Positions 1-35,754 of a stretch of 35,754 nt of DNA are shown here, in pieces. The position numbers were made by a program, and so were the translations under genes. The stretch's first letter is position 1, and each line of letters starts with the position of its first letter. The notes beneath the pieces were generated by a model. That model saw only the letters and a list, made by a program, of their open reading frames with translations, was not told the origin of the DNA and did no database searches. Source of the stretch: a virus. The DNA lies in the IMG/VR virus record IMGVR_UViG_3300037189_003849, positions 1 through 35,754 of that record; one strand, written 5' to 3'.

Positions 1-87
1 CAACCAAGCCACTGATACGAAGTCCGTATTCAATCTGCTCTTGCATGGACGTAATGACACCCAGTATTGGAGCAAACGTGCCGACTA
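1..87. repeat. Left copy of 87-bp terminal direct repeat
   Basis: Bases 1-87 are identical to bases 35668-35754. Because a gene (holin-like) runs through the repeat when the ends are joined, this is the overlap of a circular or circularly permuted molecule. An exact 87-base overlap also fits the k-mer overlap left by a de Bruijn assembler, so it need not be a physical terminal repeat. Confidence 0.95.
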
Positions 88-112
88 CGCTATGGAAAAG
101 TTCTCTATTCAT
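1..112 (-). CDS. Holin-like small membrane protein, 5' part (gene continues across the junction)
   Basis: The ATG lies at 112-110 on the minus strand. The frame stays open to base 1 and continues in the right-hand copy to a TGA at 35615-35617, giving 54 residues (MNRELFHSVVGTFAPILG...). Two hydrophobic stretches are visible (about residues 7-24 and 33-50) separated by a short polar turn (EQIEYG), followed by a basic C-terminus ending KKL. That pattern and the position directly before the endolysin fit a small two-segment holin that would open the inner membrane. It overlaps the end of the DUF1353 gene by 8 bases and the endolysin start by 25. There is no sequence-family match from memory, so the holin call rests on topology and context. 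Confidence 0.65.
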   Translation of the reverse strand, partial: MNRELFHSVVGTFAPILGVITSMQEQIEYGLRISGLV

Positions 113-512
113 CTGGCTGGAAATCATCTTGTAGTTTGCTTTTCTTGTATCCCTTCCATCCGCCAAGGCGAACAGCGCGGTAAATGGTTTTTCTCACAAG
201 CCAGCCAACTCCAATCTCCTGCATTGCGTCAAGGAATATCTTGTCTGCGGTTGCGCGGTCGATGCGCCATGTGCTTACGTTGGAATAGAGATAGTCGTGG
301 ATTAACGCCGCCTCGAAATAGCTGCCAGTTGGAGAGAAGATAGACCAGAACACCCGTGGGATAGATGCGCCATCCGTAAGGAATCCAGTGGGAACGGTTA
401 GCCAACCTATCCGCGAATTGTATCTGAATGGAGCGGTGAGCATAAACGTCCGGCTTCCTCTGCGGATGCCAGCTAACGCGAACTCTGCTCTGTCTGGAAA
501 TTTGTCGCTCAT
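105..512 (-). CDS. DUF1353 family phage protein
   Basis: A 135-residue protein starting MSDKFPDRAEF. The ATG at 512 overlaps the stop of the preceding gene by 4 bases (ATGA), which decides this start over an in-frame ATG at 575. It carries the DUF1353 hallmarks: a 'FLTDGASIPR' segment followed by a W, and 'ALIHDYLYS' about 30 residues later. The conserved Asp and His residues make a metal-binding or hydrolase-like site possible. Phage DUF1353 genes often sit beside lysis genes, as here (holin and endolysin follow), so a role in lysis or cell-wall interaction is a guess from context. The molecular function of the family is not established. Confidence 0.85.
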   Translation of the reverse strand: MSDKFPDRAEFALAGIRRGSRTFMLTAPFRYNSRIGWLTVPTGFLTDGASIPRVFWSIFSPTGSYFEAALIHDYLYSNVSTWRIDRATADKIFLDAMQEIGVGWLVRKTIYRAVRLGGWKGYKKSKLQDDFQPDE

Positions 513-796
513 GCCCAGAAAATGTTTGGGACTTCTTCTGAGATTGGTCTTGGCGTGTCGGAAGTAGATGCCCAATAGATAAACTCATCTGCACCTTCGG
601 GAACCGAAAGCCCAACAAGGTCACGGAATAGAACCCAGTAGTCCGTGCCGTTATGTTCACCGATTTCGTGCAGGGCGTAGGCGTGGGTTGCTGTGATTGG
701 CTCAACCACTCCCGCGTTGTTCATCGCGTAGCCGCTGGTAACGGCGAACTGCTCGGCAACGGCTTTGCTTGGGAATTTAAGAAGGTAATCCTGCAT
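509..796 (-). CDS. Hypothetical phage protein (95 aa)
   Basis: Reads MQDYLLKFPSKAVAEQFAVT and continues with a stretch resembling small phage proteins next to tail fibres ('HEIGEHNGTDYWVLFRDLVG'). It contains no membrane segment and no cysteine motif. It is translationally coupled on both sides: its ATG shares a base with the stop of the fibre gene (TAATG), and its stop overlaps the DUF1353 start (ATGA). The position between fibre and lysis genes suggests a fibre chaperone or accessory role, but nothing in the sequence shows this. Confidence 0.8.
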   Translation of the reverse strand: MQDYLLKFPSKAVAEQFAVTSGYAMNNAGVVEPITATHAYALHEIGEHNGTDYWVLFRDLVGLSVPEGADEFIYWASTSDTPRPISEEVPNIFWA

Positions 797-2088
797 TATG
801 TTGTGATGGTTGTGAGCTTCGCATTAGCTAGGCGTTTCTTGAAGTAGCGAGCAGAAACGATACATCCACACATAGTGTTTCCAGCTTGTCCAGCACCTAT
901 TCTCATGCGATCAACTGTTGGAATAGTCCCGCTGGTATCAGTTACCGCAGCACCTCCGTTGATGCTAGATGCAAAGTCATTTAATTTGTAAGCACCTGCC
1001 AGCTTGAATGGAGTATTTGCAACCACCGTTCCAGCGTCTATCGCTACTAAGTCACTTCCGCCGTCTGTGACCTTGAAAAATGGATTTGTCCCCTCTGTTC
1101 TAAGGCGGATCATTTCGTTGGCTGTATTATCGTCTGCTGCAAAAACAGTCCTGTCCCCGTTGGCTGGAGTGAAAGCGTTTACAAGCATTGTCCCCTCGCT
1201 TGCATTATACATCCCCGTAAAGTCACTGCCAGTAATCGAGCAAACATCTACACTCCGAACCACGGACGCTGCCACGGTCGGGATGTAGGATGTGGGGAAG
1301 GCTCCTGCTTCTAGCTGTGCGCCCCAGAGATGTAACCCCAGTGATGTGTTGCCCAAATAGCTTTCAGTTCCGAACACACCAAGCGTGGGGGTGGAACCAG
1401 TGCATAAATCAAATGAGCCGTTCCCAACTCCACCAGACCTAACGGCTGATAAAGTGCATCTGTACCACCCATTTGATAGTTGGGTTATTGTTTGTGATCT
1501 GGATGTGTAAGTTGAGCTAAGTCCCGTTGCTGTTTGAGTTACTGAACCAGAACCACTTAACAGAAATGTTGTGGTTATCCAGTTACCTGTGGCAAAAATA
1601 AGTCTGAGGTTAATGTTGCTTCGCCCATTAGCCTTAACAAATACAGATAATGTAGCATCGGTTAGTGATGACGCAGCAAAAAACGTAAGGTGTTCACCAA
1701 CCGTGGCTGTTTCAAAAAATGAATCGGCATCACTCCCCCCATTAGGAGATGTAACATTATCGCTAGTCACAGTTACGTTATTTTTCGTCCAGACACTTTG
1801 GGCAAAATCGTCGCTACGAGTGAAATTGTTAGTCCTACTCTCCTCAATAAGTAGCCCTTTACAAGCTAGGGTGATTGGATCGTGGTCGAAACGTGCGGCG
1901 TTTATCGCGGCGGATTGGATCAGTCCATCGCTGTCGATGAAGGTGGCCGTGGAAGCTCGCGTGAACACGGGAGTCGGACCTTTGCGAGCCGTGAGGCTCT
2001 TGTCAGCGGCGAATTGGAGGTCGAGGGAAAGTCCATCGGCATTCAAAGAACCGCCATTAACCAGCATATTTCCAAGTGAGTAATTCAT
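796..2088 (-). CDS. Tail fibre / head-spike-type protein with lectin-like fold (430 aa)
   Basis: A Ser/Thr/Gly-rich protein of 430 residues. Residues about 40-95 carry the pattern 'FTRASTATFID...AARFDHDP...GLLIEESRTN', which recurs at the start of many phage receptor-binding and spike proteins. The following roughly 300 residues are beta-rich, without Cys pairs, and look like two concanavalin/LamG-type carbohydrate-binding domains ('WYRCTLSA', 'LHLWGAQLEAGAFPTSYIPT' region, then a C-terminal jelly-roll-like part). The inferred role is adsorption to surface glycans. Its ATG overlaps the stop of the upstream connector-like gene (TAATG). The short N-terminus before the lectin part could be the virion anchor. 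Confidence 0.75.
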   Translation of the reverse strand: MNYSLGNMLVNGGSLNADGLSLDLQFAADKSLTARKGPTPVFTRASTATFIDSDGLIQSAAINAARFDHDPITLACKGLLIEESRTNNFTRSDDFAQSVWTKNNVTVTSDNVTSPNGGSDADSFFETATVGEHLTFFAASSLTDATLSVFVKANGRSNINLRLIFATGNWITTTFLLSGSGSVTQTATGLSSTYTSRSQTITQLSNGWYRCTLSAVRSGGVGNGSFDLCTGSTPTLGVFGTESYLGNTSLGLHLWGAQLEAGAFPTSYIPTVAASVVRSVDVCSITGSDFTGMYNASEGTMLVNAFTPANGDRTVFAADDNTANEMIRLRTEGTNPFFKVTDGGSDLVAIDAGTVVANTPFKLAGAYKLNDFASSINGGAAVTDTSGTIPTVDRMRIGAGQAGNTMCGCIVSARYFKKRLANAKLTTITT

Positions 2089-2702
2089 TAGTAGCGCATC
2101 TGCATGTTAGCGTTTGTGAATATTCTGTTTGCAACAAGCTGCAATGTATGTTGCTCGTCAATGCGAATCATTTCCTCTTGAAGCAGCATATCCGCCTCTT
2201 GGTCTGCCAGTGCCGCTTTCTCCTGCTGTCCTTCCGCCCGAAGGTAATCCGCATAAGTGCCGTGCGCCATGTATTGAAACCACTCAGCGGGAATGGCTGT
2301 TGACTCGCCGCTACCATCTCCGAATGTTTCGGTGAACTGCTTCTTGTATGTGACAAACGCCTCCGTAGGGCTTGTATTGCCAGCAACCAGCGTGGCTCCA
2401 GCGGCAGTCACCATTATGTCATACTCTTGGACGGATGTGGTGATGAAAGGGGCTTGCACATGGATACGCAAGTAGGTGTCAATCGCGTCCTTTCCGCTTT
2501 CGGTGTATGGGACAATATCGTTTGAAACAGCCCGTTGTTCACCGATCTTGAGATAACGAGGCCAGTAATTCGTTGACCGGAACGCCCTCAATGCCCTCCG
2601 GTTAATCAGAGCCTTAATCCTCCCAAGCTCCAGTGTGGCAAAGACAACCCCGCACAGCGACTGAATTAAGGAAAGCAGTTCAGCGTAGGTTCTTGTCTGC
2701 AT
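2088..2702 (-). CDS. Head-tail connector / tail tubular protein A-like (204 aa)
   Basis: A mostly helical protein of 204 residues. Visible segments: an N-terminal 'TYAELLSLIQSLCGV', a 'NRRALRAFRSTNYWPRY' stretch, and a C-terminal helical 'PAEWFQYMAHGTYADYLRAEGQ' followed by E/Q-rich helix. The length and the Tyr/Trp-rich early part are like the gp11/adaptor class (about 200 aa) that docks under the portal of short-tailed phages. The call is by length, composition and location between capsid and fibre genes, not by a named motif. It starts at the TGATG overlap with the preceding small gene. Confidence 0.5.
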   Translation of the reverse strand: MQTRTYAELLSLIQSLCGVVFATLELGRIKALINRRALRAFRSTNYWPRYLKIGEQRAVSNDIVPYTESGKDAIDTYLRIHVQAPFITTSVQEYDIMVTAAGATLVAGNTSPTEAFVTYKKQFTETFGDGSGESTAIPAEWFQYMAHGTYADYLRAEGQQEKAALADQEADMLLQEEMIRIDEQHTLQLVANRIFTNANMQMRY

Positions 2703-2980
2703 CAGATATTCCCGGCTTTAAGGTGTGATTGTGATTTGAAAAAGTCACGGACGAACTCCCGGTCATCCCAGCATTCATTTCCGTATTTGTTTGCAAGTAA
2801 CATGTACTCACGTTGCGGAATTGATCCAACGGGTTTTCCCGCGATGGACTTAGCTTCACGCATTTTCCTTGCTTCAGCAGCGGCTTCAATCTCTCTGCGC
2901 TTCTCCAAGCTCTCGATGAACTTGCGTCCAGAGCATAGCTCACGGACAAGGGCAGCATTGATTTCTTCGTCAACCAGCAT
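2702..2980 (-). CDS. Hypothetical protein (92 aa) following the capsid block
   Basis: A charged helical protein ('SLEKRREIEAAAEARKMREAK' region at about residues 23-43, likely a single long helix) with a C-terminal part containing W and 'DDREFVRDFFKS'. The T-rich tail of the terminator that ends the capsid block reaches right to its ATG, so its own expression must come from read-through or a separate start. No family recognised. Confidence 0.75.
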   Translation of the reverse strand: MLVDEEINAALVRELCSGRKFIESLEKRREIEAAAEARKMREAKSIAGKPVGSIPQREYMLLANKYGNECWDDREFVRDFFKSQSHLKAGNI

Positions 2981-3019
2981 AAAGAAAGAAAGGGGAGGGA
3001 GATTTTAACCTCCCTCCCC
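2978..3019 (-). terminator. Rho-independent terminator ending the capsid block
   Basis: Arms GGGGAGGGAG (2992-3001) and CTCCCTCCCC (3010-3019) pair perfectly over 10 bp around an 8-nt A/T loop. On the minus strand the hairpin is followed by TTTCTTTCTTT. It lies 10 bases after the stop of the decoration-like gene and abuts the start codon at 2980. Confidence 0.8.
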
Positions 3020-3028
3020 GATTTGGGT

Positions 3029-3445
3029 TTATGGGGTGATCTCGAACGGATTGAGGATGGTCAGACCAAACACAATCTCACCACCAGTGATGCTTGAAAC
3101 AGTTCCGCCAAGAGTAGCGATAATGTTCACTGGCGAGGTGGTGTTGTTGATGTAACCAGGCTCGGTATCGACTAGCGATCCCGTATTGTAAGCCGTTGCG
3201 ACCAGAGCATCAAGGTCAGTCGATGCAATAAGTCCAGCAGCAGTTCCGGTAACGCCAAGTGTCAGAGTAATGTCAGAAGCACCTGTGATGGCACTAATGA
3301 CAGTTACAGAGGCATTGGTGACGATACCACCGCGAGGAACTACACCGATTGTCTTTGCTGATGTGCCAGCAGCAACAAGGTCAGTGGCAGTCATGCGGAA
3401 GTAGTGGGTAAACCCACGCGATTCATTATTAGCTAGTTGAGGCAT
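3029..3445 (-). CDS. Probable capsid decoration / head fibre-type protein (138 aa)
   Basis: A small, Ala/Thr/Val/Ile-rich, almost Lys-free beta-type protein ('IGVVPRGGIVTNASVTVISAITGASDITLTLGVTG', seen in segments over residues 33-66), with no Cys. It lies 27 bases after the major capsid gene and shares its promoter and terminator, which fits a highly expressed head-surface or head-completion protein. Its leader is A-rich (GACAAAAAGAAAG) without an SD. The family is not identified by name. Confidence 0.65.
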   Translation of the reverse strand: MPQLANNESRGFTHYFRMTATDLVAAGTSAKTIGVVPRGGIVTNASVTVISAITGASDITLTLGVTGTAAGLIASTDLDALVATAYNTGSLVDTEPGYINNTTSPVNIIATLGGTVSSITGGEIVFGLTILNPFEITP

Positions 3446-3472
3446 ATTTTTGTTTCTTTCTTTTTGTCAGGA

Positions 3473-4468
3473 TTAGTATGCGATTTTGCCGTGGGCTTGG
3501 GGATGCTTGACGCACAGGGTTCCAGCAACGTCAATGAAGCCGCGCTCGCCGCCACCTTGGTTCTCAAGGCGAGTAGCACCCATAGGAATCAGGGTGTTGA
3601 AGCCCAGATACTTAGGATTGAGGACGTAACCCACGTTGGTCGAACTAGTTGGCATACAGCTAGGGTTGCCGTTCACGATCTTAACAAGGCCGAAGTCAGA
3701 GTCATACAGATTCACCGAAAGGGTGATTTGCTTGCTCGTAGCGTCTTGGTTGACGTGGTAGGTAACACCAGCCGAAGCAGGGGTTGCACGGGTGAAGTTG
3801 CTGACAACCTGGCGAAGTGCCACGTTAGCAACAAGGGTCAGGCTGTTCATCTCACCGTTCTTGGCGAAGATGGAACCAATCATCGTGTTGAACGAGGACT
3901 CACTGAGCGTCGAAGCAATGATCGAACCAGATGGAGTGCGGTAAGCAGCGGGAACCGGGTTGGTTGCTTGGGCAGAGGACTGAATCCACTTGCCAAGGCA
4001 GCGCATTCCGTAGGGAGTGCCAGCACCGTTCTCAACCGTCATCTCGTTATCGGAGGCGATGGTGGCTTCGATGTCGCGCTTGATTTCACGCATGGACTTC
4101 GCTTCCGCTTGTGCCACGTTAGCAGGGCCGACACTGGTGACAGCTTGCTGAAGGTTGGACACAATGTAGTCACGGCGCATGAGTTGGATGTAGTTTCCAA
4201 GACGGGCGCGATCCGCGAACTTGTCGGAGAACGAGGTAACGTCGGAACCTTCGCTGATACCCGTTGTGGCGGGGGCGGCGAGGGAATCAACAGTCCACTC
4301 GGTGTAAGTGGCAGATGCTTTACCCTTGCCGCAGAGCGAAAGGATAGGAGTCTCTTCCGGTGCGAGGATGGAAAGCTCGTTGCTTAGATCCTCACGGTTG
4401 GAGACGGCGGAACCCTGACCCGCTTTTGCGGCTGGGGCTGATGGCTGATAAGTATTTGAGATAGGCAT
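3473..4468 (-). CDS. Major capsid protein, SU10/DUF5309 type (331 aa)
   Basis: 331 residues, the usual size for an HK97-fold capsid subunit of this family. The N-terminal part shows the DUF5309/SU10-like pattern: 'NREDLSNELSILAPEETPILSL', then 'TEWTVDSLA', an 'EGSDV' element, and 'NYIQLMRRDYIVSN' followed by an amphipathic helix 'AQAEAKSMREIKRDIEATI' (spine helix). The rest has beta-rich A-domain-like sequence. It follows the scaffold gene by 18 bases and precedes the decoration-like gene. The leader (CAACCAACTAAGAAA) lacks an SD although this should be the most abundant product. Long antisense frames exist over it but lack protein-like composition. Confidence 0.88.
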   Translation of the reverse strand: MPISNTYQPSAPAAKAGQGSAVSNREDLSNELSILAPEETPILSLCGKGKASATYTEWTVDSLAAPATTGISEGSDVTSFSDKFADRARLGNYIQLMRRDYIVSNLQQAVTSVGPANVAQAEAKSMREIKRDIEATIASDNEMTVENGAGTPYGMRCLGKWIQSSAQATNPVPAAYRTPSGSIIASTLSESSFNTMIGSIFAKNGEMNSLTLVANVALRQVVSNFTRATPASAGVTYHVNQDATSKQITLSVNLYDSDFGLVKIVNGNPSCMPTSSTNVGYVLNPKYLGFNTLIPMGATRLENQGGGERGFIDVAGTLCVKHPQAHGKIAY

Positions 4469-4486
4469 TTTCTTAGTTGGTTGAAT

Positions 4487-5497
4487 TTATTTGTATTTAG
4501 CGATTCTAGCAGCAACCCATTCTTCCGGACTCCCACTTTTTTCAAAGCGGCTGTATGCGTCCGTCCCCTTTTTCGTGGAGGGGGTCGAGGATTTCGCAGC
4601 TCCCGCACCAAATGGCGAAGATGATGGGCTGATTTTCAGCTTGTTCGCCACCGCAGGTTGCTTCTTGATTCTCGTTCCTCCATTGATGGAGTTAGCTGCA
4701 TGAGCCAGGATGTATTCGATTTGATAGCCAATTTCAGGAACTTGTTTGCGTAGCTTGTCGATAAGCGGGTCAGACATTAAATCCTTGAATTGTTTTCCGA
4801 TAGTCGTGGACTCATCCTTGATGTCGGGAACTTCTTCTTCTGCCGCTGCGATGTATTGACCTTTCAACTGTTCCATCTGGGCGATCTGCTGGAGATGCGC
4901 CTGTTGAGCGGGAATGTATTTCGTCAACGCCTCACGAGCGTTTCGGTTGGCTTTACGAATCTGCTGCTTGGTGAACTCGCGGTCTCCAACTAGGATTATG
5001 TCCTCAGAACGGTAATCTTCGTATTCCTCCAATAGCTCATCAGTTGAATCGAGGGTTTTCTCAAGTTCCTTGTATTTCGCCTTTAGGTCATCGAATGACT
5101 GTATTTCGCGGAATGGGTTTTGTTCTTGAGGGACTTCCTTGATTTCCGGTTGAGACTGAATCTTTTCCTCCAAGGCTTTCTTCTGAGCGGTTAGCTCGCC
5201 AATCCGTTGAAGGAGTCGGCTCTTACCCTTTTTGGCTAAAGATTGAATCTGCTCCGTGGTCAATGACAGTAGATCAATTTCGCTTTCCTCTTCCTCCTCT
5301 TCGGGTTCTTCCTCTGTTTCGGTTTCCTCTTCTTCGGCGGGAATCTCTTCCTCCTCAGTTTCGGGTTCTTCTTCTTCGGGTTGCTCCTCGGATTCAGGTT
5401 CTGGATTTTGTCTTGCCGTTCTCTGAGCTACAAGCTCTTCAAATGACAGGTTAGACACTGATTCGATAGCTTCAGCGGTAGCTTCTGGATTGCTCAT
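4487..5497 (-). CDS. Capsid scaffolding protein (336 aa)
   Basis: Immediately before the capsid gene, as scaffolds usually are. Residues about 33-75 are a nearly pure Glu/Pro/Thr tract (repeats of EEE, ETE, PEEEEE), followed by a long predicted coiled coil (about 75-240, many K/E/Q/L heptads: 'KKALEEKIQSQPEIKE', 'DDLKAKYKELEKTLD', 'AREALTKYIPAQQAHLQQIAQME'). The C-terminal part is basic and Ser-rich with a K-rich end, the usual capsid-binding helix position. It assembles with the capsid protein into the procapsid. The start MSNPEATAEAIE is 34-35 nt downstream of the predicted TSS. Confidence 0.85.
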   Translation of the reverse strand: MSNPEATAEAIESVSNLSFEELVAQRTARQNPEPESEEQPEEEEPETEEEEIPAEEEETETEEEPEEEEEESEIDLLSLTTEQIQSLAKKGKSRLLQRIGELTAQKKALEEKIQSQPEIKEVPQEQNPFREIQSFDDLKAKYKELEKTLDSTDELLEEYEDYRSEDIILVGDREFTKQQIRKANRNAREALTKYIPAQQAHLQQIAQMEQLKGQYIAAAEEEVPDIKDESTTIGKQFKDLMSDPLIDKLRKQVPEIGYQIEYILAHAANSINGGTRIKKQPAVANKLKISPSSSPFGAGAAKSSTPSTKKGTDAYSRFEKSGSPEEWVAARIAKYK

Positions 5498-5538
5498 ATT
5501 GGAAACGCCATTTACGCTCGGCGGTGCGACTTGAAAGA

Positions 5539-5567
5539 GCTTTATGCGAATTTATTGCAGTTGTCAA
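5539..5567 (-). promoter_or_regulatory. Sigma70-type promoter for the scaffold/capsid block
   Basis: On the minus strand: TTGACA (5567-5562), 17-bp spacer, TAAAGC (5544-5539). The -35 is a perfect consensus; the -10 matches TATAAT at 3 of 6. The predicted start near 5532 leaves a short leader before the scaffold ATG at 5497. Confidence 0.65.
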
Positions 5568-5586
5568 TAGGCGATGTAAATTCATT

Positions 5587-5627
5587 GAAGATTTTTCTTG
5601 CGCTGTCAGAAAAACATGGGTAGATTT
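5587..5627 (+). repeat. Diverged tandem repeat, copy 1
   Basis: Begins GAAGATTTTTCTTGCG and ends TAGATTT. It matches the copy at 5700-5740 at 32 of 41 positions. A terminator-like hairpin follows each copy on the plus strand. Confidence 0.7.
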
Positions 5628-5659
5628 CTGCTTGTCGGGAATCAATTCGACTTTCAGAG

Positions 5660-5695
5660 AAACGCTCCCCTTTCGCGAGGGGGGCGTTTTTATTT
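5660..5695 (+). terminator. Terminator-like hairpin, plus strand
   Basis: AAACGCTCCCC (5660-5670) pairs with the GGGGGGCGTTT arm at 5679-5689 (one G-T wobble) around an 8-nt loop, followed by TTTTATTTT. On the minus strand the T-tail is weak. There is no protein gene upstream on the plus strand, so it would end a short non-coding RNA. Confidence 0.65.
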
Positions 5696-5699
5696 TCAG

Positions 5700-5740
5700 G
5701 AAGATTTCTCTTGCGTTGGTGAAAAAACCTGCTTAGATTT
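5700..5740 (+). repeat. Diverged tandem repeat, copy 2
   Basis: Begins GAAGATTTCTCTTGCG and ends TAGATTT. In this copy CGTTGGTG and, just after it, CACCAACG form a perfect 8-bp stem enclosing the conserved AAAAAAC...TAGATTT part. Confidence 0.7.
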
Positions 5741-5805
5741 GCACCAACGAGAGGTAGGACTCATCGTTAGAGTTTTCTCCACGCCGCCGCTTGATCGCAT
5801 GGCTT

Positions 5806-5855
5806 AAAGGACTAGCACGGGTTTTCCTACCTCCTCGTGCTAGTCCTTTTCATTT
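5806..5855 (+). terminator. Strong terminator-like hairpin, plus strand
   Basis: AAAGGACTAGCACG (5806-5819) pairs perfectly over 14 bp with CGTGCTAGTCCTTT (5836-5849) around a 16-nt loop, followed on the plus strand by a T-rich tail (TTTTCATTT). No plus-strand protein gene precedes it. Confidence 0.7.
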
Positions 5856-6237
5856 AGGCTAGTTTCTCTTGGAACGAGTCAGCCAGGAGAACGGGCAAAG
5901 GGGTCGCAATCATGTGTTGTGATATTCAGAAGTGGACGCAATCCGTCTCTTAATGGATACAGCAGCACAAGGCACAAGACTTCATCACCATTAGGCTCGC
6001 GGCTAGCTCTGACTCCGATCTGTCATCTAGCATCCGTAACGGCTACAATCCGAAGCGGGGGGAAGAGCGTAAAACCGAATCAGGTCTCTGGAAGCAGGGG
6101 TTCTGCATGGTGAACCAAGGCACATAGGATTGCGGTAACGCAGCCCTAAGAGATCGGTTTGGCTTTATCCTCTCGGGGAGAATAATTTTGAGCGAAGCGA
6201 ACTGACAGAAAAGGGAAACTAACCCCGCAACAAACAC

Positions 6238-6260
6238 AAACAGAAGAACCGTAGAGGAAT
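6238..6260 (+). repeat. 23-bp direct repeat, copy 1
   Basis: Begins AAACAGAAGAACCGTAGAGG and runs on for three more bases (AAT). It is identical to 6411-6433 and lies 14 bases before the ATG of the 50-residue plus-strand gene. Confidence 0.95.
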
Positions 6261-6274
6261 AACCATTTAAAATT

Positions 6275-6427
6275 ATGAATGATTTAAGGCCACAAAAAGC
6301 AGGACACAAGCAACTTGGTAAAATGACAAAGAAAGAACTTCTTGATGAGATTAAACGATTAGATGAAGTTATTCAAATCACAGCAAGAAGGCTTGATGCG
6401 TTAAAGTGCAAAACAGAAGAACCGTAG
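6275..6427 (+). CDS. Small plus-strand gene within the island (50 aa)
   Basis: Encodes MNDLRPQKAGHKQLGKMTKK followed by a charged helix (ELLDEIKRLDEVIQITARRLDA in two parts) and ends KTEEP. The composition is that of a real soluble helical protein, and codon use is more A/T-rich than the flanking minus-strand genes. The first 23-bp repeat supplies an AGAGGAAT purine stretch upstream; the second encodes the last residues and stop. It is the only convincing coding frame on the plus strand in the left two thirds of the genome. Function unknown; it could be an inserted extra gene. Confidence 0.55.
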   Translation: MNDLRPQKAGHKQLGKMTKKELLDEIKRLDEVIQITARRLDALKCKTEEP

Positions 6428-6452
6428 AGGAATTGCTGCCCCTCTACGGTTC
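6406..6452 (-). terminator. Minus-strand terminator upstream of the capsid block
   Basis: GAACCGTAGAGG (6419-6430) pairs perfectly with CCTCTACGGTTC (6441-6452), 12 bp with a 10-nt loop. On the minus strand it is followed by TTCTGTTTTG. It lies about 65 bases after the stop of the 70-residue gene, ending the portal-side transcript. The left arm is part of the second 23-bp repeat. Confidence 0.65.
6411..6433 (+). repeat. 23-bp direct repeat, copy 2
   Basis: Exact second copy of 6238-6260, with a 173-bp period. It contains the stop codon of the 50-residue gene and one arm of the 6419-6452 hairpin. Confidence 0.95.
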
Positions 6453-6516
6453 CCTGAACACACAAACACGCCGAAAACGAAACGGCAAAGCAATAAAAGC
6501 AGAGCGTGTTGAAATG

Positions 6517-6729
6517 TCAACTTTCTTTTTTCAACAGAGATAGAAGTTCATCCAATGTCGAAACGCTGCCGACAATCTTCATTACCTCATTGGTTTCCGC
6601 ACACTGGCGAAGGTCTGCAAAGAATCTCTCGCGCTCGTCTTGGATGAACTGGATGATTGCTTTGAACTCGTCACGGTCAGATAAAGCGTCAACAGCTTGC
6701 TGAATGGTTGGTTTAGGTAGTGGTGTCAT
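6517..6729 (-). CDS. Hypothetical small helical protein (70 aa)
   Basis: Reads MTPLPKPTIQQAVDALSDRD and continues with helices rich in charged residues ('FIQDERERFFADLRQCAET') and an LLSLLKK end. Last gene before the minus-strand terminator and coupled to the HNH-motif gene (4-base overlap). No family recognised; possibly oligomeric through the helices. Confidence 0.75.
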   Translation of the reverse strand: MTPLPKPTIQQAVDALSDRDEFKAIIQFIQDERERFFADLRQCAETNEVMKIVGSVSTLDELLSLLKKES

Positions 6730-6980
6730 TTGAGTCGTCCTTTAGGCTTATTGGTGGCTGTGCGTGGAAATCCGCGATTCTTGCTTACGGAAGTGGAGGC
6801 AAGGTTGCTGGCGCGGTTATCCTTGGGATTGTTGTTCTTGTGGTGAACATCCTTGCCGTCTCCGTTGGATGCCATGCCTAGCTTTACAGCCTTGGCGCGT
6901 CCAGCGTTACGTCCAGCCCTGCGAGTAATCTGTTTAGGCTTACCGTGATATTCTTGATACTCTTTCTTGTAGTCTCTCAT
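6726..6980 (-). CDS. HNH-motif small basic protein (84 aa)
   Basis: Very basic N-terminal half ('KPKQITRRAGRNAGRAKAVK') followed by 'DVHHKNNNPKDNRASNLAS', which has the H-H...N-N...N-L pattern of the HNH/NUMOD-like DNA-binding fold seen in small phage proteins near terminase genes. In HNH packaging proteins this site nicks DNA together with terminase, but the C-terminal metal-binding His/Asn is not obvious here, so it may bind rather than cut DNA. I chose M at 6980, which gives the TGATG coupling common in this genome. An in-frame ATG at 7013 would add 11 residues and overlap the previous gene by 34 bases. Confidence 0.7.
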   Translation of the reverse strand: MRDYKKEYQEYHGKPKQITRRAGRNAGRAKAVKLGMASNGDGKDVHHKNNNPKDNRASNLASTSVSKNRGFPRTATNKPKGRLK

Positions 6981-7222
6981 CACTTCATTGATTTGCTTCC
7001 CTTGCACTTCCATTTGCGGCGTGAAAGGTTATTCGGTGAATTGGGGTCTGACTTCCAATCTCCTTTGATCTTGGCGGAACGGGCGCAATAAGCATCCCCC
7101 TTGGCTGTTCCAGGACGAATACGATCACCGCCATCCGCAGCCTTGCCAGCTTGCCCGAACTTCACGGTTCTCTTGCGTCCGGTGGCAGGATTGGTAACTA
7201 CTTTTGTAAATCGCTTTTCCAT
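6980..7222 (-). CDS. DUF6321-like small basic protein (80 aa)
   Basis: Carries 'GDRIRPGTAKGDAYCARSAK' followed by 'IKGDWKSDPNSPNNLSRRKWKC', the block I associate with DUF6321, widespread in phages and some bacteria. Two Cys (in YCARS and KWKC) and a strongly basic charge suggest nucleic-acid binding. Function is unknown. It lies in the run of tiny genes between portal and scaffold, coupled by TAATG and TGATG to its neighbours. Confidence 0.8.
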   Translation of the reverse strand: MEKRFTKVVTNPATGRKRTVKFGQAGKAADGGDRIRPGTAKGDAYCARSAKIKGDWKSDPNSPNNLSRRKWKCKGSKSMK

Positions 7223-7407
7223 TATGGTTCAATCAGATATTCGCACTCAAAGGCGATAATAGGCGGCGGATCAATCAGTGAGTAGTATTCTGGACGAGGG
7301 GCGGTTCTCCGTAGGCAGGTCTCGCAACCTTCGCGCCAAGAAGAATCTACACCGTCCTCCACCCATTCTCCATTGCATCTAGCTACGTCACTTGGCAGCT
7401 TGTTCAT
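7222..7407 (-). CDS. Small Cys-containing phage protein (61 aa)
   Basis: Begins MNKLPSDVARCNG and has 'WREGCETCLRRT' and 'IIAFECEYLIEP': four Cys in a C-x(n)-C-x2-C-x(n)-C arrangement that could bind zinc. The 'LPSDVARC' opening and FECE ending recur in small phage proteins near the DUF6321 gene. Role unknown. Confidence 0.75.
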   Translation of the reverse strand: MNKLPSDVARCNGEWVEDGVDSSWREGCETCLRRTAPRPEYYSLIDPPPIIAFECEYLIEP

Positions 7408-7550
7408 TTCTTCTTTGCGGTCTTGGCTGAGTCGCGGAAGTCTTTCGCAGTCGGAGCTTTCTTGCTGCCAACCTTGTTCATCTTCTCTCCGCTTCCGGCT
7501 GCGATACGTTTGCGTTTAGCTGCGATGTTTGAATACAGTCCTTGTTTCAT
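7404..7550 (-). CDS. Small basic 'KQGLYSNIAAKRKRI' phage protein (48 aa)
   Basis: A conserved tiny phage protein: MKQGLYSNIAAKRKRIAAGS followed by GEKMNKVGSKKAPTAKDF and a Lys-rich end. The pattern 'GLY-NI-AKRKRI-AGSGE-M-GSK-APTA' is familiar from many aquatic phages. It probably binds nucleic acid through its charge; the function is unknown. Coupled to the next gene by a 4-base ATGA overlap and one base after the stop of the previous. Confidence 0.85.
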   Translation of the reverse strand: MKQGLYSNIAAKRKRIAAGSGEKMNKVGSKKAPTAKDFRDSAKTAKKK

Positions 7551-7551
7551 A

Positions 7552-7833
7552 TTATTTGATTATTTTACGAGTAGCAGATGATTGCGTTCCTCTTGCCTTT
7601 AGAATCTGAGATCGAGAAGGCGATGATGATTGTTGTATCTGTGGGACTTCTTTGATTGCAGGATATTTAAGATCAGTAAGATATCCTTCAAATTTTCTTT
7701 TTGAATTTTTTGAAGCTGCTTCTGCTTGAGCATCTGCTTTTTTTCTTAAGGATTTTTCTTGTTCCATTATTTTCAGTCCAGTAATGTAAGCTGGATTTTT
7801 AGTAATATCATATTCTTTTCTTTTAGCTGGCAT
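7552..7833 (-). CDS. Hypothetical basic protein (93 aa)
   Basis: Lys/Ser/Gln-rich: a helical N-terminal half ('IMEQEKSLRKKADAQAEAAS') and a likely disordered Ser-rich C-terminal half. It is more A/T-rich than the flanking genes and has an A-rich leader (AATAATAACTAAAAAAAT). Not recognised; it sits right after the portal, where small head proteins are common. Confidence 0.7.
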   Translation of the reverse strand: MPAKRKEYDITKNPAYITGLKIMEQEKSLRKKADAQAEAASKNSKRKFEGYLTDLKYPAIKEVPQIQQSSSPSRSQILKARGTQSSATRKIIK

Positions 7834-7856
7834 ATTTTTTTAGTTATTATTGTGGA

Positions 7857-9923
7857 TTATTGTTCCATTCCTTGAGTTGTTACACCGCCCATTTCAGCGG
7901 GTGCTGTTCCGATACGTCCAATCTCGGCGTTCTGCGCCTGTTGTAGCTGGAATTGATACTGAGATGCATACTTCTGCAAGCGACCAGCGAAAGCCTCGTC
8001 AGACTGCGCCCTAGCCGCAACATCGGGCTGCTGGACGTAAGCCTGAACCATCTGCATTGCAATCTGTGCGCCATTAGGTTGGGCGGGGACTTCGATGCCA
8101 GCGAATATCTTGGCAAGGTCATCGGTAACACCCTTAGCCACTTTCTGCTGTGCCTCCTCAACTGGCTGGAGAACGTAGTCGGCAAAAATCGGATTGATGG
8201 AAGAAGCCGCAAACTCAAGTAGCTTGTTCACGTCCATAATGCCGTTACGATCCAACTGAACCAACTGAACCATGTTCTTCAACTGCGTCTCCGCTGTCTC
8301 AGGGTCGGTGGAGGTTGAGTCGAACGAAACCGTAATGCTAAAATTGTCATCGGGACTTCCCTTCTGCATCACTTGTGGATTGGGATTTCCGGTGACTTGG
8401 AAGAAAACTTCATCCGGCCCCATTCGCTGATACAGCTTCCATGCCATCGCAAGAACGTCCCTCACATGGTCTAGGAACTTTCCGATGTAGTATTGCTGCC
8501 GCGCCGACGAAAGGGGATTTGTAAGATCCAAACCAATAGCCCTGTCAGCTTGCCCACGCATCGCCAACTCACTTTCAACAGAACCATCATCACGCGGAGG
8601 AATCGGACCGAATGCAATCTCACCCAAACGCCGATACGGGACTCTGCGGCCAGGCCCCCAATCAGAAGGAGGACGTCCAGCAGGATGCATAATAGGAGGT
8701 AGAGTAGCAAGAGACGCTCGATCAATCCGGCTGTCACGCTCCGTCTTAATTTGCATCTGTGGGCCGCGCAGAATATCTGAAAAAGTCTGAACTTCATACA
8801 TCCGTTTCTGGTCATTGGCTAGGCGGGTGACTACGAAGGGGTAATCGTCATATCCGTTCAACAGTTCATGCTTGGCGTAGCCGTCTGTCTGAGGATGGAA
8901 TACGGTGCAATAGATACCCTCGGAACCGTCCTCTTCGTCAATCAAACGCTGATACGCATAAACCACCATTACAAGGTCGTTATCGTCGGTGATTGGAAGG
9001 CGTGTCTGGGTCTTAACCTTCTCTCCGTCGAGATACATGGAGTCTTTCCCGCGAAGTGTTTCAATGGCGTTATCCACCCATTTCCTATCCCATCCCTCGT
9101 TCGTTACCTTTTTCTCAAGCTCTTGAGCGGTAAGGAACGTGCGCCAGAACATATACGGGGCGCGTTGCGGGTCTGAAATGTAAGACGGGAACATCACCTC
9201 ACCATCGGGGGCGCAAGCATAGACAACCGGACAGTCAACCGTCTGGCGAGCAAGCGGGATTTCCGCCACGCCCATCTTGCGGAGGTCTTTGATTGCCTTC
9301 TTCGCCCTTTTTGTGGAAAGGTCAGGGAATGAATCTTGGATCAGATTGAGCAGTAACTCGTCATCCTGCCCACTAAGGATCAACTCCACAAGGTCAGGAG
9401 ACGCTTCGCCAATCTGTTCCAAGCTGACACTCTGGAGATAGGAACGCTTCTCACGATTCCAACCAACGTAGGAAACCATGATTCCCTTTTCCATCAGGTA
9501 GTTACCGCCAAGCTCCATCTGCCGCTTGAAGTCTGGGATGTAGGTGGAACGCATCCATTTGAGGAAGCCAGAGACAACCGCAGCGCGGGGCATTGCCGAC
9601 ATCGAGGTTGGGAACGCCTTGATATGGGAACGTGCTAACGCTTGGTCAAACAAGGCCACATAAAGGTCGATACGCTCGCCAACCACGTTCACTTCTTGGT
9701 CGGAAGCACCTTGCCACGGGAAAGCATTTGCCCCGTTCTTGCGAAGGTCATCAGACTTCCCATCCCAGATATTCCTACGGTCATTGTAGGAGCGCAAGCA
9801 GGACTCAAAGTAGTAATCCAGATCAATTAGGCAGGTGTCGTAAGCATTTGCCAACGCACCAATATCCGGCTCCTTGTCCACGTAAACAAGGGACTCATCT
9901 TCTATTTCTTGAATTGGATTCAT
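7857..9923 (-). CDS. Portal protein, P22-like (688 aa)
   Basis: 688 residues, within the range of the large P22-type portals. The N-terminal part reads 'RRNIWDGKSDDLRKNGANAFPWQGASDQEVNVVGE' (seen over about residues 50-85), the usual start of portals in this class, followed by a long helical body, an 'IHPAGRPP'-like wing region (about residue 410) and a Gln/Ala-rich C-terminal barrel-type helix (about 620-670). It forms the dodecameric DNA gate at one capsid vertex and binds terminase. It follows terminase directly, with one small gene between. No SD is visible before the ATG. Confidence 0.85.
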   Translation of the reverse strand: MNPIQEIEDESLVYVDKEPDIGALANAYDTCLIDLDYYFESCLRSYNDRRNIWDGKSDDLRKNGANAFPWQGASDQEVNVVGERIDLYVALFDQALARSHIKAFPTSMSAMPRAAVVSGFLKWMRSTYIPDFKRQMELGGNYLMEKGIMVSYVGWNREKRSYLQSVSLEQIGEASPDLVELILSGQDDELLLNLIQDSFPDLSTKRAKKAIKDLRKMGVAEIPLARQTVDCPVVYACAPDGEVMFPSYISDPQRAPYMFWRTFLTAQELEKKVTNEGWDRKWVDNAIETLRGKDSMYLDGEKVKTQTRLPITDDNDLVMVVYAYQRLIDEEDGSEGIYCTVFHPQTDGYAKHELLNGYDDYPFVVTRLANDQKRMYEVQTFSDILRGPQMQIKTERDSRIDRASLATLPPIMHPAGRPPSDWGPGRRVPYRRLGEIAFGPIPPRDDGSVESELAMRGQADRAIGLDLTNPLSSARQQYYIGKFLDHVRDVLAMAWKLYQRMGPDEVFFQVTGNPNPQVMQKGSPDDNFSITVSFDSTSTDPETAETQLKNMVQLVQLDRNGIMDVNKLLEFAASSINPIFADYVLQPVEEAQQKVAKGVTDDLAKIFAGIEVPAQPNGAQIAMQMVQAYVQQPDVAARAQSDEAFAGRLQKYASQYQFQLQQAQNAEIGRIGTAPAEMGGVTTQGMEQ

Positions 9924-10189
9924 GGTATGTATTGGTAGTAGTCCCCAAGGTCGGATTCAACAAGGATAACATCAACTTGCTTTCCAATCAAGCGTTTTGC
10001 CATCTGAGCAGGAACTTTGACGTTGACGCTGAATCCGTCAATCCTGCCCTTTACCCATGTCGGGTTATTGCAAGCTCCTAGAATCATGGCTTTTAGTGGG
10101 GCTTCTGGAAGGTCGGGAACAACTGGAATAACAGCTTCAACAACCTTTGCTGGTCGCCCACGTTTCTTTGGTTCTTTTTTCGCACTCAT
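9920..10189 (-). CDS. Hypothetical small protein between terminase and portal (89 aa)
   Basis: Starts MSAKKEPKKRGRPAKVVEAV, an AT-hook-like 'KKRGRPAK' motif, then Pro/Val-rich linker and a compact C-terminal part ('WVKGRIDGFSVNVKVPAQMAKRLIGKQVDV'). The AT-hook could bind the minor groove of A/T-rich DNA. The start at 10189 lies one base after the terminase stop; an in-frame ATG at 10240 would overlap terminase by 50 bases and is less likely. Its stop overlaps the portal ATG (ATGA). Confidence 0.75.
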   Translation of the reverse strand: MSAKKEPKKRGRPAKVVEAVIPVVPDLPEAPLKAMILGACNNPTWVKGRIDGFSVNVKVPAQMAKRLIGKQVDVILVESDLGDYYQYIP

Positions 10190-10190
10190 G

Positions 10191-11789
10191 TTAATAGCCT
10201 CCACCTCCCTGAGTTGTAACCAAACTGACGGAATTGTCAACGTGATCTATTCCAGCGATTGCCGCATAACGCAGAACGTCAATAACATCCTTCCATGCTT
10301 CCTTTAATCCGCCATCTCCGGTGTATTCTGACAAACCTTGGATAATGTTCTCGCAGTCGGAGCTAACGTAAAAGTGCGGACGGTTGATAGAATCCAACGG
10401 CTTAGATGTATCCCATGCCATTTTCCCGATCAATGCTTGCAATCCATCGTCAATTTCCAACCCAGGAGCGGGGATGCAAACCATTCCGGCATCGTTCAAA
10501 TCCTCGATTATGGAGGATGAACCATCCTGAACCTGATACTTTGCCGCTCCTAATCGGGGGTCAATTAGCCTTTCAAAGATGTCCTCTTCACCCTCCATCT
10601 CTTCGATGAGGTCAACGTAGTCACGGATACCGTAGCCCTGCCCCTTCGCTCCCTCTCCCGGCATCCATTTGCCATTCCGCCATTCCGCCCAGTCGCCCAC
10701 GTCAACTCCAGGCCATTCGCGGTAAACCCACATCGTGCCAGTCTCATCGACCGCAATCCAGCACATAAACCAGTTCTTCGATCCTGCAGGGTCGATAACG
10801 TGATACCTTGTGACGTTTCGAGTCGGAATCTTCTCAGGCTCCACCACGTTGACCACCTTGTTGAACTTGGGAAACTTGGTGGCGTGTGACTTCATCGGCA
10901 CTCCGTAGGCACGAATCAGAATCTCTTCCCGTGTCCTACCTTTCAGCGTCTCCTTGATGCGCTCGTATCCACCGAAAGCATTGTCTTGCGAGTGGAAATA
11001 ATGCACGGACGCATTCAGCTTCTTGGATTTCTGGACGTACGGAACAAGCTCGCCATTCAGCAATTCCGCCTCCCTGCTTTCAATGGTTGTCGCGCCGTCC
11101 AGATACTCCTTGATAACCTCAGTCCACCCGTCGATAGGCGTGAACGTGACAAGCATCTTGGAATTACGGGTAGCCAGACGGAAACGGAGAGTGTTTATCA
11201 GTTCGGGGCCGAGAAGGTATTCGTCCAGCCATACGCCGATATTGTGCCAGACAGGATTCCTAGAACCAAGCTCCGCGCCTTCCAGAATCGTAGGGTTGTT
11301 CTGATACTGAGAATACGTCTTGAAAATAATCTGTGAACCGTTCGGGAGGATTAGCGACGAATCAGTGAATCCTGTTTTCTTCTTGTAGGAAATGTAGGCG
11401 TTTGCGCTAGTAAACTTGGTTTTTAGATACTCTGGGAGCCAAGCCCACACCGCGCTTTGTTGCTGGCGGATGGATACCTCGGACGTTTGGGCGAAGCAGA
11501 ATATCTCGGAGTTGGGATTCTCCACAGCAGCACGGACAACGGAGAATGCACCCCACTGGGTTTTCCCACTGCGATTTCCGCCTAGTGCTAGGATTTCATT
11601 GACTTCGTGTAGTTGCTCCTCTGCTTTCGTCCAGTGGGGCAGTCGGAAACCATACTCATACGGGTCTTTCTCCGCATTCTCAATGGCTTCGTGGTAAATG
11701 CGATGGATGGACAACACCTCTTCTGGTGTCATCTCGATTAGCTCCTCATCCGTTGGCGGGGTGAGGATTTGATGCGGTCTCCAAATCAT
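10191..11789 (-). CDS. terL: Terminase large subunit (532 aa)
   Basis: The ATP-driven DNA packaging motor and nuclease. Walker A at residues 70-77 (GGNRSGKT), Walker B at about 184-190 ('IGVWLDE', D189/E190), a coupling-type 'LVTFTP' at 213-218, and an RNase-H-like nuclease domain with acidic residues D333 ('HVIDPAG'), D410 ('RLIDPR') and D501/D504 ('DVIDVLRYA'). The full normal length is present. It overlaps the small subunit by 4 bases (ATGA). Confidence 0.93.
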   Translation of the reverse strand: MIWRPHQILTPPTDEELIEMTPEEVLSIHRIYHEAIENAEKDPYEYGFRLPHWTKAEEQLHEVNEILALGGNRSGKTQWGAFSVVRAAVENPNSEIFCFAQTSEVSIRQQQSAVWAWLPEYLKTKFTSANAYISYKKKTGFTDSSLILPNGSQIIFKTYSQYQNNPTILEGAELGSRNPVWHNIGVWLDEYLLGPELINTLRFRLATRNSKMLVTFTPIDGWTEVIKEYLDGATTIESREAELLNGELVPYVQKSKKLNASVHYFHSQDNAFGGYERIKETLKGRTREEILIRAYGVPMKSHATKFPKFNKVVNVVEPEKIPTRNVTRYHVIDPAGSKNWFMCWIAVDETGTMWVYREWPGVDVGDWAEWRNGKWMPGEGAKGQGYGIRDYVDLIEEMEGEEDIFERLIDPRLGAAKYQVQDGSSSIIEDLNDAGMVCIPAPGLEIDDGLQALIGKMAWDTSKPLDSINRPHFYVSSDCENIIQGLSEYTGDGGLKEAWKDVIDVLRYAAIAGIDHVDNSVSLVTTQGGGGY

Positions 11790-12352
11790 ACAACTTCTGC
11801 TTCGATTACCTTGCCCTTGGCAATGCGTGACCTTGCTTCGTTGATAAGATTGGCAGCGTCATCTAGGCTTGCGCCCTTGCGATGCTCCACAACGGTAGTC
11901 GCCATGCCGGTAAGCTGTGCCGCCTTGTCCGTGAGAATACCAACCGTGATTGCCAGCTTCTCAGGGGAAATCTTGGCAAGGCTGTCAGGATCGTCAAATA
12001 GCTGTGTAGCGCGTTCAAACAGCAAATCGGTGTATTCCTGTGCGGCAATGGCGTAGCGCATGGAGAACTCCTTTCTTTTCGTCTCCAACGTGTCGGTGTG
12101 CCGCCATTCCAAGCTGCGGATAACGTCCCGGCTAAGGCTTGTTCTTTGGGATATTTCGCTGATCCTCGCCCCTTGGGAGAGCATGAATAACGCTAACGCA
12201 GCCTTGTTTGGGGCGTAATGCTCGACGTTGTTGCGGTGAAGCGACTTCGCCCGTTCCTTCACCTCAAGAAACCACTCGCTCTTGTCAGGGCGGTCGTCGT
12301 AGTAGTTTTCTTGCAGCTTCTGGAGTTGTTCTTCAATCATTTCGTTTTTCAC
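11786..12352 (-). CDS. terS: Terminase small subunit-like DNA-binding protein (188 aa)
   Basis: Directly before terL and coupled to it. It has a helix-turn-helix at about residues 50-80 ('LALFMLSQGARISEISQRTS' then 'LSRDVIRSLEWRH'), followed by a helical oligomerisation region (about 95-160) and a charged C-terminus ending EAEVV. The HTH-plus-helices order and size fit a small terminase that recognises the packaging site. It overlaps the upstream virion gene by 20 bases. Confidence 0.75.
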   Translation of the reverse strand: MKNEMIEEQLQKLQENYYDDRPDKSEWFLEVKERAKSLHRNNVEHYAPNKAALALFMLSQGARISEISQRTSLSRDVIRSLEWRHTDTLETKRKEFSMRYAIAAQEYTDLLFERATQLFDDPDSLAKISPEKLAITVGILTDKAAQLTGMATTVVEHRKGASLDDAANLINEARSRIAKGKVIEAEVV

Positions 12353-15300
12353 CAGAGCTACCTAAAGCCACGGCGATTCCGTTTGCAACACTATTATCGC
12401 GTGTTTGCCCCCTTGGAGTCTTTTTTTGAGGGGTGCTTGTTGGTTCAGCCCTAGACTTACCTTGCGGCATAAGCCTAGAGTTTGATTTTAACCTTGGAAT
12501 AACTCCAACTGATTCATAAACTGGATGGATTCTTCCACGAATAGAAATTTCCCCTACTTTATCACCAACCTTCAAGTCACCATAAGCAGTTGGCCTAAGT
12601 CTTGGCTCACTTGCTTTTTCCGAATAACGAACAAGTTCTACGCCTGACTCAAAATTGGCTTTCAATGAATAAACGTGTTTGCCCTGTCCCTCAATAGATA
12701 CAACTGTTGTTGTAGGAGGGGGATTCTCTGAAGTCCATTTCCACCCTGCGCTTTGCTTAAATAAATTTGTTTTGAATTTAGCACCAGATACAATATTCTC
12801 AGCTAAGTCATCAACAAACAACTTAGGCTTACCGCTTGATACATCAATAGTTCCAACAGCATATTTTTTGCCGGTTAAATCCTGACCGTTATCCGCATCA
12901 AAAAATCTCCCACCTTTTTCGTATGAACCAATATTGAATTTCTTAAAGAATCCAGGAGGTTCAACGTATTTTCCTCTGCGTCCAATATCTGATGAGGAAC
13001 CAGTAAATCTTTCTGGAACAACTGCCACATTAGGCATAAGACGAACATTTGACGCATCTCTTACAACTTCTCCCTTCACGTTAATTCGTGGGGCTTGAGG
13101 CATGAGATTCGCCTTGAGCGTGTAGTAAGCATTATTGCCATACGGAATAACCATATCGCCAGTAAGGTCGGTAAATCCATCAATGCGGTCATAGGCAAAC
13201 GTGCGGTATGTTCCCGTCTGCTTGTCCATGCCTAGTTTATCAAACGCTGGATTGATAAGACGCTGGCTTTTTGTGTTAAGTCCCTGAACTGCGTTAATAA
13301 ACCGTTGCCTTTCTTTCCAGTTTTTACCACCAACGCTCTTGAAGTATCCATCAGTTGACGCTCCCTTTTTGTGTAGCTTGGCAGTCTCCACAATATCAGT
13401 CAGGACATTTGCCCTAGACATTCCCATTGAAGCGGCTCTACGCTCAAACCTTTTGATGTTCAGGCCAAGCTGGACAATATCCATCCCAACCAAGTAAAGC
13501 CTTCCGTTCTTCAACATGAAGTCAATCGGCTTAATCTTATTGGTTGTTTTTCCTGCCGTTTGAACAGAACGTCCTTGCTCAATCGGAGTGTAATCTAGCA
13601 ATGCTGCTTTGTCGGCATCGAACGCAGATTGGATAAGAATAAGCTCTTGCGCCCCACCCTCCTTGATTATACCAGCTTCTTCAAGTGCTTGAAAGTGTTC
13701 GTCAGAAAGCAATCCAGTACCATTTCCATTCTTGTCAGGAATCATCACGCCTTCAATCAAAGGCTTACCATCCTTGACGTTCTTCTTATTTATTTCATCT
13801 ATGATCTTTCCAGCTTTGTAGTGCTTTGGATTGGAGGATGGAAGATCATCCGTTAAGCCTGGCTTAATAGGCGACTTTGGCAATCCGGCGGATTCACGAT
13901 ACATCTTGCGAACCATCGCCTTCACCTCTGGAAGCTCCCTCATGCCGTCTGCCAACAATCCAGAACCCATTACTAGGTTGCCATTCACATCCGTAGCCCC
14001 ACCCAGCTTGTAGTGAAGATCCTTAACGATTGGAGTTGCTGCAAAGACTGTCTCGAAAATATCCTCGATCTTCCTCCGCAATGGAGTTTTAACCGCAGCC
14101 TTAGTTAGCTTGCCAGATACAACGTCATCAAACAAAACCCCCGTTCCATTGTCTGTAAAAAACTCAACTGCTGCCTCTTCAAGTCCTATTCTTGGTTCCC
14201 CTTGAGCATCCAGCCTTTTATTGTAGGTATCGTAAAACTGTTTAAAGTCTTTATCAAGATTGCTATTTATGTCTCGGACTAACCCAGGTCTTGTTTCATC
14301 ACCAAGCATTATAGACGTAATTGAATCATCCATGCCGTGCTTAAACGTCAAAGAATGAAGCGTCTCATGGGCTGTTAATGCACGAACAAATCCAGACTTG
14401 TCATTTACGTTTACCGTAATGGTTTTGGATGCTGGATCAAACAAGCTATTGCCTTCTCTTGTAAACTCCCAATTCCAAGTGTTAGGATACGCAGAATCGT
14501 AAGTAGATATGAATTGCTTCAAGGGTTGGTCTGGAATAGCGTCAAAAGCCGCCAGCTTGTCATCTCCTAGCTTTTGCTGTTTGCTGCGGTAATTGTAGAA
14601 GTCTCCAGATTGTCTTTTAGCAAGGTCTTGTTTGCCACCGCCAACAACCCTTGCAAATGCGCCAAAAACCAAGGCGTTAGCACCAACGCGCTTCATGGCC
14701 TCGTCATCTAACCCGCCGTTGTTGATTGCCTCGTAAACAGCAAGAGCCGGAGCGAGCTTTGCTCCCTGCTTTACGCTTCCAACTCCAAAACGTGCAGCAG
14801 GAGAGGCGTAGTCCAAGGTTGTCGCCATTGCCTTGCCGATCCCGCCAATGTTCTCGTTAGCGGCAACCCTACGCCAGAACGGAGTGGAGTTCTTCATCTG
14901 GACAAGCTCATCGCCAACCACGTTTGCAAACCTTGCGGTTTTACGTAGGATTGTTGGCGCCACGGCTAGTCCTATCCTAGCAGAAACCCAAGTAGCAAGA
15001 GCAGCCTGTGCAGCAGGATTACTTGCGACAAAAAAACCAGTAGCTATTTGACCTGTTCGATAACGCCCGATAACTCTTTCTATTGCTCTAAGCCCTTTGT
15101 TTGTAAAAGCCGCAGCGTTTCCTAATTTCTCGGCTGAAACTTCAACGCCTTTCACCATAGCAGCGGTTGCCTTTCTTGATAAATCAAGTGGCTTTGTTTT
15201 CTCTGCAAGCTCGGTAAGTGCTTTTGCCCTAGCTGTCTGGTTAACGGCAAGCCCCTCTTGCAGCTTGGTTGCGCTGCTAGTAAGATCATCGACTACCTTT

Positions 15301-16505
15301 GTGCTGTTAGCTACTGCGGGAGTCAGCTTTGCTACTATGTCCGTTTGTCCAGTTTTTACAGCGTCATCTAGTTGCTTAACAAGCGTTTGATTTAGTGTTG
15401 TTGCCTCGTCAAGTTGCTTTGAAACAACAGAGATGGCTTCTTCAAATCTTTGAATTCTAGGTGATGTTGATGCTATTACCCCGACAGCTTTGCTTGTTCT
15501 GGCGACTTTAAGCGTATTCGCTAAAACTGTTGCTCCGCCCGATGCAAGCCCAAATACCACATTCAATGGGTCTCCAGCAACCTTGCCAACATCTTTTATG
15601 TCAATAAGCTCTTGTTGAAGTTTGCTTTCTCCAGCTTCGCCAAATCGTTCTTTGTAGCTTTCAAGAGTTTTAGCGTAAGCGTCTGCCATAACGCTCGTTC
15701 CAGTAATTGCATCAAAAGCCTCTGGCTCTGTTGCAAGTTTGTTTACCCTTATTCTTGTCGCAACTGAAAAATCATTGCGATTGCTTTCATCCTCAGTGTC
15801 GATTGGTGCGCCAGCTAATTTATCAGCAAATGCGTAAGTCTTAACGGCAGTATCCGCCATTATGTTCAAGGCACCAGATGCAACCGCGCCTAATTTTGTC
15901 ATGCGCTCTTCTTTAGTTACTGGCTTGCCAGTAAGATCACGAACGGGATCAGGGCTAATGGCTCTAATCCCACGACCAAGACCGGCTATCCCCTGCCAAA
16001 GTTGATTGAAAACATTCCCTCCCTCTTGTTTGTCCAAGCCTTCATTTTTTCTGATTTTGAATTGTTGATATTTGCTTTCAATGTTAGGATCGGAATACGT
16101 TCCATCTTTGTTTTTAGGAAAATCATTAATAATGAAACCAAGTGGATTTACTTCATCGACAGGAAGTAACTCATCTGGATCAGCAATGTAAGCCTTGCCC
16201 TTTTCGGTTAGCTGCCCACCTCTCATAAAGCCTTCATCCTCCATAAGAAGATAGTCCTCACCAAGTTTGGTTGCTTCTCCCTTCTCATCAAGCAATCCTC
16301 GCTGCTTCATGCCTTCTTCTGAAAGGAATTCAGCAGGGATTAACGCAGGCTCAAGTAATCTAGGGTCGCCAACTGGAAGTTGACTACGATAATCCTCTTG
16401 TGCTTTTTGAAATCCCGCAAAGTTGCCGTCAATAAGCCCAGCAACATCCTTTATTGCAATAGGAGCAAGTTTATTGAACTCTGCTTTTTTTTCTTCTGGT
16501 GTCAT
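12333..16505 (-). CDS. Giant internal virion protein with HExxH peptidase-like site (1390 aa)
   Basis: 1390 residues. In order: a charged N-terminal region (1-230); a helical region with a coiled coil (about 360-425, 'KQLDEATTLNQTLVKQLDDAV'); a hydrophobic Ala/Val/Gly segment (about 485-515) that could insert in a membrane; a zinc-peptidase-like 'ALTAHETLHSLTFKHG' with H713, E714, H717; and a long C-terminal part (about 930-1250) of the large polyvalent-protein type. Proteins of this size and place in short-tailed phages are internal core proteins ejected with the DNA that help cross the envelope. The peptidase site suggests cutting of itself or of host protein, not shown. It is somewhat more A/T-rich than terminase. 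Confidence 0.75.
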   Translation of the reverse strand: MTPEEKKAEFNKLAPIAIKDVAGLIDGNFAGFQKAQEDYRSQLPVGDPRLLEPALIPAEFLSEEGMKQRGLLDEKGEATKLGEDYLLMEDEGFMRGGQLTEKGKAYIADPDELLPVDEVNPLGFIINDFPKNKDGTYSDPNIESKYQQFKIRKNEGLDKQEGGNVFNQLWQGIAGLGRGIRAISPDPVRDLTGKPVTKEERMTKLGAVASGALNIMADTAVKTYAFADKLAGAPIDTEDESNRNDFSVATRIRVNKLATEPEAFDAITGTSVMADAYAKTLESYKERFGEAGESKLQQELIDIKDVGKVAGDPLNVVFGLASGGATVLANTLKVARTSKAVGVIASTSPRIQRFEEAISVVSKQLDEATTLNQTLVKQLDDAVKTGQTDIVAKLTPAVANSTKVVDDLTSSATKLQEGLAVNQTARAKALTELAEKTKPLDLSRKATAAMVKGVEVSAEKLGNAAAFTNKGLRAIERVIGRYRTGQIATGFFVASNPAAQAALATWVSARIGLAVAPTILRKTARFANVVGDELVQMKNSTPFWRRVAANENIGGIGKAMATTLDYASPAARFGVGSVKQGAKLAPALAVYEAINNGGLDDEAMKRVGANALVFGAFARVVGGGKQDLAKRQSGDFYNYRSKQQKLGDDKLAAFDAIPDQPLKQFISTYDSAYPNTWNWEFTREGNSLFDPASKTITVNVNDKSGFVRALTAHETLHSLTFKHGMDDSITSIMLGDETRPGLVRDINSNLDKDFKQFYDTYNKRLDAQGEPRIGLEEAAVEFFTDNGTGVLFDDVVSGKLTKAAVKTPLRRKIEDIFETVFAATPIVKDLHYKLGGATDVNGNLVMGSGLLADGMRELPEVKAMVRKMYRESAGLPKSPIKPGLTDDLPSSNPKHYKAGKIIDEINKKNVKDGKPLIEGVMIPDKNGNGTGLLSDEHFQALEEAGIIKEGGAQELILIQSAFDADKAALLDYTPIEQGRSVQTAGKTTNKIKPIDFMLKNGRLYLVGMDIVQLGLNIKRFERRAASMGMSRANVLTDIVETAKLHKKGASTDGYFKSVGGKNWKERQRFINAVQGLNTKSQRLINPAFDKLGMDKQTGTYRTFAYDRIDGFTDLTGDMVIPYGNNAYYTLKANLMPQAPRINVKGEVVRDASNVRLMPNVAVVPERFTGSSSDIGRRGKYVEPPGFFKKFNIGSYEKGGRFFDADNGQDLTGKKYAVGTIDVSSGKPKLFVDDLAENIVSGAKFKTNLFKQSAGWKWTSENPPPTTTVVSIEGQGKHVYSLKANFESGVELVRYSEKASEPRLRPTAYGDLKVGDKVGEISIRGRIHPVYESVGVIPRLKSNSRLMPQGKSRAEPTSTPQKKTPRGQTRDNSVANGIAVALGSSGEKRND

Positions 16506-16510
16506 TTCGC

Positions 16511-18115
16511 TTATCGTAAACCTCTAAGTCTATCTGTTGCGCTTTGTGGTTTCTCAGGAGTAGATTCACCTCCTGGCGTATCAGAAAGAAGATCATCAGC
16601 GTTCCTAATCGCCCTAACTTCTTTATCAATATCAAATGCATTTCTACCTTCGCTTAAACCTTCTGATATGACCTTTTCAATCTTCTCTGCTTTTTTAATT
16701 GCTTTAAGCATAAACTCACCTATTTTCTTGTTACCTTCTACAGTATTTCCAAGGTTAGGAGCCAGAACAGTAGTGAAATATGTCATTTCCCTATCGGAGA
16801 TGGCACCCTTTGTAAGGTTGATGAATCCCATAGCAACATCACCAGCTACGGATTTAAATGTCTCAGAATCAGAAACATCTCTACCAAACGCTTTATTGAA
16901 TTGCATAATGGCACCTTGAGCAAAACCTGTCTTGACTCCCTCATCAAGAAGATTAACCATTTTCGTTATACTGTCTTTATTTTGAGAAGCACCTTCAAGT
17001 TGTTTTTTTGTTTCAAACAACATTTTATCCATCTCCTTTGCTCGTCCTTCTTGACTAGACTGGGCAGTGTTCACTTCTACCATTGGTTTATTACCAAAGG
17101 TTGATTCAGTTACACGAAATTTTCCTCCACCTAATGGGACAGCGTTAATCTTTACCCCTTTATTTGCTAGTTCTTCTACTTCCGCTAGGGTCATTTCCGT
17201 TCCTTCTGGCTCTTCTGCTTTAACTTCAACAGGAGTAGCACCAGGAGGTATCATTCCCCCGCCTGCTTGACCAGCAGGTATCTCATCAACTACTGGAACC
17301 TGAGTAGTGGTTGGCGTTCCCATTGGCATTGGGGACACGTTAGAGACATCGCTTTGTCCACCAGTTAGCTCTGCGGCAGCAGCAATAGCGGCAGGGTCAA
17401 TCCTAGGAGGAAGAACCATTGCTTCTGAAATACCACCGTAATCTGGGAAAGTTCCATCCCCAGGTATTGCTGTGCCTTCTGCTGTTGGCATGGAAAGATT
17501 TAATCCAGTATCAATAGCCGTAGAGGCTTGCGAATCTACGCCATAAACAGGAGTACCATCCTCATAAAGCGCATCGGAAGGGTTGTTGGGATCAACATAA
17601 ATGTCATACTTTAGAGTTTTGCCATTAAAAACTCCAGTTTTTTCTACGCGTTTACGATTAACTGTTGGCATTGAAGGTGCATTTCTTGCAAGAGCTTCTG
17701 CCTCACGAATACCAAGCTCCCTTTCTTTGAATCCAACATCTTGACGGTTGCGAACCTCATTGATACCAAGTTCGAGAATGTCAGAAATAGCGTCTGCTTC
17801 CGCAGTCCTTTGACTGAGTGGCAATTCCTTGTCATTCAAGATATTCAAAGAACCTTGAATTGTCGGCTGGAGTCCAGGAATCAAATCACCAATGGCTTTA
17901 GCTACGCTTAAAGACTTCTGAACCTTCTTTTCATCTTCGGCTTGCTTCTTGAAATAATCTCCAACTTCACTAATCGCACCGCCGATACTCGCCCCAAGGT
18001 TAGCAACCCCCTGTGCTTGCGTAGCAGCAGCATTAGCCATCCCGCTGTAATCCAGCTTGAATGACTCAGGGTTGATCCCCGAACCTAGCATCTGTCCTCT
18101 TCCGTAAGTCGCCAT
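16511..18115 (-). CDS. Internal virion / injection-type protein (534 aa)
   Basis: Begins MATYGRGQMLGSGINPESFK and has an Ala/Gly/Gln-rich amphipathic start (about 25-70: 'NAAATQAQGVANLGASIGGAI'), a helical part, a Pro/Gly-rich low-complexity middle (about 215-300), then a helical C-terminal domain. Such N-terminal sequences are frequent in internal virion proteins of podoviruses. It precedes the 1390-residue protein by 5 bases, so the two are probably made together as core components. No catalytic motif seen. Confidence 0.6.
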   Translation of the reverse strand: MATYGRGQMLGSGINPESFKLDYSGMANAAATQAQGVANLGASIGGAISEVGDYFKKQAEDEKKVQKSLSVAKAIGDLIPGLQPTIQGSLNILNDKELPLSQRTAEADAISDILELGINEVRNRQDVGFKERELGIREAEALARNAPSMPTVNRKRVEKTGVFNGKTLKYDIYVDPNNPSDALYEDGTPVYGVDSQASTAIDTGLNLSMPTAEGTAIPGDGTFPDYGGISEAMVLPPRIDPAAIAAAAELTGGQSDVSNVSPMPMGTPTTTQVPVVDEIPAGQAGGGMIPPGATPVEVKAEEPEGTEMTLAEVEELANKGVKINAVPLGGGKFRVTESTFGNKPMVEVNTAQSSQEGRAKEMDKMLFETKKQLEGASQNKDSITKMVNLLDEGVKTGFAQGAIMQFNKAFGRDVSDSETFKSVAGDVAMGFINLTKGAISDREMTYFTTVLAPNLGNTVEGNKKIGEFMLKAIKKAEKIEKVISEGLSEGRNAFDIDKEVRAIRNADDLLSDTPGGESTPEKPQSATDRLRGLR

Positions 18116-18119
18116 ATTG

Positions 18120-18926
18120 TTAGTCTTTCATGTATGATGGGATTGATTGGTCTGCCCAAACCACACGCTTTGAAATGTTTTCTATTGTGCAGTTAAACTT
18201 TGGGCAATGCACAAACTTTGGTGCTGATTCTCTTCGATCAATGCAAGCGGTGCAAGCATGGACGTAATCACAATTTTGCGACCTGTCTGCTTTCTCACCC
18301 CACTTACCATCTACCTTTTCGTATCTGCTGGTTTGAATTGGAACATTGTTGGATTCACAATACTCGAAAACATCATCATGTGTCCAGCCTTTGATTGGGT
18401 AGAAGGCATTGCATTGATGTGGGTTAACCCTTACATCAACGCGAATACCAGCATCTCCACCGTAAATAGGATCAGAGTCGCATAGCTTATGCCCTACAAG
18501 CATCCCATCCCATCCAGCAATAATACCTTGGTTCTTGGGGCGATTGTAAATATCCATAGCGCACACCCAAGGTTGCCCATCCTCCATTGGGGTAATCCCC
18601 GTTGGGCAGGTCATATCCGTGTTGTCAAAGATGTAGCGATTCTGCACCTCAAACTCATCGCCTGTTTGCTGGAAGTTGGATATTGCAGGATGCCAAGTGT
18701 AAACTTCAAGCCCCCAATCCTCGATGATTCGATTCTGGAAAGCGTATTTGTGGGGTTGCCATTGCTCACGATAGAACACGATTGGAACTTTAGCTCCTAC
18801 TTTGTTAACCACAAGATGAAGCAACGCCATGCTATCCTTGCCTCCGCTCCATGCCAATACTGGCTTCTTAGAGTGAGTCAAGCAAAGCTCGATATTGCTT
18901 ATCGCGTCTTGTATTTTGGTTCTCAT
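18120..18926 (-). CDS. PAPS reductase-like ATP-pyrophosphatase with C-terminal Cys cluster (268 aa)
   Basis: Phosphoadenosine-phosphosulfate reductase family (adenine nucleotide alpha-hydrolase fold). The PP-loop is at residues 26-32 (W-SGGKDS), followed by a 'HLVVNKVG' helix, 'IVFYREQW', and an 'HDDVFEYC' segment typical of the family. Near the C-terminus lie C219, C225, C228, C241 and C246 (CTAC...CPKFNC), which could hold a metal or Fe-S cluster as in APS reductase or DndC. It may reduce sulphate esters or activate sulphur for nucleic-acid modification; the substrate is unknown. Its placement in the middle of virion genes, tightly packed on both sides, is odd for an enzyme. Confidence 0.85.
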   Translation of the reverse strand: MRTKIQDAISNIELCLTHSKKPVLAWSGGKDSMALLHLVVNKVGAKVPIVFYREQWQPHKYAFQNRIIEDWGLEVYTWHPAISNFQQTGDEFEVQNRYIFDNTDMTCPTGITPMEDGQPWVCAMDIYNRPKNQGIIAGWDGMLVGHKLCDSDPIYGGDAGIRVDVRVNPHQCNAFYPIKGWTHDDVFEYCESNNVPIQTSRYEKVDGKWGEKADRSQNCDYVHACTACIDRRESAPKFVHCPKFNCTIENISKRVVWADQSIPSYMKD

Positions 18927-19759
18927 TAAATTGCAGTAATCGCAGCCCCGCCAATTTGACCGCCCAAGTTCATGAGTCCCGCGCTACGAGCCGCCTTAGC
19001 CTGTGCGTTAGCCGTAGCTGCCGCAAGTTGGTTAGCGCGTTGTGCCGCACCAAGGTTAAGTCCCACGGAGGTATCAAACAACTGAGGCGTTCCCGATCCA
19101 ATCGCGCCAAGTCCAGTGTTGATGAACTGCTGGCCTTGCTGATACGACAATGGGGTAGAGCCAAGAAGGTTTAGCCCAGGACTAGTGTAGAACCCCTGAG
19201 CGGCATTGTAAGCGTTCTGCCCCGCTTGTGCAGCCTCGGCACGTTTACGGGCGAATACATCCTCACGCCCCATTACCTCAGAGGCAATAGCGGCATTTCC
19301 ACCAAGTCTGCCAGCCGCAGAAGCAGCTTCACGCGCTGTCTGTTGGTATCCGCGCTGTTCCTGTGGACTGATTCCTTGAGACGCTGCATAAGCCCTCTGT
19401 GCCTCTTCATCAAAGCCTTGCACAACACCTGCTTGTTCCGGTGACAACTGTTGCATCAACCCACGGGTAAGACCTGCTTGTTGGGTCATCTGACCGAGTT
19501 CTGCCCCCCTTGCCTCACCAAGCCCCATGCCAGCTTGTTGCGCTGCTTGGTTGCTAAGACCGAAAATACCTTGTTGTCCACTAGTCCCGCTAAGGAACGA
19601 TTGAATATCACCGAGATTCAGACCTTGAAACTGTGGACGAAATTGTTGCTCCTGCGACAATATCTGAGGCAATGCACTAGACATACCAGAAACGTATTTC
19701 TGAATATCTCCCCCAATGTCCATTGCTGGAGCTTGAACTTTTTTAGGCTTTGATCCCAT
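18926..19759 (-). CDS. Gln/Ala/Gly-rich internal or tail-needle-type protein (277 aa)
   Basis: Low-complexity protein with Gln, Ala and Gly throughout ('NQAAQQAGMGLGEARGAELG', 'AAREAASAAGRLGGNAA'-like stretches) and a C-terminal Ala-rich helix ending in a hydrophobic 'LMNLGGQIGGAAITAI'. It resembles the internal core proteins next to tail genes of small podoviruses that are ejected early. Its stop shares a base with the reductase start. No enzyme motif. Confidence 0.6.
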   Translation of the reverse strand: MGSKPKKVQAPAMDIGGDIQKYVSGMSSALPQILSQEQQFRPQFQGLNLGDIQSFLSGTSGQQGIFGLSNQAAQQAGMGLGEARGAELGQMTQQAGLTRGLMQQLSPEQAGVVQGFDEEAQRAYAASQGISPQEQRGYQQTAREAASAAGRLGGNAAIASEVMGREDVFARKRAEAAQAGQNAYNAAQGFYTSPGLNLLGSTPLSYQQGQQFINTGLGAIGSGTPQLFDTSVGLNLGAAQRANQLAAATANAQAKAARSAGLMNLGGQIGGAAITAI

Positions 19760-19763
19760 GGTA

Positions 19764-20096
19764 TTATCGTAGTTTAGAGTAAAAGGCTTCCATGCCTAGT
19801 AAACGGGTGCGCTCCGACCCTTTGAAGTCACGGCGGAATGAAATGTATTCGTAATCATCTTTGAGAGGTTGTAATCCACTAAGCATATCCCCGCAGCACA
19901 TGGTAACGAAAAGCGTGTCGGAATGCTCGAAAGCAACTGCTTTGTCAGGTTCCTCACTGTTTGAGTGAAAGCACAACGCAAAAACCTTTGAAGTAGAAAT
20001 AACAACACCGTAAGATAAGTGCCACCCGATAAGGCTTTGAAGGTCGATGTTGTTTGATTCATAAAGGGTAAGCGCGGTTGCTAGGTGTGGGTTCAC
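19764..20096 (-). CDS. Hypothetical phage protein (110 aa)
   Basis: A compact alpha/beta-type protein (MNPHLATALTLYESNNIDLQ...; 'DTLFVTMCCGDML'; ends 'LLGMEAFYSKLR'). It is the type of small conserved gene found between fibre and internal virion genes, and it overlaps the fibre-like gene by 4 bases. Function unknown. Confidence 0.75.
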   Translation of the reverse strand: MNPHLATALTLYESNNIDLQSLIGWHLSYGVVISTSKVFALCFHSNSEEPDKAVAFEHSDTLFVTMCCGDMLSGLQPLKDDYEYISFRRDFKGSERTRLLGMEAFYSKLR

Positions 20097-20881
20097 GGTG
20101 TAAGCTCCGTAAGAGTCAATGTGCTAATAGTTCTTGGAACATAATCGCTACTATTGTCATCGGTATTAACCCTATTTATGTATCCTGTTCTTATTGAATA
20201 CATTTTCGCTTGTATTTTGTAGGTAACAGTAGCAGAACTTCCAGGGCTAGAATCAATGAAATCAATCACTCCTACTGAATTACCGTATGCCCCATTGTAT
20301 CCGGTATTGCTAGTGGCCTGTATTCTTATCCCACTTGCATCACCAAGACCAATCGCAGTAGAACCACGCATAATTCTTAGAATTAATCCATGATTTGCGT
20401 CAGTGCTAGTTGTTGAAATGTTTGCTTGAACTCTAATTTTTCCAGAAGCACTTGGATTTGCTCTTGTGAGAGTAATGCTTAATCCGGTTATGTCACTGAA
20501 TGCTGATGCTGTTCCAGCAATAGTTTGAATATCAGTTTTTACTGCCTGAACTACTTGAATTGGGAAGTTAGAAGGTAGTGTTAACTTTGGAAATGTAACA
20601 GCAGCATCCGCAATTTTTGCAGTGGTAACATTGGCATCCGTAATCTTTGCCGTGGTAATTGCGTTGCTTGCAATAGCGGTGGTTGTAACCGCATCCGTTC
20701 CCATCTCGTTTGAAGTGATGGTTCCCACCTTCAGCTTGCCGGAAACCACCGCAAGTGTCGTGTTTGCATTGACTATCGCATCACTTGTGAAAAAGGTTTC
20801 ATCAATGATGTTATTCATCGATGTGCTGGTTATCACATCATTATTGCCAAATGTATCTCTTGTATTTACGACTCCGGCCAT
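20093..20881 (-). CDS. Tail fibre-like protein with collagen/needle-type repeats (262 aa)
   Basis: Residues about 55-100 form short repeats ('AIASNAITTAKITDANVTTAKIADAAVTF' read in parts), the trimeric beta-helix/triple-strand repeat common in phage fibres ('NAITTAKI-D-NVTTAKI-D'). The rest is a Ser/Thr-rich beta domain (about 105-262) that may be the tip. It follows the large tail protein by one base, so it is probably attached to the tail. Confidence 0.7.
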   Translation of the reverse strand: MAGVVNTRDTFGNNDVITSTSMNNIIDETFFTSDAIVNANTTLAVVSGKLKVGTITSNEMGTDAVTTTAIASNAITTAKITDANVTTAKIADAAVTFPKLTLPSNFPIQVVQAVKTDIQTIAGTASAFSDITGLSITLTRANPSASGKIRVQANISTTSTDANHGLILRIMRGSTAIGLGDASGIRIQATSNTGYNGAYGNSVGVIDFIDSSPGSSATVTYKIQAKMYSIRTGYINRVNTDDNSSDYVPRTISTLTLTELTP

Positions 20882-20882
20882 A

Positions 20883-23609
20883 TTAGCTTTGGGAAATGAT
20901 TTGTCTGTTTGTCACGGAACCAGTGACCTTAATTGAAGTGATCTTAGGGGAACCGATTGTTCGTGTCAAGGTTAGGCTTCCCACATAGCCCCTGATACCA
21001 CCCAACCTGAAGCGGATATTGCCAGTTTCATCTTCGTTAGTCGCCCCCGTGCCAAGGACTACCCCGCCAAGGAAGGATGTTGTCGTTCCAATCGGCTGAT
21101 TGTTGTCTGGATCTTCCGCCGCAAAGGAGATAGCATACTCGCCCAAACCTCCATCCACGCACTGCATGGTAAGTTGCCCGTCCGTGAACCTCTTGCGGTC
21201 AAGATTCCCCAGCGCATATCCCCTTGTTGTCAAAGTAGAGTTGATCGACCTGTTAACAGTCCCACCAATGGATACCAGACTGTCAAGGTTACTCTCCGCT
21301 GCCTCCAATTCGTGCAATCCACCCAAGGAAGTTACCGCATAAATGTTATTGCGTTCGGCAGCACTGCCAATAATCAGGTTTTTAATGATGAAATCAGTAG
21401 CTCCAAAGGTGTCAATCGACTCCCAACCCTTGTTCAAGAAGTTAAAAACCAAGATTGTGTTGTTTCCAAGAGCATCATTGTCTCCTGGAGCGGAATCCAA
21501 GGCCACAGCAAGGTAATATCTGTTGTTAAACAGCACCCCAACTGCCTCAGAAGCCAGATTCTTGTTGATCCGGTCAATGTATGGCTGGATATTCTTGGAA
21601 ATCGGCTCATCCGCACCCCGCAGGTTGTAGTCATTCAGGAACTCCACCGCATAAACCCCCTCATCCGATAGGAAAAACATCGCATTCCCCTTCATCACAA
21701 CGCTTTTTCGCGCCAGACACCCAACCTCGTCCGTCAACTGCGTAACTTTCGTATCCGACAAGCTGCCAGCAGTCCCGCTTATCAGGTGCAAGCTGTTCCG
21801 ATTCAATACGACGAGCTTATCATCGTAGAATCCCTGCATTGCCACAAGGTAATCAGCCGTCCCACCCGTTATTCTGAACTGGTTGGCGATCTGATCGAAC
21901 GTATGGCTGTCCAAAATGTCAGAAACAGCTATCTCATCGGTGATCTTCCTATCCGTGTAGGTTGGCGAGCTAAACGTGCCAGCCGGAGCGTAGTAAAACG
22001 GAACCCACAACCTGCGCTGGAAGTATGTCCCCCACGGTGGGGCTGGTTGATGGATGAACCCACCGCCTACGCTGAACCTTCCACCGAACTCAAGTTTTCC
22101 ACTAAAATCATTTTTAGTTCCAATCGGGGCAAGAAAAGTAATCGTTGTGGTGCTCGCGGAAGCCACTTCAAATTCCTTACCCACTGTTGAGGTAAACTCG
22201 TCAATGGTGGTATCATAAATAACAATGGTGTCCCCTTTTATTATCGTTGTGTTTCCAAGTGAGGGGCTGTTCTTGGTGATGGTAACCAGCCCGTTCGCTG
22301 CTTCCACATTGTTTCCGTTAACAGTAAATATCTGCGGCTGCGTGTAGGCTCCTCCCGGTGCAAGGGTGAATCCAGATTTCATCACCGCATCCGCAACCCC
22401 GAATGTCTGCGTCTGCGTGAAATAAGCCAATACAGGCGTTCCCGTAGCCGGAGGGGCAACAACATTCAACCAAGGAACCCATCCCGTTGCACTTACAGGA
22501 TTAAGGTTTGTCGTGGCATTCGACCGCCATGACGCAAACCCAGGATTTGTTGGCTTCAACAACGCCCACCAACCGTTACTGATATCGTAATAAATCTCAT
22601 CACCTCCAAGCCCCGGGGTTTTCCCCCATACGGGAAACGGATTGGGTGTGGTTGGAAAGTAAGTCCCCGTAGCATCAGGAACCAATGTCCCCGTCACAAC
22701 AATCCTGTTCACAAGGTAGGTGAACTGATCCTTGTTGGGAACAGTCGCAACCTTAAACGTCCCATTCATCGGGGTTCCGCCCGTCAATCCGCTAATGTCA
22801 ATGCTGTCCCCTACGGACAAGCCATGATCCTTTATGCCCACAGTAACAGTCGAACCGCTCTGACTCGCGCTCTCAATCTGCCTCCCATTCGGAAACCATT
22901 CAAACGCCTGTTTGCCATCACGAAACAGAAACACACGATCAAACGCCTGAATCATGTCCACATCTTCAGCCAACACCTTGCCTGTTGGATACGTCAAATC
23001 CTGCGTGGTGTAACGATCCAAGTCAACCCGTATCGCCTTGGAACCCAACGCCAATATGACGCTTTCCGAGTTTCCGGTGTTAGGGTCACTAAACAAACAA
23101 GATGCCCGAACATCGGCACTAGCCCCATCGTTAATCACCCCTCCCGACAGGATACCCGTTGATGTTGTAATCGAGGTCAACGTAGGCACGGAATACGTCA
23201 AGGTATTAGCACCCGTAACAGTCAATTCAAAATTGCCAGTCAATACCGCATTACCAACCAACCCCGAAATGTTCGCCACACCAGTCCCTCCAATGGTTAG
23301 GCCATGCCCCGTAACAGTCAACGTCACAACCCCACCCGAAACAGTAGCGTTGGAAATCGTCTTAGCCGCATCAATCAAAAAGAACGGCAACTGCAACGGA
23401 CTCCCTCCACTCACCAACGATCCTGTCCGCGCCACAACCCCACGACGAGGCTTCCAATACCCGTCCATCCTCCCATTCAGACTCTCCCGAACCTCCCCCA
23501 CCTCCAACTGGTTCAACTGCAACCGCTGGTTCACACCCACAAACCCACCGTCCCCATCTGAGGACTGCCCATCATCCATCGCACTTCCACTCTGTGCAAA
23601 CTGACTCAT
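20883..23609 (-). CDS. Large tail (nozzle / tail tubular B-like) protein (908 aa)
   Basis: 908 residues. The N-terminus 'LNQLEVGEVRESLNGRMDGYWKPRRGV' (about residues 32-58, seen in parts) is the recurring opening of short-tail nozzle proteins: leucines, an N-R pair and a basic 'PRRGV'. Two copies of a small beta domain follow ('HGLTIGGTGVANISGL' at about residue 103 and 'HGLSVGDSIDISGL' at about 262), each ending with a '-FTYLV/-LTYSVP' strand. A beta-propeller-like middle (about 600-760) contains 'DEVGCLARKSVVMKGNAMFFL' and 'VEFLNDYNLRG'. It likely forms the distal tail tube. It begins at a TAATG overlap with the 84-residue gene. Confidence 0.7.
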   Translation of the reverse strand: MSQFAQSGSAMDDGQSSDGDGGFVGVNQRLQLNQLEVGEVRESLNGRMDGYWKPRRGVVARTGSLVSGGSPLQLPFFLIDAAKTISNATVSGGVVTLTVTGHGLTIGGTGVANISGLVGNAVLTGNFELTVTGANTLTYSVPTLTSITTSTGILSGGVINDGASADVRASCLFSDPNTGNSESVILALGSKAIRVDLDRYTTQDLTYPTGKVLAEDVDMIQAFDRVFLFRDGKQAFEWFPNGRQIESASQSGSTVTVGIKDHGLSVGDSIDISGLTGGTPMNGTFKVATVPNKDQFTYLVNRIVVTGTLVPDATGTYFPTTPNPFPVWGKTPGLGGDEIYYDISNGWWALLKPTNPGFASWRSNATTNLNPVSATGWVPWLNVVAPPATGTPVLAYFTQTQTFGVADAVMKSGFTLAPGGAYTQPQIFTVNGNNVEAANGLVTITKNSPSLGNTTIIKGDTIVIYDTTIDEFTSTVGKEFEVASASTTTITFLAPIGTKNDFSGKLEFGGRFSVGGGFIHQPAPPWGTYFQRRLWVPFYYAPAGTFSSPTYTDRKITDEIAVSDILDSHTFDQIANQFRITGGTADYLVAMQGFYDDKLVVLNRNSLHLISGTAGSLSDTKVTQLTDEVGCLARKSVVMKGNAMFFLSDEGVYAVEFLNDYNLRGADEPISKNIQPYIDRINKNLASEAVGVLFNNRYYLAVALDSAPGDNDALGNNTILVFNFLNKGWESIDTFGATDFIIKNLIIGSAAERNNIYAVTSLGGLHELEAAESNLDSLVSIGGTVNRSINSTLTTRGYALGNLDRKRFTDGQLTMQCVDGGLGEYAISFAAEDPDNNQPIGTTTSFLGGVVLGTGATNEDETGNIRFRLGGIRGYVGSLTLTRTIGSPKITSIKVTGSVTNRQIISQS

Positions 23610-23863
23610 CAGATGTCGTAAGCGATAACAACTCCGCTCGTAACAGTAATCGCCGTAATCCTACCTCCAATCCCAACCCCAGCCGGAATCGTAATGGTCT
23701 GCAATCCCGTAGCATTCGTAATGTTCGGAGCCGTAAACACACTCAACACCGTGTCAGTAACTACCTGCAACCAACGGAATGTTCCCGTCACCGCACCACT
23801 AGCCGAGGTAATAACTCGACCGCCACCCTGCCCTTGCAGGTCATATGAAACTGGACTGCTCAT
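23609..23863 (-). CDS. Small beta-rich protein, first gene of the late unit (84 aa)
   Basis: Reads MSSPVSYDLQGQGGGRVITS and continues as a Thr/Val/Ile/Gly-rich beta protein with no Cys or Lys. Similar tiny proteins accompany tail genes. Its ATG lies only 7 bases beyond the -10 of the candidate late promoter, so its mRNA would be leaderless or almost so. Function unknown. Confidence 0.7.
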   Translation of the reverse strand: MSSPVSYDLQGQGGGRVITSASGAVTGTFRWLQVVTDTVLSVFTAPNITNATGLQTITIPAGVGIGGRITAITVTSGVVIAYDI

Positions 23864-23869
23864 GCCCCA

Positions 23870-23897
23870 CTCTTACCAGATTCTCACACCTTGTCAA
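23870..23897 (-). promoter_or_regulatory. Candidate late promoter, reading leftwards
   Basis: On the minus strand: TTGACA (23897-23892), 16-bp spacer, TAAGAG (23875-23870). The -35 is perfect; the -10 is weak (3 of 6). The predicted start falls at or next to the A of the ATG at 23863, implying leaderless mRNA. Confidence 0.5.
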
Positions 23898-23988
23898 GCA
23901 CGTTCGCCATTTGCACATTTTTTAGGAGGCTGGTTGATCGCTCAGATATTCGCTCACCGTCCATCGTGCGACCCCCTCCCCCCCTATC

Positions 23989-24228
23989 GCAACTTAATCG
24001 CGTTTGAAACGTCCGCTTTAATCGCTCGCCTAATTAAATCGCCCGCTTGAATTGCCCGCGTGACTTAAACGCCCGCTTGAAACGCCTAACGCGACAAACT
24101 TGCAACTGCGACAACGTGACGATTGAAACGTCCGCTTTGGATTGGTGAACATCACGGAATGTTCCACGTGGAACGCCCCTTGTGCATACGCTTAAAACGT
24201 ACGCTTGAAACGCTCGCTTTAATGTTCC
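23989..24228. repeat. Array of 13-bp iterons in the control region
   Basis: At least ten degenerate copies of GCTTGAAACGCCC occur end to end or nearly so: GTTTGAAACGTCC (24002-24014), GCTTTAATCGCTC (24015-24027), GCTTGAATTGCCC (24045-24057), GCTTGAAACGCCT (24075-24087), GATTGAAACGTCC (24121-24133), GCTTTGGATTGGT (24134-24146), GCTTAAAACGTAC (24190-24202), GCTTGAAACGCTC (24203-24215), GCTTTAATGTTCC (24216-24228). Two copies are 17-mers with a 4-base insertion (24028-24044 and 24058-24074), and a diverged copy starts at 23989. They lie between the divergent promoters. Likely operators or a replication origin. Confidence 0.75.
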
Positions 24229-24243
24229 ACGGAATGTTCCACG
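24156..24243 (+). repeat. GGAATGTTCCACG repeats overlapping the parS-like site
   Basis: GGAATGTTCCACG occurs at 24156-24168 and 24231-24243, with an additional TGTTCCACG at 24223-24231. The first leads into the palindrome; the others are single half-sites in tandem 12 bases apart. Confidence 0.8.
24160..24175. promoter_or_regulatory. parS-type palindrome
   Basis: TGTTCCACGTGGAACG contains the perfect 14-bp palindrome GTTCCACGTGGAAC, which is the core of the chromosomal ParB-binding site (parS, consensus TGTTYCACGTGRAACA); only the last base of the 16-mer differs. No ParA or ParB was recognised in this genome, so any binding protein would be the host's. It lies about 100 bp before the early promoter. 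Confidence 0.7.
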
Positions 24244-24271
24244 GGAATCCTCTAACAGATTACGAATTGTC

Positions 24272-24299
24272 TTGACACTTTTTCGGGCATCGTTACGAT
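24272..24299 (+). promoter_or_regulatory. Early promoter, reading rightwards
   Basis: TTGACA (24272-24277), 16-bp spacer, TACGAT (24294-24299). Perfect -35 and a 4-of-6 -10. The predicted start near 24306 gives a roughly 460-base leader before the first early gene at 24764. Confidence 0.7.
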
Positions 24300-24305
24300 T
24301 GGAAG

Positions 24306-24763
24306 AGAAGAGAGAGCATAACGCCGCAGCCGCCATGTGATCGCCTCTTGGGTTGTTGGCGTTATTTTCTAAGCGGGATGGATGGGTTGTGTGGATAGTT
24401 TCCCCCCTAGGTTGTGGGAATGCTTCCTTCCTTCCTTCCCTCCTTCCATTGCTTTCTTGCCTGGCTGTCGATTCTTTCTTATCGGCGTCCGCTTCGCTCG
24501 TACCCTGGCGAGCTGGCTCGTGCTTTGATGCGCTGGATCTCGCCGGAATTGCGAGCCTGTGAAAAATAAATTCCGATTACTTCCCTGGCATGGAATCGCG
24601 GAAATCCCTTGTGGTTGCTAGGGTTTTGAGCCTGGCAAGGAAAAAATGGGAATTTATTTTTGAGTTATTGCAAAAAAGATTTGGACAATCTCCGCACGCT
24701 TGCTAGGTTGTCCGCGTTGCCAGTGACAACACGCCAAACCAAACCAAACCAAACCAAACGAAA
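24306..24763 (+). other. Long untranslated leader of the early unit
   Basis: No convincing gene. It holds a TTCC-repeat pyrimidine tract (about 24423-24449), one 8-of-9 DnaA-box match TGTGGATAG (24390-24398, not significant alone), a GTTG/CAAC stem near 24706-24729, and five CCAAA units directly before the first start codon. A 69-codon frame at 24353-24562 lacks protein-like composition. Confidence 0.5.
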
Positions 24764-24982
24764 ATGAAAACAACACTAGAATTAACCGCCGAAAATTTCC
24801 GCCGCCTCGATAACGACGTAAACGGAAACCCCCGTTATTACCTCCCCGTATTTCTAGCGGATGAATCCGCCGTGCGGAAACTTGGGGGCGTGAAATATCG
24901 CGGGAAGAAATACGGAGCGGGATGGGTTTTCCAGTCCTATGCCTTGCAGGGTGAAATTGACGCGCTGAATGCGTCCGCATGA
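24764..24982 (+). CDS. Hypothetical early protein (72 aa)
   Basis: Contains 'DNDVNGNPRYYLPVFLA' and 'KYRGKKYGAGWVFQSYAL', a conserved-looking small early phage protein of unknown function. It starts after a leader of CCAAA repeats with no SD. First gene of the early unit, so plausibly a host-takeover or regulatory protein by position; nothing in the residues proves this. Confidence 0.8.
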   Translation: MKTTLELTAENFRRLDNDVNGNPRYYLPVFLADESAVRKLGGVKYRGKKYGAGWVFQSYALQGEIDALNASA

Positions 24983-25014
24983 ATCGACAACCATACACAC
25001 ACAAAAAAAAGAAA

Positions 25015-25473
25015 ATGAAAACACACTATTGCATTTACCAAGCCGGAAACACGCACATTGAAACCACCTGCCAGGCAGGTGAGGGGGAAGAGCTGAAAAG
25101 CCCATACAGCGGAGAGACGTTTAACGCCTTGCTCGCGGAGCTTAACGCCAAGCGGGAAGCGGGAAGCCCTGCATTTCAAATCATGCCCTTGGAAGAGGCC
25201 ATGCCGCTCATGGAAGAGGCACAGCGCGCCAAGTATTGCGGAGACTGGCGGGAAATCACCGAAGAGGAATGGTATGACGCTTTGGAAGTATTACCGCCCG
25301 AAAAGTGGGAAACCGTGCGCGGGGTGAATATCTTCCGCATGTGTGAATATCTCACGGGGGACATCACGGCGCATTTCGCTAAGCTACGCGGGAAGTTCTT
25401 CACCCGTAATTGCTCAACGTCGGAAACTTACGAAGAATTGGCGGAACAAGTTGCCGCGAAATGGTTCACCTAA
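25015..25473 (+). CDS. Hypothetical acidic protein, possibly DUF1419-like (152 aa)
   Basis: MKTHYCIYQAGNTHIETTCQ onwards: acidic, with 'ITEEEWYDALEVLPPEKWET' and 'MCEYLTGDITAHFAKLRGKF', which recalls DUF1419 proteins of plasmids and phages (weak, from memory). I chose the ATG at 25015 because it follows an A/C-rich leader like the other early genes; an in-frame ATG at 24979 would overlap the previous gene by 4 bases and add a KKKK-containing extension. Function unknown. Confidence 0.75.
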   Translation: MKTHYCIYQAGNTHIETTCQAGEGEELKSPYSGETFNALLAELNAKREAGSPAFQIMPLEEAMPLMEEAQRAKYCGDWREITEEEWYDALEVLPPEKWETVRGVNIFRMCEYLTGDITAHFAKLRGKFFTRNCSTSETYEELAEQVAAKWFT

Positions 25474-25483
25474 CCCTAACCCC

Positions 25484-25504
25484 GGCAAGGTTCCATCCCT
25501 TGCC
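25484..25504 (+). other. T-arm-like leader hairpin 1
   Basis: GGCAAGG (25484-25490), loop TTCCATC, CCTTGCC (25498-25504): a perfect 7-bp stem with a 7-nt loop, followed by CTATCA and the ATG at 25526. Loop and closing G-C look like a tRNA T-arm. Related hairpins are at 25808 and 27336. Confidence 0.75.
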
Positions 25505-25525
25505 TCTATCATAACACTATCACCT

Positions 25526-25801
25526 ATGAAAAATGACCCCAAACAAATGACGAGCCGCTTCCCTAGCACATGCGCGGAAAGCGGAAAAACCATCCCCAAA
25601 GGCGCGGAAATCCTCCAAGGTTTAACGCCGGAATGGAGAGAGAACGCCCGTTTAATCGCCGCCGCGCCTGAATTGTTCGTTATGATTAAAGACGGTGCAT
25701 TTCAGTTCAGCCGATTGAGCGGGGAAAACCTAGAGACATACGCCCGCACGTTTTCCGCCCTTGCCCGCGCCGCTCTTGCCAAAGCGGAGGGGAACGCCTA
25801 A
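25526..25801 (+). CDS. Hypothetical early protein (91 aa)
   Basis: Starts MKNDPKQMTSRFPSTCAESG and contains 'SGKTIPKGAEILQGLTPEW' then the phage-typical 'NARLIAAAPELFVMI' and an Ala-rich helix. The opening resembles the 'FPS-C--CGK-I-KG--I' zinc-knuckle segment of other phage proteins, but the second Cys is Ser here, so a zinc site is probably lost. An upstream in-frame start (25343) would run through the previous gene and the hairpin and is rejected. Confidence 0.75.
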   Translation: MKNDPKQMTSRFPSTCAESGKTIPKGAEILQGLTPEWRENARLIAAAPELFVMIKDGAFQFSRLSGENLETYARTFSALARAALAKAEGNA

Positions 25802-25807
25802 CAAACA

Positions 25808-25826
25808 AGCGGGTTCCATCCCCGCT
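25808..25826 (+). other. T-arm-like leader hairpin 2
   Basis: AGCGGG (25808-25813), loop TTCCATC, CCCGCT (25821-25826), then CACTATCA and the ATG at 25842. Same loop as hairpin 1 with a different, compensated stem sequence. Confidence 0.75.
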
Positions 25827-25841
25827 CACTATCATCACAAA

Positions 25842-26048
25842 ATGAAAACATACGCCGCACTATCAAACCGAATCCGCACCGCCACCACCCGCAAGGAACT
25901 CGTCAGACGAGAGGAGCAATGCACCCGCCACTATCATGCCGGCACTATCACGACCCGTGAATTCGCCCGGCTCGACGGAATTATCTTGGAAAGGACATTT
26001 TTTCTTCTCGACACGTTATCCGAAAACCCCACTATCACCGCGCCATGA
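25842..26048 (+). CDS. Hypothetical early protein (68 aa)
   Basis: MKTYAALSNRIRTATTRKEL and a His/Thr-rich middle ('CTRHYHAGTITTREFARLDG'), then a hydrophobic-charged end. It resembles small helical early proteins; no motif. The start follows hairpin 2, and the stop overlaps the next ATG (ATGA). Confidence 0.75.
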   Translation: MKTYAALSNRIRTATTRKELVRREEQCTRHYHAGTITTREFARLDGIILERTFFLLDTLSENPTITAP

Positions 26049-26251
26049 AAACACTGACACACACCGCGCCGGAAATTCCCCTTATTTTATGGGGGCGCAA
26101 GCCATCCATGGACAATTTATGGATGAAACTCACCGACAACATCAGCAAGGCGGAAATTACCCGCCGAGAGAAAGAGGGGTGGGAAATACTGAAATACCCC
26201 AAAAACAGCAACCCCGGCGACATTGAAAAGCCAACCACTACCGCGCCATGA
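26045..26251 (+). CDS. Hypothetical early protein (68 aa)
   Basis: MKTLTHTAPEIPLILWGRKP with 'NLWMKLTDNISKAEITRRE' and 'GWEILKYPKNSN'. Soluble, Trp-containing, not recognised. Linked by ATGA overlaps to the genes on both sides, so translation is coupled. Confidence 0.7.
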   Translation: MKTLTHTAPEIPLILWGRKPSMDNLWMKLTDNISKAEITRREKEGWEILKYPKNSNPGDIEKPTTTAP

Positions 26252-26460
26252 ACCACACGCTAACAATTACCCGCGAAATCGAAATCGACTACGATTACAC
26301 ACCTAGCAGCCCCGGCAGCTACCTAGTCCCGCCCGTTCCTGCTTCCGTTTACATCCGCTCCGCGCACATAGACGGGGAGGAAGTGAAACTGCCACCGCGA
26401 GAAATCCGGCGCATTTCCGATTCAATTCTCGACAGTCCTCCGCAACGTGACGTTGACTGA
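26248..26460 (+). CDS. Hypothetical early protein (70 aa)
   Basis: MNHTLTITREIEIDYDYTPS, then a Pro/Ser-rich stretch and 'AHIDGEEVKLPPREIRRISD'. Likely a small beta protein. It resembles phage proteins of unknown role that read 'I-IDYDY-P--PG', without a name. Coupled to the previous gene by ATGA. Confidence 0.7.
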   Translation: MNHTLTITREIEIDYDYTPSSPGSYLVPPVPASVYIRSAHIDGEEVKLPPREIRRISDSILDSPPQRDVD

Positions 26461-26500
26461 AACCCCCTCACCGCAACAAACACCAACCAACAAAACAAAA

Positions 26501-26719
26501 ATGAAAACACACACAACCGCAGCGGGCGACCGCTTCCTTATCCCGATCATACCGCCGCCAAGCCGCAGGGTCGTGAAACGCTCTTACCGCGTCAATACAC
26601 GCCGCCGTAGGAGGATTAACCCAGCCTTGCTATTCCTAGTAGCGACATGGGCTGGAATCGCCTTGGCCGTCCTTCACACCGAGGGATGCACCCCTAACCC
26701 CATCCACGCACTGAAATGA
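26501..26719 (+). CDS. Small single-pass membrane protein (72 aa)
   Basis: A basic N-terminal half ('RRVVKRSYRVNTRRRRRINP', about residues 21-41) followed by one hydrophobic segment ('ALLFLVATWAGIALAVL', about 42-58) and a short tail. The positive-inside rule puts the N-terminus in the cytoplasm. The start is chosen at the ATG after an A/C-rich leader (CAAACACCAACC...); an alternative at 26447 would overlap the previous gene. It could be an early inner-membrane effector such as superinfection exclusion, by topology only. Confidence 0.7.
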   Translation: MKTHTTAAGDRFLIPIIPPPSRRVVKRSYRVNTRRRRRINPALLFLVATWAGIALAVLHTEGCTPNPIHALK

Positions 26720-27012
26720 GCCTCTACGAACACGCACACGAACCCGAATGCCCTCGCCCAGAATATGACCCAGCAATGGACGTTCCAGAGCCACCAGCAC
26801 CGCGCCGGAAGCCACCATTCGTGACCACCAGAAATGAACACGGCCAGATTCACCGATTGCCAGGACGAAACATCTTCACGGGTAAGCACCCCTATGGGAA
26901 ATGGGCTAGCATCGAAGTAATAAGCGAAAACTACGAACCAACAATTACTTGCGACCGGAAGAGCGTAGCATATCACCTAAAATATTTACGGAAGAAAGCG
27001 AAATCATGCTAA
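26716..27012 (+). CDS. Hypothetical early protein (98 aa)
   Basis: An acidic, Pro/His-rich N-terminal part ('HAHEPECPRPEYDPAMDVPE') and a basic C-terminal part ('KSVAYHLKYLRKKAKS'). Contains 'GQIHRLPGRNIFTGKHPYGK'. Not recognised. It overlaps the DnaA-like gene by 7 bases and the membrane gene by 4. Confidence 0.7.
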   Translation: MSLYEHAHEPECPRPEYDPAMDVPEPPAPRRKPPFVTTRNEHGQIHRLPGRNIFTGKHPYGKWASIEVISENYEPTITCDRKSVAYHLKYLRKKAKSC

Positions 27013-27323
27013 TCGACAACGCACCCGCCCTTCTCAGAGCCGCCGCCGACGTTATGGTGATTCCCGTTGAGGCCATCACCGGCAAACGGAAAACCTTCGC
27101 GGAAGCCCTAGCCCGTCAAATCGTGATGACCCTTTGGAGCGAATCCCACTCCCTCCAATCCGCCTGCGAAATCGTCGGACGACATCACCACACAACCGCC
27201 GTTTACGCTCGCCGGAAGATCCATGAACGTCTTGGATACTGCGAAGCTACGCGGCAACGCTTGGCGAAAGTCCTCAAAAAATACTCAGAAATTATCCTTG
27301 CCGACGAGCAGGGGAAACCGTAA
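27006..27323 (+). CDS. Stand-alone DnaA domain-IV (DnaA-box-binding) protein (105 aa)
   Basis: The whole protein matches the C-terminal DNA-binding domain of DnaA (Bac_DnaA_C): 'ITGKRKTFAEALARQIVMTL' as the basic loop and helices, and 'EIVGRHHHTTAVYARRKI' (about 55-72) as the signature GxRDHSTVxYAxxKI. The AAA+ ATPase domain of DnaA is absent. It is therefore a DNA-binding protein that could mark the phage origin, recruit host DnaA, or repress by competition. It starts at 27006, overlapping the previous gene by 7 bases. Confidence 0.8.
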   Translation: MLIDNAPALLRAAADVMVIPVEAITGKRKTFAEALARQIVMTLWSESHSLQSACEIVGRHHHTTAVYARRKIHERLGYCEATRQRLAKVLKKYSEIILADEQGKP

Positions 27324-27335
27324 ATCAATCTCAGC

Positions 27336-27354
27336 GCGAGGTTCAATCCCTTGC
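27336..27354 (+). other. T-arm-like leader hairpin 3
   Basis: GCGAGG (27336-27341), loop TTCAATC, CCTTGC (27349-27354), with one G-T wobble, followed by ACTATCA and an A/C-rich leader to the ERF start at 27381. The loop is exactly tRNA-T-loop-like (TTCRATC). Confidence 0.75.
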
Positions 27355-27380
27355 ACTATCACACAAACAACAATACACAC

Positions 27381-27965
27381 ATGAACCTAGAACATAGCAC
27401 ACCGGAATTATTCGCCGCCCTCGCCAAGATGCAAGGGGAGGTAGAAAACGCAACCAAGGGGAGTCTCAATCCCCACTTCAAATCGAAATACGCGGATTTG
27501 GCGGAGGTATTGAACACCGTCCGCCCAGTCCTCGCCGCTAACGGTCTATCCGTTATCCAGTCCCCATCTTTTGACGGGGGAATCTGCCACGTAACGACAA
27601 CCATCGCCCACAGCGGGGGAGGATACGTTTCCGGCACTATGTCCTGTGTCCCCGCCAAACAGGACGGGCAGGGCATTGGAGCCGCGACAACCTACCTTCG
27701 CCGCTACAGCCTCGCCGCCGTTTGTGGAGTCGCACAGGAGGACGACGACGGCAATACCGCCGCGCATACGAAATCAGTAACCTACCCACTCATTTCCAGT
27801 GGAGAGGCCGCGCGAATAAAGGAAAGCATCGAGTCGCTAAATATCGACGAAGCGGCCTTCCTTCGCCACTACGGAGTCAAATCCATCGGACAACTGACCA
27901 CCGATAAAATCCCCGCAATCGACAAGGCATTCATCGCCAAAAACAAAGCAAACGCCCAAGCATGA
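27381..27965 (+). CDS. erf: ERF family single-strand annealing protein (194 aa)
   Basis: ERF superfamily (P22 Erf). Motif block: 'NPHFKSKYADLAEVLNTVRP' (about 33-52), the 'GLSVIQSP' strand, and 'GQGIGAATTYLRRYSLAAVC' followed by an acidic 'EDDDGN' segment (about 103-130). These are the conserved ERF core. It anneals homologous single strands in recombination and circularisation. The PD-(D/E)XK exonuclease follows after a 45-residue gene, making a two-part recombination system. The start is chosen after the A/C-rich leader; an upstream start at 27351 would lie in the hairpin. Confidence 0.9.
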   Translation: MNLEHSTPELFAALAKMQGEVENATKGSLNPHFKSKYADLAEVLNTVRPVLAANGLSVIQSPSFDGGICHVTTTIAHSGGGYVSGTMSCVPAKQDGQGIGAATTYLRRYSLAAVCGVAQEDDDGNTAAHTKSVTYPLISSGEAARIKESIESLNIDEAAFLRHYGVKSIGQLTTDKIPAIDKAFIAKNKANAQA

Positions 27966-28099
27966 GAACCACACACACCCCATTCAAAACACCTACCCGC
28001 AGCATCGGGCGGGATGCAGCCTTAACGGTTGCGCTCCTCCTCGCGCTTGGGACGCCGAAACCAACTATCCTTCAAAAAATCAAACGACTGTTTCAATGA
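27962..28099 (+). CDS. Small hydrophobic peptide between ERF and exonuclease (45 aa)
   Basis: Encodes MRTTHTPFKTPTRSIGRDAA, a hydrophobic 'LTVALLLALG' core, then a basic end ('ILQKIKRLFQ'). Coupled by ATGA overlaps to both the ERF gene (its start) and the exonuclease (its stop), which argues that it is translated. It could be a small membrane or partner peptide; no family. Confidence 0.6.
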   Translation: MRTTHTPFKTPTRSIGRDAALTVALLLALGTPKPTILQKIKRLFQ

Positions 28100-28905
28100 T
28101 AACCAACGCACAAATCGAATGTAATCTAGGGAGGGCTTACTACCTCCGCACCGCAACGCCTCAAAACCTTGATGCACCCGTGTCGAAGTCCCTGCTTTGG
28201 GATTTCAACGAGTCACCTTACAAGTGGAGGCATTCATCCGGCAGAGAGGCAACCCGCGCAATGGATTTGGGAACGCTGATTCACGCAGCGATTCTGGAGC
28301 CAGAGACGCCGCTCACCGACATTGCAGCAATATCGCCATACGCCGACTTCCGCACGAAAGCCGCCCAGGAATGGAAAGCCGACCAGCGGGAAATGGGGAA
28401 AATGATTGCTACAGAGGAGGACATCCGCGCAGCATCCGGTTGCGAACAGGTGTTTTCCGAGGACTACGCGCAGAGATTCGGCGGGGGATACAAAACCGAG
28501 GTTGCCGTTTTCGGACTAATCGGCGCAACGCAGATTAAGGGCATGATTGACCTTGTGCCGGATAATCTGGATGTTCTGGTTGACCTCAAGACAACGGCAC
28601 GAATCGGGAGCTTGTTTGACATTTCAAGGACAATCATTTCCCGTGGGTACCACTGGCAAGCCGCGCTTTACCTCGACTTGTGGAACGCCGCCACCGGAGA
28701 GAACCGCACTCGCTTCGTTATCTGCTTCATCGAAGTCGCGGAACCTTACGAGTCGGCATGGGTGGAAGTCTCCCCCGAACTCATCGCAGCCGGACGCGCA
28801 GGATACATGAACGCCCTTGCGAAGTGGCAAGCCTGTTGCGCCACGGGGACATGGCCTCGCCAGCATGAAGGGATTACCACAATCGAGAAACCCGCTTACC
28901 TGTAA
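28096..28905 (+). CDS. RecE-like PD-(D/E)XK exonuclease (269 aa)
   Basis: YqaJ/RecE-like ('PDDEXK-like exodeoxyribonuclease VIII') fold. Seen: 'DLGTLIHAAIL' (H63), 'TEVAVFG' (E135), 'KGMIDLVPD' (D152), 'VDLKTT' (D163 and K165) and 'WQAALYLDLW' (Q188, Y192), the standard order. It resects dsDNA 5' to 3' to make the single strands annealed by ERF. Full length compared with the family. Confidence 0.88.
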   Translation: MITNAQIECNLGRAYYLRTATPQNLDAPVSKSLLWDFNESPYKWRHSSGREATRAMDLGTLIHAAILEPETPLTDIAAISPYADFRTKAAQEWKADQREMGKMIATEEDIRAASGCEQVFSEDYAQRFGGGYKTEVAVFGLIGATQIKGMIDLVPDNLDVLVDLKTTARIGSLFDISRTIISRGYHWQAALYLDLWNAATGENRTRFVICFIEVAEPYESAWVEVSPELIAAGRAGYMNALAKWQACCATGTWPRQHEGITTIEKPAYL

Positions 28906-28985
28906 CAATTTCCTCGCGGACTGGGGTATCCCGGCGAGCAGGGGCAAAGGGGGCGAGCGCATCCCAAAAAACGCTCATCAATTTT

Positions 28986-29252
28986 ATGAAAAAGAAATAC
29001 GACGCAGTAGCCACCGTGGGCAAATACACGGCAAAGGATGGAACGGAAAAGAAACGCTACCTCACCGTTGGCGCGGTCTTTGAAAACGAAAACGGCAACC
29101 TCTCACTCAAGCTGGACGGGATGCCCGTTTCGCCGGAATGGAGTGGCTGGATTTCGTTTTACAAGCCGAAGCCATACGCCGGGAATGACGCGCACAACCA
29201 ATCCAAGGCGAACGGATACGCGCCACAGGATGAGGACGACATCCCGTTCTGA
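28986..29252 (+). CDS. Putative single-stranded DNA-binding protein (88 aa)
   Basis: Short OB-like protein: 'AVATVGKYTAKDGTEKKRYL', a TVGAVFENENGNLSLKL strand pair, and an acidic C-terminus 'DEDDIPF' of the kind SSB proteins use to recruit partners. Such compact SSB-like proteins follow ERF/exonuclease genes in many phages. It would protect the single strands made by the exonuclease. The leader has a GAGCG/CGCTC stem (28956-28975) and no SD. Confidence 0.65.
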   Translation: MKKKYDAVATVGKYTAKDGTEKKRYLTVGAVFENENGNLSLKLDGMPVSPEWSGWISFYKPKPYAGNDAHNQSKANGYAPQDEDDIPF

Positions 29253-29335
29253 TGTGAACAGCCGAGTTTCGACGGCAAACAGTCCTCCCGCCCGGAGAAT
29301 CGAAACAGGGCAAACTCTCCCACAAACACAAAACT

Positions 29336-29539
29336 ATGAACACACAACCAAGCACAACCAAGAAAATCGAATCATGGCTCCTACGGGGCTACAAGCTCAC
29401 GCCCCTACAAGCCCTTGAGAAATGGGGCTGTATGCGCCTAGCCGCACGGATAGCCGAACTCCGCAAGGATGGGCTGGCAATCGTCACCACCAAGATCACC
29501 CGCAACGGGAAAACATTCGCCCAATACAAGGCAGTATGA
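29336..29539 (+). CDS. Small helix-turn-helix (HTH_39-like) protein (67 aa)
   Basis: 'KKIESWLLRGYKLTPLQALE' and 'KWGCMRLAARIAELRKDGL' with a C-terminal 'NGKTFAQYKAV' wing: the small winged-HTH seen in many phages (HTH_39 type). Likely a DNA-binding regulator or adapter. It starts after an A/C-rich leader and is coupled by ATGA to the next regulator. Confidence 0.8.
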   Translation: MNTQPSTTKKIESWLLRGYKLTPLQALEKWGCMRLAARIAELRKDGLAIVTTKITRNGKTFAQYKAV

Positions 29540-29817
29540 GAGTAAGCGACAACGGATTCAAGATCGTCACGGGAAGGCCGCGAAAGAAGCCTTGGGAGCA
29601 AAAAGCATCGCTCGTTATCCGGCTGGAGCAGGAAACCTACCAGCGCATCCGCCGACTAGCCGATAAAAGGAAATGCAGCGTAAGCCAAGCGGTTGAATTG
29701 CTTATCCGCACCCAGGAGTCGGAGAAGATCGAGCCGACACTTCCGGTGGACTACTCCCACATACTCAACAAAGGGGGAAACTACACCGTATCTCAACTCC
29801 TCAACCTCCCACGATGA
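29536..29817 (+). CDS. Ribbon-helix-helix regulator (93 aa)
   Basis: 'KASLVIRLEQETYQRIRRLA' and 'DKRKCSVSQAVELLIRTQE': an RHH (CopG/Arc-type) fold, in which the VIRL strand reads DNA bases and the helix pair dimerises. An N-terminal 'RPRKKPW' precedes it, and the tail is polar. It probably regulates the early or late promoter. Between the HTH protein and the loader ATPase. Confidence 0.75.
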   Translation: MRVSDNGFKIVTGRPRKKPWEQKASLVIRLEQETYQRIRRLADKRKCSVSQAVELLIRTQESEKIEPTLPVDYSHILNKGGNYTVSQLLNLPR

Positions 29818-30395
29818 ACCTACTACGAGGATTCCCGAAACGCTACGAGGATGCCCCGCCAGCGGGAGGTGAGGGTTGGCTGGCTAACTACTCCAAAGCC
29901 CTTGCTGTAACCGATTCTGGAGGCATTACAATCCTCTACGGGGGATACGGCACAGGCAAAACCCGCATGGCATGGGAGGTGGCAAGAGCGCACAAGCCCA
30001 AACGCCCGAATATCGGCACTGGCGGGATCGGATGGGCGACAAGCACGAAAAAACGCCCCATGATTTACACCACGGCGGTGAACCTATTCTCTACGATCAA
30101 ATCCACCTACACGGCTGGAACTGAGAAGTCGGAGAAGGAAGTGGTTTCCGATTACTGCGATGCCGCCTTGCTTGTGATTGATGAAGTCCAAGAGCGCGGG
30201 GAAACCCAATACGAGGATAGGCAGCTAACCGCTATCATTGATGCGCGATACGCCGCCGACATGCCGACGATTCTGATTTCAAACTACACATGGGAAAGGT
30301 TAGCTTCTACGCTGTCCCCTGCCGTGATTGACCGGATTGAGGAGAACGGGGCGAAACTCGCCTTCACTTGGGAATCATTCAGGAGAAAGCCATGA
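29814..30395 (+). CDS. DnaC/IstB-like helicase-loader ATPase (193 aa)
   Basis: AAA+ domain: Walker A at 43-50 (GGYGTGKT), Walker B at 119-124 (LLVIDE), sensor 1 'ILISNY' (about 154-158), and an arginine 'VIDRIEE' (R174) as finger. Short and without the N-terminal helicase-binding domain length of DnaC, as common in phage loaders. It would load the host replicative helicase onto the phage origin, consistent with no helicase or polymerase gene here. Confidence 0.85.
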   Translation: MNLLRGFPKRYEDAPPAGGEGWLANYSKALAVTDSGGITILYGGYGTGKTRMAWEVARAHKPKRPNIGTGGIGWATSTKKRPMIYTTAVNLFSTIKSTYTAGTEKSEKEVVSDYCDAALLVIDEVQERGETQYEDRQLTAIIDARYAADMPTILISNYTWERLASTLSPAVIDRIEENGAKLAFTWESFRRKP

Positions 30396-30616
30396 ACCAC
30401 GATTACGATTTGCCGATAGGAGCATTCCTCCTTCTCAATAAAGCCTACCCCAAGGAGGGATGGCTAGAGAAGATGAAAGCACTAAGCAGTAAGCCATCCC
30501 CTACTCCCCTACCGGACATTGAACCGCATTGCGCGGGGGGTTATGATTTTGACCGAATCCAAACCCGATACCACGGGATACCGGAACACCTCATAGCGGC
30601 TAGAGACTACGAATAA
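30392..30616 (+). CDS. Hypothetical protein (74 aa)
   Basis: MNHDYDLPIGAFLLLNKAYP with a soluble acidic-basic mix ending 'PEHLIAARDYE'. The ATG overlaps the loader stop (ATGA) and is preceded by AGGAG inside the loader gene, one of the few SD-like sites in this genome. Function unknown. Confidence 0.7.
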   Translation: MNHDYDLPIGAFLLLNKAYPKEGWLEKMKALSSKPSPTPLPDIEPHCAGGYDFDRIQTRYHGIPEHLIAARDYE

Positions 30617-30620
30617 ACAC

Positions 30621-30797
30621 ATGAACACGAAACTATTCCACGAACGGATACTCAACCACTCCGCAAAGGAGATTGCCGCAAGAATCGGATGCCCGATCCC
30701 GACCGCCTATGATTGGAAGTCTGGACGGCGCAGCCCCCCATCTTGGATGCAGGGAATCATCATAGAGATACTGGAGGGAAATGACGAGAAGCCATGA
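30621..30797 (+). CDS. Small Cro-like helix-turn-helix protein (58 aa)
   Basis: Encodes MNTKLFHERILNHSAKEIAA followed by 'RIGCPIPTAYDWKSGRRSPP', a complete helix-turn-helix of the Cro/XRE sort ('AKEIAARIG-P-PTAYDW--GRRSPP'), then a short helix. The gene is four bases after the previous stop and overlaps the next by ATGA. A minimal DNA-binding regulator; could be a Cro-like switch protein. Confidence 0.75.
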   Translation: MNTKLFHERILNHSAKEIAARIGCPIPTAYDWKSGRRSPPSWMQGIIIEILEGNDEKP

Positions 30798-30976
30798 ACG
30801 CCGAAAACACAATCAGAGAGATAGAACTCGCCGCCTATGAGATGGCGGAAGCTGAAACCCACGAAAGACAAGCGCAAAAATTACGGCTCAACGCGTCGAA
30901 AAGAATTGCATCCGTCCATCTGGAAATGCAGATTGCCTTAGGCGAAGCCAAGAACCGCTCAAATCAACCAACATGA
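30794..30976 (+). CDS. Small helical protein (60 aa)
   Basis: One continuous charged helix (heptads such as 'IREIELAAYEMAEAETHERQ') ending 'EAKNRSNQPT'. Probably a coiled-coil dimer. Coupled by ATGA to neighbours. Unknown role. Confidence 0.65.
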   Translation: MNAENTIREIELAAYEMAEAETHERQAQKLRLNASKRIASVHLEMQIALGEAKNRSNQPT

Positions 30977-31179
30977 AACAACCTCCAATCCCTCCAACCT
31001 ACTCGCCCCAAGAAGCCGAACAGCGCGGATACCAGTCCATCACGACCTCATACACCAAAGGGGAGACTGACAGGGAATATCTAACCAACGTGCTTATCGA
31101 CATGATCGGCATTGACCATTGCATTATTGAAACAGGGAGGGGACTGGAAGTGGGAAGGCTGAAATCCGAACTGCTATGA
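30973..31179 (+). CDS. Hypothetical protein (68 aa)
   Basis: MKQPPIPPTYSPQEAEQRGY, then 'TDREYLTNVLIDMIGIDHCI' and a charged end. Small soluble protein, not recognised. Coupled to neighbours by 4-base overlaps. Confidence 0.65.
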   Translation: MKQPPIPPTYSPQEAEQRGYQSITTSYTKGETDREYLTNVLIDMIGIDHCIIETGRGLEVGRLKSELL

Positions 31180-31382
31180 ACCTATTCCCAGAACTGCCCG
31201 AAGAACTCTCCCCTCGCCTCAAATGGATGGAGGGGAAAAACATCCACACGATGAAAACAAAAGATGGGAAATGGCTTGCCTACAAGAGCGAGACGCAACA
31301 CCATTACACGCATGAGGACGAGGTTGACGCGGTTGTCGGCCTTGCCAAGAAACTAAAAATCAAAATCTGGAATGAACACTGA
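31176..31382 (+). CDS. Hypothetical protein (68 aa)
   Basis: 'LFPELPEELSPRLKWMEGKN' with 'THEDEVDAVVGLAKKLKIKI' at the end. Compact soluble protein, not recognised. Coupled by ATGA at its start; its end overlaps the next gene by 11 bases. Confidence 0.65.
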   Translation: MNLFPELPEELSPRLKWMEGKNIHTMKTKDGKWLAYKSETQHHYTHEDEVDAVVGLAKKLKIKIWNEH

Positions 31383-31887
31383 CACACCTGAGACAGATTC
31401 CGCCTACATTCAACGCCCGAATGAGGGAGCTTGGGATTTCCGAGTGCGCCAAGAAAAAACTATGGAGAAGCTGGAACGCGAGCGGGACGAGGCGCGGGCT
31501 GAAATGATCCGCTGGCAGTCCATTGCCGAGGGGCGTGGGCGAACGGATGATGATGAGCAACTCGCCGCCGTCACCGAGCAGCGCGACAGGCTGGCGGAGG
31601 CGTTAAAAGAAATCTACAATGTATCATCATTTGATTACGCCACAATGCCTGAGCCTGCCCGCAAGAAATATCGTCAGGTCGTCTTAGAAATGGCAGACGA
31701 TGCCCTCCAATCCCTAATTCCGAACGCAAAAGAAAAAACTATGGAGAAACTAGAACGCGAATGGGACGAACCTGAAACGTGCATTGTGTGTGGAGGCGAC
31801 GAACCTTGCTCGCACGATTTCGATGCTATTGGTTGGCCGAACGAAAAAAGTGCTGCCACTGGCGGCGAAGGGAAAGATTATGAGTAA
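31372..31887 (+). CDS. Coiled-coil protein with internal duplication and Cys/His site (171 aa)
   Basis: Helical and charged. The segment EKTMEKLERE occurs at residues 28-37 and again at 121-130; the DNA of the two copies (31451-31490 and 31730-31769) matches at 36 of 40 bases. The C-terminal part has 'CIVCGGDEPCSH' (C137, C140, C146, H148), a possible zinc site. A hybrid of two similar genes joined by recombination is likely. Function unknown. Confidence 0.7.
   Translation: MNTDTPETDSAYIQRPNEGAWDFRVRQEKTMEKLERERDEARAEMIRWQSIAEGRGRTDDDEQLAAVTEQRDRLAEALKEIYNVSSFDYATMPEPARKKYRQVVLEMADDALQSLIPNAKEKTMEKLEREWDEPETCIVCGGDEPCSHDFDAIGWPNEKSAATGGEGKDYE
31702..31731 (+). repeat. 30-bp imperfect direct repeat, copy 1
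   Basis: Begins GCCCTCCAATCCCTAA and ends CGAACGCAAAA. It matches 32149-32178 at 28 of 30 positions. The copies bracket the membrane-protein gene. Confidence 0.85.
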
Positions 31888-32164
31888 GAAATTAAAAAGA
31901 AAACCGTCAGTTGAGCAGCCACGCCTTGTTAGGCTTCTTGTTTTTGCGGGCAGGTCTTCATTGTTCCTGATTGTGATAAGCCTGTCGCCCATCTGGGTTC
32001 CGATCTATCTAGTGCTGGCGAACCTACCTGATTACTGGGACTGCGAACTAAAACACTGGATACCCGCGTGGTGGGCAAATGCAAAAAAAGCATGGCACGG
32101 GGATTCTCAGCCTAACGCTGGGGGTATGGCGCGAAAACTAGCCGCGCAGCCCTCCAATCCCTAA
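31880..32164 (+). CDS. Small membrane protein (94 aa)
   Basis: A basic start 'MSKKLKRKPSVEQPRLVRLL' then a hydrophobic run 'FLIVISLSPIWVPIYLVLANL' (about residues 31-51) and a Trp-rich amphipathic end ('HWIPAWWANAKKAWHG'). One membrane segment, N-terminus cytoplasmic. The ATG overlaps the previous stop by 8 bases. The C-terminal tail lies in the second 30-bp repeat, so it may have been acquired by recombination. Could be an early membrane effector. Confidence 0.6.
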   Translation: MSKKLKRKPSVEQPRLVRLLVFAGRSSLFLIVISLSPIWVPIYLVLANLPDYWDCELKHWIPAWWANAKKAWHGDSQPNAGGMARKLAAQPSNP

Positions 32165-32178
32165 CCCCGAACGCAAAA
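32149..32178 (+). repeat. 30-bp imperfect direct repeat, copy 2
   Basis: Second copy of the 31702-31731 repeat, 28 of 30 identical, ending just before the RuvC-like ATG at 32181. Confidence 0.85.
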
Positions 32179-32180
32179 CC

Positions 32181-32603
32181 ATGACTATCATCGGCATAGA
32201 CCCAGGAACCAACGGCGGTATCGCATGGATCACTGACGGGAAACCCTGCGTGGAGAAAATGCCGAATACCCTTCAAGACTTGTGGGAGTTGCTACGCGAT
32301 ATTGCCAGCGAAGGGGAATGCCACGCTTACCTTGAGCAAGTATCGGCCAGTCCTCAGATGGGTGTTGTCTCCGCCTTCACTTTCGGTAATGGATTCGGAC
32401 ACCTTGAAATGGCATTAACAGCGGCAGGAATCCCCTTCACAAGAATCCGTCCGCAAGTCTGGCAGAAAGAGCTTGGATGTCTCACAAAAGGCGACAAGAA
32501 TGTCACCAAGCGCAAGGCGCAAGAGCTTTTCCCAAGCATGAAGATAACTCACGCAACCGCCGACGCTTTACTCATCGCACATTATGGAACTAAACAACAC
32601 TGA
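32181..32603 (+). CDS. RuvC-like Holliday junction resolvase (140 aa)
   Basis: RNase-H-fold resolvase: 'IIGIDPGTNGGIAWI' (D7), 'AYLEQVSASP' (E52), and a C-terminal 'THATADALLIAHYG' with H124 and D128 in the place of the last acidic residues. It is a short form, typical of phage RuvC-like enzymes. It resolves branched DNA before packaging and fits with the ERF/exonuclease pair. The stop is followed after one base by the next ATG. Confidence 0.85.
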   Translation: MTIIGIDPGTNGGIAWITDGKPCVEKMPNTLQDLWELLRDIASEGECHAYLEQVSASPQMGVVSAFTFGNGFGHLEMALTAAGIPFTRIRPQVWQKELGCLTKGDKNVTKRKAQELFPSMKITHATADALLIAHYGTKQH

Positions 32604-32604
32604 T

Positions 32605-32790
32605 ATGAAACCAAAACACCTAGCAATACTAAGCAACTGCATCGAGGAAGGCTGTCGTTACGGCGTTTCCCGAGCGCATAAGGACACGGAAGATCCTTCT
32701 TACGAGCAAATCGAGGAAGCTGTTCAATCCGCGATCATGGAACGGATTCACGCCGTCTATGAGTTTCCTGAAACACTGCATGAATACTAA
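32605..32790 (+). CDS. Hypothetical protein (61 aa)
   Basis: MKPKHLAILSNCIEEGCRYG, then a helical 'YEQIEEAVQSAIMERIHAVY'. The ATG at 32605 is one base after the resolvase stop; an in-frame ATG at 32584 would add seven residues and overlap it. Not recognised; probably a small helical protein with a Cys pair. Confidence 0.7.
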   Translation: MKPKHLAILSNCIEEGCRYGVSRAHKDTEDPSYEQIEEAVQSAIMERIHAVYEFPETLHEY

Positions 32791-32832
32791 CGCAGAGCGC
32801 ACACGCGGCGCGAACCACCAATAACCACCACC

Positions 32833-33129
32833 ATGCCAAACGACAAACAAACAACCAGCGAGTCGCCGTCGTGTGGCGCGGCTTGTTCTCCTAGATGGAT
32901 TTACCATTACTGCGCTGTCCACGAGCCCAAAACTGGGGGAACGGCCTACACCGACGGCATCGTTACACAGAACAAGCCGATCATCACGTGGACGGATTAC
33001 ATGGTTCTGAAGGCTGCGATTGTGTCTAAGTTTGAGCACCCCATTCCTCCATCAAATCTGACAGTGATCTCTATTACTTTATTGGAGAACGACAAGGATC
33101 TGGCGCGGCGGTCGCTGGACTCTGAATAA
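32833..33129 (+). CDS. Hypothetical protein (98 aa)
   Basis: Ser/Cys-containing N-terminal part ('SPSCGAACSPRWIYHYCAV') and a beta-type middle with 'GTAYTDGIVTQNKPIITWTD'. No recognised family. It starts after a leader of 'ACCACCAATAACCACC' type without an SD. Among the last early genes. Confidence 0.65.
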   Translation: MPNDKQTTSESPSCGAACSPRWIYHYCAVHEPKTGGTAYTDGIVTQNKPIITWTDYMVLKAAIVSKFEHPIPPSNLTVISITLLENDKDLARRSLDSE

Positions 33130-33137
33130 ACTAAACA

Positions 33138-33157
33138 GGCAACTTCCCGCCGTTGCC
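33138..33157 (+). other. Small stem-loop in late-early leader
   Basis: GGCAAC (33138-33143) pairs with GTTGCC (33152-33157) around an 8-nt loop. It lies between two genes without a T-tail and may be a processing or translational signal. Confidence 0.45.
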
Positions 33158-33205
33158 GGAATCCGCTTGTTAGCGAAACCGAACAACCTGAAACACCTCG
33201 CATCA

Positions 33206-33460
33206 ATGATAGTAAAAACATCCAAGGAACTCCGCGCTGAGAAAAAACGAATGGAAGAAGAAATTAGCCAGCTTCGGGCGGATGTAGTCACTCTCCGCGT
33301 GACGGCGGGCGACTATCTCAAAACCGCCGTGCAATATCAATGCTCTCCGTGGGATCTCCGGATCGTCAGGGCGTATGGCATCGCCAAGACGCGACTAGAA
33401 GAGGTGCTTCTCGCTAACGCCGAGGCCATCCACGGCGAGAGAGGAGCCACGAAATTATGA
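33206..33460 (+). CDS. Coiled-coil protein (84 aa)
   Basis: MIVKTSKELRAEKKRMEEEI followed by SQLRADVVTLRV: a clear N-terminal coiled coil, then a helical part ('WDLRIVRAYGIAKTRLEEVL'). The ATG at 33206 is preferred to a TTG at 33167. The stop overlaps the next ATG (ATGA). Function unknown. Confidence 0.7.
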   Translation: MIVKTSKELRAEKKRMEEEISQLRADVVTLRVTAGDYLKTAVQYQCSPWDLRIVRAYGIAKTRLEEVLLANAEAIHGERGATKL

Positions 33461-33657
33461 GAGACGCTGTCCGCCGTTGGATGCGCTGCCTTGTTCGAGG
33501 ATTTTTGCGCGACATCCGCACATGGAGACGCTGGCAACGAAACAAAGCGCGTTGGTGTCCTAAGTGTAACGGCTGGCGATTTGTATTTCTGCGACTCGAT
33601 CATACCCGCTGGCGCAAATGCCGCACATGCAATTCCTCGAACAGCCAAGATCGGTGA
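33457..33657 (+). CDS. Arg-rich zinc-ribbon protein (66 aa)
   Basis: Extremely Arg/Trp-rich N-terminal half ('RDAVRRWMRCLVRGFLRDIR') and two CxxC knuckles at C34/C37 (WCPKCNGW) and C55/C58 (KCRTCNSS): a four-Cys zinc ribbon. Likely binds nucleic acid or a host protein. It is the last early gene before the convergent terminator and overlaps the coiled-coil gene by 4 bases. Confidence 0.7.
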   Translation: MRDAVRRWMRCLVRGFLRDIRTWRRWQRNKARWCPKCNGWRFVFLRLDHTRWRKCRTCNSSNSQDR

Positions 33658-33693
33658 CGCGCAGCGTTTACCGCATCGACCTGTTCGATTGAC

Positions 33694-33727
33694 GCCTTCG
33701 CCCTTATCCTTGCGGAAGGGCTTAGGC
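33694..33727. terminator. Convergent hairpin between early and late units
   Basis: GCCT-TC-GCCCTT (33694-33705) pairs with AAGGGC-TT-AGGC (33716-33727) around a 10-nt loop, with a 2x2 internal loop. The stop of the leftward winged-helix gene lies inside it. Short T-runs occur on both sides, so it could end both transcripts, more weakly than the other terminators. Confidence 0.5.
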
Positions 33728-33949
33728 TTTGCGGTAAATGTTAATCCACTTTCCGTCCTGTAAAATCTTCCTGCTTGTTAGCTCTCCTTCATCCATCATT
33801 CTTTTCAACCTGTGACGGGCTGACTCTCTGGTTGTCTTTGTTTTTTGGGCAACCATGTTTGCGGTAAACTCGTCAGGTTCCATTTGAACTTGGGTGAGTT
33901 TTTCAACAATCCAGTCCATGCCACTTACTTTCGGGATGCTCTTTGCCAT
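33722..33949 (-). CDS. Winged-helix DNA-binding protein, last gene of the late unit (75 aa)
   Basis: 'FTANMVAQKTKTTRESARHR' and 'LKRMMDEGELTSRKILQDGK' followed by 'WINIYRKA': helix-turn-helix with a beta wing, as in small phage regulators. Its ATG shares a base with the stop of the metallophosphoesterase (TAATG). It may regulate transcription late or bind DNA in packaging; not resolved. Confidence 0.7.
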   Translation of the reverse strand: MAKSIPKVSGMDWIVEKLTQVQMEPDEFTANMVAQKTKTTRESARHRLKRMMDEGELTSRKILQDGKWINIYRKA

Positions 33950-34749
33950 TATGGTATGTATTTGCGTTGATGAAATAGTGGAAGGTCGCCCTTATCGGTC
34001 GTTCTTGTGTCTAGAATGATGCAGGAAGGCTCTGAGATAGCGTCTGGCACAACTTTGTAGCCGTGGCGTGTAAGCCCCTGCCATGCGCCAGTTATGAGCG
34101 ATGCTTGGTTCCCATCCGTCCAGATGCCGTGACGATGCCTGTGCGCCCTGCAAATGACCGAAGGGACGCGCTTGCCGACTCTTGCGCGGGTATGTGTGAT
34201 GGTTCCCAATGCGATGCTGTGCGCTCCTGCCTCAAGATACGGGCGGGAGGTTGCGGAAATGTGATGCGCGAAGTTGATAAGGGTTCCGTTGATTTCAATA
34301 TCGAGATTATCCCAAGCGTTTTGCCCGTTCTCAGGGTTCTTCGATGCGCCTAATACCCTGCCAAGCCGAATCTCATCATTGCGCGTGTGGCACTCCGTCC
34401 CCTTGATGATGTGGACAGCGGATGCCTTGCTTGTCACGGGTTCAAGAATCTGAATTACAGCGGAAGATTGATCCCCGATGTCGGCACTCATCACTTGGAT
34501 TGTCCTGTGATGGATACCTTCTACCAAGTCACCGTTAATCACAAGGTCGTAAGGTTCATCCCCTACGGTCTTGGCTATCCACTCATGGCAATCCTCCCAA
34601 CAAGTCCATAGCCATTTCTGGAAGGCGTTTTGCCCGATGGGGAATCCTTCGTTGGATACGAAATCCGAAGGCCATAAGCCGACAACGGAGCCGATGTGTA
34701 AGTCTGACAGCAGGACGATGATTCTGGCTTTGCTTTTTATTGGCTTCAT
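33949..34749 (-). CDS. Calcineurin-like metallophosphoesterase (266 aa)
   Basis: Metallophosphoesterase motifs in order: 'LLSDLHIG' (D16, H18), 'INGDLVEG' (N72, D74), 'KGTECH' (T118, H121; the usual GNHE/D is altered), 'AHHIS' (H162/H163) and 'CRAHRHRHG' (H203, H205). These bind two metal ions and hydrolyse phosphoesters. The substrate (cyclic nucleotide, nucleic acid, protein phosphate) cannot be told from sequence. Lies downstream of the lysis genes, in front of the winged-helix gene. Confidence 0.85.
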   Translation of the reverse strand: MKPIKSKARIIVLLSDLHIGSVVGLWPSDFVSNEGFPIGQNAFQKWLWTCWEDCHEWIAKTVGDEPYDLVINGDLVEGIHHRTIQVMSADIGDQSSAVIQILEPVTSKASAVHIIKGTECHTRNDEIRLGRVLGASKNPENGQNAWDNLDIEINGTLINFAHHISATSRPYLEAGAHSIALGTITHTRARVGKRVPSVICRAHRHRHGIWTDGNQASLITGAWQGLTRHGYKVVPDAISEPSCIILDTRTTDKGDLPLFHQRKYIP

Positions 34750-34806
34750 TTGCGAAGTTTCTTTCTCAAAAAGGACGCAACCCCTTTGTTTTGCGCGGAT
34801 GTCTGC

Positions 34807-35115
34807 TCAATCGGATGGACTCAGTTGTTTTCTAACCTTGTCCCAAGCAGGATGAAATATGTTGTCGATACAACGGACTATCGCCTCCTCTTGGTAAACA
34901 GTAAGGTGGGATATTCCAGCAATGTCAAGCGAAGCGTGAAGAATTTCATGGCGCAGGGTTTCGCGTAGGGTTGACTGCCTTTCAAGTGTCCTTGCCGCTA
35001 GGACAATCTCCTGCTCGTCGGCGTGATACTCGCCCCATGATTCAAGCCAAGGATCAATGCGGATGGTAATGACCCGTCCTCCTACGTTAATCACTGTGGG
35101 AGGTTCGGTTCTCAT
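34807..35115 (-). CDS. HExxH metallopeptidase-like protein (102 aa)
   Basis: A short protein with 'LRETLRHEILHASLDIAG' (H56, E57, H60) and 'YQEEAIVR' (E76/E77) about 16-17 residues later, which fits the third zinc ligand of a minimal SprT/ImmA-like peptidase. Just downstream of the endolysin (two bases apart). It could cleave a host protein or modify the wall; family assignment uncertain. Confidence 0.7.
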   Translation of the reverse strand: MRTEPPTVINVGGRVITIRIDPWLESWGEYHADEQEIVLAARTLERQSTLRETLRHEILHASLDIAGISHLTVYQEEAIVRCIDNIFHPAWDKVRKQLSPSD

Positions 35116-35117
35116 GG

Positions 35118-35639
35118 CTATTTGACGTTGAAGCGTATCCGGCTGCGAATCTTGGAAAGGTTGCGAGTCTTGAGATAAACGCCGCCGCCTTCACGCGATC
35201 CAGCAGAGTCAGTATTCCCCTCAACAGTGATGACGTTCCCGTCCTTGTTAGGTAAGGAGACGGCTATCCCGATGTGGGAAAACTTGAAGATCACGATGTC
35301 TCCAGGGAGAATATCACCGTCATGCGGTTTCCTCATCCATGTGGTTGAGTCTTGGTCAATAGACCAGTTCTCGAAATCCCATGCGCCAGCGGTTCGGGGA
35401 CGCTTGAAGGTTTTGGTTTCCTTCACGCCGGAAGATTTCAACGCCTCGCGGATTACCCAACAAACGAAAGCAGCGCACCAAGGCCAGCCCTTCTTTGGGT
35501 TCAGCCATGTTGCCGCCTTGTATTCATTGACCATTTCTCCGCAGTTTGTATCGCGGATTTCACGGACGCCAACTTCCGCCTTTGCGATGCGGACGACTTC
35601 CGATATGAGGTCTTTCACAGCTTTTTGAGTATTTGCCAT
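35118..35639 (-). CDS. CHAP-type endolysin / peptidoglycan hydrolase (173 aa)
   Basis: CHAP (TIGR02594-like) amidase/endopeptidase: catalytic C55 in 'WPWCAAFVCWVI', H122 in 'FSHIGIAVS', and E140/N142 in 'VEGNTDS', with 'LPGDIVIFKF' before the His. It cuts peptide bonds in peptidoglycan after the holin opens the membrane. No signal peptide is seen, so it needs the holin. Its start overlaps the holin-like gene end by 25 bases. Confidence 0.85.
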   Translation of the reverse strand: MANTQKAVKDLISEVVRIAKAEVGVREIRDTNCGEMVNEYKAATWLNPKKGWPWCAAFVCWVIREALKSSGVKETKTFKRPRTAGAWDFENWSIDQDSTTWMRKPHDGDILPGDIVIFKFSHIGIAVSLPNKDGNVITVEGNTDSAGSREGGGVYLKTRNLSKIRSRIRFNVK

Positions 35640-35754
35640 AAGCTAAGTAATCCAGCAACCAATCCGACAACCAAGCCACTGATACGAAGTCCGTATTCAA
35701 TCTGCTCTTGCATGGACGTAATGACACCCAGTATTGGAGCAAACGTGCCGACTA
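35615..35754 (-). CDS. Holin-like small membrane protein, 3' part (continues from base 112)
   Basis: The C-terminal part of the 54-residue gene described at 1-112. On the right-hand copy the frame is open from the window edge to the TGA at 35615-35617 and encodes the second hydrophobic segment ('ISGLVVGLVAGLLSLWQIL') and the KKL end. It overlaps the endolysin start by 25 bases, an arrangement usual for holin-endolysin pairs. Confidence 0.65.
   Translation of the reverse strand, partial: VGTFAPILGVITSMQEQIEYGLRISGLVVGLVAGLLSLWQILKKL
35668..35754. repeat. Right copy of 87-bp terminal direct repeat
   Basis: Identical to bases 1-87. Joining the copies gives a 35,667-base circle with a single intact holin-like gene across the join. 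Confidence 0.95.

Follow-up and report, generated by a model that had tools for sequence, protein, structure and literature searches.

The window analyzed here, a virus contig of IMG/VR, comprises 35,754 bases, and all positions refer to it. Its late genes occupy the minus strand and include an SU10-type major capsid protein (3473-4468), a scaffold-like open reading frame (ORF; 4487-5497), a terminase (10191-11789), and tail proteins; a phosphoadenosine phosphosulfate reductase-like gene (18120-18926, minus strand) also lies within the late region. Genes for replication and recombination (Erf, exonuclease VIII, a DnaC-like loader, and a RuvC-like resolvase) are on the plus strand at 27-33 kb. 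The subject of this analysis is a plus-strand cassette in the 1,019-nt gap that runs from a small minus-strand ORF (6517-6729) to the scaffold-like ORF. At one side of the gap is the TTGACA -35 element of the late (scaffold/capsid) promoter (5562-5567, minus strand), which faces away from the cassette, and at the far end of the insertion site is the terminator of the upstream minus-strand genes (6417-6454). A 50-amino-acid ORF (6275-6427, plus strand), same-strand cargo 3' of the RNA described below, is 96% identical in one relative (L009) and 66% identical in another (L042), where it is interrupted by a stop. A perfect 23-nt direct repeat, AAACAGAAGAACCGTAGAGGAAT (6238-6260 and 6411-6433), flanks the segment with this ORF, as if the segment had been inserted or duplicated in; the repeat is also the 5' arm of the minus-strand terminator. 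ARAGORN detected no tRNA or tmRNA in the window or in 24 relatives.

A search with the capsid protein returned 80 loci, 76 of which have a usable gap at this position, giving 77 spacers with that of the window. Gap lengths are bimodal: 33 of the 77 are 199 to 291 nt long and are termed empty, and the rest range from 354 nt (a truncated contig) to 2,259 nt. When the short gaps are aligned, only the late-promoter TTGACA (invariant, as TGTCAA on the plus strand) and the terminator of the upstream genes are conserved, indicating that in long gaps an insertion separates those two signals. In occupied spacers, the cargo is on the cassette strand. With 33 of 77 related spacers empty, the comparison shows the cassette to be accessory and dispensable within this lineage. 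Neither near nor distant DNA matches in named phages were useful; the closest named phage, C75C1, has a capsid protein 53% identical to that of the window and only 55 nt between two genes adjoining its capsid gene, which leaves no room for a cassette. Querying bacterial genomes with the capsid protein yielded no relative. The hypervariable gap also codes for HNH-type proteins, on the plus strand directly 3' of the RNA core in L071 (spacer positions 577-1212) and on the minus strand in L085 (144-614).

The original prediction described two head-to-tail units as a duplicated small-RNA family, and every sequence feature that it listed (unit starts, repeat, hairpins, inverted repeat, and promoter-like match) is present. 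However, the repeated unit start, GAAGATTT(T/C)TCTTGCG...TAGATTT, is by its anatomy a duplicated plus-strand sigma70-like promoter rather than a small-RNA 5' end. The direct repeat (5570-5627 and 5683-5740; 58 nt, 71% match) ends directly after the -10 element TAGATT(T), and the best ungapped repeat within 5498-6240 scores 24, whereas none of 60 dinucleotide shuffles scores above 13. The bodies that follow 5627 and 5740 share nothing, such that the repeat is confined to the promoter and the two units do not form a family of duplicated transcripts. Promoter P1 (5598-5626) consists of TTGCGC (5598-5603), a 17-nt spacer, and TAGATT (5621-5626); P2 (5700-5739) has an A/T-rich upstream part followed by TTGCGT (5711-5716), 17 nt, and TAGATT (5734-5739). 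Scored with a matrix built from ten relatives, P2 is the best site in the window (20.1) and P1 is tied for second best (19.0), placing both among the top three sites of the whole window. The remaining one of these three (TTGCGC-18-TAGATT, 16537-16566, plus strand) lies antisense within a coding ORF (16511-18115).

Among 42 distinct relatives, the -35 element is of the TTG type, the spacer is 17 nt, and the distance from the -10 element to a conserved 5' hairpin is constant. This fixed distance predicts starts at about 5633 and 5746, the latter being the first base of the conserved hairpin in unit 2. The -10 hexamers in these relatives vary (e.g., TAGATT, TATTTT, ATTATT, and TAAATT), with T at position -7 in 42 of 42, and the -35 element of distant relatives is TTGACA or TTGACG. 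Hexamers with a 16- to 18-nt spacing, located at a constant distance from the predicted start, are the arrangement of a sigma70-type promoter; a strict consensus scan omits the cassette promoter because its -35 element is only TTG-plus. The promoter previously placed before unit 1 (TTGCAG-16-TAAATT, 5555-5582) does occur, but it matches weakly, and both units have better promoters of their own. Similarly, the 8-bp stem assigned to unit 2 exists as an inverted repeat (CGTTGGTG/CACCAACG, 5714-5721/5742-5749) but, with the start predicted at 5746, it straddles the promoter, and relatives such as L008 and L071 lack it.

Unit 1 could encode a short RNA of about 60 nt with a strong terminator. Its predicted transcript (5634-5692) contains a small hairpin (5634-5651) and a 15-bp terminator hairpin (5658-5691) with a T tail, and the unit 1 body (5634-5695) has a folding z score of -5.13. 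Both of the T-tailed hairpins foreseen in the region, at 5658-5691 and 5806-5849, are present, and the unit bodies that contain them fold beyond shuffles (z = -5.1 and -4.25). Conservation of unit 1 is thin: its terminator-arm sequence has an exact match in only one other viral contig (L133/L007), where the -10 element is TAGCCT. A covariance-model match of unit 1 (5593-5698) to the DUF3800-I RNA (RF02969; 28.7 bits and E = 0.046, against a gathering score of 44.2) spans the promoter, rests on the terminator, and was judged to be due to chance.

Unit 2 begins with a leader of about 110 nt (5746-5855) that is predicted to form two hairpins followed by a U-rich tract; the z score of the unit 2 body (5746-5857) is -4.25. 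Hairpin 1 (5746-5768; AACG.GAG / CTC..CGTT, loop GTAGGA at 5754-5759) is supported by conservation and covariation. Hairpin 2 and its U-rich tract (5806-5855) are terminator-like, with a 16-bp stem (5806-5821/5834-5849) that is paired in 99.7% of alignment cells and has double changes at 9 of 14 counted pairs. In types A to D of the cassette (see below), a stable leader hairpin is directly followed by a U-rich tail, which is kept despite sequence drift. The hairpin 2 loop contains TCCTACCTC (5825-5833), the complement of the strand GAGGTAGGA (5751-5759) of hairpin 1, suggesting a kissing or pseudoknot interaction. This loop-loop complementarity spans 8 to 10 nt in 30 alleles, and the longest perfect match averages 8.3 nt versus 5.8 nt for permuted partners (maximum of 6.5; 0 of 500 as high), a count made with an automatic hairpin finder for which 2 of the 30 alleles are clear misses. 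The pairing is retained by divergent alleles (GAAGTAGAG/CTCTACTTC, CGACCGAAA/TTTCGGTCG, GAGTTGGA/TCCAACTC, and GACGGGGG/CCCCCGTC), and three more loci with diverged leaders have the same arrangement, with compensating changes in two of them (GGTTGTAGC/GCTACAACC and GGTAGTATC/GATACTACC). In the L172 leader, hairpins 1 and 2 come from different alleles and their complementarity is broken at two positions, such that this leader is likely a recombinant. In types A, C, and D, the 3' arm of hairpin 2 has a further potential partner in a third strand located 3' of the U tract, with weaker support (6.45 versus at most 6.26 for permuted partners).

Unit 2 had been taken to end at 5855, but in 13 of the 77 spacers, and in further contigs found by pattern, the leader runs straight on into a multihelix structured core of about 350 nt (type A, 5856-6207; z = -2.98 on 5856-6236). 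What appeared to be a third unit start, TTTCTCTTG at about 5863-5871, is indeed present but forms the 5' arm of a helix within this large RNA (5858-5872/5883-5896; 13 pairs, 4 with double changes). The most conserved domain (6059-6172) is composed of helices 6059-6078/6154-6172 and their inner hairpins, and an insertion of about 65 nt (5909-5973), inside a core helix, is peculiar to this phage and aligns with a gap in all other type A sequences. The window showed no clear plus-strand terminator 3' of the core.

The predicted structure of leader and core, 107 pairs over 27 type A sequences (26 distinct), is paired in 96.6% of cells. Covariation, which had been proposed as a check on the RNA, is evident: compensatory changes occur at 36 of the 107 pairs, compared to 20.9 ± 2.0 in shuffled alignments (0 of 500 as high), which leave relatedness in, and to 5 to 9 pairs in slid controls, which remove it. 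The number of further pair types does not exceed that in shuffles (192 of 500), and because the type A sequences fall into two main groups, there are fewer independent events than cells. Folding of the alignment is more favorable on the plus strand (-100) than on the minus strand (-66.5), and one core hairpin loop is GUAA, GCAA, or GAAA when read on the plus strand. A conserved protein frame, named at the outset as grounds for rejecting a noncoding RNA, is absent: each of the six core frames contains 1 to 10 stops in every relative, and indels break the frame. These features lead us to infer that the core acts as an RNA rather than as a protein. The original prediction thus stands as to plus-strand noncoding RNAs beside the capsid operon, with nearby coding on the minus strand, but not as to a duplicated small-RNA family, the end of unit 2, or a third start.

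The type A sequences detected with two independent DNA patterns are all, wherever their flanks are visible, at the same site in the same phage lineage. The core was not found elsewhere in 19 empty-gap records, several of near genome length; there was no positive control among those records, and the same query region was matched in relatives by other tools. In bacterial genomes, the core pattern returned 7 chance 19-mers without the RNA, and an exact 16-mer of the unit start occurs in 65 viral contigs, nearly all by chance and only a few belonging to the cassette.

The same leader precedes other cargo. Searching with its covariance model gave single-copy matches in types A to D (E ≤ 1e-12) and none that is convincing in empty gaps. 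The model of the core A domain matches type A only, with no cross match to type B or C, although DNA alignment shows that cores A and B share about 90 nt at their 3' ends. Type B (6 sequences) and type C (15 sequences) each have a conserved core that folds in its own way, with modest covariation (5 and 9 pairs, respectively). In type D, plus-strand ORFs begin within about 30 nt after the leader, and small ORFs, one coding for an HNH-type protein, also occur 3' of RNA cores. Compared across relatives, then, what follows this one leader is either ORFs (D) or one of at least three RNA cores (A, B, and C) that are unrelated to each other. The type B core (L007, L012, L019, L027, and L029) contains GGGTTCAATCCC, which resembles a tRNA T-arm loop; ARAGORN calls no tRNA there.

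The reading that we favor, by a modest degree, is that of an accessory, promoter-driven cassette of structured RNA with an attenuator-like leader, situated between the upstream minus-strand terminator and the scaffold/capsid promoter and on the opposite strand to both. A host-type RNA polymerase would start at P2 (5711-5739), with the RNA beginning, judging from conservation, near 5746. Its first 110 nt or so would fold into the two hairpins with their loops paired, the second hairpin and U-rich tract resembling an intrinsic terminator. Most transcripts might stop near 5855, the leader serving as an attenuator, and some would read past this point with the help of the loop-loop pairing or of a phage factor, producing the structured core (in type A, to about 6207) and then the small ORFs. 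Read-through must be supposed, since a terminator in the leader would halt transcription before the core. P1, as a duplicate of P2, would drive the unrelated, terminated RNA of about 60 nt. A U-tailed leader placed before RNAs as well as ORFs is probably best explained by cis control of transcription, in a switch to which the loop contact contributes. How that contact would influence termination is less evident, given that the terminator stem is undisturbed by the loop pairing. From general knowledge, intrinsic-terminator attenuators and leader riboregulators likewise combine a promoter, a leader of about 110 nt, a U-tailed hairpin, alternative pairing partners, and cargo behind. They differ from the cassette in that its partner strand pairs with the loop of the terminator and not with the stem, and in that much of its cargo is structured RNA.

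It is possible, if rather doubtful, that the leader hairpins are instead the 5' domain of one continuous large RNA, in which the loop pairing is architectural, the U tract is a linker, and nothing is attenuated. The core does follow directly after the U tract, with no other promoter between, and the strong covariation of the loops is like that of tertiary kissing contacts. Against this, type D leaders stand immediately before protein ORFs, and the other types place the leader ahead of three unrelated cores. Moreover, the sequence 3' of the stem has drifted yet remained U-rich, which is what a terminator would show.

Antitermination offers a further precedent. The put RNA of phage HK022 brings about antitermination that is sequence independent and requires RNA only. 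By analogy, a folded nascent leader could bind RNA polymerase and cause downstream terminators to be ignored, which we regard as unlikely. Like putL, the cassette has two hairpins directly at the transcript start (here predicted, from about +1, and supported by covariation), and put is proposed to act in cis on transcription (PMC9378689); such a mechanism would also accommodate any kind of cargo. Unlike put RNA, which is about 70 nt and has no U-tailed terminator, the cassette leader is longer, its loops pair with one another, and its second hairpin is itself terminator-like and followed by a U tract (PMC9378689). The two were compared by description only, and no sequence relation was seen.

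That the region holds two independent, terminated small RNAs (5634-5692 and 5746-5855), with the core at 5856-6207 a separate RNA from another promoter, seems quite improbable. In its favor, the folding of the two T-tailed hairpins is well beyond that of shuffles and a separate promoter precedes each unit, but leader and core are linked without a gap in type A sequences, no conserved promoter pattern was noticed from 5740 to 5900, and unit 1 recurs in one other contig only. Least credible, to the point of being negligible, is that the conservation reflects an unrecognized ORF or DNA element or is spurious, for although plus-strand ORFs of 60 to 70 amino acids can be read through parts of the block in the window, all six core frames contain stops in every relative, indels break the frame, and the pairs change in a compensatory manner.

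GOLLD and ROOL assemble into homo-oligomeric cages. They are large ornate RNAs of phages and prophages, several hundred nucleotides in length and of no known function (PMC12286853). The cassette resembles them in being phage-borne, several hundred nucleotides long, highly structured, with covarying kissing loops, and dispensable in at least one case, and GOLLD likewise joins a conserved to a variable part (PMC12286853). It differs in that its common part, which carries the promoter, the leader, and the U tract, is located 5'; in that its cores are shorter and can replace one another; and in that tRNAs, islands of which often lie near GOLLD and ROOL, are lacking in the window and in 24 relatives. 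Neither the window nor 12 relatives reached the gathering score of any Rfam 15 covariance model, and GOLLD, ROOL, OLE, and HEARO were not among the matches to E ≤ 5 (5480-6540) or E ≤ 2 (types B and C). Types A, B, and C are therefore apparently RNA families unlisted in Rfam. In the open-access PubMed Central literature searched, GOLLD and ROOL came closest in kind, and interchangeable large RNA cores behind one leader were not described, which is weak evidence of absence. A packaging RNA similar to the phi29 pRNA was also considered and was rejected because 33 of the 77 relatives lack the cassette.

To our knowledge, only a few large structured RNAs have been described from phages, and the best studied among them all lack a known function. 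To these, a single phage lineage contributes at this site at least three RNA families that are apparently unlisted, with enough relatives for covariation analysis. The site would be a defined system in which to study the role of phage-borne ornate RNAs and the means by which they are switched on; naturally empty relatives serve as controls, and the common leader is testable by itself. Being dispensable, equipped with a promoter of its own, and located at an insulated site, the cassette might have a moron-type accessory function, although this is a guess. We tentatively suggest, with a little less than even confidence, that one site serves this lineage as an RNA expression slot, in which a constant promoter and kissing-loop attenuator leader are placed before either small genes or interchangeable, unrelated large RNAs of at least three families absent from Rfam, the cargo being swapped between phages like morons. 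The accessory cargo of phages can, on this evidence, be RNA that is exchanged behind a constant leader.
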